Assembly: GCA_021823525.1 (NCBI GenBank)
Contig: JAKANY010000010.1
Span: 1 to 64,000 of the forward strand
DNA length: 64,000 bases
Source: Actinomycetes bacterium
Lineage (GTDB): Bacteria > Actinomycetota > Acidimicrobiia > Acidimicrobiales > RAAP-2
Reading direction: 5' to 3'
The notes beneath the pieces were generated by a model. It ran no database searches, was not told the origin of the DNA, and saw only the letters and a program-made list of their open reading frames with translations. The translations under genes and the position numbers were made by a program. This document shows, piece after piece, positions 1 through 64,000 of this stretch; the stretch's first letter is position 1, and each line of letters begins with the position of its first letter.

Positions 1-912
1 CGCCTGCTCGCCGCCTACCACCAGTCCGTGGCGACCCTCAACCTGCTGCGCGCCTTCACGACCGGTGGCTTCGCGGCCCTCTCGCGCGTGCACGCCTGGA
101 ACCAGGAGTTCGTCGAGAACTCGCCCGAGGGCAAGCGCTACGCGATGGTCGCCGACGAGATCGAGCGAGCGCTGGCGTTCATGCGCGCGTGCGGCATCGA
201 CCTGCACGATGACGCAGCCCTCCAGGGCGTCGACTTCTACACCAGCCACGAGGCACTGATCCTGCCCTACGAGCAGGCGCTCACGCGCCAGGACTCCCTC
301 ACGGGGCGCTGGTACGACTGCTCGGCGCACCTGCTGTGGATCGGCGATCGCACCCGTCAGCTCGACGGCGCGCACGTCGAGTTCCTGCGAGGCGTGGCCA
401 ATCCGGTGGGACTCAAGGTGGGCCCGACCCTCGGGGTCGACGAGCTGCGCCGCCTGGTCGACGTGCTCAACCCGGACAACGTCCCGGGCCGGCTCACCCT
501 CATCAGCCGTCTCGGCGTGGCGCGCATCAGCGACCTCCTGCCCCCGCTGGTCGAGGCCCTGCGCGACGAGGGGCGCCACGTGGTGTGGGCCTGCGATCCG
601 ATGCACGGCAACACGTTCCGGGCCGGGGGCGGGCAGAAGACGCGCCACTTCGACGATGTCCTGGCCGAGACGGCGCGCTTCTTCTCGGTCCACGAGTCGC
701 TGGGGACCTGGCCCGGGGGCCTGCACATCGAGCTGACCGGCGACGACGTGACCGAGTGCCTGGGCGGCGGCGCGCGCCTCGGCGAGGACGACCTCGAGGT
801 CAACTACACGACCATCTGCGACCCGCGCCTCAACGCCACCCAGAGCCTGGACCTGGCGTTCCACGTGGCCGAGTTCCTCCAGGGCTACACCACCGGCGCA
901 ACGTCGTTGTAG
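1..912 (+). CDS. aroG: Class II DAHP synthase, 3' part
   Basis: The last 303 codons of a class II 3-deoxy-D-arabino-heptulosonate 7-phosphate synthase, which condenses phosphoenolpyruvate with erythrose 4-phosphate as the first step of the cytosolic shikimate pathway. The frame is open from base 1, so about 150 N-terminal residues (judging from the family length of about 460) lie outside the window; the in-frame GTG at 28 is internal. Family motifs seen are [14 protein letters not shown] (fragment residues 12-25), [17 protein letters not shown] (metal and substrate site) and [15 protein letters not shown] near the end. It converges with the phosphatase gene on the other strand, the two overlapping by 28 bases. 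Confidence 0.95.
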
Positions 913-1550
913 CGCAGGAGGCGGCACCGCGAGCCGTCGACCTCGACCTCGGTCATGGCGCAGTGGGCTGTGCGCAGCCCCAGCCGAGCTCCCGGGGGTG
1001 TCGGGATCACCAGGCGCAGGGCGTGCTCGACCACGCCCGCGTGGGTGAAGGCGACGACGCGCTGGCCCTCGTGGCGACGCGCCAGGGACATCAGCACGTC
1101 GCGGCAGCGCACGCCGAACTCGAGCCACGACTCGCCCCCGGGCGCCAGGGGGGCGTCGGGCTCGGCGTCCCAGTCCGGACCGCCGAAGCGCGCGACCATC
1201 TCCTCCCAGGTCAGCCCGTCGGCCTGGCCCGGCCGCAGCTCCTCGAGACCCGGCTCGACGAGCGGCGTCGGCAGGCCCCCGACGTGCTGGCCGACGAGCC
1301 GCGCCGTCTCGAGCGCCCGGGGCAGCGGGGAGACGTAGGCCGCCGCGACGTCCGCGAGCTCGCCGCTGGCGCCGAGGCGTCGCCCCAGGGCGACCGCCTG
1401 CGTGCGACCTCGCTCGCTCAGGCCACTGCAGCCTCGTGGCCCGCCGACGATGCCGCGCACGTTGCACACGGCCTCGCCGTGGCGCACGAGGAGGAGTCGC
1501 GCGCCCGTGGGCTCGCCCCCGATCGTGCGGAACCGCTCGGGAACGGCCAT
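885..1550 (-). CDS. Histidine phosphatase family protein
   Basis: A 221-residue phosphoglycerate-mutase-like (histidine phosphatase superfamily) enzyme. [12 protein letters not shown] carries the RHGE motif whose His (about residue 24) is phosphorylated during catalysis, and a second conserved His lies in [13 protein letters not shown] near the C terminus. The substrate cannot be read from sequence. The ATG at 1550 is chosen over an upstream GTG at 1598 because it forms a TGATG overlap with the stop of the VWA gene, so the two are probably translationally coupled. It is the last gene of the leftward aminotransferase-obg-proBA-moxR-VWA operon and overlaps the DAHP synthase gene tail to tail. 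Confidence 0.85.
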
Positions 1551-2947
1551 CAGCCCAGGTCCCCCACGAACGCCTCGAGCTGGCGCAGCGTCCGGCACTC
1601 GACCACGCCGTCGCAGTGACGCGCGTACTGCTCGATGATCGAGTCCCCGCTGTTCCAGTAGCTGCGCGGCTCGGGATTGAGCCAGTAGACGTGACGGGCG
1701 CGGGCGCGTACGTCCGCGAGGACGTCAGCCCGTGCGAGATGGTAGTTGTTGCGCGCATCGCCCAAGATGAGCACGGTGGTGCGCCGCGTCACCTGGTCGG
1801 CGTAGCGGTCGCGGAACACGCTCAGGGCGTGCCCGTAGTCCGAGTGCCCGTCGAAGGCCACCACGTCGGCCTCCGCGTTGATGCGGCGGACGGCCTCGGC
1901 CGGGTCGTCGACCCCCTCGAAGTACGAGGTGACCTCATCGAGCCCGTCGACGAACACGAAGCTGCGCACGCGCGAGAACTGCGAGCTGATCGCGTGCACC
2001 AGGTGGAGAGTGAAGCGGGCGAAGGACGCGACCGATCCCGAGACGTCCGCCACGACGAAGATCTCCGGCTTGGCGGGACGAGGCGGGCGGAACCGCAGCT
2101 CCAGGGGCACCCCGCCGGTCGAGAGGCTCTGGCGCACGGTGGCGCGCAGATCGACGGGCCCGCGCCGCCGCCGCCGGCGCCGGCGTGCGAGCCGCGTGGC
2201 CAGCTTGCGGCTCAGGGGCCGCAGCGCCCGCTCCAGGGCGGCCAGCTCGTCGCGGTTGGCGTGCATCACGTCGACGTCCTCGGGCAGGGGGCGGCGCAGC
2301 GATCGCGCCAGCGCCTCGGCCCCGCGATCCTCGACGAGATGCTCGCGGATGGCGCGCTCCACCTCGGACTTCAGCCGCTCGATACGGCCGTGGGCGTCGT
2401 CGCGCGCCAGCCGCTGCTGGAGCCCGCCGGTCCCCGGCGCCCCGTCGAGCAGGCGCCGCTCGAGCGCCTCGAGCTCGAGGTAGCGCAGAGTGCGGTAGAG
2501 GTAGTAGGTCCCCCCGACGGGCCTCCCCGGCTCCATGCCCGCGTAGCGCGCGACCGCGGCCCGGGCACCCGCGCGCAGCTGGACGCCGTTGTCGTCGCGC
2601 AAGGCCCGATAGATCAGGTCGCTGAGCTCCTCGGCCGAGAGGCCCTCACCTCCCCCGCCCGCGCCCGCCCCGCCGCCGTCGTCCCCACCGGCGGCCGTTG
2701 CGCCCTCGGGCTCGGCGGCAGCCGGGGCTCCCGGGCGCATCGCGAAGTAGACGTCGAAGGCCTGGAGGAACGCGGGCAGGTGGTCCGACCGCTTCACGAG
2801 GGTCGCGGCCAGGGAGTCGCGCACCTGGGAGCGATCTCCCAGGTCGACGAGCTCCAGGGCCCGCGCCGCGTCCATGTGCTCGGTGAGCGACACGGGAAGC
2901 CCGATCGCGCGCAGTTCGCCGATGAAGCCGGCGAGCAGGTCAAGCAC
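1550..2947 (-). CDS. CoxE-like VWA domain protein
   Basis: A 465-residue protein of the CoxE-like von Willebrand factor A family. The N-terminal helical part (about 1-75) is followed by a Gly/Ala linker (75-102), a charged helical region with an Arg run (255-262) and a C-terminal VWA domain whose MIDAS metal motif is DVSGS (301-305). Such proteins work as partners of MoxR AAA+ ATPases in metal-dependent assembly or maturation of other complexes; the client here is unknown. The GTG at 2947 overlaps the end of the moxR gene by 8 bases, so this start is preferred to one at 3043 inside moxR. Downstream it overlaps the phosphatase gene as TGATG. Confidence 0.85.
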   Translation of the reverse strand: MLDLLAGFIGELRAIGLPVSLTEHMDAARALELVDLGDRSQVRDSLAATLVKRSDHLPAFLQAFDVYFAMRPGAPAAAEPEGATAAGGDDGGGAGAGGGGEGLSAEELSDLIYRALRDDNGVQLRAGARAAVARYAGMEPGRPVGGTYYLYRTLRYLELEALERRLLDGAPGTGGLQQRLARDDAHGRIERLKSEVERAIREHLVEDRGAEALARSLRRPLPEDVDVMHANRDELAALERALRPLSRKLATRLARRRRRRRRGPVDLRATVRQSLSTGGVPLELRFRPPRPAKPEIFVVADVSGSVASFARFTLHLVHAISSQFSRVRSFVFVDGLDEVTSYFEGVDDPAEAVRRINAEADVVAFDGHSDYGHALSVFRDRYADQVTRRTTVLILGDARNNYHLARADVLADVRARARHVYWLNPEPRSYWNSGDSIIEQYARHCDGVVECRTLRQLEAFVGDLG

Positions 2948-3887
2948 CGGCTGGGGGCCGCTCGCGCAGCGCGGCGGCCGCGCGCTCGATGTCGCTCTGG
3001 TACTTGAGGAGGACCGCGAGCGTGTCGACGGTCTCATCGACACCGATCTCGTCGCGTCCCAGCACGACCAGCGTGCGCGCCCAGTCGAGGGTCTCGGACA
3101 CCGAGGGGGCCTTCTTGAGGTCCAGCCCCCGCAGCGAGCGCACGACCTCGGCGATCTGCTGGGCCAGGGCCGCGCGCACCCCGGGGACGCGCGCCAGGAT
3201 GATGTCGCGCTCGCGCGCGACGTCGGGGTAGCCCAAGTACAGGTAGAGGCATCGGCGCTTGAGCGCCTCGGACAGCTCCCGGGTGCTGTTGGAGGTGAGG
3301 AACACCAGGGGGATCTGGCGAGCGCGCACCGTGCCCAGCTCGGGGATCGAGACCTGGTACTCCGAGAGGATCTCGAGCAGCAGGGCCTCGGTCTCGAGCT
3401 CGACGCGGTCGACCTCGTCGATGAGGAGGACCACGGGCTCGTCGGCCGTGATGGCCTCGAGCAGCGGCCGGGTCAGGAGGAACTCCCCGGCGAAGATGTC
3501 CTCCTCGAGCCGCTCCCACTCCTCGGCCCCGCCCTGGTCGCTGCGGCCCGCCTGGATGCGCAGCAGCTGCTTGCGGTAGTTCCACTCGTAGAGCGCCTTC
3601 GACTCGTCGAGCCCCTCGTAGCACTGGAGCCGCACGAGCCGCGAATCGGTGGCCTCGGCCACCGCGCGCGCCAGCGCCGTCTTCCCGGTCCCGGCGGGTC
3701 CCTCGATGAGCACCGGCTTGGCCAGGCGATCCGATAGGAAGGTCGTCGAGGCGATGGCGTCGTCGCTGAGGTAGTCGTGAGCCGCTAGGCGCTCGCGCAC
3801 GTCCGACGGGGATGAGAAGTGCACCGGCGGTGCCGCGGGCAGCCCGAGTCGGCTGGCCAGCTCCTCGCGGGGGTCGAGCGAGCTCAT
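2940..3887 (-). CDS. MoxR-type AAA+ ATPase
   Basis: A 315-residue MoxR-family AAA+ ATPase, expected to act as a cytosolic hexameric chaperone that remodels a partner together with the neighbouring VWA protein. Walker A is GPAGTGKT (63-70), Walker B is VVLLIDEVD (152-160), and the sensor-1 region reads FLTSNSTREL. The ATG at 3887 overlaps the proA stop as ATGA, and the gene ends inside the start of the VWA gene. MoxR-CoxE pairs often sit beside carbon monoxide or methanol dehydrogenase genes; no such client is encoded here, and the pair is tied instead to proline synthesis genes. Confidence 0.9.
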   Translation of the reverse strand: MSSLDPREELASRLGLPAAPPVHFSSPSDVRERLAAHDYLSDDAIASTTFLSDRLAKPVLIEGPAGTGKTALARAVAEATDSRLVRLQCYEGLDESKALYEWNYRKQLLRIQAGRSDQGGAEEWERLEEDIFAGEFLLTRPLLEAITADEPVVLLIDEVDRVELETEALLLEILSEYQVSIPELGTVRARQIPLVFLTSNSTRELSEALKRRCLYLYLGYPDVARERDIILARVPGVRAALAQQIAEVVRSLRGLDLKKAPSVSETLDWARTLVVLGRDEIGVDETVDTLAVLLKYQSDIERAAAALRERPPAGA

Positions 3888-5119
3888 CGCGTCTGCCCCT
3901 CGCCACGAACGACCCACTTCTGACACGTCAGCTCGCGCAGGCCCATCGGTCCGCGCGCGTGCAGCTTCTGGGTGGAGATCCCGACCTCGCCGCCGAGCCC
4001 GAGCTCGCCGCCGTCGATGAAGCGGGTGGACGCGTTGACGAGGACCGCCGCGGCGTCCACGCGACGCACCCATTGGGCGGCGTTCTCGGAGTCCTCGGTC
4101 ACGATGGCCTCGCTGTGGCCGGTGCCGTAGCGGGCGACGTGCTCGATCGCCTCGTCGAGGCCGTCGACGACCCGCACCGCCAGGATCAGGTCCAGGAACT
4201 CCGTGGCCCAGTCCTCCTCGGTCGCCCGGCGCGCGTCGGGCAGCCAGCGGGCGGCCTCCTCGTCCACGCGCAGCTCCACCGAGGGCATGGCCGCGGCCAG
4301 TGGCCCCAGGACCCGCGCAGCGAGGTCCCGGTGCACCAGGACGGTCTCGACCGCGTTGCACACGCCGGGCCGTGAGGTCTTGGCGTTATCGACGATGCGC
4401 ACCGCGCGCTCGACGGGCGCCGACGCGTCCAGGTAGATGTGGCAGTTGCCGTCGCCATCGAGCACGTAGGGCACGCGGGCGTGCTCGCGCATGGCCGCGA
4501 TGAGACTCCGCCCCCCTCGGGGGATCAGGCAGTCGAGGACGTCGTCGAGCTGCATGAACGCCACGGCCGCCTCGTGCGAGGGATCCTCGACCAGGTCCAC
4601 ACCGTCCTCGGGGAGCCCCTCGGCGCGCAGCGCCTCGCGGAAGAGGTCCACCAGGAATCGGTTGGACGCCTGGGCCGACGCCGAGCCGCGCAGGAACGCC
4701 GCGTTGCCGCTGCGCACGCACAGGCCCGCCACGTCGCTCGTGACGTTGGGTCGGTTCTCGTAGACCACGCCGATCACGCCCAGGGGCACCCGCACGCGCT
4801 CCACGCGCAGCCCGTTGGGGCGCGTCGACGCGTCGGACACCTCGAACAGCGGATCGGGGGCGTCGGCGACGTCGCGCAGCGTCTGGGCCATCGCGTCCAC
4901 CCGCGCGGGGGTCAGCAGCAGGCGGTCGCGCCCCGGCCCGCCCTCGGCGTAGGCGGCGACCTCCGCGGCGTTGACGGCGAGCAGCTCCGAGGCCCGCGCG
5001 TCGAGCATCGCAGCCACTGCTCGCAGGACGCGCTGGCGGGTGTCGTCGGGCGCCTGGGCTAGCTGACGGGCGGCCGCGCGCACCGCCCGCCCCTGGGACG
5101 CGAGATCAGCGTGGACCAT
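3884..5119 (-). CDS. proA: Gamma-glutamyl phosphate reductase
   Basis: ProA (411 residues, normal length) reduces gamma-glutamyl phosphate with NADPH to glutamate 5-semialdehyde in proline biosynthesis. The aldehyde-dehydrogenase-like fold is recognisable from VVYENRPNVTSD, the nucleotide-binding stretch SGNAAFLRGSASA and the catalytic Cys254 in TSRPGVCNAVET. It follows proB by 54 bases and overlaps moxR by 4. No Shine-Dalgarno precedes the ATG, but TACGCT lies exactly six bases upstream, so a leaderless transcript is likely in addition to read-through from proB. Confidence 0.97.
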   Translation of the reverse strand: MVHADLASQGRAVRAAARQLAQAPDDTRQRVLRAVAAMLDARASELLAVNAAEVAAYAEGGPGRDRLLLTPARVDAMAQTLRDVADAPDPLFEVSDASTRPNGLRVERVRVPLGVIGVVYENRPNVTSDVAGLCVRSGNAAFLRGSASAQASNRFLVDLFREALRAEGLPEDGVDLVEDPSHEAAVAFMQLDDVLDCLIPRGGRSLIAAMREHARVPYVLDGDGNCHIYLDASAPVERAVRIVDNAKTSRPGVCNAVETVLVHRDLAARVLGPLAAAMPSVELRVDEEAARWLPDARRATEEDWATEFLDLILAVRVVDGLDEAIEHVARYGTGHSEAIVTEDSENAAQWVRRVDAAAVLVNASTRFIDGGELGLGGEVGISTQKLHARGPMGLRELTCQKWVVRGEGQTR

Positions 5120-5173
5120 GGACTCAGCGTAACGGAGGGCTCGCCACCGCCCATGCGGCGAGGAGCGTCGCCC

Positions 5174-6244
5174 TCAGCCGGCGCGCAGGACCACCAGGTC
5201 GTCGCGATGGATGACGAGGTTCTCGTCGTCGCTGTCGAGCCCCGCCGCGTCCACTCTCGTGAGCCCCTTGGCGACCCGCGCGCCCGATATGTCGAGCACG
5301 TCGATGGCGTCGCCCTCGCCGAAGGCCCCCGCGTGGGCGACGACACCCACGCGCAGCAGGCTGCGCCCCGCCTCCACCAGCGCGTGCACCGCGCCGTCGT
5401 TGATCGTGACCGTGCCCCGACTCGGCGCGGCGAAGGCGATCCACGCCTTGCGGGCCGCGAGCCGGTCGGCCCGGGCGCGGAAGGTCGTGCCGCCCGCCCC
5501 GGGGCCGAGGACGCGGCGCACCGGCTCCTCGCGTCGGGCCTGGGCGATCGCCACGGTCACGCCCGACCACGTGGCGATGCGCGCCGCGGCCAGCTTGGAG
5601 GCCATGCCGCCGCTGCCCACGCCCGAGCGGCTCCGACCCGCCAGCTCGAGGACCGACGCGTCGATGGCCGCGACCTCGTCGATCAGCGTGGCGTTCGGGT
5701 CCAGCCGCGGATCGGCTGACAGCAGCCCCTCGGTGTCGGTCAGCAGCACCAGGTGGGATGCGCCCACCAGGTTGGCCACCAGCGCCGCCAGCCGGTCGTT
5801 GTCGCCGAAGCGGATCTCCTCGTCGGCCACCGCGTCGTTCTCGTTGACGATCGCCACGACGCCCAGGCGCGCGAGGGACTCGAGCGTCCCGCGGGCCTGC
5901 AGGTACTGGCCCCGGTGGGCGAAGTCCAGGGGCGCCAGCAGCACCTGGCCCACGGGAACGCCCAACGCGCCGAAGGCATCGCGCCACGCGTGCATGAGCA
6001 GCGGCTGGCCCACGGCTGAGACCGCCTGGAGCGTCGCCGCATCGGTCGGGCGGCGCCGACCGCCGCCCACCTCGGACCAGCCAGCGGTGATCGCGCCGGA
6101 AGTCACCACGATCACCTGCCAGCCCTCCGCCCTCAGGGACGCGACGTCCCGCGCGATCGCCGCCAGGACCCCAGTGTCCACGCCACCCCGGGCATCGGTG
6201 ACCGACGAGGTCCCGACCTTGACCACCACGCTACGCGTCGTCAC
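5174..6244 (-). CDS. proB: Glutamate 5-kinase
   Basis: ProB (356 residues) phosphorylates glutamate with ATP, the first and feedback-controlled step of proline biosynthesis. An amino acid kinase domain (VVVKVGTSSVT at the N terminus, VTSGAI, IVNENDAVADEE, GSGGMASKL) is followed by a C-terminal PUA domain from about residue 270 (GTVTINDGAVHAL...), as in E. coli ProB. The GTG at 6244 starts the conserved VTTRSVVVKVG segment; it overlaps the last 14 bases of obg, so the two genes should be co-transcribed. Confidence 0.96.
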   Translation of the reverse strand: MTTRSVVVKVGTSSVTDARGGVDTGVLAAIARDVASLRAEGWQVIVVTSGAITAGWSEVGGGRRRPTDAATLQAVSAVGQPLLMHAWRDAFGALGVPVGQVLLAPLDFAHRGQYLQARGTLESLARLGVVAIVNENDAVADEEIRFGDNDRLAALVANLVGASHLVLLTDTEGLLSADPRLDPNATLIDEVAAIDASVLELAGRSRSGVGSGGMASKLAAARIATWSGVTVAIAQARREEPVRRVLGPGAGGTTFRARADRLAARKAWIAFAAPSRGTVTINDGAVHALVEAGRSLLRVGVVAHAGAFGEGDAIDVLDISGARVAKGLTRVDAAGLDSDDENLVIHRDDLVVLRAG

Positions 6245-7589
6245 CCTTCCCCTCCCGCTGGCGGCGCGCCCGCCGCTCGCGCTGCGTCGCACGGTGATGC
6301 CCGTCGGCGTCGAGGCCGGACGCCGCGGCGTCGCGGAACCACGAGAACGAGACGGGGCCCACCTGGACGACGTCGCCGTCGCGGGCCCCCGCGCGCGCCA
6401 GGAGCCGGTCGACGCCCAGGGCCCGCAGGCGGTGCACCGACTCGGCCAGCGCGCCCTCGTCGGTGAGGTCGCTCAGCCGCACGGCCCGCTCGGCGAGGCG
6501 CCCCTCGACCACCCACGCGAGCCCTTCGCGGCGCACCGTCACGGTGCCCTCGGGTGCCGGGCGGTGCACGACGGGCGCGGGCGCGGCGTCGGCCTCGTCG
6601 CGGCGGGCGGCAGCCACCAGCTGGGCGAGCCGCCCGAGCAGCTCGCGCAGGCCCTCGCCCGTGATGGCGGTCACGGTCGTCTCGACGGTGTCGTCATCGC
6701 CGCGGGCACGGTCACCCTTGGAGCCCACGACCACGCGCGGGCGCGTCACCAACTCGGGCAGGTAGTCGCCGAGCTCTCCCAGGAGGACCTCGTACTGGGC
6801 GCGAGGGTCGAGGGGGGCGTCCTCGGAGCGATCCAGCAGCAGGCACAGCACCTTGGCGTGCTCGACGTGGCGGAGGAACTCGCGACCCAATCCCCGCCCG
6901 GCCGCGGCTCCCTCCACCAAGCCCGGGATGTCGGCCATGACGAACTCCGTCACGTCGTCGGGGTGACTGGGACGGCCCCCGACGCGGACGACGCCCAGGT
7001 TGGGGACCAGTGTCGTGAAGGGATAGTCGGCGATCTTGGGCCGGGCGGCCGATACCGCCGCGATGAGCGTCGACTTGCCCACGTTGGGGAAGCCCACGAT
7101 GGCCACATCGGCGCGCAGTTTGAGCTCCAGGTCGTACCAGCGCTCCTCCCCGTGCTCGCCCTGCTCGGCGAACCCCGGCGCGCGTCGCCGGTTGGACAGG
7201 AAGCGCGCGTTTCCCCATCCGCCAACGCCGCCCGCGGCGGCGCGCCAGCGGTCACCGGGTGTGGCCAGGTCGGCGGCCACCGAGCCGTCGGGCCCGTGGA
7301 CCACGGTGCCCACCGGCACCGCCACCTCGAGATCGGCGCCCGAGGCGCCATGCTGTCGCTTGGAGCTGCCGTGCCGGCCATCGCCGGCGCGCCGGAACGG
7401 GTGGTCGCGAAAGCCCAGCAGTGACGCCTGGTTGACGTCGGCGACCAGCCACACGTCACCGCCGTCGCCTCCGTCACCGCCGTCGGGTCCCCCGCGCGCG
7501 ACGTGCGCCTCGCGCCGGAAGCTGACGCACCCCGCCCCGCCGTCGCCCGCCCGGGCGTGCAGCTGGGCGGCGTCGACGAAGCTGGACAT
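6231..7589 (-). CDS. obg: Obg/CgtA GTPase
   Basis: Obg is an essential GTPase that binds the 50S ribosomal subunit and couples ribosome assembly to stress and the cell cycle. The 452-residue protein shows the Gly-rich Obg fold (residues 1-160, including DGGDGGDGGDVWLVAD), a G domain with P loop GFPNVGKS (166-173), switch DIPGLVEGA and NKxD-like VGSKGD, and a C-terminal OCT-type domain. The ATG at 7589 has TAGGAT six bases upstream, and this -10 box overlaps the stop codon of the preceding aminotransferase gene. Obg usually follows rplU-rpmA directly; here the HU and aminotransferase genes intervene. Confidence 0.97.
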   Translation of the reverse strand: MSSFVDAAQLHARAGDGGAGCVSFRREAHVARGGPDGGDGGDGGDVWLVADVNQASLLGFRDHPFRRAGDGRHGSSKRQHGASGADLEVAVPVGTVVHGPDGSVAADLATPGDRWRAAAGGVGGWGNARFLSNRRRAPGFAEQGEHGEERWYDLELKLRADVAIVGFPNVGKSTLIAAVSAARPKIADYPFTTLVPNLGVVRVGGRPSHPDDVTEFVMADIPGLVEGAAAGRGLGREFLRHVEHAKVLCLLLDRSEDAPLDPRAQYEVLLGELGDYLPELVTRPRVVVGSKGDRARGDDDTVETTVTAITGEGLRELLGRLAQLVAAARRDEADAAPAPVVHRPAPEGTVTVRREGLAWVVEGRLAERAVRLSDLTDEGALAESVHRLRALGVDRLLARAGARDGDVVQVGPVSFSWFRDAAASGLDADGHHRATQRERRARRQREGKGDDA

Positions 7590-7598
7590 CCCCCAATC

Positions 7599-8999
7599 CT
7601 ACGGGCTGCCTTCGAGCGCACCCGAGGCGATCAGGAGCTCTGTCGCCTCATCGAAGATCTCCTGGTGCGCCGCGACATCGTCGGTGGAGGTCGCCGGGCA
7701 CATGAGCGCCATGCTGTGGAACGGGGTGATCAGCACGCCGCGGTTGATGCCGTACAGGTGCAAGAAGTCCTCCAGCACCGGATCAGCGCTCGCGGCCGAG
7801 GCGCCACCACTGGTGGGAGCCGGCGACGCGAATCGGTACTCGCAGCGCGCGCCGAGCTGGCTCACCGACCACGCCAGCTCGTGACGCTCGATGGTCGCGC
7901 GCACGCCGTGCGCGAAGCGGGTGGCCAGCTCCTCCATCTGGGCGAAGGCGTCCGGCGTGAGGACCTCGCCCAGCACCGCGCGCATCGCCGCCAGGCTGAG
8001 GGCGTTGCCGGCGAGGGTGCCGCCCACGCCGCCCACGTCGGCGATGTCGGCACCGGCGGCCACCGCGGCGGCCGTTCGCTCCGCCAGCGGCGCGCTGAGC
8101 CCGTACGCCCCGCACGGGATGCCCCCGCCGAGGGACTTGCCGATCGTCACGGCGTCGGGCCGCAGTCCCCAGCGCTGCGTCGCGCCCCCCGGGCCCGCCG
8201 AGAACGTGTGCGTCTCGTCGATGACCAGCAGGGTTCCCGTCCGATCACACAGCGCGCGCACGCCCTCGAGGAATCCCGGGTGCGGCAGGACGATCCCGAT
8301 GTTGGTCAGGGCGGGCTCCGTGAGCACGGCCGCCACGTCGCCGGCGTCCAGCTCGCGCTCGAGGGCCGCCAGGTCGTTGAACTCGACCACGCGGGTCGTC
8401 GTGGCGGGGTCGACCGCCGGGCCCGCGTTGCCCTCGCGGGCGACGCCCCGGCCGGTGGCGGGATCCACGACGACGAAGGTCTCGTCGACAGTCCCGTGGT
8501 AGCAGTACGAGAACACGAGGATCTTGGGGCGTCCCGTGACCAGGCGCGCGAGCCGCAGCACCCATCGATTGGCGTCTGTCGCCGAGAGGGTGAAGCTCCA
8601 CTGGGGCACGCCGAAACGGGTGGCGAGCTCGGCGGCAACCCACTCGGCGTCCTCCGTGGGCAGCATGGTCGTGACGCCGCCGTCGGCCAGACGCCGGGTC
8701 ACGGCCCGCACGAGCGGCTCGGGCGAGTGGCCCGCCATCGCCCCGGTGTCGCCCAGGGCGAAGTCCACGAGCCGGTGGCCGTCGAGGTCTTCGACGTGCG
8801 CGCCGTGGGCTTGGGAGAATCCCAGGGGGAAGCCCCCGGCCCACTTGCTCATCCACGTCATGGGCACGCGACCGAAGAGGTGGTCGGCCGCGGCGTGCAG
8901 CTGCGCCGACGTCGGGTGTTGGTCCTGGTAGCGCTCGCGTTCTTGCGTCAGGAGCGCCGCGAGTCGCGCTCGGTCCCCCATCTCCCCCATGGCGGCCAT
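7599..8999 (-). CDS. Class III PLP-dependent aminotransferase (GSA-aminomutase-like)
   Basis: A 466-residue class III aminotransferase related to glutamate-1-semialdehyde 2,1-aminomutase. The PLP Lys is K288 in DAVTIGKSLGGGIPCGAYG and the Asp that holds the pyridine nitrogen is in VIDETHTFSAGPGG (about 261). It could be a transaminase for an amino acid or amine rather than the haem-pathway aminomutase: it is longer than GSAM, carries an N-terminal extension and has no haem genes nearby. Three in-frame ATGs (8999, 8990, 8981) are possible starts; I give the longest. It heads the leftward obg-proBA operon, 9 bases before obg, and is divergent from the HU gene. Confidence 0.8.
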   Translation of the reverse strand: MAAMGEMGDRARLAALLTQERERYQDQHPTSAQLHAAADHLFGRVPMTWMSKWAGGFPLGFSQAHGAHVEDLDGHRLVDFALGDTGAMAGHSPEPLVRAVTRRLADGGVTTMLPTEDAEWVAAELATRFGVPQWSFTLSATDANRWVLRLARLVTGRPKILVFSYCYHGTVDETFVVVDPATGRGVAREGNAGPAVDPATTTRVVEFNDLAALERELDAGDVAAVLTEPALTNIGIVLPHPGFLEGVRALCDRTGTLLVIDETHTFSAGPGGATQRWGLRPDAVTIGKSLGGGIPCGAYGLSAPLAERTAAAVAAGADIADVGGVGGTLAGNALSLAAMRAVLGEVLTPDAFAQMEELATRFAHGVRATIERHELAWSVSQLGARCEYRFASPAPTSGGASAASADPVLEDFLHLYGINRGVLITPFHSMALMCPATSTDDVAAHQEIFDEATELLIASGALEGSP

Positions 9000-9054
9000 C
9001 GTAGGGCCCCGACGCCCCGCGGGCGGGCGACCCCGCCCGGCGCTCACGGGTGCA

Positions 9055-9112
9055 TTGAGCGAAAACTTAGGCAAAATCCGCGTATTTCGGTGACCAATCG
9101 ATAAAGATGGGC
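9055..9112 (+). promoter_or_regulatory. Probable hup promoter region
   Basis: The A/T-richest stretch of this divergent intergenic region lies upstream of the HU gene. TTGAGC (9055-9060) resembles a -35 box, and GATAAAGAT (about 9100-9108) resembles a -10 box that would start transcription just before the hairpin at 9113. The exact pairing of -35 and -10 is not clear. Confidence 0.4.
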
Positions 9113-9140
9113 GTCGGCGACTGGGAATCCCCAGGCCGAC
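9113..9140 (+). promoter_or_regulatory. 5' UTR hairpin before hup
   Basis: GTCGGC (9113-9118) pairs with GCCGAC (9135-9140), and CTGGG (9121-9125) with CCCAG (9130-9134) around an AATC loop; a two-base GA bulge separates the two helices. If the -10 is GATAAAGAT, the mRNA would begin at or within this stem, 14 bases before the AAGGAG ribosome site. Confidence 0.5.
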
Positions 9141-9167
9141 GGATGAGATGGAAAAAGGAGTCGACCG

Positions 9168-9443
9168 GTGAACAAGGCCGAGTTGGTAGAGGCTGTGGCC
9201 GCCGAGAGTGGCGCCACCAAGAGCACGGTGGCAGAGGTCCTCAAGGCCTTCGAGGACGTCGTCGTGCACAACGTCGCCAAGGGAGAGAAGGTCGTGCTGT
9301 CGGGCTTCGTGGCGTTCGAGCGCGTGCAGCGCAAGGCGCGCACGGCGCGCAACCCGCAGACCGGCGAGGCGATCCAGGTGAGCGCGTCGCGCGCACCCAA
9401 GGTCACGATCGGCTCGACGTTCAAGAAGGCCGTCAAGGGCTAG
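9168..9443 (+). CDS. hup: HU-family nucleoid DNA-binding protein
   Basis: A 91-residue HU/IHF histone-like protein that binds DNA non-specifically as a dimer and compacts the nucleoid. It starts MNKAELVEAVAAESG and has the DNA-gripping arm ARTARNPQTGEAIQV and the C-terminal GSTFKKAVKG. Length is that of classical HU; there is no Lys/Ala-rich tail as in mycobacterial HupB. The GTG start is preceded by AAGGAG (9155-9160) seven bases upstream, one of the clearest ribosome sites in the window. It is monocistronic and ends in a strong terminator. Confidence 0.97.
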   Translation: MNKAELVEAVAAESGATKSTVAEVLKAFEDVVVHNVAKGEKVVLSGFVAFERVQRKARTARNPQTGEAIQVSASRAPKVTIGSTFKKAVKG

Positions 9444-9453
9444 GAACTCGCAT

Positions 9454-9495
9454 AAGCAGAAGGCCCCCGGCGAACGCCGGGGGCCTTCTGCTTTT
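9454..9495 (+). terminator. Rho-independent terminator after hup
   Basis: Perfect 19-base arms AAGCAGAAGGCCCCCGGCG (9454-9472) and its complement (9475-9493), tightly closed, followed by a short T run (TTTT at 9492-9495). It lies 10 bases after the hup stop and 15 before the rpmA stop on the other strand, so it may serve both converging transcripts; the T run favours the plus strand. Confidence 0.92.
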
Positions 9496-9510
9496 CGTGG
9501 TCGTGCCGCG

Positions 9511-9762
9511 CTACGCGCTCACCACGTCGATGCGCTTGCGGCCCCCGCGGAACGCGAAGTGCACGGTGCCGTCCTTGAGCGCGAACAGCGTGTCGTCGCG
9601 CCCGATCCCGACATTGGCGCCCGCGTGGAACTGCGTACCGCGCTGGCGCACCAGGATGCTGCCCGCGGTCACCGCAGTGCCGTCGAAGGTCTTCACGCCC
9701 AGGCGCTGCGCGTTCGAGTCGCGCCCGTTGCGCGTGGAGCCGCCACCCTTGGTCTTGGACAT
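9511..9762 (-). CDS. rpmA: 50S ribosomal protein L27
   Basis: Ribosomal protein L27 (83 residues), which reaches the peptidyl-transferase centre of the 50S subunit. [21 protein letters not shown] and [26 protein letters not shown] are the family signatures. The N terminus starts directly with the Gly/Arg-rich tail and lacks the cleavable extension seen in Firmicutes. It follows rplU by 10 bases and ends at the hup terminator, so obg is not co-transcribed with it as it is in most bacteria. Confidence 0.98.
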
Positions 9763-9772
9763 GTCGCTCTCC

Positions 9773-10084
9773 TTAGGCCGGGGTCGCGATCGAGGTGATC
9801 TCGACGGTGGAGTACTTCTGGCGGTGGCCCCAGTGCTTGCGCTGGTTGGCCTTGGCCTTGTAGGTGAGGCCGTGGATCTTGGGCCCCTTCTCCTCGCCCA
9901 CGACGGTCGCGGTCACCGATGCGCCGGCGAGGGCCGGACCGGCCAGGACCGTCTCCCCATCCACGATGAGCGTGGGCGCGAAGCTCACCACCTCTCCAAT
10001 CGCCTCGGTGCGCCGATCGACGCGAACGATCTGGCCCTCGGTCACTCGCTCTTGGGACGTGCCCACTCGAATCACGGCGTACAT
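9773..10084 (-). CDS. rplU: 50S ribosomal protein L21
   Basis: Ribosomal protein L21 (103 residues), a 23S rRNA-binding protein of the large subunit. [22 protein letters not shown] at the N terminus (shown here in family form) and [19 protein letters not shown] at the C terminus are diagnostic. It is the first gene of rplU-rpmA. There is no Shine-Dalgarno; TAGACT ends ten bases before the ATG, indicating a leaderless or near-leaderless mRNA. Confidence 0.98.
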
Positions 10085-10093
10085 AGGGTCTCT

Positions 10094-10099
10094 AGTCTA
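10094..10099 (-). promoter_or_regulatory. -10 box of rplU (leaderless type)
   Basis: TAGACT on the minus strand, nine bases before the rplU ATG, with no ribosome-binding site between. Confidence 0.6.
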
Positions 10100-10121
10100 G
10101 CCGATGCGTCTGTGGCCGCGG

Positions 10122-11696
10122 TCACAGTCCGGGGGCGATCACGAAGCCTCGGCCGTCACACACGGTGCACACGGTCGAGACCGACTCGAGAAGCCCCTCG
10201 TTGACGCGCTTGCGCGTCATCTCGACGAGTCCGAGCTCGGAGATGTCGAAGACCTGCGTACGGGTCTTGTCGCGCGACAGCGCCTGGCGCAGCGTGGACG
10301 CCACGGCCTCCCGGTTCGCCTTGGCCTCCATGTCGATGAAGTCGATGACGATGATGCCCCCGATGTCGCGCAGGCGCAGCTGGCGTGCCACCTCCTCGGC
10401 GGCCTCCAGGTTGTTGCGGAAGACCGTCTCCTCGAGGTTGTTCTTGCCCACGTTCTTGCCCGTGTTGACGTCGATGACCGTCAGGGCCTCGGTCCTCTCG
10501 ATGATCAGCGAGCCGCCCGAGGGCAGGAACACCTTGCGGTCCAGGGCGCGGTGGAGCTGCTCGTGCACGAAGTAGCGCTCGAAGAGGGGCAGCGTCTCGC
10601 GCGACTGGTCGTAGAACTCGATGCGGTCGGCGAGCTCGGGATTCACGGCCGTTACGTACTCGCGCACCTTGGCGTACAGCTCCGCGTCGTCGATCAGGAC
10701 GCCCCGGTAGTCGTCATTGAGCTCCTCGCGCAGGACGCGCACCGCGAGGTCGAGGTCCCGGTAGACGAGTCGCGGTTGGTTCGAGCGCGCCACCTCGGCC
10801 TCGATGGCGTCCCACTTCTCGGCCAGCGAGGCGACGTCCCGCGCGAGGTCATCGGCCGAGACGCCCTCGGCCGCGGTGCGGATGATGACGCCGTGGCGCT
10901 CCGGCTTCACGTCGTCGACGATCTTGCGCAGGCGGCGCCGCTCGTTGTCGGGAAGTCGCTTGGAGATGCCCACGGTGGCCGAGTTGGGCACCAGGACGAC
11001 GAAGCGGCCCGCCAGCGAGACCTCCTGGGTGAGTCGCGCCCCCTTGGCCCCGATGGCGTTCTTGGTCACTTGGCACACGATGGTCTGGCCCGCGCGCAGC
11101 ATCTCCTCGATCCGGCGCGCGGCGGGCGGGCCCTCCACGTCGTCGTCGAGGGAGACGTCGTTGCGGTAGAGGACCGCGTTCTTGGGGATCCCGATGTCCA
11201 CGAACGCCAGCTCCATGCCGGGCAGCACGTTCTGGATCCGCCCGACGTAGATGTTGCCGTCGATCTGGTTGGTCTCGTCGGCCGTCTTGGCGACGATGTA
11301 CTCGACCATGGAGCGGCCCTCGACCGTCGCGATGTGGGTGGCCTGGGGCGTGCCGTGCACGCACATCAGGTAGCGCCCCTGGGCTCGCGAGCGGCGCTCC
11401 CCTCCGCGCCGCCGGCGCCGGGACCGCGACGCCGGCGCGTCGGCAGCGGCGGGGGCCGACGCCTCGACCGGTGCTTCGGCCACGACGACGGCGCGCTGGC
11501 CCGAACCGCGACCCCCGCGTCCCCGTCCGCCGCGGCGGCGCCGTGAGCCTCCTCCGGAGCCCGCCGGAGACCCGGCGGGCGTGTTCACAGGACTGGGCGC
11601 CGGACTCGGCCGGGTGTCACCAATCTTGGGTGCCGGCCGAACGTCCCCAATGCGGGGACCGGTCGGGTGGTCGTTGGCAGTGTTCTCGTCGCTCAC
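10122..11696 (-). CDS. rne: Ribonuclease E/G family endoribonuclease
   Basis: A 524-residue Rne/Rng single-strand endoribonuclease involved in mRNA decay and rRNA processing. A low-complexity N-terminal region (1-110) holds Pro-rich repeats and Arg/Gly clusters (51-66, 91-103); then come the S1 RNA-binding part (GNIYVGRIQNVLPGMELAFVDIG, about 148-169), the catalytic Asp residues in VIDVNTGKN and IVIDFIDM, and the zinc link CTVCDGRG near the C terminus. The disordered part is thus N-terminal, the reverse of E. coli RNase E. GTG at 11696 is chosen because AAGGAG lies eight bases upstream. It is separated from mrdA by a 250-base leader that may contain an upstream ORF. Confidence 0.93.
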   Translation of the reverse strand: MSDENTANDHPTGPRIGDVRPAPKIGDTRPSPAPSPVNTPAGSPAGSGGGSRRRRGGRGRGGRGSGQRAVVVAEAPVEASAPAAADAPASRSRRRRRGGERRSRAQGRYLMCVHGTPQATHIATVEGRSMVEYIVAKTADETNQIDGNIYVGRIQNVLPGMELAFVDIGIPKNAVLYRNDVSLDDDVEGPPAARRIEEMLRAGQTIVCQVTKNAIGAKGARLTQEVSLAGRFVVLVPNSATVGISKRLPDNERRRLRKIVDDVKPERHGVIIRTAAEGVSADDLARDVASLAEKWDAIEAEVARSNQPRLVYRDLDLAVRVLREELNDDYRGVLIDDAELYAKVREYVTAVNPELADRIEFYDQSRETLPLFERYFVHEQLHRALDRKVFLPSGGSLIIERTEALTVIDVNTGKNVGKNNLEETVFRNNLEAAEEVARQLRLRDIGGIIVIDFIDMEAKANREAVASTLRQALSRDKTRTQVFDISELGLVEMTRKRVNEGLLESVSTVCTVCDGRGFVIAPGL

Positions 11697-11925
11697 GACG
11701 GGCGCTCCTTGCGTTCTCGATGAGGTGCGCACCGCGGGGTGCGCGCCAATGGCGTTCCCGGGGGCTCGTCGGAGCTCCCTCGGGACTGGCCGACAGCGTG
11801 ACCAGGAGTAATGCCGTCCACATCCCCTCGTCGAGGAGTTGCCTCGTCTCGGATGTCACCACATCGTCTCCGCTCGGGCCGACCGGCCCGCTGCCGTGGC
11901 CGCGCGCCCTGCGCAGCCTTCCCAC
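11617..11925 (-). CDS. Candidate leaderless upstream ORF overlapping rne
   Basis: A possible 102-codon ORF starting at a GTG placed exactly six bases after TAGCCT (11932-11937), the same arrangement as a dozen real genes here. It runs through the rne leader, passes the rne GTG in another frame and stops 80 bases inside rne. The protein has a short hydrophobic patch (MWTALLLVTLSA) but resembles no family I know. G+C at third positions is about 77% by my count before the rne start, lower than real genes nearby, so it may be regulatory translation or chance rather than a conserved protein. Confidence 0.35.
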   Translation of the reverse strand: MGRLRRARGHGSGPVGPSGDDVVTSETRQLLDEGMWTALLLVTLSASPEGAPTSPRERHWRAPRGAHLIENARSARRERREHCQRPPDRSPHWGRSAGTQDW

Positions 11926-11931
11926 GGCTCC

Positions 11932-11937
11932 AGGCTA
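11932..11937 (-). promoter_or_regulatory. Candidate -10 box for the rne leader transcript
   Basis: TAGCCT just downstream of the mrdA stop codon. It predicts a start near 11925 and a leader of about 230 bases for rne. The leader includes the perfect palindrome GGTGCGCACC and a near-repeat of it (GGTGCGCGCC) around 11731-11754. Confidence 0.45.
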
Positions 11938-11946
11938 CACCGAGAC

Positions 11947-14175
11947 TCAGCCGCGAGGAACGCTGGTCGAGGTCGTGGGGGTCGAGGACGTCGTGGTCGA
12001 AGCCGCCGGGACCGTGGTCGACGTGCTCGCGCCGGCAGGCGTAGTCGTCGTAGAGGTGCCGCCCGACGAGGGTGTCGTGGTCGAGGTGGTCGCGGTGCCC
12101 GGCAGGTGCGACCCCAGCGTCAAGGCCGGGACGGGGTGGGCGAACAGGTAGCTGAACGTCTTGGCCACCACCGGGGCGGCAGCGTTCGCACCGTAGCCGC
12201 CCTCCCCGATGACGCAGGCCACGACGTAGCGCGGGTGGCCGACGGGGCCGAAGGCGACGAAGAGCGAGTTCGGCTCGAGGCCCGGGGCGTTGGAGGCAGT
12301 CCCCGTCTTGCCGGCCAGGACGTACTGGGAGATCGAGAAGGTCGCGTCGTGCTGGAACGCGTAGTAGCCCGTGCCGCGCGGATTGGCGATCACGCCGATG
12401 AGGCCCTGGAGGATGGGGTCGCGCACCGACGCGGGCAGGTCGACGTGTCCCACGACGCGCGGGCGGTAGCGCAAGATGACGCGTCCCGCCGGGTTGCGGA
12501 TGGCCGCGGCGACCTCGGGGGCGTAGCGCGTCCCGCCGTTGGCGAAGGTGGCGTAGGCGTCCGCCAGCTCGATGGGGGTGATCACGGTGGCGCCCTGGCC
12601 GAAGGCCATCTCGATGTTGTCGCCCGTGTACCACGCCACCGTGGGGAACGCCTTGGGCGCCTCGCGGTGGAGGATCTTGCGCACCGCTGGCGAGTCCACC
12701 CGTCCCTCGACCTCGTTGGGCAGGTCGATGTTGGTGAACTGGCCCAATCCGTAGCGCTCAGCGACGTTCTGGATCGCCGTCTGCCCGTAGCGGCGCTGGT
12801 GGACCCAGAAGAGGTAGCCCAGGTTGTAGAAGTAGTAGTCCGACGACACCGTGAGGGCGAGGGGCAGGTTGACCAGCCCGTTGCCGTAGGTCTCGGCGTC
12901 GTGGAAGAGGCAGCCGTGGTACCCCTGGAGGCAGCCGGGGACCTTGTAGATGCCCGTGTCGTTGACCGTCGCGGTGGGTGAGAAGATGCCGGTCTGCATC
13001 ATGGCGGTCGCCGTGGCGAGCTTGAAGGTGCTCCCCGGGGTGTAGAGGCCCTGGATCGCGTAGTTGTTGAACGCCCCGCTCTTGGCCAGTGCCAGGTACG
13101 TCTTCTCGGATAGGCCGTGGGTGAACGAGTTCAGGTTGTACGACGGGAAGCTGGCCATGGCCAGGACGGCCCCCGTGTTGGGATCCATGACCACGGCGGC
13201 GCCGTTGGGTGCCTGGGGGTAGTGGTGCGACACGGGGTCGTACGTCCGGCGATCCGTCAGGATCTGGGTGGCCAGGTACCCCTGGAGGGCCTCTTGGAGG
13301 GGGAGGTCGAGATTGAGCTCCACGGTGTCGCCCGGGACCGGAGGGGTCACGCGCGCCGTCGCCAGGACGTTGCCGTAGGCGTCGACCTCGACCGTCCGCG
13401 TCCCGTCGTGACCTCGCAGGTACTGCTCGTAGAAGGCCTCGATACCGGTCTTGCCGATCTGCGACGTGGTCTGGTAGCCCTGGTTCGGGTGGGCGGCGAT
13501 CTCGGCCCCGGTGATGGGCCCGACGTAGCCCAGCACGGGCGCCGCGACGCCACCGCCCGCCGGATACGTGCGTGTGGCGACGTTGACGATGCTGATTCCG
13601 GGGAACTGGCTGGCGTGCAGCTTGAGGTACTCGACGACGTGCGCTGGCGCGTCGATCATGATGGGAGCGGGCTCGTAGGGGTCGTACTGGGGGTTGTTGA
13701 GCGCCGCGTTGATGGCTGAGACGCTCACCCCGGTCAGGGCGGACAAGGACCCCTTGATGGCCGGATCGAGCGCGGCCTCGGCACGTGAGAGCTCGACCTC
13801 GGTCGTCACGCGGTTGGCGACGAGGGCTTGGCCCGATCGCGACACGATCAGTCCCCGTGGTGCGGGGATGGGACTCACGCGCAAGGAGTTCGCGTCCACG
13901 GTCGCGACCGCGGTGCGAAAGTCGAGGACCTGGAGGGCGAAGAGACGCGCCAGCAGGACGACGAGCAGGACTAGGAAGAACCCGCCGATGATGCGCCAGC
14001 GGCGCTCGGGACGAGCCTGCACCTCCTCGGGCGGGGCCACGAGGTCGCGAATGCCGACGGGTCGCCGGGCGTTGATCACGCGTCCGCGGCGCCGGAACGG
14101 ATTGAGCGACTCCCACGGGCGCCACAGCCGCGAGAAGAGTGAGCCCGTCGGACGCTCGCGCCACGACCTCCTCAC
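11947..14175 (-). CDS. mrdA: Penicillin-binding protein 2 (class B, elongasome)
   Basis: A 742-residue class B penicillin-binding protein, the peptidoglycan transpeptidase of the rod-elongation machine. Segments: cytoplasmic Arg-rich N terminus (1-60), one membrane helix (61-83), dimerisation/pedestal domain, then the transpeptidase domain with STFK (382-385), SSD in TVSSDYYFYNLG, and KTG (623-625). A Thr/Ser/Pro low-complexity tail of about 50 residues (693-742) would be extracellular. GTG 14175 overlaps the mreD stop as GTGA, completing mreBCD-mrdA. RodA, the usual partner gene, does not follow; rne does. Confidence 0.94.
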   Translation of the reverse strand: MRRSWRERPTGSLFSRLWRPWESLNPFRRRGRVINARRPVGIRDLVAPPEEVQARPERRWRIIGGFFLVLLVVLLARLFALQVLDFRTAVATVDANSLRVSPIPAPRGLIVSRSGQALVANRVTTEVELSRAEAALDPAIKGSLSALTGVSVSAINAALNNPQYDPYEPAPIMIDAPAHVVEYLKLHASQFPGISIVNVATRTYPAGGGVAAPVLGYVGPITGAEIAAHPNQGYQTTSQIGKTGIEAFYEQYLRGHDGTRTVEVDAYGNVLATARVTPPVPGDTVELNLDLPLQEALQGYLATQILTDRRTYDPVSHHYPQAPNGAAVVMDPNTGAVLAMASFPSYNLNSFTHGLSEKTYLALAKSGAFNNYAIQGLYTPGSTFKLATATAMMQTGIFSPTATVNDTGIYKVPGCLQGYHGCLFHDAETYGNGLVNLPLALTVSSDYYFYNLGYLFWVHQRRYGQTAIQNVAERYGLGQFTNIDLPNEVEGRVDSPAVRKILHREAPKAFPTVAWYTGDNIEMAFGQGATVITPIELADAYATFANGGTRYAPEVAAAIRNPAGRVILRYRPRVVGHVDLPASVRDPILQGLIGVIANPRGTGYYAFQHDATFSISQYVLAGKTGTASNAPGLEPNSLFVAFGPVGHPRYVVACVIGEGGYGANAAAPVVAKTFSYLFAHPVPALTLGSHLPGTATTSTTTPSSGGTSTTTTPAGASTSTTVPAASTTTSSTPTTSTSVPRG

Positions 14176-14681
14176 GACCGACCCCGCGGTCCCAGCGTCA
14201 CGCGACGCGCCAGACGCCCGAGGGGTCGCGCGATCACGGCGAAGGCGATCGCGTTGGCGGCCATCGTCGCCAGGACGTCGTCGTGCCACATTCCCGGGTC
14301 GCGCGCGACGGTTCCCAGGATGACGAACGCAGCCGGGGCGAACGCTCCCGCGACGCCGGCCAGCGCCGGGGGGACCCACCAGGCGGCCGAGTCCAGGTCA
14401 CCGACGCCCTCGCGTCCGAGCCGTGCGGCGAACCACGCCAGGGCCAGCGCCACCAGGATCGTCAGGCCGAACGGCGTCGTGCTGTGGGTGTCGAACAGGA
14501 GGCCCGACAGCGCCGCCACCCAGAGGGCCAGACCCCGGGCGCCGGTCATCCCCACGACGAAGGGCCAGAGCCACACCAGCATGATCACCGCGCCCCCGGC
14601 CCGCAGCGTCGACAGCAGCTGGAGCTGGATGGCCACCACGAGGAGTGTCAGGACCGTCAGCGGGACCACCGCTCGATTCAC
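14172..14681 (-). CDS. mreD: Rod shape-determining protein MreD
   Basis: A 169-residue polytopic membrane protein with about five hydrophobic segments (VVPLTVLTLLVVAIQLQLL at the start), matching MreD in size, topology and position between mreC and mrdA. MreD is the membrane component that links MreB/MreC to the elongation synthases; it has few invariant residues, so the call rests largely on context. Start GTG 14681 and stop overlap mreC and mrdA by four bases each (GTGA), implying translational coupling. Confidence 0.85.
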   Translation of the reverse strand: MNRAVVPLTVLTLLVVAIQLQLLSTLRAGGAVIMLVWLWPFVVGMTGARGLALWVAALSGLLFDTHSTTPFGLTILVALALAWFAARLGREGVGDLDSAAWWVPPALAGVAGAFAPAAFVILGTVARDPGMWHDDVLATMAANAIAFAVIARPLGRLARRVTLGPRGRS

Positions 14682-15496
14682 GTCGAGGGCTCCCAGAGGA
14701 TCACGTCAACGTAGAAGAGGTGTGCGAGGTCGGCCGCCGGGACGGCCCGAACGCTGTAGGTGCCCGAGCCGGCGCTCCCCGCGACCTCCGAGACGCGCGC
14801 GACGGGCAACCCGGGCGGGAACAGGCCGCCGTTGAGCCCATCGGTGGACAGCAGCTCGCCCCGGCTCGGCGGGCGGCTCAGCGCCGCGGCGCTGGCCACG
14901 AGGGCATTGCCCATGCCATCACCGCCCAGGACGAACGAGTTGGCTCCGGAACCGTACGTCACGCCCACGACGCTCTGGCCGTCGTTGATCATACGCACCG
15001 TCGCGCCGTTGGGCGTGGTCGAGATCACCACGCCCACCAGGCCTCCGTTGGCTACGACGGGCATGCCGACGAGCACGCCCTGGTCCTGGCCGCGCGAGAT
15101 GTCAAAGGTCGCCGCGAAGTTGGTCGGCGAGAACGTCGTGACCTGTGCGGCCACGGTGGCCAAACGGCCCACGAACGGAACGTGGAGCTCGGTGGTCAAC
15201 TGCGTCAGCTGACGGTCCAGGGCCCAGGACTCGGCGGCACGCTGCCGGGCGCGACCCAACTCGTAGCGCAGTCGCTGGTTCTGCGCCACGACGTCGCTGT
15301 AGTTGATCGCCCCGGCCAGCAGGTGACCGACGGGCAGAGATACCTCGTCGACGGTCCACGCGAAGGGTTCGACGATCAGGTTCGCCACGCGACGGAGACC
15401 CGAGATCACGCCCACGGTCAGGTAGAGGACCGTCACGATGACCAGCCCCGTGACCCCCAGGGTCCAGGCGCGCCGCTTGGAACGGTCGCTGGCCAC
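14678..15496 (-). CDS. mreC: Rod shape-determining protein MreC
   Basis: A 272-residue MreC: one N-terminal membrane anchor (about 11-33), a coiled-coil-like segment (AQNQRLRYELGRARQRAAES, about 70-90) and the C-terminal extracytoplasmic beta domain with VVANGGLVGVV and NGGLFPPGLPVARVSEV. It organises PBP2 and the elongasome outside the membrane. The GTG start lies three bases after the mreB stop and the gene overlaps mreD by four. Confidence 0.95.
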   Translation of the reverse strand: MASDRSKRRAWTLGVTGLVIVTVLYLTVGVISGLRRVANLIVEPFAWTVDEVSLPVGHLLAGAINYSDVVAQNQRLRYELGRARQRAAESWALDRQLTQLTTELHVPFVGRLATVAAQVTTFSPTNFAATFDISRGQDQGVLVGMPVVANGGLVGVVISTTPNGATVRMINDGQSVVGVTYGSGANSFVLGGDGMGNALVASAAALSRPPSRGELLSTDGLNGGLFPPGLPVARVSEVAGSAGSGTYSVRAVPAADLAHLFYVDVILWEPST

Positions 15497-15499
15497 GGG

Positions 15500-16531
15500 C
15501 TAGCGAGCCGGGCTGGACTTCAACACCCGCGAGAAGGTCTCCAACTCCTCCAGGCACATCCCACTCCCCAGCGCCACGCAGTTCAGCGGGTCGTTGGCGA
15601 TGACGATGGGCATGTTCGTCTCGACCTCGAGACGCTGGGCGATGCCGTTGAGCAGCGCCCCCCCTCCGGTGAGCACGATGCCCTGCTCCATGAGGTCGGC
15701 GGCCAGCTCGGGCGGCGTCCGGTCCAAGGTCACCTTGACGGCGTCGACGATCGCTTGGACCGGCTCCTCGATGGCCTGGCGGATCTGCTCGGTGGAGATC
15801 ACCACGGTCTTGGGCAGGCCGGTCACCAGGTCACGCCCCCGGATCTCGGCGCGCAGCTCGGTCTCGAGCGGATAGGCCGAGCCGAGCTGGATCTTGATCT
15901 CCTCGGCGGTGCGCTCGCCGAGCGCGAGCTGGAACTCCTTCTTCACGAAGGCGACGATCGCCTCGTCGAGCTCGTCGCCCCCGACGCGGATCGACTGGCT
16001 GGTCACGATGCCGCCCAGCGAGATGACCGCGACCTCGGTGGTCCCCCCACCGATGTCCACGACCATGTTGCCGCTCGGCTCGTGCACCGGCAGGCCCGCG
16101 CCGATGGCCGCCGCCATGGGCTCCTCGATGATGTAGGCCTTGCGCGCGCCGGCGAACTCCGCGGCCTCCATAACGGCGCGCTGCTCGACGCCCGTGATGC
16201 CCGAGGGCACGCAGATGACCATCCGCGGCTTGGCGAAGCGACGCTGGTGCACGCGGTGGATGAAGTAGCGCAGCATCTTCTCGCAGATCTCGAAGTCGGC
16301 GATGACGCCGTCCTTGAGCGGTCGGATCGCCTGGATGTTGCTGGGCGTGCGTCCGATCATCCGCTTGGCCTCGGCGCCCACCGCCAGCGGCTTGCCGTCC
16401 TTGACATCGACGGCGACCACCGACGGCTCGTTCAGGATGATCCCGCGACCGCGGACGTAGACCAGCGTGTTGGCGGTGCCCAGGTCGACGGCCATGTCCC
16501 GACCCAGGACCGTAAAACGACTATCGACCAT
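15500..16531 (-). CDS. mreB: Rod shape-determining protein MreB
   Basis: The 343-residue bacterial actin homologue that forms membrane-associated filaments directing lateral wall synthesis. Actin-fold motifs: DLGTANTLVYVRGRGI (phosphate 1), VVDIGGGTTEVAVIS (phosphate 2) and LTGGGALLNGI (adenosine). First gene of the shape operon. Its start has a weak AGAGGG ribosome site. The promoter (TAGCCT, 16574-16579) would produce a leader of about 36 bases that includes an eight-codon ORF. Confidence 0.98.
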   Translation of the reverse strand: MVDSRFTVLGRDMAVDLGTANTLVYVRGRGIILNEPSVVAVDVKDGKPLAVGAEAKRMIGRTPSNIQAIRPLKDGVIADFEICEKMLRYFIHRVHQRRFAKPRMVICVPSGITGVEQRAVMEAAEFAGARKAYIIEEPMAAAIGAGLPVHEPSGNMVVDIGGGTTEVAVISLGGIVTSQSIRVGGDELDEAIVAFVKKEFQLALGERTAEEIKIQLGSAYPLETELRAEIRGRDLVTGLPKTVVISTEQIRQAIEEPVQAIVDAVKVTLDRTPPELAADLMEQGIVLTGGGALLNGIAQRLEVETNMPIVIANDPLNCVALGSGMCLEELETFSRVLKSSPAR

Positions 16532-16540
16532 GATGACCCT

Positions 16541-16567
16541 CTATCGACGCGTCCCACGCGGACCCAT
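16541..16567 (-). CDS. Candidate 8-residue leaderless leader peptide of mreB
   Basis: ATG at 16567 lies exactly six bases after TAGCCT (16574-16579) and opens MGPRGTRR followed by TAG at 16543-16541, nine bases before the mreB ATG. The spacing copies the leaderless genes of the window. Translation would deliver ribosomes next to the weak mreB start, so it may couple or tune mreB translation. Too short for any homology judgement. Confidence 0.4.
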   Translation of the reverse strand: MGPRGTRR

Positions 16568-16573
16568 CCCACC

Positions 16574-16579
16574 AGGCTA
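16574..16579 (-). promoter_or_regulatory. Candidate -10 box of mreBCD-mrdA
   Basis: TAGCCT in the 80-base gap between ndk and mreB, on the minus strand. Inverted arms CGGACCC (16559-16565) and GGGTCCG (16590-16596) flank it. Confidence 0.5.
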
Positions 16580-16611
16580 GGGCACGAACGGGTCCGTCGA
16601 CCACCCGCGCC

Positions 16612-17022
16612 TCAAGCCAACTCGGGGAAGAAGATGCCGATCTCCCGCTGGGCCGACGCCGCCGAGTCCGATCCGTGCACCAGGTTCTCCCGAGTGATCA
16701 GCCCGAAGTCCCCGCGAATCGTCCCGGGAGCGGCCTCGAGGGGATTGGTCACGCCCATGAGCGAGCGCACCACGCCCCATACCTCGGGCACGCCCGAGAC
16801 GACCAGGATGAGCGAGGGTCCGCGGGTGATGAACTCGACCAGCGGCTCGTAGTAGGGCCGCCCCACGTGCTCGGCGTAGTGGAGCGCGGCGGTCGACGCG
16901 TCGATCGTGCGCACTTGGGCCGCCTCCAGGCGCAGGCCCTTGCGCTCCAAGCGCGCCACGATCTCGCCCGCCAGCCCTCGTTCGACGGCGTCGGGCTTGA
17001 TGATGACCAGGGTGCGATCCAC
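16612..17022 (-). CDS. ndk: Nucleoside diphosphate kinase
   Basis: A 136-residue NDK, which moves the gamma-phosphate from ATP to nucleoside diphosphates through a phosphohistidine. TLVIIKPDAVERGL, RPYYEPLVEFITRGP and NLVHGSDSAASAQREIGIFF are the signatures; the His in NLVHGSD is the catalytic one. Start GTG 17022. It follows folC by 32 bases but also has its own TAAGAT nine bases before the start and no Shine-Dalgarno. Confidence 0.98.
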   Translation of the reverse strand: MDRTLVIIKPDAVERGLAGEIVARLERKGLRLEAAQVRTIDASTAALHYAEHVGRPYYEPLVEFITRGPSLILVVSGVPEVWGVVRSLMGVTNPLEAAPGTIRGDFGLITRENLVHGSDSAASAQREIGIFFPELA

Positions 17023-17031
17023 GAGCGATGG

Positions 17032-17037
17032 ATCTTA
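17032..17037 (-). promoter_or_regulatory. -10 box of ndk (leaderless type)
   Basis: TAAGAT, nine bases before the GTG start of ndk, in the folC-ndk gap. Confidence 0.6.
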
Positions 17038-17054
17038 CTGTCGCGCCACGGGCA

Positions 17055-18383
17055 TCAGGTGTCGTGGCGCGATGTCAGGCCCAGCGCCGCTGCTCGGGCC
17101 TCGGCAACGACGTACAGGCTTCCGGCGACGACCACCAGGTCCTGGTCGCCGGCGCTGGCGCGCGCGGCCGCCAGCGCGGACGCGGTGCTGGGGTGCGGCG
17201 TCGCCGCGCCGCCGTGGCGACGCACCGCCGCGACGACCTCGTCGACGGGCACCGCCCGCGGCGACACCGGAGCGCAGCAGTGGAACGCGTCGAAGCCGTA
17301 GCGCACCAATGGCTCGACCATCTCGTCGAGGTCCCGACCGCGCAGCATGCCCAGCACGCAGTGCCGTCGACCCGCCACGACGAACGCGTCCTCGAGGCTC
17401 GCGACGAGGTTGGCGATGCCCGCCGGGTTGTGGGCGCCGTCGACCAGGACGGTGGGTTGCAGGGCCACCACCTCCAGGCGCCCGGGCATCCGCGCGGCGC
17501 CCAGCGTGCGACGCACGACGTCCTCGCCGAGCGCCCGGGCGAGGAACGCCTCGGCCGCGACGACCGCAGTCGTCGCGTTGGCGCCCTGGTGGATGCCGTG
17601 CAGGCTCAGCCCGACGTCCTCGTAGAGCGCGAAGGGTGTGCGCATGGAGATCCGTCGCCCCCCCAGGGCCAGATCGTTGGCCGACACGTCGAAGTCACGG
17701 CCCACGAACCACCCGTCCGCGCCGATCCTCTCGATGCGCTCACGGGCGATGGACACGACGATGGCGTTGGTCGTCCCCACGATCGCGCGGCCGCCCGCCC
17801 GGAAGATGCCCACCTTGTCGCGAGCGATGTCGCCGACGGTCGGTCCCAGAACCTGCGTGTGGTCGAGGTCCACGTTGGTCAGGACCGCCACGCTCGAGTC
17901 GATCACGTTGGTCGCGTCCCACGTTCCGCCAAGCCCCACCTCGATCACCGCGACGTCGACGCCCTCGTCGGAGAAGTGCAGCAGGGCCGCCGCGGTGAGG
18001 ATCTCGAAACGCGTCAGCACGATCCCGGTGACCGACTCCACGTCGGCCAGCCGCGAGAGAACGACGGTGAGGTCGACGTCGTCGATGGGTGCCGCGTTGA
18101 TCGCGATGCGCTCGTTCAAGCCGTGGAGGTCCGGGCTGGTGTACAGCCCCACGCGCAGGCCCGTTCGCTGGAGCAGCGCCGCGATGAGCGTGGTCGTGCT
18201 CCCCTTGCCGTTGGTCCCCGTGACGTGGATGGTCGGATAGTCGTGGTGCGGGTCGGCCAGGTACGCCAGGGTGTCGGCCACCGGCTGCAGCGTGGGGGGC
18301 GTCCGACGCGGGCGTGTCAGGCGCTCGAAGTCCACGTGGGACTCGAGCCACGAGAGCGCCGTGTCGTAGGTTTCGAAGCGCAC
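17055..18383 (-). CDS. folC: Folylpolyglutamate synthase / dihydrofolate synthase
   Basis: A 442-residue Mur-ligase-fold FolC, which adds glutamates to folates and may also make dihydrofolate from dihydropteroate. The ATP loop is HVTGTNGKGSTTT (about 53-65), followed by TSPDLHGLNERI (omega loop), EVGLGGTWDATN and VDGAHNPAGI. The GTG start abuts the clpX stop with no gap, so the two are probably coupled; ndk follows. Confidence 0.94.
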   Translation of the reverse strand: MRFETYDTALSWLESHVDFERLTRPRRTPPTLQPVADTLAYLADPHHDYPTIHVTGTNGKGSTTTLIAALLQRTGLRVGLYTSPDLHGLNERIAINAAPIDDVDLTVVLSRLADVESVTGIVLTRFEILTAAALLHFSDEGVDVAVIEVGLGGTWDATNVIDSSVAVLTNVDLDHTQVLGPTVGDIARDKVGIFRAGGRAIVGTTNAIVVSIARERIERIGADGWFVGRDFDVSANDLALGGRRISMRTPFALYEDVGLSLHGIHQGANATTAVVAAEAFLARALGEDVVRRTLGAARMPGRLEVVALQPTVLVDGAHNPAGIANLVASLEDAFVVAGRRHCVLGMLRGRDLDEMVEPLVRYGFDAFHCCAPVSPRAVPVDEVVAAVRRHGGAATPHPSTASALAAARASAGDQDLVVVAGSLYVVAEARAAALGLTSRHDT

Positions 18384-19640
18384 TCAGCTGGCGCGTCGCG
18401 CGCGCGGCGCCTTGCGCAACTCGTACTGGGGCTCCTCCTCGCCGAGGACCGACTGCGCGGTCACCACGCAGCGAACCACGTCGGAACGTCCCGGCACGTC
18501 GTACATCGTCTCAAGCAGGACCTGCTCGAGGATCGAGCGCAGGCCCCGAGCGCCCGTCCCACGCTGGAGGGCCTGGTCGGCGATCGCCTCGAGGGACGCG
18601 GGCTCGAAGACCAGCTCGACGCCGTCGATGGCCAGGACCTGCTGGAACTGTTTGACCAGGGAGTTGCGCGGCTCGGTCAGGACGTCCATCAGCATCGCGC
18701 GGTCGAGTTGGTGCACTGAGCCGATCACGGGGAGCCGGCCGATGAACTCGGGAATCAGTCCGAACTTGACCAGGTCCTCGGGCAGGACGTGACGGAAGAT
18801 CTCGATGTCCCCTGCGCGCTTGAGCTCGATGGGCGAGTTGAAGCCGATGGACTTCTTGCCCAGTCGGCGCTCGATGATGGCCTCGAGGCCGTCGAACGCG
18901 CCACCACACACGAACAGGATGTTCGAGGTGTCGATCGAGATGAACTCCTGGTGCGGGTGCTTGCGCCCGCCCTGTGGCGGCACGTTGGCGACCGTCCCCT
19001 CCAGGATCTTGAGCAGCGCCTGCTGGACCCCCTCGCCCGAGACGTCGCGCGTGATTGAGGCGTTGTCGCTCTTGCGGGCGATCTTGTCGATCTCGTCGAT
19101 GTAGATGATGCCTCGCTCGGCGCGCTTGACGTCGAAGTCGGCCGCCGCGAGCAACTTGAGCAGGATGTTCTCGACGTCCTCACCCACGTAGCCGGCCTCG
19201 GTCAGAGCCGTCGCGTCGGCGATGGCGAACGGCACGTTGAGCATCCGCGCCAGCGTCTGGGCCAGAAACGTCTTACCGCAGCCCGTCGGTCCCAGCAGCA
19301 GCACATTGGACTTGGCGACCTCGACGTCGCTGTCGTGCAGGGGGCCCGACTGGATCCTCTTGTAGTGGTTGTAGACCGCCACCGCCAGGATCTTCTTGGC
19401 CTCGGACTGACCCACGACGAAGTCGTCGAGGAACGAGGAGATCTCGCGAGGCGTGGGGACGTCCTCGATGACGAACTCGGGCCGGTCGCCGAACTCGTCG
19501 GCGATGATGTCGTTGCACTGGTCGATGCACTCATCGCAGATGTAGACGCTGGGTCCCGCGATGAGCTTCTTGACCTGCTTTTGACCTTTGGCGCAGAAGC
19601 TGCACTTGATGAGGTCGTTGTCCTCGCCAAACTTCGCCAC
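18384..19640 (-). CDS. clpX: ClpX ATPase subunit of ClpXP
   Basis: The 418-residue AAA+ unfoldase that feeds tagged proteins to ClpP. The N-terminal zinc-binding domain has Cys13/16/35/38 (CSFC...CDEC), Walker A is GPTGCGKT, Walker [10 protein letters not shown], and pore loops and the IGF-type loop (KKSIGFNSP) that docks ClpP are present. GTG 19640 is chosen because GGAGGG precedes it and the zinc domain begins directly; an upstream in-frame ATG at 19673 coincides with the likely -10 box. It lies 67 bases after clpP. Confidence 0.98.
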
Positions 19641-19671
19641 GCCTACCCTCCGAACCGAGCGGACCCGAACC

Positions 19672-19677
19672 ATCCTA
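19672..19677 (-). promoter_or_regulatory. Candidate -10 box of clpX
   Basis: TAGGAT in the clpP-clpX gap on the minus strand. Predicted leader about 25-30 bases, consistent with the GGAGGG ribosome site before clpX. Confidence 0.45.
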
Positions 19678-19707
19678 AGAGACTGCGACCCCCGGCGCGG
19701 GCATCTC

Positions 19708-20310
19708 CTAGCGCGAGGCGATGACCTCGTCGATCAGGCCGTACTCGACGGCCTCGTCCGCCCCCATGATGAAGTCCCGGTCGGTGTCGCGAAGGATCCG
19801 ATCGATCTCCTGACCAGTGTCCGACGCGAGCATCTCGTTGAGCATGTCCTTCATGCGCAGGATCTCGCGCGCCTGGATCTCGATGTCCGAGGCCTGTCCG
19901 CCCACGCCCCCCCAAGGCTGGTGGAGCAGGACGCGCGCGTGGGGCAGCGCGTAGCGCTTGCCCCGCGCCCCCGCCGCGAGCAGGACGGCCGCGGCCGACG
20001 CCGCCTGCCCGAAGCAGAAGGTCGACACGTCGGGCTTGATGTACTTCATCGTGTCGTAGATCGCCAGCAGGCCGGTGATGTCCCCGCCCGGCGAGTTGAT
20101 GTAGAGGTTGATGTCCTTCTCGGGATCCTCGGATTCCAAGAAGAGCATCTGCGCGCACACCAAGTTCGCCACGGTGTCGTCGATGGGCGTGCCCAGGAAG
20201 ATGATGCGCTCGCGCAGCAGTCGGCTGTACAGGTCGTAGGCGCGCTCGCCCCGGTTCGAGGACTCGACGACAGTCGGGACGAGGTAGTTCTGAACTCGAT
20301 GCTCGTGCAC
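19708..20310 (-). CDS. clpP: ClpP protease proteolytic subunit
   Basis: A 200-residue ClpP serine protease ring subunit. The active-site Ser is in [15 protein letters not shown], the His in [12 protein letters not shown], and the Asp follows in the RDTDRDFIM region; [12 protein letters not shown] is the conserved N-terminal motif. Two GTG starts are possible (20319, 20310); 20310 gives the usual short propeptide. It follows trigger factor by 10 bases and precedes clpX, the common tig-clpP-clpX order. Actinobacteria often have two clpP copies in tandem; only one is here. Confidence 0.97.
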
Positions 20311-20320
20311 GGGGCCCACC

Positions 20321-21646
20321 CTACGCGTCAGTGGGCTCATCGCCATCGTCCAGGCGCGCCAGGTCGATGATGACACCTTCGGGATCGACGTACGTCACGT
20401 GCTCCCGCAGCCACTGGACGGCCTTGTTCTTGGACACCTCGGCCCGGAACGCACCGGTGCGGCCCGACTCGCTCAGGTCACGGCGCAACGCCTCGGCGGG
20501 CGTGGCCATGGCCGCGGCCGTCGAGGCCAGCTCCTCGTCGACCTCCTCGTCGGTCGCCGCCAGCCCCTCGGCGCGCACCAGCGCGCGCAGGGCCAGGTCG
20601 ATGCGCACCGCTCGCGCCGCCTCCTCGCGCAGCGCGGCCAGTAGGCCGTCGGGCGTCTGGTTGGTCGCACGCAGGAAGTCGGCCAGTTCGATCTTCTGGT
20701 CGGCGAGCCGGTGACCGAGATCGTGGAGGCGCTCGTTGGTCTCGCGGGTCACCAGGACCTCGGGCACCACCTCCGGGTTGACCAGCTCTCCCAGGCGCAC
20801 CAAGGCAGCGTCGCGCTCGGCGAGGCGCGTCTCGAGGATCTTGCGCCGGCGTACCTGGAGCAGCAGTCCATCGCGCATCTCCTCGACCGAGGACCACTCG
20901 GTGTTGTCCTGGACCCACGCATCGGTGAGGTCCGGCATGATGCGTTCGTTCACCTGTCCCAGGTGCACCTGGTAGGTGCCCACGCCCGACTCGGCCGCAC
21001 CGGGCAGCGTCAGGTCCTCGCCCGCCCGCAGCCCCAGCAGCAGCTCGTCGGCCCCCGGCGCCAAGGCGTTGGACCCCACGGTGTACATGTAGTCGCTCAC
21101 GCTCAGCGGCTCGCCCCCGTCGGCTCGCTCGGCGCGCAGGTCCAGGCTCACCACGTCTCCGGTCACGATGGGTCGGTCCACGGCTCCCAGCGTGGCGTCG
21201 GTCTCGCGGTAGCGGTCGATCAGGGCATCGATCTCGGCGTCGGTGACGTGGGGCGACGGGAGCGTGACCGACAGCGCGCCGTACCCCTCGAGAGCAGGCT
21301 CGGGACGCACCTCGACGTCGACTTCGAAGGTCACCGGCCCGTCGTCCTCACCACGCACCACGGTGACGTCGGGCTCGCTGATGGGGTCGATGCCCGTCTC
21401 GTCGACGGCCCGCGCGTAGAAGGCCGGGATCGCCTCGCGAATCGCCTCACTGCGCAGCACCGCCGGGCCCCCGAGGTGGGCCACGAGCACACTCTTGGGC
21501 ACCTTGCCCTTGCGAAAGCCCTTGACGTTGACCTGCGAGGCCAGCGAGACCGCCGCGCGCTCGATGGCGTCGGCGACCTCGGACTCCTCGAGGTCGACCA
21601 CGACCTTGACGCGACTGCTCTCCTGGCCCGAAATGGTTGCCTGCAT
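20321..21646 (-). CDS. tig: Trigger factor
   Basis: The 441-residue ribosome-bound chaperone. The N-terminal ribosome-binding domain shows [16 protein letters not shown]; a peptidyl-prolyl isomerase domain (about 150-245) and a long helical C-terminal domain follow. The PPIase part is divergent ([19 protein letters not shown]) and isomerase activity may be weak. First gene of tig-clpP-clpX-folC-ndk. TAGGCT stands ten bases before the ATG with no Shine-Dalgarno. Confidence 0.95.
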
Positions 21647-21656
21647 AGGACCGCCC

Positions 21657-21662
21657 AGCCTA
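21657..21662 (-). promoter_or_regulatory. -10 box of tig (leaderless type)
   Basis: TAGGCT on the minus strand, ten bases before the trigger factor ATG. Confidence 0.5.
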
Positions 21663-21680
21663 CCGGACCGGCCCCGACGC

Positions 21681-22493
21681 TCAGATCATCACGCAGAGGG
21701 CGTCGGCGAAGGCGGCCACCGTCGCCGGCTCGCCGCGCACCTCGGTCGCGGAGGCCGCCAGCCAGGCCTCGCCCGTGATGCGCCCCGCGGCCCGACGCCA
21801 GAAGAGGGCCACCGGCGTGGTGATCTCCAGGTCGGCGGGCTGGTCGAGCGCGCCCACGGGCTCGCCGCGGCCCTCGCGCACGCGCACGAGCACCGTTCGC
21901 CCGAGCCGGCCCACCAGGTTCATCTGGAAGGTGAAGCCGTCGGCAGCGCCCAGACGCCGACCCACGATGTAGGGCAGCGCCGCCTCGAACCGGTTGACGA
22001 CGACCTGCTCGCCGATCCCGTGGTCGTCGTCGGGCTCGAGCAGCGCGTCGCGCAGGTCCTGCAGGTGGATCCACGCATCGAGGATGCGCGTCTCCTGGAA
22101 CCGGTGGTACGGGCGCTCGCCCTCGGGACTCCATCCCACGCGCTCCCACTCCTCGTCGCTGAGCGCGCGCAGGCGCGCGAGCGAGCGCCCAGTCGCTTCG
22201 CCGAAGCGCGCGAGCATCTCGCGTCCCGGGACCGATCGCCCCGCCTGGACGTAGGCCTCGTTGAAGCGACCGACGTCGTTGCGGACGTAGTCGGGGAACG
22301 ATCCTTGGAACGGGGGCACGGGCGCGCCGCCCAGGAACTCCTCGAATCCGGTCAGGTGGCTGAGGATGTCCCGCACGCTCCACCCCGGGCAGGGCGTCGG
22401 CCGCTGGTAGTCCTCCTCGGGATGCGGGGCCAGGAGTGACGCGATCGACGACCACGTCTGGTCCAGCCCGTCGATGATCCACTGGTAATCCAT
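21681..22493 (-). CDS. Maleylpyruvate isomerase-like mycothiol-dependent protein
   Basis: A 270-residue member of the DinB-like MDMPI N-terminal family (actinobacterial TIGR03083 type). The metal-site pattern PCPGWSVRDILSHLTGFEEFL near residue 50 and a second His in ILDAWIHLQDLRDAL fit the family; the C-terminal part resembles the SCP2-like domain often fused to it. Family members use mycothiol or act as uncharacterised metal proteins; the substrate here is unknown. ATG 22493 is chosen because GGGGAG lies five bases upstream and the conserved region begins there. It is 34 bases upstream of tig on the same strand. Confidence 0.75.
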   Translation of the reverse strand: MDYQWIIDGLDQTWSSIASLLAPHPEEDYQRPTPCPGWSVRDILSHLTGFEEFLGGAPVPPFQGSFPDYVRNDVGRFNEAYVQAGRSVPGREMLARFGEATGRSLARLRALSDEEWERVGWSPEGERPYHRFQETRILDAWIHLQDLRDALLEPDDDHGIGEQVVVNRFEAALPYIVGRRLGAADGFTFQMNLVGRLGRTVLVRVREGRGEPVGALDQPADLEITTPVALFWRRAAGRITGEAWLAASATEVRGEPATVAAFADALCVMI

Positions 22494-22542
22494 CACGTCT
22501 CCCCGGTCGCCCCCGCCCGCACCCTGTGCCACGATGGTACGA

Positions 22543-22617
22543 CGGGAAGTAGCGCAGCTTGGTTAGCGCGCCTGGTTTGGGACCAGGAGGTCGCGGGTTC
22601 AAATCCCGCCTTCCCGA
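22543..22617 (+). tRNA. tRNA-Pro (UGG)
   Basis: Full cloverleaf: acceptor CGGGAAG/CTTCCCG, D arm GCGC, anticodon stem CCTGG/CCAGG with loop TTTGGGA (anticodon TGG), T arm GCGGG-TTCAAAT-CCCGC, discriminator A. CCA is not encoded. CCCTGTGCCA upstream (22522-22531) is repeated before tRNA-His. Confidence 0.97.
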
Positions 22618-22752
22618 CCGCGCACTGGTGGTGAGCACGGCTGGCCGTCCTCGGTGCTGCGCGCACCGCCTCGGTGTGCGCGTCGAGCCAGGTGCCGACC
22701 CGCCCCTCCCCGTCGGCCCGCGGCGTCGCCCCGCGCGCCCCGAACCGCGTCG

Positions 22753-22826
22753 CGCCCCCGGCAGGAGTCGAACCCGCAACCTGACGGGTAGAAGCCGTCT
22801 GCTCTATCCAGTTGAGCTACGGGGGC
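22753..22826 (-). tRNA. tRNA-Arg (UCU)
   Basis: Acceptor GCCCCCG/CGGGGGC, D arm GCTC/GAGC, anticodon stem GACGG/CCGTC with loop CTTCTAC (anticodon TCT), T arm GCGGG-TTCGACT-CCTGC with one G-U pair, discriminator G; no encoded CCA. TACGCT lies exactly six bases before the mature 5' end, so transcription may start at the first base of the tRNA. Confidence 0.97.
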
Positions 22827-22832
22827 CCTAGC

Positions 22833-22838
22833 AGCGTA
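22833..22838 (-). promoter_or_regulatory. -10 box of tRNA-Arg
   Basis: TACGCT six bases upstream of the mature 5' end of tRNA-Arg. Confidence 0.55.
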
Positions 22839-22892
22839 CCGATCGCCGGGCCGCTTCGCGAGGCCACCCCCTGTGCCATACTGGAACGGCTT

Positions 22893-22967
22893 GGTGGGCG
22901 TAGCTCAGTTGGCTAGAGCGCCAGGTTGTGGTCCTGGAGGTCGCGGGTTCGACCCCCGTCGCTCACC
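22893..22967 (+). tRNA. tRNA-His (GUG)
   Basis: Acceptor GTGGGCG/CGCTCAC with an encoded extra G at 22893 (G-1) facing discriminator C, the hallmark of tRNA-His. Anticodon stem CCAGG/CCTGG, loop TTGTGGT (anticodon GTG), T arm GCGGG-TTCGACC-CCCGT. CCA is not encoded. Confidence 0.97.
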
Positions 22968-22982
22968 CCGTTGCACCCGACC

Positions 22983-23015
22983 GGTCCTGCCGGGCGCTCG
23001 ACGCCCGGCAGGACC
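22983..23015 (+). terminator. Strong hairpin after tRNA-His, before the ALDH ribosome site
   Basis: Perfect 14-base arms GGTCCTGCCGGGCG (22983-22996) and CGCCCGGCAGGACC (23002-23015) around CTCGA. There is no T run. It may end tRNA-His transcription, or, lying only four bases before the GGAGG of the aldehyde dehydrogenase gene, influence its translation. Confidence 0.5.
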
Positions 23016-23028
23016 TCACGGAGGATCC

Positions 23029-24483
23029 ATGGACGACTACCGAGCCATCTACGTCGACGGGTCGTGGCGCGAGGTCGCCTCGGCTGAGCGGCTGACGGTC
23101 ACCGACTCGTCGACCGGCGAGGCGCTCGCCACCATCCCGGTCGCCACCGACGACGACGTGCGCGCCGCAGTGCGCGCGGCGTCCGACGCGTTCGACCCGT
23201 GGGCCGCCACGTCCGTCGAGGAGCGCGCGCGCCTGCTGCGCGCGACCGCCCGCGTGCTCGAGGAGCGCCGCGACGCTCTGGCCACCACCATCGCGCGCGA
23301 GGTGGGCATGCCCCGCCGACTGGCCGACACGATCCAAGTGGGTCTGCCGATCACGACGTTCGCCGACGCCGCCTCGCAGGCCACCAGCCTCGCCTGGGTC
23401 CTGGAGGTCGGGAACTCCACGGTGCACCGCGAGCCCGTCGGTGTCGTCGCCGCCATCACGCCCTGGAACTACCCGCTGCACCAAGTCGCCAACAAGCTGG
23501 CCGCCGCGCTGGCCGCAGGGTGCACGATCATCCTCAAGCCCAGCGAGGTCGCGCCCCTCAGCGCCTTCGCCCTCTTCGACGTCTTCGACCACGTGGGCTT
23601 CCCGGCGGGCGTCGTCAACCTCGTAACGGGTCCCGGGCCCACCACGGGCGAGACCCTCGTGCGCGACGCCCGCGTGGGGATGGTCTCCTTCACCGGGTCC
23701 ACGCGCGCCGGGCGCCGGGTCATTGAGCTCGCGGCCGGGAGCGTCAAGCGCGTCGCGCTCGAGCTGGGTGGCAAGTCCGCCAACATCCTGTTGCGCGGGG
23801 CCGACCTGGACCGAGCCATTCCCGATGCCCTGTTCAAGTGCTTCTTGAACTCGGGGCAGACCTGCTCGGCCCTGACGCGTCTGCTCGTACCCGCCGAGCA
23901 GCTCGCCGAGGTTGAGGCGCGCGCCCTCGCCGCCGTCCCGCGCTTTGCGCCGGGGCCCGCGCTCGGGGACGGCGTGATCCTGGGTCCCCTCGTGAGCGCC
24001 GAGCAACGCGAGCGGGTGCGCGCCTACATCCGTCAGGGCATCGCCGAGGGCGCCCGCCTGCTGTGCGGCGGCCCCGAGTCACCCGCCGGGCTGGAACAGG
24101 GATTCTTCGTCGAGCCCACGATCTTCAGTGACGTGCACAACGACATGGTGATCGCGCGCGAGGAGATCTTCGGCCCGGTGCTCGTGATCATCCCCTACGA
24201 CTCGCTCGACGACGCCGTACGCATCGCCAACGACTCGGACTACGGGCTCGCGGGTGGCGTCTGGGCGGCGACCGACGACGAGGCCTTCGCGGTGGCGCGC
24301 CGGCTCCGCACCGGGCAGGTGGAGATCAACGGCGGCGCCTTCAATCCGCTGGCGCCCTTCGGGGGCTACAAGGGCTCGGGCCTGGGTCGCGAGCTGGGTC
24401 GCTGGGGCATCGAGGAGTTCCTGGAGACCAAGGCCATTCAGCACCCCGAGGTGGTGGACGATAGACTCGGCTCGCGCCGGTAG
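23029..24483 (+). CDS. NAD(P)-dependent aldehyde dehydrogenase family protein
   Basis: A 484-residue aldehyde dehydrogenase oxidising an aldehyde to the acid with NAD(P). The oxyanion Asn is in TPWNYPLHQ, the cofactor Lys in LKPSEVAPLS, the general base Glu in ALELGGKSAN and the catalytic Cys in NSGQTCSALTRL; C-terminal FGPVLVI and GGYKGSGLGRELG are also typical. Substrate unknown. ATG 23029 follows GGAGG by four bases. Its stop TAG (24481-24483) is made by bases 8-10 of tRNA-Lys, and the last ten bases of the gene are tRNA sequence. Confidence 0.93.
   Translation: MDDYRAIYVDGSWREVASAERLTVTDSSTGEALATIPVATDDDVRAAVRAASDAFDPWAATSVEERARLLRATARVLEERRDALATTIAREVGMPRRLADTIQVGLPITTFADAASQATSLAWVLEVGNSTVHREPVGVVAAITPWNYPLHQVANKLAAALAAGCTIILKPSEVAPLSAFALFDVFDHVGFPAGVVNLVTGPGPTTGETLVRDARVGMVSFTGSTRAGRRVIELAAGSVKRVALELGGKSANILLRGADLDRAIPDALFKCFLNSGQTCSALTRLLVPAEQLAEVEARALAAVPRFAPGPALGDGVILGPLVSAEQRERVRAYIRQGIAEGARLLCGGPESPAGLEQGFFVEPTIFSDVHNDMVIAREEIFGPVLVIIPYDSLDDAVRIANDSDYGLAGGVWAATDDEAFAVARRLRTGQVEINGGAFNPLAPFGGYKGSGLGRELGRWGIEEFLETKAIQHPEVVDDRLGSRR
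24462..24467 (+). promoter_or_regulatory. -10 box of tRNA-Lys inside the ALDH gene
   Basis: TAGACT exactly six bases before the mature 5' end of tRNA-Lys, within the final codons of the aldehyde dehydrogenase gene. Confidence 0.55.
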
Positions 24484-24549
24484 CTCAATTGGCAGAGCAT
24501 TTGACTCTTAATCAACAGGTTCCGGGTTCAAGTCCCGGCCGGCGCACCA
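24474..24549 (+). tRNA. tRNA-Lys (CUU) with encoded CCA
   Basis: Acceptor GCGCCGG/CCGGCGC, D arm GCTC/GAGC, loop CTCTTAA (anticodon CTT), T arm CCGGG-TTCAAGT-CCCGG, discriminator A, then an encoded CCA (24547-24549), the only one among the five tRNAs here. The outermost anticodon-stem pair is a T-C mismatch (24500 with 24516). Its 5' end overlaps the aldehyde dehydrogenase gene. Confidence 0.96.
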
Positions 24550-24595
24550 GGCTGGAGGCGAAGTGGCCTCGTGCGCGAAACGGGCAGGGGGTTCC

Positions 24596-25486
24596 GTGAC
24601 GAACAGCGTGCTGGACGCGATCGGCTCCACGCCCCTGGTCGAGGTGGACGGCATCTTCGTCAAGCTCGAGTACCGCAACCCGTCCGGATCGATCAAGGCA
24701 CGCCTCGCGCACGCCCTCATCGCGCGCGCCGAGCGGGAGGGTGTCCTTCATCCCGGAGACACCATCGTCGAGGCGTCCAGCGGCAACACGGGCAACGCGA
24801 TGTCGATGGTGGCCGCGGTCAAGGGCTACCACATGATCGTGGTGATGCCCGACGGGCTCAGCCACGAGCGAACGGCGATCTCCACGGCCTTCGGGGCCGA
24901 GATCCGCACGGTGGGCACCTTCCACGTGACCGACGCCCTGGCCGAGGCCGAGCGGCTGGGCCAGCTCCCCGGGTACTTCGCCCCTCACCAGTTCTCCTCG
25001 GAGTGGAACGTCGACGAGAACCGCGAGTGGCTCGGACCCGAGATCGTCGCGCAGCTGCCCGACGGACGCCTGCCCGACGCCTTCCTCATGGGCGTGGGCA
25101 CCGGCGGGACGCTCATCGGCGTCGGCCAGCACTTCCGCGAGGTGAATCCCGGCGTCCAGATCGTCGCGCTCGAACCCTCGGAGTCCACGACGATCCAGTG
25201 CGGCGACATCAACCTGCACCGCATCGAGGGCATCTCCGACGGCTTCGTGCCCACGATCTATCAGCGGCACCGCGGGATCGTCGACCGCGTCATCGACGTG
25301 CACAGCGACGACGCGATCGCCGAGATGCGCCGCCTCGCCAGTCACTTCGGCATGCTGGTGGGACCGAGCTCGGGCGCCAACCTCGTGGGAGCCCGTCGCC
25401 TGCGCGACGAGCTCGAGCCGGACGCGACCGTGGTGACGATCTTCGCCGACGAGGGCGAGAAGTACCTCAGCGAGTACTTCGCGTGA
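24596..25486 (+). CDS. Cysteine synthase-like PLP enzyme
   Basis: A 296-residue beta-family PLP enzyme of the cysteine synthase/cystathionine beta-synthase group. The PLP Lys is in NPSGSIKARLAH, the substrate loop is EASSGNTGNAMSM (TSGNTGI in standard CysK), the phosphate loop is GVGTGGTLIGVG, and GPSSGANLVG replaces GISSGAA. The altered loops and the separate genuine cysK at 54.3 kb suggest a paralogue with another nucleophile or O-activated serine/homoserine substrate. GTG 24596 is preceded by CAGGGGG at four bases. It follows tRNA-Lys by 46 bases. Confidence 0.82.
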   Translation: MTNSVLDAIGSTPLVEVDGIFVKLEYRNPSGSIKARLAHALIARAEREGVLHPGDTIVEASSGNTGNAMSMVAAVKGYHMIVVMPDGLSHERTAISTAFGAEIRTVGTFHVTDALAEAERLGQLPGYFAPHQFSSEWNVDENREWLGPEIVAQLPDGRLPDAFLMGVGTGGTLIGVGQHFREVNPGVQIVALEPSESTTIQCGDINLHRIEGISDGFVPTIYQRHRGIVDRVIDVHSDDAIAEMRRLASHFGMLVGPSSGANLVGARRLRDELEPDATVVTIFADEGEKYLSEYFA

Positions 25487-25532
25487 GCCCGCGCCCGGCC
25501 GGGGCGCCCGTCACGACGCCCCGGAGCGAGCG

Positions 25533-27416
25533 CTATCCCTGGGGTCGCAGCACGGGGCGCAGCGCGTCGAGCGTCGCCGGGTTGTCGATGGTCGAGGGCA
25601 CGGGCATGTCCACGCCGTCGGCGATGGCGCGCATCGACTTTCGCAGCACCTTGCCCGAGCGGGTCTTGGGCAGCGCGTCGACGATGTCGACCTGACGCAA
25701 GCTGGCCACGGCCCCCAGCCGGTCGCGGACGAGCTGGACCAGCTCGGCGGCGACCTCGTCGTGATCGCGCGTCACGCCGCTCTTGAGGACCGCCAGGCCC
25801 CGCGGGACCTGTCCCTTGAGCGTGTCGGCCACGCCGATCACGGCACACTCGGCGACGTTGGGATGCGAGGCGATGATCTCCTCGATCTCTCCGGTGGACA
25901 GGCGGTGGCCTGCCACGTTGATGACGTCGTCCACGCGGCCCATCACGAACAGGTACCCGTCAGGATCGAAGTGCCCGCCGTCGCCAGTCAGGTAGTAGCC
26001 CGGCGTGTGGCTGAGGTACGTGTCGATGAACTTCTGGTCGTCACCCCAGACGCCACTCATGCAGCCGGGCGGTAGCGGGAGCTTGAGCAGGATCAGACCC
26101 TCGGTGTCGGGAGCCGCCGGCTCGCCCGTCTCGTTCACGATCTGGACGTTGAAGCCCGGGACCGGCACCGTCGGCGAACCCGGCTTGATCGGTAGCGCCT
26201 CGAGGCCGACCAGGTTGGCCGCGACGGGCCAACCCGTCTCAGTCTGCCACCAGTGATCGATCACGGGCACCCCCAGGTGCTCACTCGCCCACAGGTACGT
26301 CTCGGGATCCAGGCGCTCACCCGCGAGGAACAGGTAGCGGAACCTCGACAGGTCGTAGGCCGCCATGAGCTTGCCGTCGGGGTCGTCACGCTTGATCGCG
26401 CGGAATCCCGTCGGCGCCGTGAAGAGCGTCTTGACGCCCCACTCGCTGATCACGCGCCAGAACGCGCCAGCGTCGGGCGTCCCCACGGGCTTGCCCTCGT
26501 AGAGCACGGTGGTGGATCCGGCCAGGAGCGGCGCGTAGACGATGTAGGAGTGCCCCACGACCCAGCCCACGTCCGAGGCGGCCCAGAACACCTCGCCGGG
26601 AGCCGTGTCGTAGATGTTGGCCATACTCCAGTGCAGCGCCACGGCGTGCCCGCCGTTGTCGCGCACGACGCCCTTGGGGCGTCCCGTCGTCCCCGACGTG
26701 TACAGGATGTAGAGCGGATCGGTCGCGGCCACCGGCACGCACGGCGCGGGCGCCGCGGCGGCCACCACCGGCCCCCACTCGTGGTCGCGCCCCGCGACCA
26801 TCGTGGCGGGCGCCTCGGGGCGCTGGACGATCAAGCACGACGCGGGCTTGTTGGTCGCCTCGTCGATCGCCGCGTCGAGCAGCGGCTTGTACTCGATCAC
26901 CCGGTTCACCTCGATGCCACAGCTCGCTGACACGACGACCTTGGGAGCCGCGTCGTCGATACGCATGGCCAACTCGTGGGCAGCGAAGCCGCCGAAGACG
27001 ACCGAGTGGATCGCCCCGATGCGCGCGCAGGCCAGCATCGCCATCAGGGCCTCGGGGATCATGGGCATGTAGATCACGACGCGGTCGCCCCGCCCGACGC
27101 CGAGGTCGCGCAGGGCCCCCGCGGTGCGGGCCACCTCGTCGAGCAGCTCGTCGTAGGTGTACGTGCGCTTGGTCTGGGTGACCGGGCTGTCGTAGATCAG
27201 CGCCAGCTGGCTGCCCCGACCCGCCTCGACGTGGCGGTCGAGCGCGTTGTAGCAGGTGTTGAGCTCGCCGCCGGGGAACCACCGGTGCATCGGAGCGTTG
27301 GAGTCGTCGAGGACGCGATCGGGCTGGCGGTACCAGCTGATCCCGGCTGCGGCTTCGCCCCAGAACTCCTCGGGCTGCTCCACGCTCCTCCGCCACGCGT
27401 CTTGATAGGCGCCCAT
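25533..27416 (-). CDS. prpE: PrpE-type propionyl/acetyl-CoA synthetase
   Basis: A 627-residue AMP-forming short-chain acyl-CoA synthetase of the PrpE (propionyl-CoA synthetase/ACSS3) branch, which makes acyl-CoA from the free acid, ATP and CoA. Motifs: [15 protein letters not shown] (P loop), [23 protein letters not shown] region (here [14 protein letters not shown]), WWQTETGWP, and the C-terminal [10 protein letters not shown] whose Lys is the usual acetylation target. Acetate may also be used. ATG 27416 has GGGGGG three bases upstream. Isolated gene, facing the cysteine-synthase-like gene. Confidence 0.88.
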   Translation of the reverse strand: [627 protein letters not shown]

Positions 27417-27510
27417 GGTCCCCCCCGTCTTGTGCCGAACTCCTCGTAGGTCAGTCGGTCCGACGGTAGTGCCGCTAGGGTCCAAAGTCCACAGCGCAGG
27501 CGTAGTGCGG

Positions 27511-28212
27511 TCAGCCGGTCATGACGGCGCTGTAGGCCACCGTGTCCGAGGAGGGCGGGGCGCTGACGACGAAACGCTGTCCCCAGTGCGAAAACGTGGT
27601 GGTCCCCCCACCCGAGGCGGAGCGCACGTCCTCAGAGAGCGGCAAGATGCGCGAGCCCTTCGAGAGGGTGAGCGTCGTGGTCGACGCCGCCGTCGTCGAC
27701 GACTTGGCGGTCGTCCAGGTCAGGAGGTACTCACCCCGCCGGTTCCGGCTCATCTTGACGTTCTTGTTGCTGGGCAGCAGGCCGGCCAGCGCCGCCACCG
27801 TCAGGTTGGAGGAGAACGTCGTGTACTGGCTGGTTCCCTTGCCCATCTTCAGGTATCGCTTGCCCACCTTGCGCTGCTGGGAGGTCGTGAGGCCGACGAG
27901 CTTGGTCAGTCCCACCGCGTTGCCGCGCAGGTACGCCGACGTCGGCGTGACCAGCACCGTCACCGTCGCGGTACCGGCGGTGTAGGCCTCGCGCCCGCTC
28001 GTGCGCCCGATGTCGGCCGTGACCGTGCTCGGCGTCGTCCCCGTGACCCGAACGGCGATGTGCACGCGCCCGGCCTTGAGCATGGACGCCTTGGCCCGCG
28101 AGAGCACCGTCGCCAGCGAGGGCGAGGACGCGCCAGCGGGAACCGCCATCGTCGCGAGGGGCAGCGTCAGGGCGAGGACGGCGATCGGCCGCCACCAGTG
28201 GGTTCGGGGCAC
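27511..28212 (-). CDS. Secreted protein of unknown function
   Basis: A 233-residue protein with a clear signal peptide (MPRTHWWRPIAVLALTLPLATMA, cut near AGA-SS at about residue 28; it lacks a lipobox Cys). The mature part is Thr/Ser-rich with long amphipathic beta segments and resembles in pattern the LppX/LprG-like fold that binds lipids, but I cannot assign it firmly. GTG 28212 has TAGGCT six bases upstream and no ribosome site. It sits between prpE and DUF2017, on the same strand. Confidence 0.7.
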   Translation of the reverse strand: MPRTHWWRPIAVLALTLPLATMAVPAGASSPSLATVLSRAKASMLKAGRVHIAVRVTGTTPSTVTADIGRTSGREAYTAGTATVTVLVTPTSAYLRGNAVGLTKLVGLTTSQQRKVGKRYLKMGKGTSQYTTFSSNLTVAALAGLLPSNKNVKMSRNRRGEYLLTWTTAKSSTTAASTTTLTLSKGSRILPLSEDVRSASGGGTTTFSHWGQRFVVSAPPSSDTVAYSAVMTG

Positions 28213-28218
28213 CCGACG

Positions 28219-28224
28219 AGCCTA
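28219..28224 (-). promoter_or_regulatory. -10 box of the secreted protein gene (leaderless type)
   Basis: TAGGCT exactly six bases before the GTG at 28212, in the short gap after the DUF2017 gene. Confidence 0.55.
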
Positions 28225-28239
28225 GTCAGGTACGGTCAC

Positions 28240-28665
28240 TCACAGGCACGACGCCAGGGCAAAGAGCATGAGCTGGAGCGTGTGCACCTGATCGACGATC
28301 GGCGACGCCGAGGACGCCAGCGCGTCGTCGTCGGTGATCGCGTTCTCATCGGCCAAGGCGCGCAGGGCCAGCTGCAGGGTGCTCAGCCAGGCCCACGCCT
28401 CCGCGTCGGTCAGCTCGTCGTCACCGACCGTCAGTCCCACGAGTTCGGCATTGGTGGCCACGTCACGCTGCCGACCCAGCGTCACCAGGGGATCTTCGAC
28501 GCCCGCGGGCTCGATCGGACTGGCCAGCAGGGGTCCCCAGCCGGGATCGTCACCGCGCTCGGCGGCGGCGACTCGCTGAGCGACCGCCGCGACGAACGCG
28601 CGACCCGCGGCGTTCAGGCGCACCTCGATGCCCCCGCCGCGACGGCGCACGAAGAGGCGCGCCAT
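28240..28665 (-). CDS. DUF2017 domain protein
   Basis: A 141-residue protein of the DUF2017 family, found beside clpS in many actinobacteria. It is helical, acidic in the middle (GDDELTDAEAWAWLSTLQLALRAL) and has no catalytic motif I recognise. ATG 28665 overlaps the clpS stop as TGATG, so the two are almost certainly co-translated; a role with ClpS in N-degron delivery is an inference from this constant pairing. Confidence 0.85.
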   Translation of the reverse strand: MARLFVRRRGGGIEVRLNAAGRAFVAAVAQRVAAAERGDDPGWGPLLASPIEPAGVEDPLVTLGRQRDVATNAELVGLTVGDDELTDAEAWAWLSTLQLALRALADENAITDDDALASSASPIVDQVHTLQLMLFALASCL

Positions 28666-28979
28666 CAGGTCGCCTGCTCGATCGTGCAGCGCAGCCCCGC
28701 CACCTGGAGGCGCACGCAGTACTGTTCCGCCCGCTGGCGCCGGCCCGTCCACACCACGGCGCGACCCTCGTGGTGCACGCGCAGCATCAGCTGGGTGCAC
28801 CGACCCGTCGAGTAGCCGAAGATCCGCCGCAGGATCACCACGACGACGTCCATTGGCGTCACGGGGTCGTTCCAGACGATCACGTCCCACGTGCGCTCCA
28901 CGGTGGTCGCCGAGCTCGTCGCGGACTCGCTCTCGGCACCGGCTCCCGTGTCGGCCAGGGCGAGGATGCGCGAGAGCAT
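28665..28979 (-). CDS. clpS: ClpS adaptor protein
   Basis: A 104-residue ClpS, which binds N-end-rule substrates and hands them to the ClpAP/ClpCP protease. After a variable 28-residue N-terminal part comes the core: WDVIVWNDPVTPMDVVVVIL (the Asn-Asp of the N-degron pocket), LMLRVHHEGRAVVWTG and EQYCVRLQVAGLRCTIE. Divergent from the DUF2236 gene; a GACACT five bases before the ATG is a weak -10 candidate. Confidence 0.95.
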   Translation of the reverse strand: MLSRILALADTGAGAESESATSSATTVERTWDVIVWNDPVTPMDVVVVILRRIFGYSTGRCTQLMLRVHHEGRAVVWTGRRQRAEQYCVRLQVAGLRCTIEQAT

Positions 28980-29019
28980 GTCCCAGTGTCGCAGACGCGC
29001 GAGCCGTCGCGGTCGTCCC

Positions 29020-29025
29020 TACACT
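29020..29025 (+). promoter_or_regulatory. -10 box of the DUF2236 gene (leaderless type)
   Basis: TACACT exactly six bases before the GTG start at 29032. Confidence 0.6.
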
Positions 29026-29031
29026 GGGCCC

Positions 29032-29919
29032 GTGCGCGCCCCCCGGCCGCTGTCCCGACTCGCCATCGGCCCTCGAGGTCTGCGGCGCCGCGCCGAGCAG
29101 GCCGTGCGACGCGCCATCGGCCTGACGCGCGACCCTCCGGCCCCCTGCACCGATCCCGCCCGGGCGTACCTGCCGGTCGATGGCGTGGCGCGTCTCGTCC
29201 ACGGCGATCTGCCCGCCATGCTCGTGGGTGGCGTGGCGGCACTCTTCCTCGAGATGCTCCACCCGCACTCGATGGCGGGCGTCGCCCAGCACTCCCGCTA
29301 CCGTGACGACACGCTCGGGCGCGTGGGCCAGACGGCCCGATTCATTGCCGAGACCACCTACGGCTCGGTCGACACCGCCCAGGCAGCGATCGCCCGCGTG
29401 CGCTCGCTGCACGAGCACGTCACCGGCGTGGCCGACGACGGGGTCGCGTACGCCGCCAACGACCCCCACCTGCTCGCGTGGATCCACGCCGCGGGCACCT
29501 ACGCCTTCCTGACCTCGTACCACCGATTCGGGCCCGACCGGCTCGACCGCGGGCACGCCGACCAGTACGTCGCGGAGATGGCTCAGGTGGCGCGGGACCT
29601 GGGAGCGCAGTCCCCACCGCGCAGCGTCGACGAGCTGCACGCCCAGCTCCAGGGATTTCGCGCCGAGCTGCGGCTGAGTGCGGACGCCCGGGCCGCGCGA
29701 GACTTCCTGCTCGCGGGGGTCAGCCAGGGCGTCGTGGCCGCCACGAGCTACCGGCTGATCGTGGCGAGCGCCCTCGATCTGCTGCCGGGCTGGGCGCGCG
29801 AACTGCTCGACCAGCCCGCGCGGCCCCGCTGGCGCGCGGCCGCCCTTCCGGCCACCCGCCTCCTGGGTGTGGTGCTGCGCCAGGCCGTCGCGCCCGTGCG
29901 ACCCGGCGCGGCGAGTTAG
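29032..29919 (+). CDS. Oxygenase MpaB family protein (DUF2236)
   Basis: A 295-residue DUF2236/MpaB-type protein. The conserved core is seen in VHGDLPAMLVGGVAALFLEMLHPHSMAGVAQHSRYRDDTLGR (first half), with ANDPHLLAWIHAAGTYAF and SYHRFG later; the family binds haem b through such His/Arg residues and includes the rubber oxygenase Lcp. Substrate unknown. GTG 29032 follows TACACT by six bases with no Shine-Dalgarno. Its stop and that of the SDR gene overlap by four bases tail to tail. Confidence 0.85.
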   Translation: MRAPRPLSRLAIGPRGLRRRAEQAVRRAIGLTRDPPAPCTDPARAYLPVDGVARLVHGDLPAMLVGGVAALFLEMLHPHSMAGVAQHSRYRDDTLGRVGQTARFIAETTYGSVDTAQAAIARVRSLHEHVTGVADDGVAYAANDPHLLAWIHAAGTYAFLTSYHRFGPDRLDRGHADQYVAEMAQVARDLGAQSPPRSVDELHAQLQGFRAELRLSADARAARDFLLAGVSQGVVAATSYRLIVASALDLLPGWARELLDQPARPRWRAAALPATRLLGVVLRQAVAPVRPGAAS

Positions 29920-30641
29920 GACACCAGTCCCAGCCCGCCGTCGACCACGATGACCTGGCCGGTCAGATAGGCGTGTCCGGCCACGTCGACGATCACCTCG
30001 GCGATGTCCTCGGGCTGGCCGCTTCGCCGCAGCGGCGCGGTGGTCTGGGCCCGCTCACGTGCGCGCGCCCAGTCCGCGGTCCAAGGCGTGTCCACCAGTC
30101 CGGGAGCCACCGCGTTCACCCTCACCTCGGGCCCCACCGTCTTGGCCAGGAGGACGGTGAGGTGGTGCACCGCCGCCTTCGAGGCCGCGTAGGGAATCGA
30201 CGAGCCCGTCGGCCGCACGCCGGCGATGGAGCCGACGTTGACGATCGCGCCGTGCGCCGTGCGCAGGGCGTCCATGGCCGCGACACACAGGGCCCAGGTC
30301 CCGAAGACGTTCACCTCGAAGATCTCACGCCACACCGATGCGTCGGCGGCGGCGAGGTCACGGTGCGCGATCGCGCGCGTCGTTCCGGCGTTGTTCACCA
30401 GCACGTCGAGCCGCCCACAGCGCTCGAGCACCTCGGCCACCAGCTGCTCGGCCCCGCCGTCCTCGCCGATCGAGGCGCGCACGTAGTGCGCCCCGGGAGT
30501 CGCGGCCGCCAAGCGCGCGCCCTCCTCGGGGCTGCGCGACGAGTTGAAGACCACGACGTCGCCGCGTGCGGCGAAGCGCAGCGCGGTCGCCCGACCGATC
30601 CCGCTCGTCGAACCGGTCACCAGGACGACGCGGCCGCTCAC
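29916..30641 (-). CDS. Short-chain dehydrogenase/reductase
   Basis: A 241-residue classical SDR oxidoreductase. The NAD(P) motif is VTGSTSGIG, followed by NNAG, the catalytic Ser in NVGSIAG and YxxxK in PYAASKAAVHHL; the C-terminal VIVVDGGLGLVS is typical. Cofactor segment VFNSSRSPEEG suggests NADP(H). Substrate unknown. GTG 30641 overlaps the epimerase stop as GTGA, so it is co-translated with the aldose epimerase, hinting at a sugar-related role (inference). Confidence 0.9.
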   Translation of the reverse strand: MSGRVVLVTGSTSGIGRATALRFAARGDVVVFNSSRSPEEGARLAAATPGAHYVRASIGEDGGAEQLVAEVLERCGRLDVLVNNAGTTRAIAHRDLAAADASVWREIFEVNVFGTWALCVAAMDALRTAHGAIVNVGSIAGVRPTGSSIPYAASKAAVHHLTVLLAKTVGPEVRVNAVAPGLVDTPWTADWARARERAQTTAPLRRSGQPEDIAEVIVDVAGHAYLTGQVIVVDGGLGLVS

Positions 30642-31549
30642 GGGCGCCTCCGCACGCGCCAGGAGCCGGCCCAGTGCTGCCCGGGCTCCAACACGACCAG
30701 GTCCTTGCCCGAGCGCAGCGCGTCGGGCGGGCACGTCATGGGCTCGACGGCCACGGCGGTGCGACGGCGTCCGTGCCCGAGGTGATCGCCGGTGTACACC
30801 TGAAGGTACGGGAAGTTCCGGTCGACGCTGAGGTCGACGGCCTGTCCGCTGCGGTCCACGAGCGTCGTGGTCGCGAGCCCGTAGTCGTCGCGAGCCAGGT
30901 CGGTGTAGGTCACGTCGAGCTCGTGCCCATTGACCGACTTGGCACTCGTGAAGTCCAGCTCGCCACCCGCGACCGGCAGGATCTCGCCCGTGGGCAGGTG
31001 CCGCTCGTTGACCGGAACGAATCCGCGCGCCGGGATCGCCAGCGTGGCCCCCTCGATGGTGGCGGACGTCACGGCCAGGTAGGGGTGGAATCCCAGCCCG
31101 AAGGGCAGGGGGACCTCATCGCGGTTGGTCACGGTGGTCGTCACCGTCAGCCCGAGCGCACCCAGGTGGTAGGCCACGTCGATGCTGGCGGCGAAGGGAT
31201 ACGCGGGCGACGGGTGCAGCAGCAGCGACAGGACGCACCGGTTCTGGTTCACCGACTCCACGCGAAATGGGCGCCAGCGCACCAGGCCGTGCACACCGGC
31301 CGCCTCGGAGAGCTCGTCGACCGCAGGTTGGCCGACGCGGTCGGCGAAGCTCCAGGGCTCGACGCCCAGGCGATTGGGCCACGGGAACAGGACCTGTCCG
31401 TGCCCCCCCAGAGGTACCTCGTCGCCCGAGAAGCCCTCAATGACCGGAACCCCACCCTGCACGTAGGTGCGCAGCGTCGCGCCCACCTCGGTGACCACGG
31501 CGCGCTGGTCGCCGTGGGCGATCGCAATCTGCTCTCCCGAAGGCAGCAC
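30638..31549 (-). CDS. Aldose 1-epimerase family protein
   Basis: A 303-residue galactose-mutarotase-fold protein that would interconvert alpha and beta sugar anomers or a hexose-6-phosphate. Family features: WPNRLGVEPWSF, HGLVRWRPF (catalytic His), GLGFHPYLAV (second His) and a Glu in VAVEPMT. GTG 31549 is preceded by AGGAG at six bases. Divergent from surE with 48 bases between, where TAACCT (31568-31573, minus strand) is a candidate -10. Confidence 0.87.
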   Translation of the reverse strand: MLPSGEQIAIAHGDQRAVVTEVGATLRTYVQGGVPVIEGFSGDEVPLGGHGQVLFPWPNRLGVEPWSFADRVGQPAVDELSEAAGVHGLVRWRPFRVESVNQNRCVLSLLLHPSPAYPFAASIDVAYHLGALGLTVTTTVTNRDEVPLPFGLGFHPYLAVTSATIEGATLAIPARGFVPVNERHLPTGEILPVAGGELDFTSAKSVNGHELDVTYTDLARDDYGLATTTLVDRSGQAVDLSVDRNFPYLQVYTGDHLGHGRRRTAVAVEPMTCPPDALRSGKDLVVLEPGQHWAGSWRVRRRP

Positions 31550-31567
31550 GATGGTCTCCTCCTTTGT

Positions 31568-31573
31568 AGGTTA
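31568..31573 (-). promoter_or_regulatory. Candidate -10 box of the epimerase-SDR operon
   Basis: TAACCT on the minus strand, giving a short leader that still includes the AAGGAGGAG ribosome site. Confidence 0.4.
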
Positions 31574-31584
31574 TCCAGAGCCGT

Positions 31585-31590
31585 TAGGGT
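31585..31590 (+). promoter_or_regulatory. -10 box of surE (leaderless type)
   Basis: TAGGGT seven bases before the surE ATG; no ribosome site lies between. Confidence 0.6.
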
Positions 31591-31597
31591 CTTGCGT

Positions 31598-32449
31598 ATG
31601 CGCGTGCTCCTCACGAACGACGACGGCATCGACGCGCCCGGACTGGCCGTGCTCGCGCGCGCGGTGGCCCGCTGGGTGGCCGACGCCCCGGTGGGTGAGT
31701 CCCGCGAGGCACTCGTCGTCGCGCCCCTCGCCAACTACTCGGGCATGGCCGCGGCCGTCGGCGACGTATTCGCCCAGCCCACCGTCCCGTACCGTCGCTG
31801 GCGGATCCCGGGAGCCGAGGCCCTGCCCGCCTACGGCCTCGACGCGCCACCGGCGATGTGCGCCCTCATCGGCGCCATCGGAGGTCTCGGGATCGTCCCC
31901 GACCTCGTCGTGGCCGGCATCAACCCCGGGGCCAACGTCGGTCGCAGCATCTTGCACTCGGGAACCGTCGGTGCCGTCCTGACCGCGGCGCAGCTCGGCC
32001 TGTCGGGCCTCGCGGTCTCGGTCCAGTGGAGCGAGCAGATCCACTACGACACCGCCGCGGCGGTCGCCGTCGAGGTGATCGACGAGCTGTTCCGCGCGCC
32101 CTCGCGCACCGTCTTGAACCTCAACGTCCCCAGCCGCACGGCCGCCGAGCTGCGCGGGGTGCGCCGGGGACACGTGTCGCTCGCCGGCGTCATCGTCGAG
32201 GCCGGCGTCCGCGCGGGAGGAGTCCCACTCGGTGAGTCCGGCGAGCTGCCCCTGCGACTCGGCCCCGCCTCCCCGCAGCTCGGCGACGTCAGCGACGAGT
32301 CCCCCGACGACGACGGCGCCCTCCTGGCGGCGGGATACGCCTCCCTCACCCCCCTGCGGGGCCCGCACGAGGACGACGACCCGGGTCTGGAGACGACGAT
32401 GGCCCGCGCCCTCGACGTGATCTCGCGGCACCTCCTCGAGCGGCGCTGA
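31598..32449 (+). CDS. surE: 5'/3'-nucleotidase SurE
   Basis: A 283-residue SurE phosphatase acting on nucleoside monophosphates. The metal-binding NDDG is at the N terminus (LLTNDDGIDAPGL), the conserved Ser in LANYSGMAAAV and the Asn in AGINPGANVGRSILHSGTVGA. It is slightly longer than E. coli SurE (253) owing to a variable C-terminal part. Leaderless-type start. Its stop is three bases from the stop of arfB on the other strand. Confidence 0.95.
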   Translation: MRVLLTNDDGIDAPGLAVLARAVARWVADAPVGESREALVVAPLANYSGMAAAVGDVFAQPTVPYRRWRIPGAEALPAYGLDAPPAMCALIGAIGGLGIVPDLVVAGINPGANVGRSILHSGTVGAVLTAAQLGLSGLAVSVQWSEQIHYDTAAAVAVEVIDELFRAPSRTVLNLNVPSRTAAELRGVRRGHVSLAGVIVEAGVRAGGVPLGESGELPLRLGPASPQLGDVSDESPDDDGALLAAGYASLTPLRGPHEDDDPGLETTMARALDVISRHLLERR

Positions 32450-32452
32450 CGC

Positions 32453-32893
32453 TCAGTCGCCCTCCGCGGGCGGACGCCGCTCGCCCTTGCGCCGCGCCGT
32501 GGCCCGCTTCTCCTCCAGGCGCCGCTCGACGGCGCCGCGCGTCGGGCGCGTCGCGCGTCGGGGAGCGTCCTGGGCCAGCGCCGCGCGCAGGCGTGCCACG
32601 AGGCGCTCGCGCGCGGCCTCCCGATTCTGGCCCTGCGAGCGGAAGCGGCTGCTGGCCGCGCGCACCGCGGGTCCGGTGCGCGCGAGCGCCCGCGCCCGCG
32701 CGTCCGGCGAGATGCCCTCGACGTCGACCCACGCGACGCTGAGGCTCACCCGGGTGCGACTGCGGTTGGCGTGCTGGCCCCCGGGCCCGCCACTGGTCGT
32801 GACCCGCTCGACGATGGCCTCCGCGGGCACCCGAGCGGCCCCGCCCAGGGAGAGCGCCTCGAGGCGCGCGCGACTCGGCCAACCCTCGACCAC
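32453..32893 (-). CDS. arfB: Alternative ribosome-rescue factor ArfB
   Basis: A 146-residue release-factor-like peptidyl-tRNA hydrolase that frees ribosomes stalled on non-stop mRNA. The catalytic GGQ lies in VTTSGGPGGQHANRSRT, and the basic C-terminal tail (RGAVERRLEEKRATARRKGERR) is what enters the empty mRNA channel in this family. GTG 32893 has TAAGGT six bases upstream and no Shine-Dalgarno. Divergent from the permease gene. Confidence 0.94.
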   Translation of the reverse strand: MVEGWPSRARLEALSLGGAARVPAEAIVERVTTSGGPGGQHANRSRTRVSLSVAWVDVEGISPDARARALARTGPAVRAASSRFRSQGQNREAARERLVARLRAALAQDAPRRATRPTRGAVERRLEEKRATARRKGERRPPAEGD

Positions 32894-32899
32894 GCTGCA

Positions 32900-32905
32900 A
32901 CCTTA
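32900..32905 (-). promoter_or_regulatory. -10 box of arfB (leaderless type)
   Basis: TAAGGT exactly six bases before the arfB GTG start. Confidence 0.6.
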
Positions 32906-32954
32906 GGGTCCGCGAGCGCACCCGTAAGATGCGTGGGAACGGGAGGTGACTCAG

Positions 32955-34361
32955 GTGTCGTGGATCGATCCGGCGGTGCGCTGGATCGGATCGGGTGTCC
33001 GCGAGAGCGCCGCCATGGTCTGGATCACGTGGTGGCCGCTCGTGCTCGGCTTCACCCTGTCGGGCCTCGTGCAGAGCTTCTTGCCCCGCGACGGCCTCCG
33101 AGCCCAGCTGGGAACCACGACCCCGCTCACCGTAGCCAAGGCCTCGCTGCTCGGGGTCATCTCCTCGTCGTGCAGCTACGCGGCGAGCGCGATGAGCCGG
33201 GCGCTCTTCGCCCGTGGCTCGTCGCTCACGAACGCCCTGGTGTTCATGGTGGCGTCGACCAACCTCGTGATCGAGCTGGGCATCGTCCTGTACCTGCTGC
33301 TGGGCTGGCAGTTCCTCGCGGCCCAGCTCGGCGGGGGCGTCGTGATGATCGCCGCCCTCGGCGTCCTGACCGCGCTCTTCTTCCATCCAGCCGAGCAGGA
33401 CTCCCTCTACCAGCACGTCCTCGAGAACGCACCCCCGCCGGTGCAGCCAGCGTGCACCACCTGGAAGGAGCGCCTCGCCACGCGGCGCCACTACCGGCTG
33501 GCCGCGCGCTACACCATCGGCGATCTGACGATGCTGCGCAAGGAGCTGGCGGCAGGATTCCTGATCGCGGGCTTCCTCAGCGTGCACGTGCCCGCGACGT
33601 GGTGGTCCCACATCTTCTGGAGCGGTCACGGCACCGCCACGGCCCTCGAGAACGCCATCCTCGCGCCCCTAGTCGCGGTGATCTCCTTCGTGTGCTCCGT
33701 GGGCAATATCCCCCTGGCTGCGGCACTCTGGGCCCATGGCGTCGCCTTCGGCGGCGTGATCGCCTTCATCTTCGCGGACCTGGTCACCCTCCCGCTCCTG
33801 CTCATCTATCGACGCTTCTACGGGACGCGCCCGGCGCTGCGGCTGTTCGCGCTCCTCTGGCTGGTCATGTCGGCAGGAGGATTCCTGATCGGCGAGATCT
33901 TCCGCGGCCTGAGCCTGATCCCGTCGTCACGGCACTCCGCCGCGCTGAGCGGTCACTTCCCCCTGGGCGCGAACCTCGCGGCCAACGTCGTGGCGACCAT
34001 CGTGCTGGTCGCCCTCATCGTCACCGCACGCCGCGGAGGCGACCCCGCCGACCTCAGCGCGCGCGACCCGATCTGTGGGATGAACGTCGACGTGAGCGCG
34101 CCGGTCGCGATCCGGGTACGCGACGGCGTTACGCACTACTTCTGCTCGCTACGCTGCGCCGAGCGATTCGATCACGGAGAGGAGCCCACACCCATGGCCA
34201 TGAACGAAGACCCCCACGGCGACGCCGTCGACCCGATCTGTGAGATGCGGGTCAACTCGGCCACCGCGCTCAGTGCCGAGGGCCCCGACGGGACCACGCA
34301 CTACTTCTGTGGCCCGGGCTGCCGGCGCGCCTACCTCGCGCTGCACGGCTCGCCTTCGTGA
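32955..34361 (+). CDS. ArsP/DUF318-type permease fused to two YHS domains
   Basis: A 468-residue protein: about eight membrane segments (residues 15-360) of the DUF318/ArsP permease family, then two C-terminal YHS domains. Permease signatures are GVISSSCSYAASAMSRALF and VCSVGNIPLAAALWAHGVAFGGVIAFIFADL; the Cys residues match those proposed to bind arsenic or soft metals. Each YHS unit has the DPICxM...HYFC...C pattern (DPICGMNVD / HYFCSLRC and DPICEMRVN / HYFCGPGC). Export of a thiophilic metal or organoarsenical is likely but unproved. GTG 32955 is chosen because GGGAGG lies eight bases upstream; another GTG is at 32946. It overlaps the Nudix gene as GTGA. Confidence 0.85.
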   Translation: MSWIDPAVRWIGSGVRESAAMVWITWWPLVLGFTLSGLVQSFLPRDGLRAQLGTTTPLTVAKASLLGVISSSCSYAASAMSRALFARGSSLTNALVFMVASTNLVIELGIVLYLLLGWQFLAAQLGGGVVMIAALGVLTALFFHPAEQDSLYQHVLENAPPPVQPACTTWKERLATRRHYRLAARYTIGDLTMLRKELAAGFLIAGFLSVHVPATWWSHIFWSGHGTATALENAILAPLVAVISFVCSVGNIPLAAALWAHGVAFGGVIAFIFADLVTLPLLLIYRRFYGTRPALRLFALLWLVMSAGGFLIGEIFRGLSLIPSSRHSAALSGHFPLGANLAANVVATIVLVALIVTARRGGDPADLSARDPICGMNVDVSAPVAIRVRDGVTHYFCSLRCAERFDHGEEPTPMAMNEDPHGDAVDPICEMRVNSATALSAEGPDGTTHYFCGPGCRRAYLALHGSPS

Positions 34362-34783
34362 GTCAGCGGCGCGAGCAGACCACCGTTCGCGCCTACGGCG
34401 TGCTCGTCGAGGGCGATCGCGTCCTCCTGGTGCGCTCGAGCAACCCGGAGCACCAGCCGGCGCTGTGGTGGCTCCCCGGCGGCGGACTCCTCTTCGGCGA
34501 GACGCCCGAGGAGGCCCTCGTGCGCGAGTTCGAGGAGGAGACCGGGCTGCTGGTCGACGCCGGCGCGCTGCTGGGCGTCACCAGCGACGTGCGCCGACGG
34601 TCCAACGGCGAGCGCCTCCACACGGTGCGGATCCACTACCGGGTCGACCAGCGCGGCGGCGCGCTGCGCCACGAGACCTCGGGAACGACCGATCACGCCC
34701 GGTGGTTCGACTCGGTGGAGTTGATCGGAGCCAACCTGGCGCCCTACGCGCGCACTGCACTCTCGCTGGTGTCGGGGAAGTAG
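34358..34783 (+). CDS. Nudix hydrolase
   Basis: A 141-residue Nudix hydrolase. The Nudix box is GGGLLFGETPEEALVREFEEETGL (G-x5-E-x7-REFEEETG), which binds the metal and cleaves nucleoside diphosphate-linked compounds; the substrate is not predictable. The GTG start overlaps the permease stop by four bases (GTGA), so both come from one mRNA. Its last 40 bases overlap the converging acyl-CoA synthetase gene. Confidence 0.92.
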   Translation: MSQRREQTTVRAYGVLVEGDRVLLVRSSNPEHQPALWWLPGGGLLFGETPEEALVREFEEETGLLVDAGALLGVTSDVRRRSNGERLHTVRIHYRVDQRGGALRHETSGTTDHARWFDSVELIGANLAPYARTALSLVSGK

Positions 34784-36429
34784 CGGCCGGGCATCGCGCG
34801 CTTGAGCAGCTTGCCCGCGGGGTTGCGGGGCAGGGGCTCGTCGGTGAAGGCGATCCGGGTGGGGATCTTGAAGGCCGCCAAGTGCTCGGCGAGCTGGGCT
34901 CGCAGGTCGTCGGCGCTCACCACCGCACCCGCGCGCAGGCGCACGACGCAGGCCACCTCCTCGCCGAGGCGCAGGTCGGGCAGACCGAAGACGGCCGCCT
35001 CGTACACCGCGGGCAGCGCGTAGAGCGCGGCCTCGACCTCGGCCGAGTACACGTTCTCGCCCCCCCGCAGGATCATGTCCTTCGCGCGGTCCTCGATGTA
35101 GACGAAGCCCTCGGCGTCCACGTGTCCCACATCGCCGGTGCGCAGCCAGCCGTCCTGCAGCGTCGCCGACGTGTCCTCGGGCCGGTTCCAGTAGCCCCGG
35201 ATCAGCGTTGGGCTCTGCAGCCAGATCTCGCCGCGCTCGCCCACGGGGACCTCGCGTCCCTCGACGTCGCGGATGGACACGTCGAGCACCGGACCGTGCG
35301 CGTGCCCCGTCGACGAGGGATGGCGCAGGTACTCGGCGCCCGCGTTGCCCGGGCCGTACGCGTTGGTCTCGGTCAACCCGTAGCCCAGTGAGGGGAGTCC
35401 GCGCTGGAACCGGCTCCCGACGCGCGCCACCAGGGCCGGCGGCGCGGGCGCACCGCCACCGCCCACGAGCGACAGCGAGCTCGTGTCGAAGTCGTCGAAT
35501 CGGGGGCTCTCCATGAGATCCCACACCTGGGTCGGCACGCCCACGAAGCGCGTCACGCGATGGCGCTCGATGAGCTCGAGGGCTCGCTCGGGCTCCCAGC
35601 GGTACATGATGACGAGTTTGAAGTGCCACGCGACGCACGACAGCATCACCGGGATGCAGCCCGTGACGTGGAAGAGGGGCACGACGAGGATGAAGCACGG
35701 AGTCGTGCCCGAGCTCGGCTGGGGATCGCGCACCTTCTCGTAGATCGTCGAGTCGGCGCCGAAGGCGATCACCGCCTGGGACACGGCGTCGTGGGTCGAG
35801 ACCGCCCCCTTGGGCCGGCCGGTCGTCCCCGACGTGTAGAGGATCGTCGCGTCCAGGTCGCCGCGCAACTCCCTCGCCGGCACCGGAGCGCCCGCGACGA
35901 CGACGTCGCGCCAGTGGACCAGGCCGGCGGGCAGCGTGCCCTCTCCCCCGCGCGCCACGATGACGGGGATGCCCGCGCGCTGGCAGGGCCCCGCGGTGCG
36001 CTCGACGCGCTCGGCGTCGACCAGGAGCAGGCGCGGGGCCGAGTCCTCGAGGGCGTAGGCCAGCTCGTCCTCGGTCCACCACGCGTTGAGCGACACCACG
36101 ACCGCCCCGATCGACAGGATCGCTCCGTAGGCCACGACCCACTCGGGCAGGTTGCGCATGTCGATGCCGACCCGGTCGCCCACGGCGATCCCGTAGCGCT
36201 CCACCAGGGCGGCGGCCAGCGCGTCGATCTCGTCCTTCGTCCGATCGAAGGACCACTCCTCGTCCTCGTAGACGATGAAGGTCCCCTGGTCACCGCGCAG
36301 CTGATCGAAGTAGGTCTTCATCGTCGCGGGGGCGTTGGCGTAGCGCCGCCCGCCCCGTTCGCTCGTGCGGACCTCGAACATCTGCCCCGGCCCAGTCACG
36401 GTCGCCACGGCTTCGTCGTACGTTGGCAC
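34744..36429 (-). CDS. Long-chain acyl-CoA synthetase (AMP-binding)
   Basis: A 561-residue acyl-CoA ligase that activates a fatty or related carboxylic acid with ATP and CoA. Motifs: YTSGTTGRPKGAVSTH (P loop), PLFHVTGCIPV, GYGLTETNAYG, GWLRTGDVGHVD and GRGGENVYSAEVE-like ILRGGENVYSAEVE, with the catalytic Lys in NPAGKLLKRAM near the C terminus. Substrate class inferred from overall similarity to FadD-like enzymes. GTG 36429 follows an AAGGGGGG ribosome site. Single gene. Confidence 0.9.
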   Translation of the reverse strand: MPTYDEAVATVTGPGQMFEVRTSERGGRRYANAPATMKTYFDQLRGDQGTFIVYEDEEWSFDRTKDEIDALAAALVERYGIAVGDRVGIDMRNLPEWVVAYGAILSIGAVVVSLNAWWTEDELAYALEDSAPRLLLVDAERVERTAGPCQRAGIPVIVARGGEGTLPAGLVHWRDVVVAGAPVPARELRGDLDATILYTSGTTGRPKGAVSTHDAVSQAVIAFGADSTIYEKVRDPQPSSGTTPCFILVVPLFHVTGCIPVMLSCVAWHFKLVIMYRWEPERALELIERHRVTRFVGVPTQVWDLMESPRFDDFDTSSLSLVGGGGAPAPPALVARVGSRFQRGLPSLGYGLTETNAYGPGNAGAEYLRHPSSTGHAHGPVLDVSIRDVEGREVPVGERGEIWLQSPTLIRGYWNRPEDTSATLQDGWLRTGDVGHVDAEGFVYIEDRAKDMILRGGENVYSAEVEAALYALPAVYEAAVFGLPDLRLGEEVACVVRLRAGAVVSADDLRAQLAEHLAAFKIPTRIAFTDEPLPRNPAGKLLKRAMPGRYFPDTSESAVRA

Positions 36430-36493
36430 GAAACGGCCCCCCTTACTCGTGAGTACATCCTAGGCAGGACCCGCGCCCTGCTAAGAACGCTGC

Positions 36494-36796
36494 GTGGCGC
36501 CCCCCACGCCCCTGCGCATCGCGCTGCACGTTCGGCCCGGCTCGTCGGCGCCGGGTGTCGGCGGAACCTTCGATGACGCCCTGGTTGTTCGGGTGCGCGC
36601 CCGGGCCACCGAAGGGCGCGCGACCGCCGAGGCGATCGACCGCCTGGCCCGCGCACTGTCGGTGCCCGCGTCCCGCATCCACCTGGAACGCGGGTCGCGG
36701 TCCCGCCACAAGGTCGTGCGGGTCGAGACCGCCGACCCGACCGTGCACGACACGCTGGCCCGCCTGCGCGCGACGCCTCCCGCGCCGACTTCGTGA
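36494..36796 (+). CDS. DUF167 (YggU-like) family protein
   Basis: A 100-residue DUF167 protein. The family core is seen in LRIALHVRPGSSAPGVGG, VVRVRARATEGRATAEAIDRLARAL and IHLERGSRSRHKVVRVE. The family is widespread, of unknown function, often near cell-division or lipid genes. The GTG follows CTAAGAA with a six-base gap, close to the leaderless pattern. It precedes an MFS gene by 48 bases. Confidence 0.88.
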   Translation: MAPPTPLRIALHVRPGSSAPGVGGTFDDALVVRVRARATEGRATAEAIDRLARALSVPASRIHLERGSRSRHKVVRVETADPTVHDTLARLRATPPAPTS

Positions 36797-36829
36797 GAAT
36801 CTTCACGGCATCGTCATGATGGGGCGGCC

Positions 36830-36835
36830 TAGTCT
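36830..36835 (+). promoter_or_regulatory. -10 box of the MFS gene (leaderless type)
   Basis: TAGTCT nine bases before the GTG at 36845, in the gap after the DUF167 gene. Confidence 0.5.
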
Positions 36836-36844
36836 GGTCGGCTC

Positions 36845-38131
36845 GTGAAAATTGCGTCCGAACTCGTACCCTCGAGCTTCCGTCGAAGCCTGAAGGGACC
36901 ATTGCGCCTGCTGTACGTGGTGACCTTCACCAACGCCATCGGGTCGGGCCTCACGCTGTCCTTCTTCGTGATCTACCTGCACAACGTGCGCCACTTCTCG
37001 ACGGCCTTCGCCACCTCCCTCCTGGGCGCGGCGGCCCTGGTCAGCCTCCTGGCCGGCCCCCTGTGGGGAACGCTCGTCGACCGGCTCGGACCGGCGCCCG
37101 TGGCCCTCTTCGGCCTCAGCGTCGACGCCGCGGCGCTCCTGTGGTGGGCGCACGTGACGACCCACGGATCGGCGATCGCCGCAGCGATGGTCCTCGCGGC
37201 CGTGGGCGGCGCCGCCTACGGGCCAACGTCCACGATGCTCGCCCGCCTGTGCCCGGAGGACCTCGCGCACGCCTTCGGCTTCAACTTCATGCTCCTCAAC
37301 TTGGGCATCGGCTTCGGCGGGCTGATCTCGGCCACCATCGTCGACCTGCGCCACCCCTTCACCTTCACCCTCCTGTACACCGTCAACGCCCTGGTGACGC
37401 TCTTCGCGTGCACCCTCCTGGTGCGTCTGTGGCGCTACGGGCGCGCGGTGCCCCACGAGGCGGCCCCTCACGAGCGGGGCGAGGGCTGGCGCGTCGTGGT
37501 GCGCGACCGGCGCCTGATGCAGTACGTGCTGGCGGCCATCGTCCTGATCATCGGCGGCTACGGATCCCAGGAGGCCGGCTACAGCCTCTTCGTCGTCAAC
37601 GACATCCACCTGACCGTCCACGTCATCGGCGTCATCTTCTTCTTCAACACCTCGACGATCGTGCTCGCCCAGCTATGGACGCTCACGCTCATCCGGGGGC
37701 GCAGTCGCACACGGGTGATGGCCCTCGTGGGCGTGCTCTGGGCCCTCTTCTGGATCTCGCTCGACGTCGCGCTGCACCTGCCGCCCGTGGCCGCGTTCGT
37801 GATCCTCGCGGTGTCCATGGTGGTGTTCGCCTTCGGCGAGACGCTGCTCCAGCCGGTCGGCCCGGCACTCGTCAACGAGATCGCCCCCGAGCACCTGCGC
37901 GGTCGCTACAACGCCGCCGCGGGCCTGGCCTGGGGGCTGTCGGGCACGGTGGCGCCGCTCCTGGTCGCCCTGTACTTCGGCCACGGCCTGGGACACTGGT
38001 GGCCCCTGTCGACGGGCGCGACGGCCCTGGTGGGCTCGCTCCTCATGCTCAACCTGCGACGGCGCCTGACGCCTTCCGAGGACGGGCGGGTCCCGCCCGC
38101 CCTAGAAGACGAGGGTGCGGTCCGCGGCTAG
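36845..38131 (+). CDS. MFS transporter
   Basis: A 428-residue major facilitator with about 12 membrane helices and the intracellular loop motif GPLWGTLVDRLGPAP between helices 2 and 3. The late segment LLQPVGPALVNEIAPEHLRGRYNAAAGLAWGLSG resembles MdtH/YfcJ-like exporters of small molecules, so drug or metabolite efflux is the best guess. GTG 36845; TAGTCT nine bases upstream and no ribosome site. Its last 30 bases overlap the dsrE-like gene on the other strand. Confidence 0.88.
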   Translation: MKIASELVPSSFRRSLKGPLRLLYVVTFTNAIGSGLTLSFFVIYLHNVRHFSTAFATSLLGAAALVSLLAGPLWGTLVDRLGPAPVALFGLSVDAAALLWWAHVTTHGSAIAAAMVLAAVGGAAYGPTSTMLARLCPEDLAHAFGFNFMLLNLGIGFGGLISATIVDLRHPFTFTLLYTVNALVTLFACTLLVRLWRYGRAVPHEAAPHERGEGWRVVVRDRRLMQYVLAAIVLIIGGYGSQEAGYSLFVVNDIHLTVHVIGVIFFFNTSTIVLAQLWTLTLIRGRSRTRVMALVGVLWALFWISLDVALHLPPVAAFVILAVSMVVFAFGETLLQPVGPALVNEIAPEHLRGRYNAAAGLAWGLSGTVAPLLVALYFGHGLGHWWPLSTGATALVGSLLMLNLRRRLTPSEDGRVPPALEDEGAVRG

Positions 38132-38452
38132 CGCGAGGTCGCCGAGCTCGTCCATCGAGGAGCGGCGCGCGCCCTCGACCAGCTCACGCACGGCGAGTCC
38201 GCGCGTGTCGATGCAGGTGCCGCACACGAGGACCTGCCCACCCTTCGCGCCGACGCCGCGCAGCATGCGCGCGGCGTTGTAGTAGCCCTCGGGCGTCGTC
38301 TGACCGTCCTTGGCGGCCCACACGGCGTCACCCATGAGGAAGACGGTGAGCTCCACGTCGTCACGGCGCACCAGGTTGAGGGCGAGGCGCAGCGCGTTGT
38401 AGGTCCGCTCGGAGCCGTAGGGCGGATCGTTCATCACGAGCAGGACGTTCAT
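38102..38452 (-). CDS. DsrE family protein
   Basis: A 116-residue DsrE/F-like protein. MNVLLVMNDPPYGSERTYNALRLALNL and the Cys-containing GQVLVCGTCIDTRGL fit the family, whose members bind sulfur or act in sulfur relay; here two Cys (CGTC) are present and could carry a persulfide. No dissimilatory sulfur genes are near, so the role is open. It follows the LLM oxidoreductase gene by nine bases. Confidence 0.87.
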   Translation of the reverse strand: MNVLLVMNDPPYGSERTYNALRLALNLVRRDDVELTVFLMGDAVWAAKDGQTTPEGYYNAARMLRGVGAKGGQVLVCGTCIDTRGLAVRELVEGARRSSMDELGDLALAADRTLVF

Positions 38453-38461
38453 GCCTCGGTC

Positions 38462-39523
38462 CTAGCACGACGCGAACCCGGCCAGCACCTGGGCTCGCGC
38501 AGACTCCGAGAGGGGAATCGTGGGATACACGCTGAAGCGGTCCACGAGTCCCGCGAAACGCTGGTGGACGGCCGCGGCGAGCTCGGCGGGGCGCGCCCGC
38601 ACCGCCAGGGCATCGAGCAGATCGTCGGGCACCAGTGCCCCCATCGCGGCCCACTCCCCCCGACGGGCGAGGAGCGCCAGATCCCCCTGGAGCGCCTCGT
38701 GACCGACGCTTTCGAGCACGCCGCGGTAGGCCGGGGTCGAGGCGTAGAAGGCGACCTGGTCGCGCACGACCTGCTCGGCGGCGACCGGGGCGCCCGACTC
38801 GTCGGCGACGACGAAGCCCGACAGCGCGATGTCGACGTCCCCCCGGTGGCGACCCGAGCGCTCGAGACCGCGCGCCAGCGCGGGGAGCGTCACGTCGCGC
38901 AGGTACGCCGCGGTGGTGAGGGGGTGCACCAGGAGTCCGTCGGCCACCTCGCCGGCCACCTCGGTCATGCGCTCGCCCACCGCCGCCAGGTAGATCTTCG
39001 GCGGTCCGTAGGGGTGGGGCGAGGGCGAGAAGAAGGGGGTCATCAGCGTGTGCCGATAGAACTCGCCGCGGAAGTTCAGGCGGGTCCCCTCGTTCCACGC
39101 CGACCAGATGGCCCGCAGCGCTAGGACGTACTCGCGCATGCGCGCCGCCGGGCGCGACCAGGGCATCGAGTAGCGCTTCTCAATGTGGGGCTGGATCTGG
39201 CTCCCGAGGCCGAGCAGGAGGCGGCCTCCCGACAGGACCTGGACGTCGTTGGCCAGCGTGGCGGTGATCAGCGGGCTGCGCCCGAAGGCGACGACGATGC
39301 TGGTCCCCAGCGCGAGCGTGGTCGTGCGCGAGGCGGCCGTGGCCAGCATCGCCAACGGGTCGTGGCCGACCTCGGTGACCCACGCCGCCGCGTAGCCCTC
39401 GCGCTCGGCCGCGGCCATCGCCTCGTAGGACCCGGTCGGATCGAAGCCCACGTTCGTGTCGAGCAGCACGGTGGCGATCGTACCGGCCGTGCGGTCCCCC
39501 GCGGGGGCGAACGGTCCGCGCAC
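38462..39523 (-). CDS. LLM-class F420-dependent oxidoreductase (TIGR03617-like)
   Basis: A 353-residue luciferase-like monooxygenase-fold enzyme, probably using coenzyme F420 as most actinobacterial members do. LLDTNVGFDPTGSYEAM, AAWVTEVGHDPLAMLATAA, LLLGLGSQIQPHIEKRYS and PKIYLAAVGERMTEVAGEVADGLLVHP fit the MSMEG_2256-type subfamily. Substrate unknown. The GTG at 39523 is the longest start; conserved sequence begins about 18 residues later. It is divergent from pdhA across a perfect palindrome. Confidence 0.88.
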   Translation of the reverse strand: MRGPFAPAGDRTAGTIATVLLDTNVGFDPTGSYEAMAAAEREGYAAAWVTEVGHDPLAMLATAASRTTTLALGTSIVVAFGRSPLITATLANDVQVLSGGRLLLGLGSQIQPHIEKRYSMPWSRPAARMREYVLALRAIWSAWNEGTRLNFRGEFYRHTLMTPFFSPSPHPYGPPKIYLAAVGERMTEVAGEVADGLLVHPLTTAAYLRDVTLPALARGLERSGRHRGDVDIALSGFVVADESGAPVAAEQVVRDQVAFYASTPAYRGVLESVGHEALQGDLALLARRGEWAAMGALVPDDLLDALAVRARPAELAAAVHQRFAGLVDRFSVYPTIPLSESARAQVLAGFASC

Positions 39524-39524
39524 C

Positions 39525-39537
39525 AGGGGTGACCCCT
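39525..39537. promoter_or_regulatory. Palindrome between the LLM and pdh genes
   Basis: AGGGGTGACCCCT, perfect six-base arms around a central G. Its last base is the T of the TAGACT -10 of the pdh transcript, and it directly precedes the LLM start codon on the other strand: a good place for an operator. Confidence 0.45.
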
Positions 39538-39542
39538 AGACT
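39537..39542 (+). promoter_or_regulatory. -10 box of the pdhABC transcript
   Basis: TAGACT, eight bases before a GTG that opens a 17-codon ORF ending at pdhA. Confidence 0.5.
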
Positions 39543-39550
39543 TCTCGGAC

Positions 39551-39604
39551 GTGAAGCGCCCCCACGAGCCCGCCGAGCATACGACGTCTTGGGCGCAGCG
39601 ATGA
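39551..39604 (+). CDS. Candidate 17-residue leader ORF coupled to pdhA
   Basis: GTG at 39551, eight bases after TAGACT, opens the peptide VKRPHEPAEHTTSWAQR; its TGA (39602-39604) overlaps the pdhA ATG as ATGA, exactly like the coupled gene pairs elsewhere in the window. pdhA itself has no ribosome-binding site. The simplest reading is a leaderless mRNA whose first ORF delivers ribosomes to pdhA. No homology can be judged at this length. Confidence 0.5.
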   Translation: MKRPHEPAEHTTSWAQR

Positions 39605-40698
39605 GTGCCAAGCCCACCGCCCCGAGCCCCCGCACCGCTCGACCACGCACCGCGAAGTCCGGCAGCGCCGACAACGACCGCCTCGTCGGCTTCTACCGTC
39701 GGATGCTGCTCATCCGCCGCTTCGAGGAGCGCACCGCCCGCGCCTACACCCAGGCCCACATCGGGGGCTACTGCCACCTCAACCTCGGCGAGGAGGCGGC
39801 CATCGTGGGGCTGCTGTCGTCCCTCGAGCCCACCGACTATCTCTTCACCAACTACCGCGAGCACGGCTACGCGATTGACCGAGGCATCGACCCCAATCGG
39901 GTGATGGCCGAGCTCTATGGGCGCAGCGACGGGGTCTCCAAAGGTTGGGGCGGCTCGATGCACATGTTCGACACTGCCCACCGACTCCTGGGCGGATACG
40001 GCATCGTCGGGGGTCAGGTCCCCGTCGCCACGGGCGCCGCGCTGGCCATCGAGTACCGGGGTGGTCGTGAGATCGTCATGTGCACCATGGGCGACGGAAC
40101 GACCAACATCGGGGCGTTCCACGAGTCGCTGAACCTGGCCGCACTGGGGCATCTGCCGATCGTCTACGTCGTCATCAACAACCGGCTCGGCATGGGAACC
40201 ACGGTCGAGATGTCCTCGGCCGAGCCCGAGCTCTTCCGACGCGGCTCCGCTTACCGCATGGCCGCCGCCCGGGTCGACGGCCTTGATCCCGAGGCCGTTG
40301 CCGCGGCCGCCGCCATCGCGGCCGCGAGCGCCCGCGATGGCGAGCCCTACCTCCTCGAGGTCGTCAGCGAGCGCCTCCGGGGTCATTCGGTGGTGGACCC
40401 AGCCAAGTACCGCAGCGAGGCCGAGGTGGCTGAGCTGCGAGCCCACGACCCGGTCCCGGCCCTGGCCGAGCGCCTCATGCGTGAGGGCGCGCTCACCCCC
40501 GAGCAGCTCGAGCAGATCGATCGTGAGGTGCTGGCCATCGTCGAGGAGGCCGCAGCGTTCGCCGACGCCAGCCCGTCGCCCGACGTCGCCACCCTGTTCG
40601 ACTACACCTACGCATCCCCCGTGGCCAACGCCGAGGGCCGCTTGCCTGGCGACCCCCTGTTTCCGGCGGCGCCCCGACCCGAGGACGGAGACCGCTGA
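39601..40698 (+). CDS. pdhA: Pyruvate dehydrogenase E1 alpha subunit
   Basis: A 365-residue alpha subunit of a heterotetrameric 2-oxoacid dehydrogenase E1. The TPP/Mg motif is GDGTTNIGAFHESLNLAAL (GDG...N), with the phosphorylation-loop-like RGHSVVDPAKYR and an N-terminal GGYCHLNLGEEAAIVG. Pyruvate or acetoin could be the substrate; the partner E2 with one lipoyl domain and the SMHMFD motif fit both the PDH and acetoin dehydrogenase branches. ATG 39601 has no ribosome site but overlaps the leader ORF stop. It overlaps pdhB as TGATG. Confidence 0.92.
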   Translation: MSAKPTAPSPRTARPRTAKSGSADNDRLVGFYRRMLLIRRFEERTARAYTQAHIGGYCHLNLGEEAAIVGLLSSLEPTDYLFTNYREHGYAIDRGIDPNRVMAELYGRSDGVSKGWGGSMHMFDTAHRLLGGYGIVGGQVPVATGAALAIEYRGGREIVMCTMGDGTTNIGAFHESLNLAALGHLPIVYVVINNRLGMGTTVEMSSAEPELFRRGSAYRMAAARVDGLDPEAVAAAAAIAAASARDGEPYLLEVVSERLRGHSVVDPAKYRSEAEVAELRAHDPVPALAERLMREGALTPEQLEQIDREVLAIVEEAAAFADASPSPDVATLFDYTYASPVANAEGRLPGDPLFPAAPRPEDGDR

Positions 40699-41711
40699 TG
40701 GCCGTGATGACCTACCGCCAGGCCCTGCACGACACGCTGCGCGACGAGATGCTGCGCGACGAGCGGGTCTTCCTCCTGGGCGAGGAGATCGGCGTCTTCG
40801 AGGGCTCGTACAAGATCACGGCGGGTCTGCTCGAGCAGTTCGGTCCCCGGCGCGTGCGTGACACGCCCATCGCCGAGGAAGGCTTCACCGGTGCGGCGAT
40901 CGGTGCGGCGATGCTGGGACTGCGACCCGTCGTCGAGATCATGACGATCAACTTCTCCCTGCTCGCACTCGACCAGATCGTCAACCACGCCGCCAAGATC
41001 TACGGCATGTTCGGCGGGCAGGTCAGCGTGCCGCTGGTCATCCGCACGCCCGGCGGCGGCGGCCAGCAGCTCGGCGCGACACACTCTCAGAATGTGGAGC
41101 TCTACTACGCCTTCGTGCCGGGCCTCAAGGTGGTTGCGCCCTCGACACCGGCCGATGCTCGCTCCCTGCTCCAAGCCGCCATCCGTGATGACGACCCGGT
41201 GTTGTTCCTCGAGAACCTCGCCCTGTACAACACCAAGGGTGAGGTGCCCGACGACCTCGCCCCCGGCGAGATCGGCCGCGCGCGCATCACCCGGTCGGGC
41301 CACGACCTGACCCTGATTGGCTATTCGCGCACGGCCCACGTCGCGGCGCAGGTCGCCGAGCAGCTCGCGAGCTCCGAAGGCCTCAACATCGAGGTCGTCG
41401 ACCTTCGCAGCCTCCGGCCGCTGGACCGCACCACGCTGATCGAGTCGGTGCGCCGCACCCACGCCGCGGTCGTCCTCGAGGACGACTGGCTCACCTACGG
41501 AATCGGCGCCGAGGTCGCGGCCACGATCTCCGATGGCGCCTTCGACGACCTCGACGCCCCCGTGCGTCGGGTGGCGATGGCCGAGGTCCCCCTCCCGTAC
41601 GCCAAGGGACTCGAGACGGCGGCGCTGCCTTCCGTCGATGACGTCATCACGGCCGTCTACCAGACCCTCGACGCAGTGGGGCGGCGTCACCTGAAGGTGG
41701 GACATGATTGA
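40698..41711 (+). CDS. pdhB: Pyruvate dehydrogenase E1 beta subunit
   Basis: A 337-residue transketolase-like beta subunit of E1. Family motifs: FLLGEEIGVFEGSYKIT, DTPIAEEGFTGAAIGAAMLGLRP, MTINFSLLALDQIVNHAAK and the C-terminal EVVDLRSLRPLDRTTLIESV. With PdhA it decarboxylates the 2-oxoacid and transfers the acyl group to the E2 lipoyl arm. The ATG overlaps the pdhA stop (TGATG), and its end overlaps pdhC by eight bases. Confidence 0.95.
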   Translation: MAVMTYRQALHDTLRDEMLRDERVFLLGEEIGVFEGSYKITAGLLEQFGPRRVRDTPIAEEGFTGAAIGAAMLGLRPVVEIMTINFSLLALDQIVNHAAKIYGMFGGQVSVPLVIRTPGGGGQQLGATHSQNVELYYAFVPGLKVVAPSTPADARSLLQAAIRDDDPVLFLENLALYNTKGEVPDDLAPGEIGRARITRSGHDLTLIGYSRTAHVAAQVAEQLASSEGLNIEVVDLRSLRPLDRTTLIESVRRTHAAVVLEDDWLTYGIGAEVAATISDGAFDDLDAPVRRVAMAEVPLPYAKGLETAALPSVDDVITAVYQTLDAVGRRHLKVGHD

Positions 41712-42966
41712 GATCACCATGCCGCGGCTCTCCGACACCATGGAGGAGGGCACCGTCGCCACGTGGCACAAGCACCCGGGCGACCACGTGCGCGCTGGTG
41801 ACGTTCTGGTCGAGATCGAGACCGACAAGGCCGTCATGGAGTACGAGGCCTACGACTCGGGCGTCCTGTCCGAGATTCTGGTGGCCGAGGGCCAGACGGT
41901 GCCCATCGGAGCTCCGATCGCTCTCCTCGACGCGCCGAGCGCGCCCCGAACGACCGGCGCAACGCCCACCCCAGCGCCGTTGCCCGACGCCGCGCCCGGC
42001 CCGACGGCTGGTGTCCCGGCCCGGGCCGCCACGAGCCCGGTGGCCTCGCTCGAGCCGAGCGAGGCGGGCGATCGCCTCGTCGCCTCGCCACTCGTGCGGC
42101 GATTGGCGCGCGAGCACAACTTGGACCTGCGACAGGTGCACGGAACCGGCCCCGGCGGGCGCATCGTGCGCCACGATCTCACCGAGCTACTCGAGAGTCG
42201 CACCCAGATCCACGAGGCCTTCGCCGAGCTGCGCGGTCCCGCAGTGGTGGTAACCGACGAGAAGCGCGGATCCGAGGCGGTGACGATCACCAGCACGCGT
42301 CGCGTGATCGCCCGACGGATGAGCGAGAGTGCTCGCACGGTGCCCCACTTCTACGCGACCGCCGTCGCCGACGCGGGGCCGCTCGTGCGCATGCGCGCCG
42401 AGCTCAACGAGCAGCTCACCGCCGTGGGCCGACCCAAGGTCAGCGTGAACGACTTGGTGATCCGCGCCAGCGCCCTGGCGCTGCGCCAGCATCCCGAGGT
42501 CAACTGCTCGTACGTCGACGACACGGCCACCACGATCCTCGTCCACCGGCGCATCAACATCGGGGTCGCCGTCGCCTCCGAGCACGGCCTCGTCGTGCCG
42601 GTCATCACCGACGCGGACCAGCGAAGCCTCTCGGAGATCGGTGTGGAGACCCATCGCCTCCACGCCCTGGCCAACGATCGGCGCCTGACGATCGACGACA
42701 TGTCCGGCGGCACCTTCACCATCTCGAACCTCGGCATGTTCGGCGTCGAGCAGTTCACCGCGATCATCAACCCGCCCGAGGCCGCGATCCTGGCGGTGGG
42801 GGCCACCACCGCCGAGGCGGTCGTCGTCGACGGCGCCGTTCAGCCCGGCTATCGCTTGCGCTACACGCTCTCGAGCGACCACCGGGTCGTCGACGGCGCG
42901 CTGGCCGCCCAGTTCCTGCGCACGCTGACGACGCTCCTCGAGAATCCCTGGGCCCTCGCGGCCTGA
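41704..42966 (+). CDS. pdhC: Dihydrolipoamide acyltransferase (E2)
   Basis: The 420-residue E2 core enzyme. One lipoyl domain (1-78, lipoyl Lys in EIETDKAVMEY), an Ala/Pro linker, a peripheral-subunit-binding domain (about 124-160, ASPLVRRLAREHNLDLRQV) and the catalytic domain (from about 196) ending with the active-site DHRVVDG. It passes the acyl group to CoA. No dihydrolipoamide dehydrogenase follows, so E3 must come from elsewhere in the genome. A GC-rich hairpin lies just after the stop. Confidence 0.95.
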   Translation: MIEITMPRLSDTMEEGTVATWHKHPGDHVRAGDVLVEIETDKAVMEYEAYDSGVLSEILVAEGQTVPIGAPIALLDAPSAPRTTGATPTPAPLPDAAPGPTAGVPARAATSPVASLEPSEAGDRLVASPLVRRLAREHNLDLRQVHGTGPGGRIVRHDLTELLESRTQIHEAFAELRGPAVVVTDEKRGSEAVTITSTRRVIARRMSESARTVPHFYATAVADAGPLVRMRAELNEQLTAVGRPKVSVNDLVIRASALALRQHPEVNCSYVDDTATTILVHRRINIGVAVASEHGLVVPVITDADQRSLSEIGVETHRLHALANDRRLTIDDMSGGTFTISNLGMFGVEQFTAIINPPEAAILAVGATTAEAVVVDGAVQPGYRLRYTLSSDHRVVDGALAAQFLRTLTTLLENPWALAA

Positions 42967-42968
42967 GC

Positions 42969-42998
42969 CCGCTCGGCGCGAGTGCTCGCGCCGAGCGG
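42969..42998 (+). terminator. GC-rich hairpin between pdhC and the DUF4232 gene
   Basis: CCGCTCGGCGCGAG (42969-42982) and its exact complement (42985-42998) form a 14-base stem. No T run follows on either strand, so it may act as a weak or Rho-assisted bidirectional terminator between converging genes. Confidence 0.55.
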
Positions 42999-43035
42999 CG
43001 CCGACCTCGACGGCCGCCGCTCACTGCTGGCAACG

Positions 43036-43638
43036 CTACGGCTGCGGTTGCGCGCCGACCTCGACTGGGGTCACGTCGACCAGCCTGCGGGCCACGCAGG
43101 CGTCGAACCTCACGGGAAACTCATACGAGAACATGTGCGAGTAGGCCGCCGGCAGGCGGAAATCGAGGAGCTTGGCGTGACAGCTGGCCGGCTCACGCGG
43201 AGCCCTGCTCGAGGGCGCGACGCCGTAGCGGTAGCTGAGGCCAAAGGACGCGAGCCCACCGGGTCGCAGGACGACGCGCGCGGGCCGGGGTTGCGCGTAC
43301 AGCTGGGACGCTCGGTGGGCGACGTCGACTTTGACGTGACCACCATTCGCTGCAGAGAAGATGACCTCATAGGGGTAGCCGCGCAGGGTGCACGCCGTGG
43401 CTCCGATGTTGACGACCAGGAACGTGTAGCCGAAGGTGGCCGGGACTTGGCCGGCGAGCCCGCCTCCTTGCTCGATCGCCACCTGCAGGCGCCCTTGGAG
43501 GCACTCGGCGGGCTGCCGCCCGACCCGTGGCCCGCTGCTCGCCCTGGCGCTCGGCGCCATCACGGCCAGCGTGGCCGCAGCCAGAGCGACGGCGGCCACG
43601 GTCGCCATCGTCGCGGACCGTATCGGAGCGATGCGCAC
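43036..43638 (-). CDS. Secreted DUF4232 domain protein
   Basis: A 200-residue exported protein: signal peptide at 1-33 (ATMATVAAVALAAATLAVMAPSARA) and a DUF4232-like beta domain with FLVVNIGATACTLRGYPYEV, a Gly-rich LRPGGLASFGLSYRYG and four Cys likely forming two disulfides. The family is common and uncharacterised in actinobacteria, in cell-surface proteins. GTG 43638 is preceded by GGGAGG at six bases. Its leader contains the inverted repeat CACAC-N6-GTGTG (43656-43671). Confidence 0.8.
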   Translation of the reverse strand: MRIAPIRSATMATVAAVALAAATLAVMAPSARASSGPRVGRQPAECLQGRLQVAIEQGGGLAGQVPATFGYTFLVVNIGATACTLRGYPYEVIFSAANGGHVKVDVAHRASQLYAQPRPARVVLRPGGLASFGLSYRYGVAPSSRAPREPASCHAKLLDFRLPAAYSHMFSYEFPVRFDACVARRLVDVTPVEVGAQPQP

Positions 43639-43860
43639 TGGTCACCTCCCGTGGACACACTGTCACGTGTGAACGTGCGCGGAATGTCAACTGGAACTTG
43701 CACTTGGTGACATCAGTCCACGGGACTGTCGGTACCCGAGCCTGAAGCCCTTCCCATTCCGACGGGAATCTGCATCAGTCCAACGCAGTGCTCAGTTGCG
43801 ACCCGCCACTGCTATAACAGCACATAGATCTGATATTCCCGGTCAACTCTTGAAGTTAGC
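43639..43860. other. Intergenic region with repeats, no gene seen
   Basis: It holds CACAC-N6-GTGTG (43656-43671), a TTGACA on the minus strand (43685-43690), ATTCC-GACG-GGAAT (43756-43769), and the direct repeat CATCAGTCCA at 43711-43720 and 43773-43782. The G+C is lower than in flanking genes. Probably the promoter of the DUF4232 gene; I see no ORF with coding character. Confidence 0.5.
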
Positions 43861-44340
43861 TCACTGTCCACACGCTGCCCTAACGAGAGAAATCTGCCAC
43901 GGCGGTTGAACTGCGGGACTGAGGTCGAGCGTCAACCAGCGCCAAACGCCTTGTACGCGACTGGCCTCAAACATTATGGGCCACGAACCGCTAACGGTCT
44001 TCGTGCAGCTAGTCACGTGATACGCGAGAGTGATACTGAGGGATTTCCGCGCCAGCATCGCTTGTGGCTTCGCCCAATTCGCAGGCTTGAGGAGTCGAAG
44101 GCCTTGTCCACTCCGACCAAGGTAATGGACACGGACCGTCTGGTTCGAGTAGTTAACCAGGTTGAAAGTGTAGGTCGCATAGTGGTGAGCCCGCTCGCCC
44201 TCAGTGAGCCATCGGAGCGATTCGTATAAGCCGAAATTGCTGGCGTTCGCGGGCACGATCGATGCAGATACTGATGTCGGCGTGATCTCCAGCGAACCCA
44301 GTGCACCCACGAGCATCAGCAGTGCAAGATCCCATGTCAC
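43861..44340 (-). CDS. Hypothetical secreted protein in low-GC pocket
   Basis: A 159-residue ORF from GTG 44340 (a TTG at 44349 is in frame too). A hydrophobic N terminus (WDLALLMLVGALGSL) suggests export; two Cys (VTSCTK and RAACGQ near the end) could pair. I do not recognise a family. Codon use is unlike the neighbours: four sampled lines (44041-44280) are 57% G+C against about 70% around. It may be a recently acquired or fast-evolving gene, or not expressed. It lies 39 bases after the nrdJ stop on the same strand. Confidence 0.5.
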   Translation of the reverse strand: MTWDLALLMLVGALGSLEITPTSVSASIVPANASNFGLYESLRWLTEGERAHHYATYTFNLVNYSNQTVRVHYLGRSGQGLRLLKPANWAKPQAMLARKSLSITLAYHVTSCTKTVSGSWPIMFEASRVQGVWRWLTLDLSPAVQPPWQISLVRAACGQ

Positions 44341-44379
44341 TTCGCGCAATTTTGGGCTGTCACCGGACGCAACTTCACA

Positions 44380-47232
44380 TCACGAGCAGCCACTCGTCGT
44401 TCCGCAGCTCGCGCACACGAAGCAGGACCCCGCCTGCTGCATCACGTTCCCGCACTGGTAGCACATGGGGGCGTCGCGCATCTCCGATCGCCGCGGCGAC
44501 GCCGTGATTTCGCGGGCGGGCGACGCCTCCGCCGTCCTCGCCGTCGGCGGTGTCACGTCGAGATCGAACGACGGCGTGACGCCGATCGTGGGCGTCGCCT
44601 GCTCGACGACCTCGGGCAGTGTCGGCTGGACCCGCTCGCTCGTGGACAGCACGCCGATCTCCTCGCGCTCCTCACGGCTGAGGTAGTCCAGCGCGAGGCG
44701 ACGGAAGATGTAGTCAACCAGCGATGTTGCGATCCGCAGATCGGCGTCGTCGGTCATGCCCAGGGGCTCGAACTTCATGTTCACGTACTTGCGCACGTAG
44801 GTGGCCAGCGGGACCCCGTGCTGGAGTCCGAGGCTGATCGAGATGGAGAAGGCGTCCATGATGCCCGCGAGGGTCGACCCCTGCTTGGACACCTTGATGA
44901 AGACCTCACCGGGCCGGCCATCCTCGTACTCGCCCACCGTGACGTACCCCTCGCAGTCGGCCACCCGGAACGCGAAGGTCGTCGACGTGCGGCGCCGGGG
45001 CAGCCGCTCGCGAACCGCACCGACCAGCACGTGGTCACCCTCGCGCTGGGCGGTCGCCAGGGCGGCCTCGAGCTGCTGGATGCGCCCCCGCGCCTCGACC
45101 AGCGCCACACTGTCGGATGTGCCGACCTCGGGCGCGCTCACGTCGCCCTTCTTCACCGTCGAGAGCGGCTGGCCCACCTTGCAGTTGTCCCGGTAGATCG
45201 CCACGGCCTTGAGCCCCAGCCGCCAGGACTCGAGGTGCAGCTGCTCAACCTCCTCGACGGTCGCGTCCTCAGGCATGTTCACGGTCTTGGAGATGGCGCC
45301 CGAGATGAAGGGCTGGACGGCGGCCATCATCCGCACGTGGCCCAGGTAGTGGATGATGTTGTCGCCCATCGAGCACGCGAACACGGGGAGATGCTCGGCG
45401 CGCAATCCCGGCGCGCCGACGATCGACTTGTGCTCGTCGAGGTACGCGACGATGGACTGGACATCCGCGTCGCCGTAGCCGAGGGCCCGCAGGGCGCGCG
45501 GCACCGTCTGGTTGACGATGGACATCGTCCCACCGCCGACCAGCTTCTTCATCTTCACCAGGCCGAGGTCCGGCTCGATACCCGTGGTGTCGCAGTCCAT
45601 CAGCAGTCCGATCGTGCCTGTGGGCGCGAGCACCGAGGCCTGCGCGTTGCGCACGCCGTAGCGCTCGCCGAGCTCAACGGCCTCGTCCCAGCTGGCCTGG
45701 GCGGCGGCCAGCAGCTCGGCCGGCGCCTCGGTCGCGTCGATGGCTCGTGCGGCGTCGCGGTGCATGCGCAGGACGTCGAGCATGGGCCCCGCGTTCGCGG
45801 CGTAGCCCTCGTGGGGTCCCATCCGGCCCGCGATGCGCGCGCTGGTGGCGTAGGCGTGGCCGGTCAGCAGTGACGAGATCGCCGCGGCCCAGGCGCGCCC
45901 GCCGTCGGAGTCGTAGGCCAGACCCGACGCCATCAGCAATGCGCCGAGGTTCGCGTAGCCGATGCCGAGCTGACGGAACTTGCGCGAGTTCTCGCCGATG
46001 CGCTCGGTCGGGTAGTCGGCGAAGCCCACGAGGATCTCCTGGGCGGTGAAGACGACCGCGACCGCGGCGCGGAAGGCCTCGACGTCGAATCGCCCGTCGG
46101 CGCGCAGGAACTTGAGCAGGTTCATGCTGGCGAGGTTGCACGCCGAGTTGTCGATGTGCATGTACTCCGAGCACGGGTTCGACCCGTTGATCCGCCCCGA
46201 GTTGGGCGAGGTGTGCCAGCGGTTGATGGTGGTGTCGAACTGCAGTCCCGGATCGGCGCACTCCCAGGCAGCCTGGGCGATGTCGTGCCAGATCTGGCGC
46301 GCCCGCAAAGTCTGGATCGTCGAGCCGTCGCTGCGTGCCGTCAGGTCCCAGTCGCGGTCCTCGAGCACGGCCTGCATGAAGTCGTCGGTGACGCGCACGG
46401 AGTTGTTGGCGTTCTGGTACTGGATCGACGTGATGTCCTTGCCGTCGAGATCCATGTCGAACCCAGCGTCGCGCAGCACGCGGGCCTTCTGCTCCTCGCG
46501 CTCCTTGCACCAGATGAACTCCTCGATGTCGGGGTGGTCGACGTCGAGGATCACCATCTTGGCCGCGCGCCGCGTCTTGCCCCCGGACTTGATCGTGCCC
46601 GCCGAGGCGTCCGCCCCGCGCATGAAGGACACGGGGCCGCTCGCCGTTCCCCCGCCCTCGAGGGGCTCGGCGCTGGCGCGGATCCGCGAGAGGTTGACGC
46701 CCGCCCCGGACCCGCCCTTGAAGATGATCCCCTCCTCGGTGTACCAGTTGAGGATCGAGCGCATGGAGTCCTCGACCGACAGGATGAAACACGCGCTGCC
46801 CTGCTGGGGGACGCCCGGGACGCCGATGTTGAACCACACCGGCGAGTTGAAGGCGGCGCGCTGCGTGACGAGGAGGAACTTCAGCTCGGCGCGGAAGGTC
46901 TCGGCCTCCTCCTCGTCGGCGAAGTAGTCGCCCGACAGGCCCCACGCGGTGATCGTGTCGACGATCCGGTCGACGACCTGCTTGAGGCTCGACTCGCGCT
47001 CGGGTGCGCCCAGGGTTCCCCGGAAGTACTTCTGGGCCAGGATGTTGGTCGCGTTGAGCGACCAGGTCTCGGGCACCTCGACGTCGAGCTGCTCGAAGGC
47101 GACGGTGCCGTCGCGGAAGTTCGTGATGCGCGCGTCCCGGCGCTCCCACACGATCTCGTCGTACGGGTGGCGGTCGTCCGACGTGAAGTACCTCTTCAAC
47201 CCGATGCCTAGCCGATGTGGCGCGATCGCCAT
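44380..47232 (-). CDS. nrdJ: Adenosylcobalamin-dependent ribonucleotide reductase
   Basis: A 950-residue class II ribonucleotide reductase, making deoxyribonucleotides with B12 and without oxygen dependence. Recognisable parts: substrate-site Cys in QGSACFILSVEDS, GGSGAGVNLSRIR, NPCSEYMHIDNSACNLASMN (active-site Asn/Cys/Glu), PTGTIGLLMDCDTTGIEPD, and a C-terminal zinc-ribbon-like CYQCGNVMQQAGSCFVCASC ending with Cys residues that reduce the active site. ATG 47232 follows GGAGGAAGG. Two NrdR boxes lie upstream, so repression by NrdR at high (d)ATP is expected. Confidence 0.97.
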   Translation of the reverse strand: MAIAPHRLGIGLKRYFTSDDRHPYDEIVWERRDARITNFRDGTVAFEQLDVEVPETWSLNATNILAQKYFRGTLGAPERESSLKQVVDRIVDTITAWGLSGDYFADEEEAETFRAELKFLLVTQRAAFNSPVWFNIGVPGVPQQGSACFILSVEDSMRSILNWYTEEGIIFKGGSGAGVNLSRIRASAEPLEGGGTASGPVSFMRGADASAGTIKSGGKTRRAAKMVILDVDHPDIEEFIWCKEREEQKARVLRDAGFDMDLDGKDITSIQYQNANNSVRVTDDFMQAVLEDRDWDLTARSDGSTIQTLRARQIWHDIAQAAWECADPGLQFDTTINRWHTSPNSGRINGSNPCSEYMHIDNSACNLASMNLLKFLRADGRFDVEAFRAAVAVVFTAQEILVGFADYPTERIGENSRKFRQLGIGYANLGALLMASGLAYDSDGGRAWAAAISSLLTGHAYATSARIAGRMGPHEGYAANAGPMLDVLRMHRDAARAIDATEAPAELLAAAQASWDEAVELGERYGVRNAQASVLAPTGTIGLLMDCDTTGIEPDLGLVKMKKLVGGGTMSIVNQTVPRALRALGYGDADVQSIVAYLDEHKSIVGAPGLRAEHLPVFACSMGDNIIHYLGHVRMMAAVQPFISGAISKTVNMPEDATVEEVEQLHLESWRLGLKAVAIYRDNCKVGQPLSTVKKGDVSAPEVGTSDSVALVEARGRIQQLEAALATAQREGDHVLVGAVRERLPRRRTSTTFAFRVADCEGYVTVGEYEDGRPGEVFIKVSKQGSTLAGIMDAFSISISLGLQHGVPLATYVRKYVNMKFEPLGMTDDADLRIATSLVDYIFRRLALDYLSREEREEIGVLSTSERVQPTLPEVVEQATPTIGVTPSFDLDVTPPTARTAEASPAREITASPRRSEMRDAPMCYQCGNVMQQAGSCFVCASCGTTSGCS

Positions 47233-47255
47233 GGTGCTACCTTCCTCCTTCTCCG

Positions 47256-47274
47256 GCGTCCGCCTGCCGGACGC
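47256..47274 (-). promoter_or_regulatory. Hairpin in the nrdJ leader
   Basis: GCGTCCG and CGGACGC (seven-base arms, five-base loop) in the untranslated leader, just upstream of the ribosome-binding site of nrdJ. Confidence 0.4.
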
Positions 47275-47291
47275 TCCCCAGAGCCGCCAAA

Positions 47292-47340
47292 ACCACAATA
47301 TGTTGTGGTGACGAGCGACCCGCACGCAAGATACTGTGTT
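47292..47340 (-). promoter_or_regulatory. Pair of NrdR boxes upstream of nrdJ
   Basis: Box 1 is the near-perfect palindrome ACCACAATATGTTGTGGT (47292-47309). A weaker copy, CACGCAAGATACTGTGTT (47323-47340), lies exactly 31 bases away; 11 of 18 positions match box 1. Paired boxes about three helical turns apart are the known NrdR operator design. TATTGT on the minus strand (47295-47300), inside box 1, is the likely -10. Confidence 0.8.
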
Positions 47341-47361
47341 ATTACACCACTGTAATTACAC
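47341..47361. promoter_or_regulatory. AT-rich palindromes upstream of glpK/nrdJ
   Basis: ATTACA-CCAC-TGTAAT (47341-47356) overlaps the perfect palindrome TGTAATTACA (47351-47360). This is a candidate binding site for a dimeric regulator in the divergent region between nrdJ and glpK. Confidence 0.4.
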
Positions 47362-47430
47362 GGCGTCAACTCCATTTTTCTCAACTCGCGCCCCGGGCGC
47401 GGATCCCCCGATGGGGCCCCGGTTCCTGGG

Positions 47431-47436
47431 TAGCCT
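47431..47436 (+). promoter_or_regulatory. -10 box of glpK (leaderless type)
   Basis: TAGCCT seven bases before the glpK GTG start. Confidence 0.6.
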
Positions 47437-47443
47437 GACCCCC

Positions 47444-48934
47444 GTGGACGCGGTCCTGGCACTCGACGCGGGCACGACGGGCGTCCGAGCGGTCGCCTTC
47501 GGACCCGACCTGGAGGAGCTGGCCAGCGCGTACCGGCCCTTGCGCCAGTCGTTCCCCCAGCCCGGGGAGGTCGAGCACGACGCCGAGGAGATCGCCGCCG
47601 CCGCCCAGGCCACCCTGGGCGAGGTCGCCGCCGTGCTGGCGGCGCGCCGTCACGTGCCCGTCGCGCTCGGACTGACGAACCAGCGCGAGACCACCGTCGC
47701 GTTCGACCGTGCTCGCCCCGGGGCCCTGGCTCCGGCACTGGTGTGGCAGGACCGCCGAACGGCCGGCGCGTGCGACGCGCTGCGCGCGGCCGGGCACGAG
47801 GACGTTGTGCGCGCCACGACGGGGCTGGTGCTCGACCCCTACTTCTCGGCCAGCAAGATGCGCTGGCTGCTCGACCAGGGCGTCCTGGACCACGCCGAGG
47901 CACCGGCGCTGGCCACGGTCGACTCCTGGCTGCTGTGGCGCCTCACCGGGGGGCCCGACGGGGGCGTGTTCGCCACCGAGCCCTCGAACGCCTCGCGCAC
48001 CGCCCTCATGGACCTGGCCACGCGGGGCTGGTCCCCGTCGATGGCGGCGCTCTTCGGGGTCCCCGTGGACCTGCTCGCGCCGATCGGGCCGTCCGCGCGC
48101 GTCGTGGGCGCCCTGGCCGACCCCGGAGGCGGACCCCTCGACGGACTCCCCCTGGCTGCGGTGCTCGGCGACCAGCAGTCCGCCCTGTTCGGTCAGGCGG
48201 GCTTCCGCGCCGGTGACGTCAAGGCCACCTACGGAACGGGCGCCTTCGTCGTCGCCAACGCCGGGACCGTGCCGCCCGCGCCGGTCCCGGGACTGCTCGC
48301 CACGGTGGCCTGGGACCTGGGGGTGCTCGGCGGCGCCACCTACGCCCTCGAAGGCTCCGCCTTCGTCGCCGGGGCGGCGATCGAGTGGCTCGCCGAGGGC
48401 CTGGCGCTGCTCGAGGCGCCGACGGACCTCGAGCGGCTCGCCCGCACGGTCCCCGACGCCGCCGGCGTGCGCTTCGTCCCCGCCCTGGCCGGGCTCGGCT
48501 CGCCGTACTGGCGCGCGGACGTGCGCGGAGCCCTCACGGGCCTCGAGGCCACCACGACGCGGGGCCATCTGGCTCGCGCCGTCGTGGACGCGCTCGCCTA
48601 CCAGGTGCGCGCCATCACCGACGCCTTCGCGGCCGCCGGGCAGCCCGCGACGACGTTGCGCATCGACGGCGGCGTGGCGCGCATGGACCTGCTCGCCCAG
48701 CTCCAGGCGACGCTCGGACAGGTTCCCGTGGCGCGGGGACCGGGGACCGAGGCGACCGCTCGGGGCGCGGCGGGCCTCGCCGGACTCGTCACCGGGGTCT
48801 GGGGCTCGCTCGACGAGTTGCGCGCGCGCTGGGTGGCCTCCGCCGTCTTCGAGCCCGGAGACCCGACGTCGGTCCAGCCCGGCTACGAGGCGTGGCGCCG
48901 CACCGTCGAGCGCCTCCTGGGTGCGGCCGGCTAG
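47444..48934 (+). CDS. glpK: Glycerol kinase
   Basis: A 496-residue FGGY kinase that makes glycerol 3-phosphate. Signatures: LALDAGTTGVRAV (phosphate 1), LTNQRETTVAF (glycerol-binding Arg-Glu), WQDRRT, DPYFSASKMRW, GDQQSALFGQAGFRAGDVKATYGTG and DGGVARMDLLAQLQA. GTG 47444 begins the conserved part and follows TAGCCT by seven bases; ORF sequence extends upstream but lacks family residues. No glycerol facilitator or glpD lies next to it. Its stop overlaps that of alaC in the shared bases CTAG. Confidence 0.94.
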   Translation: MDAVLALDAGTTGVRAVAFGPDLEELASAYRPLRQSFPQPGEVEHDAEEIAAAAQATLGEVAAVLAARRHVPVALGLTNQRETTVAFDRARPGALAPALVWQDRRTAGACDALRAAGHEDVVRATTGLVLDPYFSASKMRWLLDQGVLDHAEAPALATVDSWLLWRLTGGPDGGVFATEPSNASRTALMDLATRGWSPSMAALFGVPVDLLAPIGPSARVVGALADPGGGPLDGLPLAAVLGDQQSALFGQAGFRAGDVKATYGTGAFVVANAGTVPPAPVPGLLATVAWDLGVLGGATYALEGSAFVAGAAIEWLAEGLALLEAPTDLERLARTVPDAAGVRFVPALAGLGSPYWRADVRGALTGLEATTTRGHLARAVVDALAYQVRAITDAFAAAGQPATTLRIDGGVARMDLLAQLQATLGQVPVARGPGTEATARGAAGLAGLVTGVWGSLDELRARWVASAVFEPGDPTSVQPGYEAWRRTVERLLGAAG

Positions 48935-50133
48935 CCGCGCAGCTCGGGCAGGGCGCGGCGCAGGCCGCGAATGGCCTGCGCGGTGCGCGCCTCGTTCTCG
49001 ATGAGCGCGAAGCGGACGAAGCCCTCCCCGCCCTCCCCGAAGCCCACGCCCGGGCTCGTCGCCACGTGCGCCTCCTCGATCAGCTTCGTGGCGAAGGCGA
49101 GTGAGCCCAGCGCGCGATACGGCTCGGGGATGCGGGCCCACACGAACATCGAGCCGCGGGGCGCGGCGACCGGCCACCCGATGCGCTCGAGCCCGCCGAT
49201 CAGGGCGTCTCGACGCGACTGGTACGTGGCGCGCAGCTCGGCCGGGTAGCCGCGCGCCTCGTTCATGGCCACGATGGCCGCGATCTGCACCGGCTGGAAG
49301 GTGCCGTAGTCGAGGTAGCTCTTGAGCTTGGTCAGCGCGGCGACCACCTCGGCGTTGCCCACGAGGAAGCCCACGCGCCACCCCGCCATCGAGAACGACT
49401 TGGTGAGCGTGTAGAGCTCGACCGCCACGTCCTTGGCCCCGGGCACCTGCAGGATCGAAGGGGGCTGATAGCCGTCGAAGCCGAGGTCCGCGTAGGCGAA
49501 GTCGTGCACCACCACCATCTCGTGCTCGCGCGCGAAGTCGACGAGACGGGTCATGAACGCCAAGTCCACGCAGGCGCTCGTCGGGTTGTGCGGGAAGGAG
49601 GCCACGACCACGCGCGGCTTGACCGCCGCGGCCTGCCAGGCGTCGCGCATGGCGTCAAAGAAGTCGTCGCCGGGATCGCGATCGCTCGAGGACGGATCGA
49701 CGATCGGCACCGGTAGCAGCGAGGCGCCCGCGAAGCCCGGGCCCGCGAGGTGGATCGGATAGCTCGGCGTGGGCACCAGGGCACTGTCGCCGGGTCCGAG
49801 CAGGACCCACATCACGTGCGTGAAGCCTTCCTTGGCGCCGATGGTCGTGACCACCTCGGTGTCGGGATCGAGCTCGACCCCGAACACGTCGCGGTAGCGT
49901 GTCGCCATGGCCAGGCGCAGGTTCGGGATGCCGCGACTGGCGCTGTAGCGGTGGTTGCGCGGATTGTGCGCGGCCTCGGCTAGCTTCTCGACCGCGACGT
50001 CGGGGCTGGGCAGGTCCGGATTCCCGAAGCCGAAGTCGACGACGTCGTGACCGGCAGCGCGCGCGGCCGCCTTCAGCGCGTTGGTGTGGGCGAAGACGTA
50101 GGGCGGCAGGCCCGAGATGCGTCGGAACTCCAT
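48931..50133 (-). CDS. alaC: Glutamate-pyruvate aminotransferase AlaC-like
   Basis: A 400-residue class I/II aminotransferase very close in layout to E. coli AlaC, which forms alanine from pyruvate and glutamate. Landmarks: FRRISGLPPYVFAHTNALK, NHRYSASRGIPNLRLA, VPTPSYPIHLAGPGFAG, SFPHNPTSACVD, VVHDFAYADLGFDG and the PLP Lys in ELYTLTKSFSMAGWRVGF. LL-diaminopimelate aminotransferase is a related alternative. ATG 50133 has TAAGGT six bases upstream and no ribosome site. Confidence 0.9.
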   Translation of the reverse strand: MEFRRISGLPPYVFAHTNALKAAARAAGHDVVDFGFGNPDLPSPDVAVEKLAEAAHNPRNHRYSASRGIPNLRLAMATRYRDVFGVELDPDTEVVTTIGAKEGFTHVMWVLLGPGDSALVPTPSYPIHLAGPGFAGASLLPVPIVDPSSSDRDPGDDFFDAMRDAWQAAAVKPRVVVASFPHNPTSACVDLAFMTRLVDFAREHEMVVVHDFAYADLGFDGYQPPSILQVPGAKDVAVELYTLTKSFSMAGWRVGFLVGNAEVVAALTKLKSYLDYGTFQPVQIAAIVAMNEARGYPAELRATYQSRRDALIGGLERIGWPVAAPRGSMFVWARIPEPYRALGSLAFATKLIEEAHVATSPGVGFGEGGEGFVRFALIENEARTAQAIRGLRRALPELRG

Positions 50134-50139
50134 TGGTGA

Positions 50140-50145
50140 ACCTTA
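50140..50145 (-). promoter_or_regulatory. -10 box of alaC (leaderless type)
   Basis: TAAGGT exactly six bases before the alaC ATG, just beyond the stop of the preceding LLM gene. Confidence 0.6.
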
Positions 50146-50150
50146 CCGGG

Positions 50151-50831
50151 TCAGCGACGCCGACCGATCCAGCGGGCCAGCGCCTCGAGGTCGGCGTTGG
50201 CGGGCAGCACCGCCCACGTCGCGCCCGCGCCGGCGAGGGCGTCGAGCAGTGCCTCGACCTCTGGCGCGCTCGCGGGGCCACCGGCCCAGCTCGTCGGCCC
50301 CTCCAACGTCGCGCGCGCGACGTCCTCGACCGAGGCCTCCCACAGGTTGAGGGTCGCTCCCAGCGCGCGCGCCGTGGCGTTGGTCGCCGGGGCTCCGGCG
50401 CCGACCCACACCTCCATGCAACCGACGAGGCTCGCGGCCACGTCGCGCAGCTGCTCCCGGCGCAGGGCGGCGTCGCCGACCTCGAGCCCGTAGGCCAGGT
50501 TCTCGGCGGCCGACAGGCGATCGCCCGTCCCCAGGGCGGCGATCACCCGTCCCGGAGCGATCGCGTCGAGCGTGGCGAACCACTGCACGAGATGATGTGG
50601 CGAGCCCAGACCGACGCGGGCGACCAGGGGTCCCACGGTGAGCGCCCGCCGGCGGGCGATCGCCGCCAGGATCGGCCCGGGCGCGAGGGCGGGACGCGTC
50701 GGCGAGCCCATGGGCCACAGGTGGTCGTAGGCGAAGACGCCGTCGAGCCCCGCCTGCTCGGCGCGTGCCGCCAGGTCGAGCGCCCGGCGCGCGTCGGGCG
50801 TGAACGTGGGCAGGAGGACCCCGACTCTCAC
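50151..50831 (-). CDS. LLM-class oxidoreductase, short form
   Basis: A 226-residue luciferase-like protein, much shorter than the usual 300-350. VRVGVLLPTFTPDARRALDLA, GLDGVFAYDHLWPMG and VARVGLGSPHHLVQWFATLDAIAPGRVIAALGTGD fit the F420/FMN LLM fold, but the C-terminal half is compressed. The GTG start overlaps the glycosyltransferase stop as GTGA, so it is co-translated with it. Whether it still binds a flavin is uncertain. Confidence 0.78.
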   Translation of the reverse strand: MRVGVLLPTFTPDARRALDLAARAEQAGLDGVFAYDHLWPMGSPTRPALAPGPILAAIARRRALTVGPLVARVGLGSPHHLVQWFATLDAIAPGRVIAALGTGDRLSAAENLAYGLEVGDAALRREQLRDVAASLVGCMEVWVGAGAPATNATARALGATLNLWEASVEDVARATLEGPTSWAGGPASAPEVEALLDALAGAGATWAVLPANADLEALARWIGRRR

Positions 50832-52015
50832 CGGCGCCCCGCTCGGCCCCGGCGGGCGCCCGTGGGCGTCGGGGCGCCCGGCCCGTCGAAGGGTTCGAGG
50901 CCCGCACCGAGTCCCTCGGCCACGATCGACCAGTCGTAGGTGGTCTGGGCGAGCTCGCGGGCCGCGGCGCCCATCACGGCGCGGCCGGCCGTGTCGGCCA
51001 GCAGCTCGTCGAGGACGTCGCGCAGCGCGGCGGTGCGCGACGGGTGGTCGACCACGCGGCCCGTGACCCCGTCGTGGACCGCCTCGTGGCTCCCCCCGGA
51101 GCGCCCGGCCACCTGGGCGACGCCACAGGCCCCCGCCTCGACGAAGACGATGCCGAAGCCCTCCTGCTCCAGGCCCGCCCAGCGGCGGCGGCAGTCCATG
51201 ACGAACAGGTCGCTCGCCGCCAGCCACGGACCCAGCTCCGCGTCGGGGACCCGACCGAGGAACCGCACCGGTGCGCTCTTCGCCCGTGCCAGACGCTCCA
51301 GTCGCCCCCGGTCGCGGCCGTCACCGCCGATCGCCACCACCAGGTTCGGCCAGCGCGCCTGGAGCTGGGCGGCGGCGCGAATCAGCACGTCCATCCCCTT
51401 GCGCGGGACGAGCCGCGAGTAGGAGGCGACGAGCAGCGCGTCGGCGGGCAGGCCCAGCCTCTCGCGCGTCGCCGCGCGTTCCTCGTCGCCCGCGGGCGCG
51501 AAACGCGCGGTGTCCACCCCCGGGGGCGCCACGACGATCGGCGGCGCCAGGTCGCCGGCCACCCGCCGCGCCTCCGCCGCGGGGTAGCCACCCGCCGCGA
51601 CCGCGACGCTGGCGTGGCGCAGGACGCGTCGAAGCGAGGAGGCGACCAGCGGCACGCGTCCCGGGATGGCCACCTCGGCCCCGTGGAGGACGACGCCGTA
51701 GGGCACGGAGAGGTGCGGACCGAGCAGCCCCAGCGGCCAGGCGGGATCCAGCAGGACGAGAGCGGGTCGGTGGCGACGGATCGCCGCCTCGATGACCGCC
51801 AGGGCGCGCGGCGTGGGCAGGTACAGGGTCGAGGCGGCGACCCGCTCGATCACGAGGTCGCTCGACGCGTCGAAGTGCGCCGCGCCGGCATCCGATGACG
51901 CGGTCACGATGGCGGCGCGACCCGGCTCGAGCCGTCGCCAGAGCTCGTGGAGGTAGACCTGGATTCCACCCGTCTTGGGCGGGAAGTCGTTGGTCACGAG
52001 GAGGTGGCGCGCCAC
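50828..52015 (-). CDS. GT4 glycosyltransferase, PimB-like mannosyltransferase
   Basis: A 395-residue GT-B fold glycosyltransferase of family GT4. HLLVTNDFPPKTGGIQVYLHEL, APPGVDTARFAP, SRLVPRKGMDVLI, GGDGRDRGRLERLA and the donor-site EQEGFGIVFVEAGACGV closely follow mycobacterial PimB, which mannosylates phosphatidylinositol mannoside with GDP-mannose. A role in PIM-like membrane glycolipid synthesis is likely but could be another alpha-hexosyl transfer. GTG 52015 has TAGCGT six bases upstream. Followed by the short LLM gene in a GTGA overlap. Confidence 0.85.
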   Translation of the reverse strand: MARHLLVTNDFPPKTGGIQVYLHELWRRLEPGRAAIVTASSDAGAAHFDASSDLVIERVAASTLYLPTPRALAVIEAAIRRHRPALVLLDPAWPLGLLGPHLSVPYGVVLHGAEVAIPGRVPLVASSLRRVLRHASVAVAAGGYPAAEARRVAGDLAPPIVVAPPGVDTARFAPAGDEERAATRERLGLPADALLVASYSRLVPRKGMDVLIRAAAQLQARWPNLVVAIGGDGRDRGRLERLARAKSAPVRFLGRVPDAELGPWLAASDLFVMDCRRRWAGLEQEGFGIVFVEAGACGVAQVAGRSGGSHEAVHDGVTGRVVDHPSRTAALRDVLDELLADTAGRAVMGAAARELAQTTYDWSIVAEGLGAGLEPFDGPGAPTPTGARRGRAGRR

Positions 52016-52021
52016 CGCCCC

Positions 52022-52027
52022 ACGCTA
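52022..52027 (-). promoter_or_regulatory. -10 box of the PimB-like gene (leaderless type)
   Basis: TAGCGT exactly six bases before the GTG at 52015. Confidence 0.6.
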
Positions 52028-52050
52028 CCGACTTGACGCGCGAGGACCCC

Positions 52051-52260
52051 TCAGCGGCCGCGGAACTTGAGGCGGGGCAGGAGACCCTGCCCCGTCAGCA
52101 GGGTCACGATGTCCGCCTCGCGCGGGCTCATGACCAGCTCCTCGGGCGGCCCGCCGAGCACGAAGTGCACGAGGCAGTCCTGGCACTGCGGCGTCCCTCG
52201 ACGCACGCACGAGTCGCAGCTGATCGATAGCTCGATGTCGGTGATGTCGCGTGGATCCAC
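52051..52260 (-). CDS. Small Cys-rich protein of unknown function
   Basis: A 69-residue protein. After MDPRDITDIELSI comes CDSCVRRGTPQCQDCLVHFVLGG, four Cys in a C-x2-C-x7-C-x2-C pattern that should bind zinc or an Fe-S cluster, then a helical PREADIVTLLTGQG segment. I do not recognise a named family. GTG 52260 has no ribosome site or TANNNT box, so it is probably read from the upstream thioredoxin-like gene 28 bases away. Confidence 0.65.
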   Translation of the reverse strand: MDPRDITDIELSISCDSCVRRGTPQCQDCLVHFVLGGPPEELVMSPREADIVTLLTGQGLLPRLKFRGR

Positions 52261-52288
52261 GCCGTGAGTCTGCGCCCCCCCTGTGACG

Positions 52289-52675
52289 TCAGGCGCGCGC
52301 GGCGCCGATCTCCTCGAGCACCTGCTCCCAGTCGAGCAGCGCGCCCTCGGCGATGATCACGGGTCCACGGGGCTCGACGAGGAGGTAGTGGGGTGCGAGG
52401 TCGACCTCCCAGCGTCGCAGCCACGCGGGCGCTCGCCACACGGCCGTCGCCTGGGGCCAGGGCCCCACGTGCGCGCTGACCACCACGACCGACGCCCCGT
52501 CGAGGGCGGGCGCACCGCCCAGGAACGGCCCGCAGCTCTCACATCCCGGTTTGACGACGAGGACCAGCGTGGGAGCGTCGAACGTCAGCTCGCGCGACGT
52601 GCCCGTCGGATCCGTGCCCGCCAGCGACGCCGGCCCGGGGCGCGGCGACACCGTCCCGAAGGATCGGGGCCTCAC
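52289..52675 (-). CDS. Thioredoxin-like protein
   Basis: A 128-residue protein with a thioredoxin-like pattern: beta strand TLVLVVKPGCESCGPFLGG with a CESC active-site-like motif (about residue 40), VVVVSAHVG, then DLAPHYLLVEPRGPVIIAEG in the place of the cis-Pro region. Overall length is slightly above thioredoxin and there is no signal peptide. GTG 52675 overlaps the stop of the zinc-ribbon gene as GTGA. Redox role inferred from the CxxC only. Confidence 0.65.
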   Translation of the reverse strand: MRPRSFGTVSPRPGPASLAGTDPTGTSRELTFDAPTLVLVVKPGCESCGPFLGGAPALDGASVVVVSAHVGPWPQATAVWRAPAWLRRWEVDLAPHYLLVEPRGPVIIAEGALLDWEQVLEEIGAARA

Positions 52676-52881
52676 GACTCGTCGTCGAAGGCCTCGACCG
52701 CGCGCCCGTGCCCGCACCACCGGCAGGTGACCGAGTCGACGTTCGCGGACAGCACCTCGGGCTCCTCGACCTCCAGTTCGCCTCCCACCGTGAAGTGGTA
52801 GAACGACCGAATCGACGTGGTCTCCACCACATCGAACCGTGTCAGGTTTCCGCACGCGTTGCACCGGTATCGAGTCGCCAC
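52672..52881 (-). CDS. Small zinc-ribbon protein
   Basis: A 69-residue protein with two CxxC knuckles, YRCNACGNLTRFDV near the N terminus and VTCRWCGHGRAVE near the C terminus, separated by about 43 residues: a zinc-ribbon layout. Function unknown. GTG 52881 lies six bases after TACGGT with no Shine-Dalgarno. It leads the trio zinc-ribbon, thioredoxin-like, Cys-rich protein. Confidence 0.75.
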   Translation of the reverse strand: MATRYRCNACGNLTRFDVVETTSIRSFYHFTVGGELEVEEPEVLSANVDSVTCRWCGHGRAVEAFDDES

Positions 52882-52887
52882 GTCCCT

Positions 52888-52893
52888 ACCGTA
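52888..52893 (-). promoter_or_regulatory. -10 box of the zinc-ribbon operon (leaderless type)
   Basis: TACGGT exactly six bases before the GTG at 52881. Confidence 0.6.
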
Positions 52894-52912
52894 CCGGCTC
52901 GGCAGAACGGTG

Positions 52913-53443
52913 CTATCGGCGCGTGGGCGTGGGTGGGACCTCGCGAGCCCGCGGGTCGACCGGCGTGCGAGACCACAGCGCGGCGCGAGCCGCGTGACGC
53001 TGGGCCTCGATCACCCGAGCGAGCGCCAACGGGTGGCGCACGAGGCCCAGCACCCAGGGTCCCGTCGCCGTCTCGACGACCACCAGCCCACGGGCGGTCA
53101 GCCGGTCGTGCAAGCCTCGCTCGACGTCGACGGCTCCGATGTCGTCCCACGAAAGAGTCGTCTGCGTGCGCCGTCCCAGGCCCGCCTGAACGGTGATACC
53201 CCCGGCGTGAACGTGAACCTTGTGCGAGCGCCAGCGCGCCGTGCGCACCACGGCGACCAGCGCGACCGGACCGGCGACGACGAGGTAGAGCCACGGCTGC
53301 CACGGCCCCAGGCCCCGGACGACGTCGACCACCTCTCGCGTGGACGCCACCACCGCCATCAGGAGGATCCAGGGGCGCGTGACGCCCGGTGAGACCGGGG
53401 TCACCGACACGGTGGCGTCCTCAACCCCCGCACGATCGAACAC
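52913..53443 (-). CDS. PH-like domain membrane protein
   Basis: A 176-residue protein with two hydrophobic segments (RPWILLMAVVAS and PWLYLVVAGPVALVAVV, about 20-70) followed by a bacterial PH-like domain (HKVHVHAGGITVQAGLGRRTQTTLSWDDIGAVDVERG), as in YdbT/DUF-type bPH proteins. Function unknown. Start at GTG 53443 is chosen because TACATT stands exactly six bases before it; GTGs further upstream (for example before SYIEDV) cannot be excluded. Confidence 0.65.
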   Translation of the reverse strand: MFDRAGVEDATVSVTPVSPGVTRPWILLMAVVASTREVVDVVRGLGPWQPWLYLVVAGPVALVAVVRTARWRSHKVHVHAGGITVQAGLGRRTQTTLSWDDIGAVDVERGLHDRLTARGLVVVETATGPWVLGLVRHPLALARVIEAQRHAARAALWSRTPVDPRAREVPPTPTRR

Positions 53444-53449
53444 ATCCTC

Positions 53450-53455
53450 AATGTA
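53450..53455 (-). promoter_or_regulatory. -10 box of the PH-like gene (leaderless type)
   Basis: TACATT exactly six bases before the GTG at 53443; it decides the chosen start. Confidence 0.45.
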
Positions 53456-53583
53456 GGACACGTCGGTGACACCCACGCGTGACCGCGGGGGCCTCGCTCC
53501 CGAGTCGGGCACAGCGCCCGACGTCCCGAGATCGCCGGGCGTCCACGGGCTTCCCAGCGCACCGCGCGTCCCGTCGCCTGCTC

Positions 53584-53589
53584 TAGACT
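53584..53589 (+). promoter_or_regulatory. -10 box of tRNA-Gly
   Basis: TAGACT twelve bases before the mature 5' end of tRNA-Gly, allowing a short 5' leader, unlike the Arg and Lys genes. Confidence 0.5.
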
Positions 53590-53601
53590 GAGCGGGCTTT
53601 C

Positions 53602-53672
53602 GCGGGTGTAGCTCAATGGTAGAGTTCCAGCCTTCCAAGCTGGCCATGCGGGTTCGATTCCCGTCGCCCGCT
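53602..53672 (+). tRNA. tRNA-Gly (UCC)
   Basis: Acceptor GCGGGTG/CGCCCGC (one G-U pair), D arm GCTC/GAGT, anticodon stem CCAGC/GCTGG with loop CTTCCAA (anticodon TCC), four-base variable loop CCAT, T arm GCGGG-TTCGATT-CCCGT, discriminator T. CCA not encoded. Confidence 0.97.
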
Positions 53673-53703
53673 CCCCGCGCGATCGGCGAGCGATCGCGAG
53701 TGG

Positions 53704-54297
53704 TCACGCCACGTGCGACTGTGACGTCCCCGGGCCCTTGCCCGTCGGAGCCGCTCGCAGGCTGCGGCGGCGGTTGGGCCCGACGACCCGGCCCGGGACC
53801 CCGACGACGACGCTGCCGGCAGGCACGTCCTTCGTGACGACGGCCTGAGCGCCGATCGCCGAGTCGTCGCCGATCGTGACCGGGCCCAGGATCACCGACC
53901 CCGCGCCCAGAACGACGCGATCGCCCACCGTCGGGTGACGCTTGCCACGACTCATCGACACTCCGCCGAGCGTCACGCCGTGGAACATCACGACGTCGTC
54001 GCCGACCTCCGCGGTCTCCCCGATGATGACGCCGATGGCGTGATCGATGAAGAGGCGGTGGCCGATCGTGGCGGCCGGGTGGATCTCCACTCCCGTCAGC
54101 ATGCGCACGATCGAGCTGAGAAGGCGCGCGCTCAGGAGGTGTCCATGGCGCCAGAGGCAACTCGCGATCCGGTGGCCCCAGATGGCGTGGACGCCCGGGT
54201 ACGTCAGGGCGACTTCCCAGGCGTTTCGCGCGGCCGGGTCGTTGTCGAGCGCGGCGTGCAGGTCGTCGCGCAGCTCGGTGCGCAGCTGGCTCAACAT
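53704..54297 (-). CDS. cysE: Serine O-acetyltransferase
   Basis: A 197-residue CysE, which acetylates serine with acetyl-CoA to give O-acetylserine for cysteine synthesis. A helical N-terminal part (1-70) precedes the left-handed beta-helix of hexapeptide repeats with EIHPAATIGHRLFIDHAIGVIIGETAEVGDDV and MFHGVTLGG; the two His residues are catalytic. It is the shorter form (E. coli 273). ATG 54297 overlaps the cysK stop as TGATG. Confidence 0.96.
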   Translation of the reverse strand: MLSQLRTELRDDLHAALDNDPAARNAWEVALTYPGVHAIWGHRIASCLWRHGHLLSARLLSSIVRMLTGVEIHPAATIGHRLFIDHAIGVIIGETAEVGDDVVMFHGVTLGGVSMSRGKRHPTVGDRVVLGAGSVILGPVTIGDDSAIGAQAVVTKDVPAGSVVVGVPGRVVGPNRRRSLRAAPTGKGPGTSQSHVA

Positions 54298-55226
54298 CAG
54301 TCGCCCAGCCCCTCGAAGAGCGCCGTCGAGAGATACCGCTCGCCAAAGGAGGGGATGATCACGACGATGGTCTGACCCGCCGACTCCGGCCGAGCCGCGA
54401 CGTCGAGGGCCGCGCGGACCGCGGCGCCCGAGGAGATGCCCACGAGGAGCCCCTCGCGCGTGGCCATGGCCCGGGATGCCGCGAAGGCATCGGCGTTCTG
54501 GACCGTGATCACCTCGTCGACGACCGAGGCGTCGTAGTTGGCGGGGACGAAACCGGCCCCGATGCCCTGGAGCGGGTGCGGCCCCTTCTCGCCACCCGAG
54601 AGAACCGGCGACGCGCTCGGCTCGACGGCGATCATCCGGACGGCCGGCTTCTTGGCCTTGAGCCCCCGGCCCACGCCTGTGATCGTGCCACCGGTTCCGA
54701 CGCCGGCCACCACGACATCGACGGCGCCTTCGGTGTCGTCCCAGATCTCCTGGGCCGTGGTGGCCTCGTGGAAGGCCGGGTTCGCCGGATTCTCGAACTG
54801 CTGGGGCATGAAGTAGCCGTGCTCGCGCTGAAGCTCGGCCGCCTTGGCGATGGCTGCGCCCATGCCCCCGGGTCCGGGAGTGAGGACGAGTTCGGCGCCG
54901 TAGCCTCGCAGCAGCATCCGCCGCTCCAGGCTCATCGTCTCGGGCATCGTCAGCACGCAGCGGTACCCGCGAGCCGCGGCGATCATCGCGAGCGCGATGC
55001 CTGTGTTCCCACTCGTGGGCTCGACGATCGTGTCCCCCGGGTGCAGCAGGCCGGCCGCCTCGGCCGCGTCGACCATGCCCAGCGCCGCGCGGTCCTTGAC
55101 CGAGCCCGAGGGGTTGTAGTACTCCAGCTTCGCCACGACGGTCACCTGCGCGGGGTCGACCAAGTGGTTGAGCCGAACCAGCGGGGTCCCTCCCACCAGT
55201 GCCGTGATGTCCGTCGCGATGCGCAT
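54297..55226 (-). CDS. cysK: Cysteine synthase A
   Basis: A 309-residue O-acetylserine sulfhydrylase. PLP Lys in [12 protein letters not shown], substrate loop [13 protein letters not shown], phosphate loop [12 protein letters not shown] and [12 protein letters not shown] all match the standard enzyme; the C-terminal [11 protein letters not shown] is the part that is bound by the CysE tail. It makes cysteine from O-acetylserine and sulfide and is co-translated with cysE. ATG 55226 is weakly preceded by AAAGG. An ATTCCC palindrome lies upstream. Confidence 0.97.
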
Positions 55227-55272
55227 GACTGAGGCCTTTCTCGTCGTCGACTCGGGTGAAGCGCTGAATTAT

Positions 55273-55304
55273 GACTAAATGAGTCTGGATTCCCTGTTGG
55301 GAAT
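55273..55304. promoter_or_regulatory. Candidate operator upstream of cysK
   Basis: Perfect inverted repeat ATTCCC-TGTT-GGGAAT (55289-55304), beside GACT-AAATG-AGTC (55273-55285), in the A/T-rich divergent region between cysK and the secreted repeat protein. CATAAT on the minus strand near 55267-55272 is a possible cysK -10. The arms resemble Rrf2-type sulfur regulator sites (inference). Confidence 0.45.
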
Positions 55305-55399
55305 GTTAGCGGGGGCGACACGGGGGGTGACAGTTTTTTTCCCCACCTGCTCGCGATACCGTGGGGGCACTTGAGCCGAACCAGGGGGGGTCCGACACG

Positions 55400-57031
55400 A
55401 TGAGGGTGGCCCGGGGAGCGCGCGCGACAGCACTGGCGGTCGGCCTGCTCGCGGCGTGGCCGGCCGCGGCGCTGGCGGGCGGTGGGCCCGTGGTGACCCT
55501 CGCGGCCCAGGTCAACGCGGGCGGTGCCGCCGTGACCACCTCCCTGGCCTGCCCGACGGTGGGCAGCTGCGTCGCGGGAGGCTTCTACACCGACGCCAGC
55601 GGGAACCACCAGGCCTTCATCGCCCAGCAGGTCGACGGCAACTGGGGCACGGTCGTGCGCCTAGCCGGCGCCCTCAACTTGGGCGGCAACGCCTCGGCCA
55701 CCGACATCAGCTGCCCGGGCCTGGGCAGCTGCGTGGCGGTCGGCTTCTACACCGACGTCGCTGACCAGCACCAGGCGTTCCTGGTCGAGGAAACCGATGG
55801 CGTGTGGGGATCGACGCAGACCACGGCGGGCGTCCTCAACGCGGGGGGCGACGCCGTCGCGACCACGGTGAGCTGCGCGGCGGCGGGCAGCTGCGTCGTC
55901 GGTGGGCGCTACCGCGATGCGGCCGGCACGCAGCGCGCCTTCGCCGCGCTCGAGACGGGCGGCGCGTGGGGCGAGGCCGCGCAGGTCGGTGGCGTGGCCG
56001 CTAGCGGGGACAACGCCTCGGTGACCGCGTCGGCGTGTCCGGCGGTCGGCGCGTGCGTCGTGGGTGGGTCCGTCGCCGCCGGCGGCAACACGGTGGCCTT
56101 CGTGGACGCCGAGCACAACGACCTGTGGGGCAAGCCCGTGGACCCGGTCCCGACGTCCGTCGCGAGCTCGAGCGCGATCGCCGCGCTGGCCTGCGCCAGC
56201 GCCCAGTCGTGCGCCGCCGTGGGCTCGGCGAGCACCGCGAGCGGGCGACGAGCCGTGGCCGTGCTCGAGACGAACGGCACTTGGGGCGCGCCCAGTGTGG
56301 TGGCCGGGCCGGGGCGGTCGGCGGGCCCGACGAGCGGCACGGCCGTCGCGTGCCCGGCTCCGTCCACGTGCACGCTGGTGGGCACGGTGTCGTCCTCGAC
56401 GGGCGCCACCTCGGCGTTCGTGGCCAGCGAGACCGCGGGCACCTGGACTCCGAGCCACACCCTGGCGCCCGTGGCCGGCGTGGCGGGACTCGTCGTCACC
56501 GACGAGGCCCCGTGGGCCGTGGCGTGCCCCTCGATCGGCTCGTGCGTGGCGACCGGCCAGCTGACGCTCGCGGTCGGCGGACCTGCCGCCTTCGTCGCGC
56601 GCCAGCAGTCCGGGCACTGGGGACGCGCGCTCCTCGTGGCCCAGGGCGACAACGTCGGCCGCGACGCCGCATCCTTCATCCTGGCGTGCGACGGGACGGG
56701 TGCCTGCGAGATCGGCGGGCGCTACACCGACGCGTCGCGCCACTTCCAGTCCTTTGTCGCGACCGCCCCCGCCTTCGAGCCGGTGATCGTGGTCACCGGC
56801 GTGCACGGAACGGTCCCCGCCAGCGGCGCAGCCAACGTCGTCATCGCCGGCAGCGGCTTCTTTGGAGCAGTGCGCGTTCGCGCGGCGGGTCTCGTGCTGC
56901 GCGTCGTGGCCGTCGCGCCCACGCGCCTCGTCCTGCGCGTCGTGCGATCGCACGTGGCGCCCGGTCGCCACCTCCTGACCGTGGTCGACCCCGACGGCAG
57001 CAGCGCGGTCACCAGCTTCGTTCAGCGCTGA
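55400..57031 (+). CDS. Secreted protein with eight C-x5-C repeats and a C-terminal IPT/TIG-like domain
   Basis: A 543-residue exported protein. Signal peptide 1-26 (ALAVGLLAAWPAAALA). Then eight repeats of about 54 residues, each with a C-x5-C pair: Cys 51/57, 105/111, 159/165, 213/219, 265/271, 318/324, 376/382 and 430/436. The unit reads roughly SCPxxGSCVxxGxYTDAxGxQxAFVxxExxGxWG, a beta-propeller-like pattern with a probable disulfide per blade. Residues 459-543 look like an IPT/TIG immunoglobulin-like fold (VTGVHGTVPASGAANVVIAGSGF). ATG 55400 follows a GGGGGGG ribosome site. Probably a surface adhesive or binding protein; function unknown. Confidence 0.82.
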   Translation: MRVARGARATALAVGLLAAWPAAALAGGGPVVTLAAQVNAGGAAVTTSLACPTVGSCVAGGFYTDASGNHQAFIAQQVDGNWGTVVRLAGALNLGGNASATDISCPGLGSCVAVGFYTDVADQHQAFLVEETDGVWGSTQTTAGVLNAGGDAVATTVSCAAAGSCVVGGRYRDAAGTQRAFAALETGGAWGEAAQVGGVAASGDNASVTASACPAVGACVVGGSVAAGGNTVAFVDAEHNDLWGKPVDPVPTSVASSSAIAALACASAQSCAAVGSASTASGRRAVAVLETNGTWGAPSVVAGPGRSAGPTSGTAVACPAPSTCTLVGTVSSSTGATSAFVASETAGTWTPSHTLAPVAGVAGLVVTDEAPWAVACPSIGSCVATGQLTLAVGGPAAFVARQQSGHWGRALLVAQGDNVGRDAASFILACDGTGACEIGGRYTDASRHFQSFVATAPAFEPVIVVTGVHGTVPASGAANVVIAGSGFFGAVRVRAAGLVLRVVAVAPTRLVLRVVRSHVAPGRHLLTVVDPDGSSAVTSFVQR

Positions 57032-57053
57032 CGCGCGGGCCGGTCGCCGGCGA

Positions 57054-58025
57054 CTACTGGTGGCCCGCGACGGGATGCGGCTGGTAGGGCGACTCGAGTG
57101 CGGCGACCTCGTCGTCGTCGAGCCGGAGGGCCAACGCGGCCACCGCATCAGAGAGGTGGTGCGCCTTGGTCGCGCCCACGATGGGACTCGCGACGACAGA
57201 TTTCGTGAGGAGCCAGGCGAGGGCTACCTGGGCCGGCGGCACGCCACGGCGCTGCGCGACGCTGATCGTGGCCGCCACGATGGCCTGGTCGCTGTCGTGA
57301 TAGAGGCCCGCACCGAAGGGGTCCTGTCCCGAGCGATGCGTCGACTCGCCCCACGGGCGCGCGAGGCGCCCTCGGGCCAGCGGGCTCCAGGGGATCGACG
57401 AGATCCCCTGGTCCGCTAGCAGGGGCAGCATCTCACGCTCCTCCTCGCGGTAGAGGAGGTTGTAGTGGTTCTGCATCGACACGAAGCGCGCCCAGCCGTG
57501 CCGGTCGGCCAGGTAGAGCGACTTGGCGAACTGCCAGGCGAACATCGAGGACGCCCCCAGGTAGCGCACCTTGCCCGAGCGCACCAGTCCGTCGAGCGTC
57601 TCGAGGGTCTCCTCGATGGGTGTGTGGGGGTCCCAGCGGTGGATCTGGTAGAGGTCGATGTAGTCCGTGCGCAGCCGCCGCAGGCTGGCGTCGACCTCGC
57701 GCAAGATGGCCTTGCGCGAGAGCCCTTGACCATTGGGGTCGTCGTGCATGCGCCCGTTCACTTTGGTCGCCAGGACCACCTCGTCGCGCCGCACGAGCTG
57801 CCAGAGCACGTCACCCGTGATCTCCTCGCTCGAGCCCGCCGAGTAGACGTTGGCGGTGTCGAAGAAGGTGACGCCCGCCTCGACCGCCTGGCGGTAGAAG
57901 GGCTCCGCCTCGTCACGATCGAGCGACCAGGGCTGATTGCCCTGGCCGGGCCGCCCGTAACTCATCAGTCCGAGGCAGATCCGCGACACGCGCAGACCGG
58001 TGGGTCCCAGGTTCACGTACTCCAT
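57054..58025 (-). CDS. Aldo/keto reductase
   Basis: A 323-residue TIM-barrel NADPH-dependent oxidoreductase. MEYVNLGPTGLRVSRICLGLMSYG, FFDTANVYSAGSSEEITG (catalytic Asp and Tyr), VLATKVNGRM (Lys), YIDLYQIHRWDPHTPIEETL (His) and the C-terminal ASPIVGATKAHHL are typical of the YajO/Tas-like AKR group. Substrate unknown. ATG 58025 has TACCAT six bases upstream and no ribosome site; its first bases overlap the end of the DCC gene. Confidence 0.93.
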   Translation of the reverse strand: MEYVNLGPTGLRVSRICLGLMSYGRPGQGNQPWSLDRDEAEPFYRQAVEAGVTFFDTANVYSAGSSEEITGDVLWQLVRRDEVVLATKVNGRMHDDPNGQGLSRKAILREVDASLRRLRTDYIDLYQIHRWDPHTPIEETLETLDGLVRSGKVRYLGASSMFAWQFAKSLYLADRHGWARFVSMQNHYNLLYREEEREMLPLLADQGISSIPWSPLARGRLARPWGESTHRSGQDPFGAGLYHDSDQAIVAATISVAQRRGVPPAQVALAWLLTKSVVASPIVGATKAHHLSDAVAALALRLDDDEVAALESPYQPHPVAGHQ

Positions 58026-58402
58026 GGGCTCATGGTAGGCGCCGCCCCCCGGCTCCGGTCCCGGCAGCCACGGGCGCAGCGGTGCCGCGCGACCAGCGCG
58101 TAGAGCCGCTCGGCGACGCGCAGCACGCCGCGCTGGCCCAGCCCACGAGCGACGACCCGCCATGGTCCGCCGAGCGCGTCCACGGCCAGGACGAGGGCCG
58201 CCGCGCCGCCCACGACCGACTCGCCCTCGACCCACCACACGCTCGCATCGAGTTGTGCGTCGCTCAGCCGGTGGGAGTCGCGCCGCCACACGTCCGCCTC
58301 GACGGCGGCGACGTCCGCGGGCCAGCGCCGCTGGCCCCAGCGCGCGAGCACGCGGCACCGCGGGCAGGACCCGTCGAAGACGATGGTCGCGCGAGCGCTC
58401 AC
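58013..58402 (-). CDS. DCC family thiol-disulfide oxidoreductase-like protein (DUF393)
   Basis: A 129-residue DUF393 protein with the family motif FDGSCPRCRVLARWG at the N terminus (DxxCPxC), a central VWWVEGESVVGGAAAL and C-terminal Cys in ARHRCARGCRD. The family has a thioredoxin-like fold and a proposed redox role. GTG 58402 stands six bases after TAGGGT. It overlaps the aldo/keto reductase start by 13 bases and is divergent from the MFS gene. Confidence 0.85.
   Translation of the reverse strand: MSARATIVFDGSCPRCRVLARWGQRRWPADVAAVEADVWRRDSHRLSDAQLDASVWWVEGESVVGGAAALVLAVDALGGPWRVVARGLGQRGVLRVAERLYALVARHRCARGCRDRSRGAAPTMSPWST
58032..58037 (-). promoter_or_regulatory. -10 box of the aldo/keto reductase gene (leaderless type)
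   Basis: TACCAT exactly six bases before the ATG at 58025, inside the end of the DCC gene. Confidence 0.5.
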
Positions 58403-58408
58403 GCCCGG

Positions 58409-58414
58409 ACCCTA
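58409..58414 (-). promoter_or_regulatory. -10 box of the DCC gene (leaderless type)
   Basis: TAGGGT exactly six bases before the GTG at 58402. Confidence 0.6.
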
Positions 58415-58461
58415 CCGGTGTGCCGGTGGCGGGAAGGTCGTTGAGGCCCGAGGGCGCCGTC

Positions 58462-58467
58462 TAGGTT
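58462..58467 (+). promoter_or_regulatory. -10 box of the MFS gene (leaderless type)
   Basis: TAGGTT exactly six bases before the GTG at 58474. TTGAGG about 15 bases upstream (58441-58446) is a plausible -35. Confidence 0.6.
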
Positions 58468-58473
58468 GGCCCC

Positions 58474-59727
58474 GTGTCCCCGCGACCAGCCCTCGCGCGC
58501 CTGCTCGCCCACCGCGAGCCGGCGCTGCTACTGAGCGGACAGACGATCTCGCAGTTCGGTGACGGCGTCGCAACCGTCGCCTTCACCCTGCTCATCTTGG
58601 ACCGCACCCACTCGATCAGCGCGCTCGCGTGGTTCTCGGCGGCCCGCATGGCCCCACTGGTGGCCTTCCTCCTGTTCGGGGGCGCCACCGTCGACCGTCA
58701 CTCGCGGCGACTCCTCATGCTCGCGTCCGACAGTGGTCGGGCCCTCCTGACCGGGGGCATCGTGGCGCTCCTGCTCGCCCACGCCCTCACGATGGGCGAC
58801 CTCCTGGCCTTCGCGGTCGCCTTCGGGACCTTCGACGCGCTGTTCATGCCCTCGTTCACGGCCCTGACCCCCGAGATCGTGCCCGCCGAGCTGCTGCCCG
58901 CGATGAACGCCGTTCGCCCCTTCACCTCCCAGGTCATGGGCAACATGATCGGGCCGGCGGTGGGGGGCTTGCTGGCGGCCGTCTCGACGACCGCCGCCAT
59001 CGCGGTGGACTGCGCGACCTTCGTGATCAGCGCGGGAGCGCTGGCCCTGATGCGACCCACGCCACGCCCCGACCGACCTCAGCCCCAGACCATGCTGCGC
59101 GAGATCGCGGCGGGCTGGCGCTACGTGCGGCACACGACGTGGCTGTGGCGCTCGCTCCTGGCGGTCACCATCGGCAACGCCCTGCTCTTCACGCCCATGG
59201 GGGTCCTCATCTCCTTCGCGCTGCGCCACCAGATGCACGTGTCCAAGTCGGTCGTGGGTTACTACTTCGCCGTGTCGGGTGCCGCCGGCGCGCTGAGCTC
59301 GCTCGCGGCCACGAGCCTGCCCACCCCGCGCCGGCGCGTGCGAGCGATGTGGCTGGCCTGGCTCGCCGCTGGGCTCAGCGGCTTCCTGCTCGCGGGCGCC
59401 ACCCACCCCTGGGAGCTGTTCGTCGTGCCCGTCATCGCCACGCCCGGGATCCTCATCGGCAACATCATCTGGGAGTCCATGCTCCAGGTCGAGGTGCCCC
59501 GCGACCTGCTGGGGCGCGTGTCCTCGGTCGACTGGTTCGTGTCGCTCGGCCTCTCGCCGGTGGGCGTCGCGGTGGCGGGAGCCGTCAGTGCTCGTGTCGG
59601 CGTCGCCGCCTACGCGCTCGTGGCGACGGTGGTCACGCTCGTGCCCGGCCTCATGGTGATCGCGTCGCCGCGCGTCCACGCGGTCGACACCCACCCGCGC
59701 CCGGCGACCGTCACACCGGAGGCGTAG
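58474..59727 (+). CDS. MFS transporter (Enterobactin exporter-like group)
   Basis: A 417-residue major facilitator with about 11-12 hydrophobic segments. Early LLSGQTISQFGDGVATVAFTLLIL and FSAARMAPLVAFLLFGGATVDRHSRR (loop 2-3 motif) and later NMIGPAVGGLLAAVSTTAAIAVD match the MFS_3/EntS-type exporters. Cargo unknown. GTG 58474 has a TANNNT box six bases upstream and no ribosome site. The nuclease gene follows after one base. Confidence 0.9.
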   Translation: MSPRPALARLLAHREPALLLSGQTISQFGDGVATVAFTLLILDRTHSISALAWFSAARMAPLVAFLLFGGATVDRHSRRLLMLASDSGRALLTGGIVALLLAHALTMGDLLAFAVAFGTFDALFMPSFTALTPEIVPAELLPAMNAVRPFTSQVMGNMIGPAVGGLLAAVSTTAAIAVDCATFVISAGALALMRPTPRPDRPQPQTMLREIAAGWRYVRHTTWLWRSLLAVTIGNALLFTPMGVLISFALRHQMHVSKSVVGYYFAVSGAAGALSSLAATSLPTPRRRVRAMWLAWLAAGLSGFLLAGATHPWELFVVPVIATPGILIGNIIWESMLQVEVPRDLLGRVSSVDWFVSLGLSPVGVAVAGAVSARVGVAAYALVATVVTLVPGLMVIASPRVHAVDTHPRPATVTPEA

Positions 59728-59728
59728 C

Positions 59729-60547
59729 GTGGCCGCCGTGCTCCCTCCCCTGCCCGCGGCGCTCTCGCCGTCGCGCCTCCAGGACTTTCACGCGTGCCCG
59801 CGCCGGTACCAGTACGCCGCGGTCGAGCGCCGCCCCCAGCCGGCGACCTTCGCCACCGTCAAGGGGCGTGTCGTCCACCACGTCCTCGAGCACCTCGTGC
59901 GAGAGGAGCCCGCCGCGCGGACGTCCTCCGCGGCAGCCGCGCTGGTCCCCGCCGCCGAGGACGCGGTCGTCGACGAGGGAGTGCGCGCCGACCTCGGCTT
60001 CGACGACGACCTCCGCGCGCGCCTGCGCCGGGAGGTCGACGAGGCCGTCGCGGGCTACCTGGCGATGGAGGACCCGCGCGACGTGCGCGCCGAAGGCGTG
60101 GAGCTGCGCCTCAGCGCGGCCGTCGACGGGGCTCCGATCCTGGGCATCCTCGACCGCCTGGACCGCGACGCGGACGGACGCCTGACGATCGTGGACTACA
60201 AGACCGGATCGGTGCCCTCGCGCACGTGGGACCGCTACACGTTCGCAAATACCGAGCTGTACGCGGCACTGTGCCAGGCGGCACTCGGGGAGCTGCCCAC
60301 GACGATCCGGTTGCTCTACGTGAGCCAGCGGGCCGAGGCGACCCGGCCCGTGACCGAGGTGGTCATTCGCGCGCGCGCGGCTGCCGCCAGCCACGCGTGG
60401 CACGCCATCGGCGAGTACCACGAGCGCGGCGACTTCCCCGCGCGTCCCTCGGCTTCGACCTGCCGCTTCTGCGCCTATCGCGCCGACTGCCTCGCGCAGG
60501 GGATCGCGGTGCCCCCACCGCCGACCGCCCGCGCGACGACTCTCTAG
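59729..60547 (+). CDS. RecB-like PD-(D/E)XK nuclease with Cys cluster
   Basis: A 272-residue RecB/AddB/Cas4-type nuclease. LSPSRLQDFHACPRRYQY (first Cys of an Fe-S cluster), GRVVHHVLEHLV (motif I His), GILDRLDRDADGRLTIVDYKTGS (motif II/III D...D-x-K) and STCRFCAYRADCLAQG (remaining Cys) are all present. The four Cys probably hold a 4Fe-4S cluster, as in AddB and Cas4. It may act in DNA repair; no helicase or cas gene is near. GTG 59729 lies one base after the MFS stop; GTG 59738 is an alternative seven bases after TAGCGT. Confidence 0.9.
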   Translation: MAAVLPPLPAALSPSRLQDFHACPRRYQYAAVERRPQPATFATVKGRVVHHVLEHLVREEPAARTSSAAAALVPAAEDAVVDEGVRADLGFDDDLRARLRREVDEAVAGYLAMEDPRDVRAEGVELRLSAAVDGAPILGILDRLDRDADGRLTIVDYKTGSVPSRTWDRYTFANTELYAALCQAALGELPTTIRLLYVSQRAEATRPVTEVVIRARAAAASHAWHAIGEYHERGDFPARPSASTCRFCAYRADCLAQGIAVPPPPTARATTL

Positions 60548-60912
60548 GAGGCCAGCCGCACCACGAGCTGCACGAGGGCCAGCCCACCCAGCAGCAGCGC
60601 CGGGGCGGTGGCCCGCCACGCCTCGCCGCGCCGTCGCTGGAGGACGACCGCAGCGCCCATCACGACGAGCAGGACGCCCGACGCGACGTCGTTGACCACC
60701 GACAGCGCCTGACCCCCCCGCGCGGCGACACCGACCATGACGCCCGCCGCTCCCGCGAGCTCCACGGCCCCGATCCAGCGAAAGGACGTCCGTGACAGGC
60801 CCAGGCGATCGGCCAGATGAACGGTCGACGTCTCGCCGGCGAGCGTCAGCCCCCCGGTGGTCAGGAACACGATGAACAGCGCGATGGTGGCAATGCTGGC
60901 AACGGCGGCCAC
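60544..60912 (-). CDS. DoxX family membrane protein
   Basis: A 122-residue protein with four membrane helices (SIATIALFIVFLTTGGLTLA at the start, then RWIGAVELAGAAGVMVG), the DoxX/DoxD-like layout. The function of this family is variable (redox or integrity of the membrane); not known here. GTG 60912 is chosen because GGGAGG lies five bases upstream; an earlier GTG at 60930 is less well placed. Its stop shares CTAG with that of the nuclease gene. Confidence 0.78.
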   Translation of the reverse strand: MAAVASIATIALFIVFLTTGGLTLAGETSTVHLADRLGLSRTSFRWIGAVELAGAAGVMVGVAARGGQALSVVNDVASGVLLVVMGAAVVLQRRRGEAWRATAPALLLGGLALVQLVVRLAS

Positions 60913-61008
60913 GGGACCCTCCCTGTGCACCGCCCACGCGGCGCGCGCGCACCAGCGTAGCCACGAAGGCCCGGACCAGTGGGCGACCGCCGCGACAGCG
61001 CGGGCCGC

Positions 61009-61014
61009 TAGCGT
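61009..61014 (+). promoter_or_regulatory. -10 box of purK (leaderless type)
   Basis: TAGCGT seven bases before the purK GTG start. Confidence 0.6.
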
Positions 61015-61021
61015 TTCCTCG

Positions 61022-62185
61022 GTGAGCGACCCCTCCCCCGCGACGCCGGTGCGCGTCGGCGTCGTCGGCGGCGGGCAGCTGGCGCTCATGATGGGCGAGG
61101 CCGCCCGCGAGCTGCCCCTCTCGCTGACCGTGCTGGCCGCCCGTGACGATGACCCGGCAGTGCGCGTGGCCGACGCCGTCCTCGTGGGCAGCGCGCGCGA
61201 CCCCGAGGCGCTGGCCGATCTCGCCCGGCGCGTCGACGTGGTGACGCTCGACCACGAGCTCGTGGACCTGGACGCGCTGGCCGCGGTGGAGTCCTCGGGC
61301 ACGCCCGTGCGACCAGGAGCGGCGGCCGTGCGCTTCGCGGCCGATAAGGCGCACCAGCGCCAGGTCCTCGGTCGAAGCGGCCTGCCGCTCCCGCGCTTCG
61401 TCGTGGTCGAGGGAACGCGCGACCCAGCCCTCAGCGCCTTCCTCGCAGCCGAGGGCGGACGCGTCGTGGTCAAGGCGGCAACGGGTGGCTACGACGGCCG
61501 CGGCGTGTACTTCCCCACCTCGCGCGACGGGGCCCTCGAGGTCGTCGCCGGGCTGACCGGACCGGTCGTCGTCGAGGAACGCCTCGCGCTCCGGGGCGAG
61601 GCGGCCCAGCTCGTGGTGCGCGGCGTCGACGGCGCCCACGTCGCGTACCCCCTGGTGTCGACCTTCCAGGCGGAGGGGACCTGCATCGAGGTGGACTTCC
61701 CGGCCCTGGGCGTCGGTGCCGCGGAGGCCGCGGAGGCCGCGACCTTGGCCGAGCGCATCGCCGACATCGTGGGCGCGGTCGGCGTCCTGGCCGTCGAGCT
61801 GTTCTGGACCGACCGGGGCTGGCTGGTCAACGAGATCGCCCTGCGCCCGCACAACACCGGTCACTGGACGATCGAGGGGGCCCGGACCAGTCAGTTCGCC
61901 AACCACCTGCGCGCGGTCGCGGGGCTGCCCCTGGGCCCCACCGACGCCTCGGCACGCCACGTCGTCATGGTCAACGTCCTCGGTGGCGACGAACCCCACG
62001 AGCCGCCGGCCTCACGACCGGGCCTGGCGGTGCACGACTACGCCAAGGCCTGGCGGCCCGGGCGCAAGATCGGCCACGTCACGGCCACCGGAGCGCATCA
62101 GGCGGCCACGCGCGTGGCAGCATGGGAGGCAGCGCGGGCCTGGGGGTCGCGAGAGGAGGAGCCGTGGCACTCGTCGCCGTCGTGA
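61022..62185 (+). CDS. purK: N5-carboxyaminoimidazole ribonucleotide synthase
   Basis: A 387-residue ATP-grasp enzyme that carboxylates AIR with bicarbonate in purine synthesis. [19 protein letters not shown] (N-terminal loop), [14 protein letters not shown] (ATP-binding), [18 protein letters not shown] and [40 protein letters not shown] are diagnostic. Leaderless-type start: TAGCGT seven bases before GTG 61022. The 3' end overlaps purE by 22 bases. Confidence 0.97.
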
Positions 62186-62649
62186 TGGGCAGCGCCTCGG
62201 ACTACGAGGTCATGTCCCCAGCGGTCGCGGTTCTCGAGCAGTTCGCCGTCGGGACTGAGGTCCGCGTCGTCTCGGCGCACCGGACCCCCGAGGACATGGT
62301 CGCCTTCGGGACCACCGCCCGCGAGCGCGGGCTACGCGTCATCATCGCCGGGGCGGGCGGCGCCGCGCACCTGCCCGGCATGCTGGCGGCGACCACCACC
62401 CTGCCGGTCATCGGCGTCCCGGTCGCGCTGGCGCGCCTCGACGGGCTTGACTCGCTGCTCTCGATCGTCCAGATGCCCCGCGGCGTGCCGGTCGCCACCG
62501 TGGCGGTGAACGGCGCGGCCAATGCCGGGCTCCTGGCCCTGCGCATCCTGGCCCTGGAGGACCCGGACCTGGCGCGCGCGCTCGAGGAGTACCGCCAGGG
62601 GCTGGCCGACGAGGCCCGCGCCCAGGACCGGGGCCTCGCCGCGGACTGA
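62164..62649 (+). CDS. purE: N5-carboxyaminoimidazole ribonucleotide mutase
   Basis: A 161-residue PurE class I mutase that moves the carboxylate from N5-CAIR to give [33 protein letters not shown] (catalytic His), [16 protein letters not shown] and [32 protein letters not shown] are the family core. GTG 62164 follows GAGGAGG and starts inside purK, so translation is probably coupled. Confidence 0.97.
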
Positions 62650-62684
62650 CAGCCCCCCGGGGCCCGCCACGGGACGGATTCCCC

Positions 62685-62690
62685 TAAAGT
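62685..62690 (+). promoter_or_regulatory. -10 box of pspA-htpX
   Basis: TAAAGT, 22 bases before the pspA ATG, giving a short leader with AAGGAGG. An ATG five bases after the box opens a 12-codon ORF overlapping the pspA start. Confidence 0.55.
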
Positions 62691-62712
62691 TGCGGATGAT
62701 CAAGGAGGTCGC

Positions 62713-63456
62713 ATGGGCCTGGGCAAGAGGTTGACGACCATCTTCAAGGCGAAGTCGAACGCCGCACTGGACAAGTTGGAGGACCCCCGACAGACCCTCG
62801 ACCTGTCCTACGAGCAGCAGCTCGACAACCTCACCAAGGTGCGCCGAGCCGTGGCCGATGTGGCGACCGCGCGCAAGCGCATCGAGCTCCAAGCCGACCA
62901 GCTCAAGGCCCACGGCGACAAGCTGGCCGAGCAGGCCAAGGCCGCGCTGGCGCAGAACAACGAGGCGCTGGCGCGCGAAGCGCTCACGCGACGTGAGGCC
63001 ATCGCCGCCCAGCTGCAGGACCTGGACACGCAGCACGCCTCGATCGTCGAGCAGGAGGACAAGCTCACCGAGACGGCGCAGCGACTCCAGACCGAGGTCG
63101 AGGCCTTCCGCACCAAGAAGGAGACGATCAAGGCGACCTACACCGCGGCCGAGGCCTCGGCCCACGTGTCCGAGGCGGTCAGCGGGATCTCCACCTCGAT
63201 GGGCGACGCGGGCGCCGCCCTCCAGCGCGCCCAGGACAAGGTCGCCGAGATGCAGGCGCGCAGCGGCGCCCTGGACGAGCTGCTGTCCTCGGGCGCCCTG
63301 ACGGACTTGACGGGCTCCCACGACGACATCCAGGCCCAGCTCGATGCCGCCGGATCCAGCTCGTCGGTCGACGCGCAGCTCGAGGCCCTCAAGGCGCAGA
63401 TGGCGGCGCCCGACGGCGAGCTGCCCTCGACGACGACGTCGGGAGAGTCCGCGTGA
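62713..63456 (+). CDS. pspA: PspA/IM30 family protein
   Basis: A 247-residue ESCRT-III-like membrane-stress protein that polymerises on damaged cytoplasmic membrane. It starts with the amphipathic LGKRLTTIFKAKSNAALDKLEDP (membrane-binding helix) and continues as a long coiled coil (30-185), with a Ser/Gly-rich C-terminal tail (LSSGALTDLTGSHDD...). ATG 62713 follows AAGGAGG at three bases. It overlaps htpX as GTGA, making one membrane-quality-control operon. Confidence 0.94.
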   Translation: MGLGKRLTTIFKAKSNAALDKLEDPRQTLDLSYEQQLDNLTKVRRAVADVATARKRIELQADQLKAHGDKLAEQAKAALAQNNEALAREALTRREAIAAQLQDLDTQHASIVEQEDKLTETAQRLQTEVEAFRTKKETIKATYTAAEASAHVSEAVSGISTSMGDAGAALQRAQDKVAEMQARSGALDELLSSGALTDLTGSHDDIQAQLDAAGSSSSVDAQLEALKAQMAAPDGELPSTTTSGESA

Positions 63457-64000
63457 GCGCGCGTCCCATCGAGGCCGATCGCGGCCTCAGCCTGCGCATG
63501 TTCGCCACCGGCGCGGCCCTGGTGCTGCTCTACGCGATCATCGTCACCGTCCTGATCCGCCTGGGCGTGTCCACGGTCGTGGTGATCGTGCTGGCCGGCG
63601 CGCTCTTGTTCTCGCAGTACTACTTCTCGGACAAGATCGCGATGTTCTCGATGCGCGCCCACGAGGTCACGCCCCAGCAGGAGCCGAAGCTCCACCAGAT
63701 CGTCGACCGGCTGTGCGCGATGTCCGACATGCCCAAGCCCCGTGTGGGCGTGGCCGAGATCGACCTCCCCAACGCCTTCGCCACGGGACGCGACCCGCGC
63801 CACGCGGTCATCTGCGCCACGCGAGGCCTGATGCGACGCCTCGACGACGAGGAGCTCGAGGCCGTCCTGGCCCACGAGCTCAGCCACGTGGCGCACCGCG
63901 ATGTCGCCGTGATGACCATCGCCTCGGGCGTGGGCATGCTCGCGGGTCTCGTCAGCCGCATCGCGATGTGGGGCGCGATGCTCTCGGGCGGCGGGCGCAG
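63453..64000 (+). CDS. htpX: HtpX-type zinc metalloprotease, 5' part
   Basis: The first 182 codons of an M48 membrane protease that degrades damaged membrane proteins. Two N-terminal membrane helices (ALVLLYAIIVTVLIRLGVS and TVVVIVLAGALLF), the conserved PKPRVGVAEIDLPNAFATGR, and the zinc motif HELSH in LEAVLAHELSHVAHRDVAVM. A third helix begins before the window ends, so the C-terminal part is missing. GTG 63453 overlaps the pspA stop as GTGA. Confidence 0.95.
   Translation, partial: MSARPIEADRGLSLRMFATGAALVLLYAIIVTVLIRLGVSTVVVIVLAGALLFSQYYFSDKIAMFSMRAHEVTPQQEPKLHQIVDRLCAMSDMPKPRVGVAEIDLPNAFATGRDPRHAVICATRGLMRRLDDEELEAVLAHELSHVAHRDVAVMTIASGVGMLAGLVSRIAMWGAMLSGGGR

Follow-up and report, generated by a model that had tools for sequence, protein, structure and literature searches.

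A short leader open reading frame, predicted to be leaderless or nearly so, is linked to pdhA in an acidimicrobial clade and may deliver ribosomes to it

Introduction

Mycobacteria contain 'coupled' leaderless small open reading frames (ORFs) in which RTGA links are over-represented, and one reported example keeps the linkage and not the peptide (Shell 2015, PMC4633059). In Mycobacterium tuberculosis, the AUGA overlap of uPPE2 with PPE2 works by termination-reinitiation, and the downstream gene is without a Shine-Dalgarno (SD) sequence (PMC11260477). Termination-reinitiation has also been described where neighbouring genes overlap (Nat Commun 2019, PMC6728339), and according to a 2025 review some short ORFs may serve only to deliver ribosomes (PMC12548453). 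Among the matches listed in our literature search, whose scope leaves subscription journals mostly outside, titles and abstract openings describe no such ORF at pdhA or in the Acidimicrobiia.

Here we analyzed a 17-codon ORF (the mini-ORF) in front of pdhA in a 64,000-nt stretch of contig JAKANY010000010.1 (the window). The lineage is uncultured, and congeners are deposited as Acidimicrobiaceae.

Results

Anatomy of the pdhA leader

The leader has the anatomy given to it in an initial annotation of the window. A TAGACT hexamer (39537-39542) is followed by 8 nt (39543-39550) and a GTG (39551-39553), which opens a frame of 17 sense codons; the TGA of this frame (39602-39604) overlaps the ATG of pdhA (39601-39603) to give ATGA. 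The features of the region are as follows.

39537..39542, plus strand: -10 hexamer TAGACT of the pdh promoter (CCTAGACT is identical in 4/4 clade genomes)
39551..39604, plus strand: 17-codon ORF VKRPHEPAEHTTSWAQR, including its stop, predicted from sequence and relatives to be leaderless or near-leaderless
39601..39604, plus strand: ATGA stop/start overlap of the mini-ORF with pdhA (GTGA in three relatives)
39601..40698, plus strand: pdhA, pyruvate dehydrogenase E1 alpha (PF00676; TIGR03182, 402.9 vs. a cut-off of 393.85 bits)
40698..41711, plus strand: pdhB, E1 beta (NF006667 above cut-off), overlapping the end of pdhA as TGATG
41704..42966, plus strand: dihydrolipoyl acyltransferase E2 (PF00198, PF00364, PF02817), with an 8-nt overlap with pdhB
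38462..39469, minus strand: divergent F420-dependent LLM oxidoreductase (TIGR03617 above cut-off for 38465-39469), with a putative leaderless start at 39469
39477..39482, minus strand: -10-like hexamer TACGAT of the divergent LLM gene, separated by 7 nt from the putative GTG start

For the E2 gene no NCBIfam equivalog scored above its curated cut-off. At the pdh promoter no sigma-70-type -35/-10 match was found (0 matches). The 8-nt spacing between hexamer and GTG is longer than the usual 6 nt (51 sites) or 7 nt (16 sites) of this genome, so the pdh mRNA could carry a leader of 1-2 nt, and we term the mini-ORF 'leaderless or nearly so'. A TTG at -12 is a possible alternative start of pdhA in the window.

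The LLM oxidoreductase gene and the pdh operon form a divergent pair of leaderless-type promoters (window 38462-39604), whose two -10 hexamers are separated by 54 bp. The LLM gene is probably also leaderless, and by eye the three relatives have TACCAT-N7-ATG in front of it; both hexamer-start arrangements of the pair recur in these relatives (by eye). A palindrome, AGGGGTGACCCCT, at 39525-39537 abuts the pdh -10 hexamer, with AGGGACGACCCCT or AGGGAGGACCCCT in the relatives; it is a possible operator. An imperfect palindrome lies within the mini-ORF at 39571-39600.

Start, frame and overlap are kept in the closest relatives

We surveyed 99 genomes of the genus, including that of the window, 37 of which have a close pdhA (E <= 1e-120). 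The pattern CCTAGACT-N8-GTGAAGCG (CCTAGACTN8GTGAAGCG) was present in 4 of 172 family genomes, and its reversed-pattern control in 0. The carriers are the window genome and G084, G088 and G098, whose pdhA genes are the most similar to it (84-85% identical). Around the site, G084 and G098 match contigs JAJYBR010000001.1 (L034) and JAKAUQ010000007.1 (L035), with a 400-nt stretch in common.

In all three relatives GTGAAGCG follows the conserved -10 hexamer at the same distance of 8 nt, and the TGA again overlaps the pdhA start, here as GTGA. Their mini-ORF has 20 codons rather than the 17 of the window, a difference of nine bases or three whole codons, and the overlap persists despite this difference and despite the change of the pdhA start between ATG and GTG. 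In the three relatives a single in-frame ATG, GTG or TTG, the GTG of GTGA, occurs from the promoter to the conserved core of the enzyme, and therefore the pdhA start is well fixed there; the next ATG lies at +93 or +96. Aligned in the register of the ORF start, the four genomes are invariant at 8/8 columns (GTGAAGCG) and then at 3 of the next 22, and the base preceding the GTG of the mini-ORF is C in 4/4.

The conserved linkage, as judged from these alignments of start, frame and stop/start overlap, is well supported in the four-genome clade. The initial annotation had spoken of a leaderless ORF coupled to pdhA; with start, frame and overlap kept in 4/4 the linkage stands, and at spacing 8 'leaderless' is softened to 'leaderless or near-leaderless'.

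For distant pdhA genes, 109 loci yielded 75 distinct upstream regions once repeated sequences and loci lacking the core motif had been removed. L034 and L035, which have the same sequences around the site as L137 and L138, were omitted from the 109, and L143, an unrelated stretch, was not used. Among the 75 regions, a leaderless coupled ORF at spacing 8 was absent from all but these 4; L070 and L083 have TANNNT hits at spacing 5, which we counted as chance. The device is thus specific to one small clade. Broken frames or missing overlaps in relatives, named in the initial annotation as what would tell against coupling, are encountered at distant pdhA loci (4/75 regions have the ORF) and not in the closest clade (4/4). 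By eye, a hexamer resembling TAGAAT or TAGACT lies some tens of bases upstream at several further pdhA loci of the genus. The sister-clade leaders L139-L142 carry an inverted repeat, e.g., ACACTC-N5-GAGTGT, shortly before the start codon, possibly an operator or a hairpin.

The peptide diverges and no known leader RNA was found

Over 20 codons and three pairs of relatives, the mini-ORF gave pN 0.27 and pS 0.31-0.38, and no purifying selection on its amino acids was found; the pdhA stretch in the same three relatives gave pN 0.00-0.01. In the first 8 codons, where sites are few, pN was 0.06-0.18 and pS 0.40-0.55. Only VKR is in place in all four peptides. The peptide evolves nearly neutrally, the start and end of the ORF being kept and not its product. 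The undescribed small protein envisaged in the initial annotation finds no support in these rates, and of the comparison across genomes that it proposed, start, frame and stop overlap came out conserved (4/4), and a synonymous bias over the whole ORF did not.

Rfam gave no match in 39000-40200 at E values up to 1, and the known RNAs across the window are five tRNAs only, without a riboswitch. At the pdh leader no terminator-like site was found, and no shared RNA fold was seen by eye in the first 120 nt. A riboswitch or other known RNA, a terminator and an attenuator were rejected for this leader on the lack of an Rfam family and of a terminator-like site. Of the features expected of an attenuator, neither conserved regulatory codons nor a terminator was present, nor was a conserved switchable structure seen by eye, and the peptide has diverged.

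Ribosome sites before pdhA

The strongest anti-SD pairing before the window pdhA is only -2.4 kcal/mol, when compared with -5.6 (G088), -10.7 (G084) and -6.3 kcal/mol (G098) in the relatives. In 464 kb of this genome, median anti-SD pairing is -6.4 kcal/mol for the 61 genes downstream of an NTGA junction, 72% of which reach -5 or stronger; the value is -2.9 for 67 starts of leaderless type and -3.1 kcal/mol for 150 random in-gene positions. Starts were assigned by eye at 20 further pdhA loci of the genus; 12 of these reach -5 kcal/mol or stronger, and the remaining 8 pair less strongly.

Among coupled genes the window pdhA is therefore unusual in being without an SD, and the pdhA of the three relatives is not. 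The earlier statement that pdhA has no ribosome site of its own is true of the window and does not extend to these relatives. The accompanying statement that the arrangement equals that of coupled operon genes fits the geometry, NTGA being the commonest junction distance between -20 and +20 (61 gene pairs), and not the ribosome sites, given that most of those downstream genes have an SD.

Leaderless and coupled starts across the genome

Given a leaderless RTG already in place, the arrangement would arise by chance with a probability of ~0.07 (about 7%), the product of the right frame (1/3), 17 codons free of stops (0.79) and an A directly downstream of the start codon (65/250 first genes). The open frame itself is uninformative and was rejected as evidence: 74% of neutral simulations (three relatives, no indels) stay open. 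The single-genome evidence for the mini-ORF is weak and not significant, and support beyond chance comes solely from the relatives and from recurrence elsewhere in this genome.

Recurrence was surveyed over 464 kb, made up of the window and 20 further 20-kb stretches, in which a simple codon-usage gene caller gave 426 genes, 250 of them first genes (241 where genes without an upstream neighbour are omitted). TANNNT precedes an in-frame RTG of first genes at spacing 6 in 51 cases, at 7 in 16 and at 8 in 8, a sharp enrichment at spacings 6 and 7. Spacings 0-5 and 8-30 have 0-8 sites each, with a background of ~3 per spacing; the 8 sites at spacing 8, that of the mini-ORF, do not exceed this range. 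In total, 67/250 first genes have TANNNT 6-7 nt before an in-frame RTG. A C stands right before the RTG in 30/51 sites at spacing 6, 10/16 at 7 and 5/8 at 8.

Leaderless coupled ORFs (RTG 6-9 nt past TANNNT and a stop at a gene start) numbered 10 vs. 2.9 expected (Poisson 8e-4). The expectation derives from other spacings and is slightly high, one of the control hits being a GTG inside a genuine case. Eight of the ten are of NTGA type, vs. 2.2 expected. The excess has no single peak, with 3, 2, 3 and 2 ORFs at spacings 6-9, and control spacings 11, 19 and 31 reach 3, 3 and 4; the genome-wide excess is therefore moderate evidence.

Other coupled candidates in the relatives

Five of the ten candidates besides pdhA were followed in G084, G088 and G098; those left out lie at C6 16220, C22 20418, C12 5395 and C32 window 9055. 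The gene labels, among them that of a TetR-like candidate with no orthologue in 3/3 relatives, come from reading the sequences, without a family search.

G000 contig C26, gene 34833-34393, minus strand: NUDIX-like, ORF of 17 codons in all four genomes (L178, L179-L181)
G000 contig C12, gene 40444-41079, plus strand: LysE-like, ORF of 29, 21, 23 and 23 codons (L190-L193)
G000 contig C22, gene 25491-26333, plus strand: DUF2236-like, ORF of 11 codons in all four genomes, RTGA (L194-L197)
G000 contig C29, gene 55039-54356, minus strand: response-regulator-like (L182-L185), coupling not kept in relatives

Three of the 4 testable candidates have the leaderless start and RTGA in 4/4 genomes, with diverged peptides. 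In the NUDIX-like leader ORF, CACATTTTCACTACTCTACGGACGTG is identical in 4/4 genomes and the peptide then diverges; the LysE-like leader ORF always reaches the gene start as RTGA and shows little sequence conservation. Invariance at the ORF start is less island-like in these three cases than at pdhA (6/8 vs. 7/22, 3/8 vs. 7/22 and 6/8 vs. 12/22 columns). The response-regulator-like gene has an in-frame leaderless start in the three relatives and encodes a protein of 251 codons there; small indels in this genome shift that start out of frame, and the stop of the resulting ORF overlaps another gene start as GTGA. It is as if a leaderless gene and a coupled ORF could interconvert.

One control-spacing candidate (spacing 31) was followed in the same way, and its coupled ORF was absent in 2/3 relatives; in G084 an unrelated 16-codon ORF ends about at the gene start. 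The alignment of this candidate (by eye) suggests an in-frame leaderless start instead.

Discussion

We propose that the mini-ORF is probably a ribosome landing pad, on which leaderless loading is followed by termination-reinitiation onto pdhA. The TAGACT hexamer would start the pdh mRNA at GTG 39551 or 1-2 nt before it. Ribosomes would load on the 5'-terminal GTG without a Shine-Dalgarno sequence, translate 17 codons up to the TGA and terminate there; that ribosome, or only its 30S subunit, would then step back to the overlapping ATG and reinitiate on pdhA. The relay would continue down the operon, to pdhB via TGATG and to the E2 gene via the 8-nt overlap. Start, frame and stop of the mini-ORF would matter, and its peptide would not. 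Such a delivery role is likely, and in it we infer the transcription start, translation, reinitiation and the dependence of pdhA alike. It is proposed because 4/4 of the closest pdhA loci share the hexamer, its distance of 8 nt to GTGAAGCG, and RTGA, and because leaderless coupled ORFs recur in this genome (10 vs. 2.9), with three other cases conserved in 4/4. The island of invariant columns at the ORF start (8/8, then 3/22), the many leaderless-type starts and NTGA junctions of this genome, and the mycobacterial precedents also speak for it. The device setting pdh translation that the initial annotation had offered as its second option draws support, as far as we infer function from conservation, from the retention of start, frame and overlap in all clade members (4/4).

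Several observations speak against delivery. The spacing of 8 is off the 6-7 optimum, and SD-like sequences precede the pdhA of the relatives, which could therefore initiate on its own there. An open frame in the three relatives is expected anyway, the genome-wide excess is spread over several spacings, one of the 4 testable candidates was not kept, the ORF start is less of an island in the three that were, and even the control-spacing candidate has an ORF ending about at the gene start in G084. The strongest rival builds on the SD-like sequences. In a bacterium that translates any mRNA starting with RTG, the promoter would merely happen to start there, and the unavoidable ORF would be selected only to end at pdhA without disturbing it, while pdhA mainly initiates by itself. 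The SD-like sequences (-5.6 to -10.7 kcal/mol) and the unconstrained peptide agree with such a by-product, and yet the window pdhA is without an SD (-2.4 kcal/mol), and at pdhA and three other genes it is RTGA, not merely an upstream stop, that has been kept; we regard a by-product as unlikely. The conserved GTGAAGCG could instead be promoter or operator sequence, which leads to the simpler proposal that the frame is open by chance in a GC-rich leader, with promoter or operator bases conserved and a plain pdhA leader of 50-59 nt. The ~7% obtained for a single genome, the uninformative openness and the coupled ORFs found at control spacings all fit this proposal. Against it, RTGA has survived a 9-nt length difference and the ATG/GTG switch, and the genome shows an overall excess and three further conserved cases, which makes chance quite improbable.

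Two further explanations give the peptide itself a role. A sensing leader peptide, acting by attenuation or stalling, would tune pdh to a metabolite or an amino acid, and the first 8 codons do have fewer amino-acid than silent changes (few sites, three relatives). The peptide is unconserved overall, however, with only VKR in place in all four; no terminator-like site was found, nor any Rfam family (39000-40200, E values up to 1), and we consider sensing very improbable. A functional small protein of the pdh operon could claim the conserved VKR start and the presence of the ORF in 4 genomes, but pN (0.27) comes near pS (0.31-0.38) and the length varies between 17 and 20 codons, so that we give this idea hardly any credence.

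Beyond pdhA, we suggest only tentatively that landing-pad ORFs are standard in this lineage for operons whose first gene does not begin the mRNA, that leaderless loading spares a ribosome-binding site, and that such ORFs interconvert with leaderless genes by frameshift. With ribosome delivery as the preferred reading, coupled leaderless ORFs, described in mycobacteria, would also occur in another actinobacterial lineage and serve an operon of central metabolism, and the genome comparison indicates that what is kept is the linkage, not the peptide. The window pdhA, which has the ORF and is without an SD, would be a clean test of whether leaderless loading supplies a downstream gene. For annotators, these cases are a warning that conservation of position alone does not make such ORFs small proteins.

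When compared with the class described for mycobacteria (Shell 2015, PMC4633059), (i) the mini-ORF, at 17 or 20 codons, lies within the range of 5-50 aa; (ii) its TGA lies inside the RTG of the next gene (ATGA here, GTGA in the relatives); and (iii) the linkage is kept, the peptide has diverged, and such links are over-represented in the genome. An RTG at the transcript start, which defines that class, may correspond here to the GTG that follows a -10 hexamer at spacing 8 in 4/4 genomes, against an optimum of 6-7. Unlike the cases reported there, the mini-ORF belongs to another actinobacterial lineage, precedes pdhA, has a -10 spacing of 8 and is known from its sequence. It resembles uPPE2-PPE2 (PMC11260477) in being a short out-of-frame upstream ORF with an AUGA overlap and a downstream gene without an SD; in contrast, uPPE2 is under B12 riboswitch control and has its own SD, to judge from the 'no SD' variant in that report, and no riboswitch was found here. 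With the pairs of the 2019 study (PMC6728339) it shares the stop-start overlap of -4 nt, and with the delivery ORFs of the 2025 review (PMC12548453) a short length and a role that may consist in delivery alone. It would differ from both in that ribosomes would reach the delivering ORF by the leaderless route.
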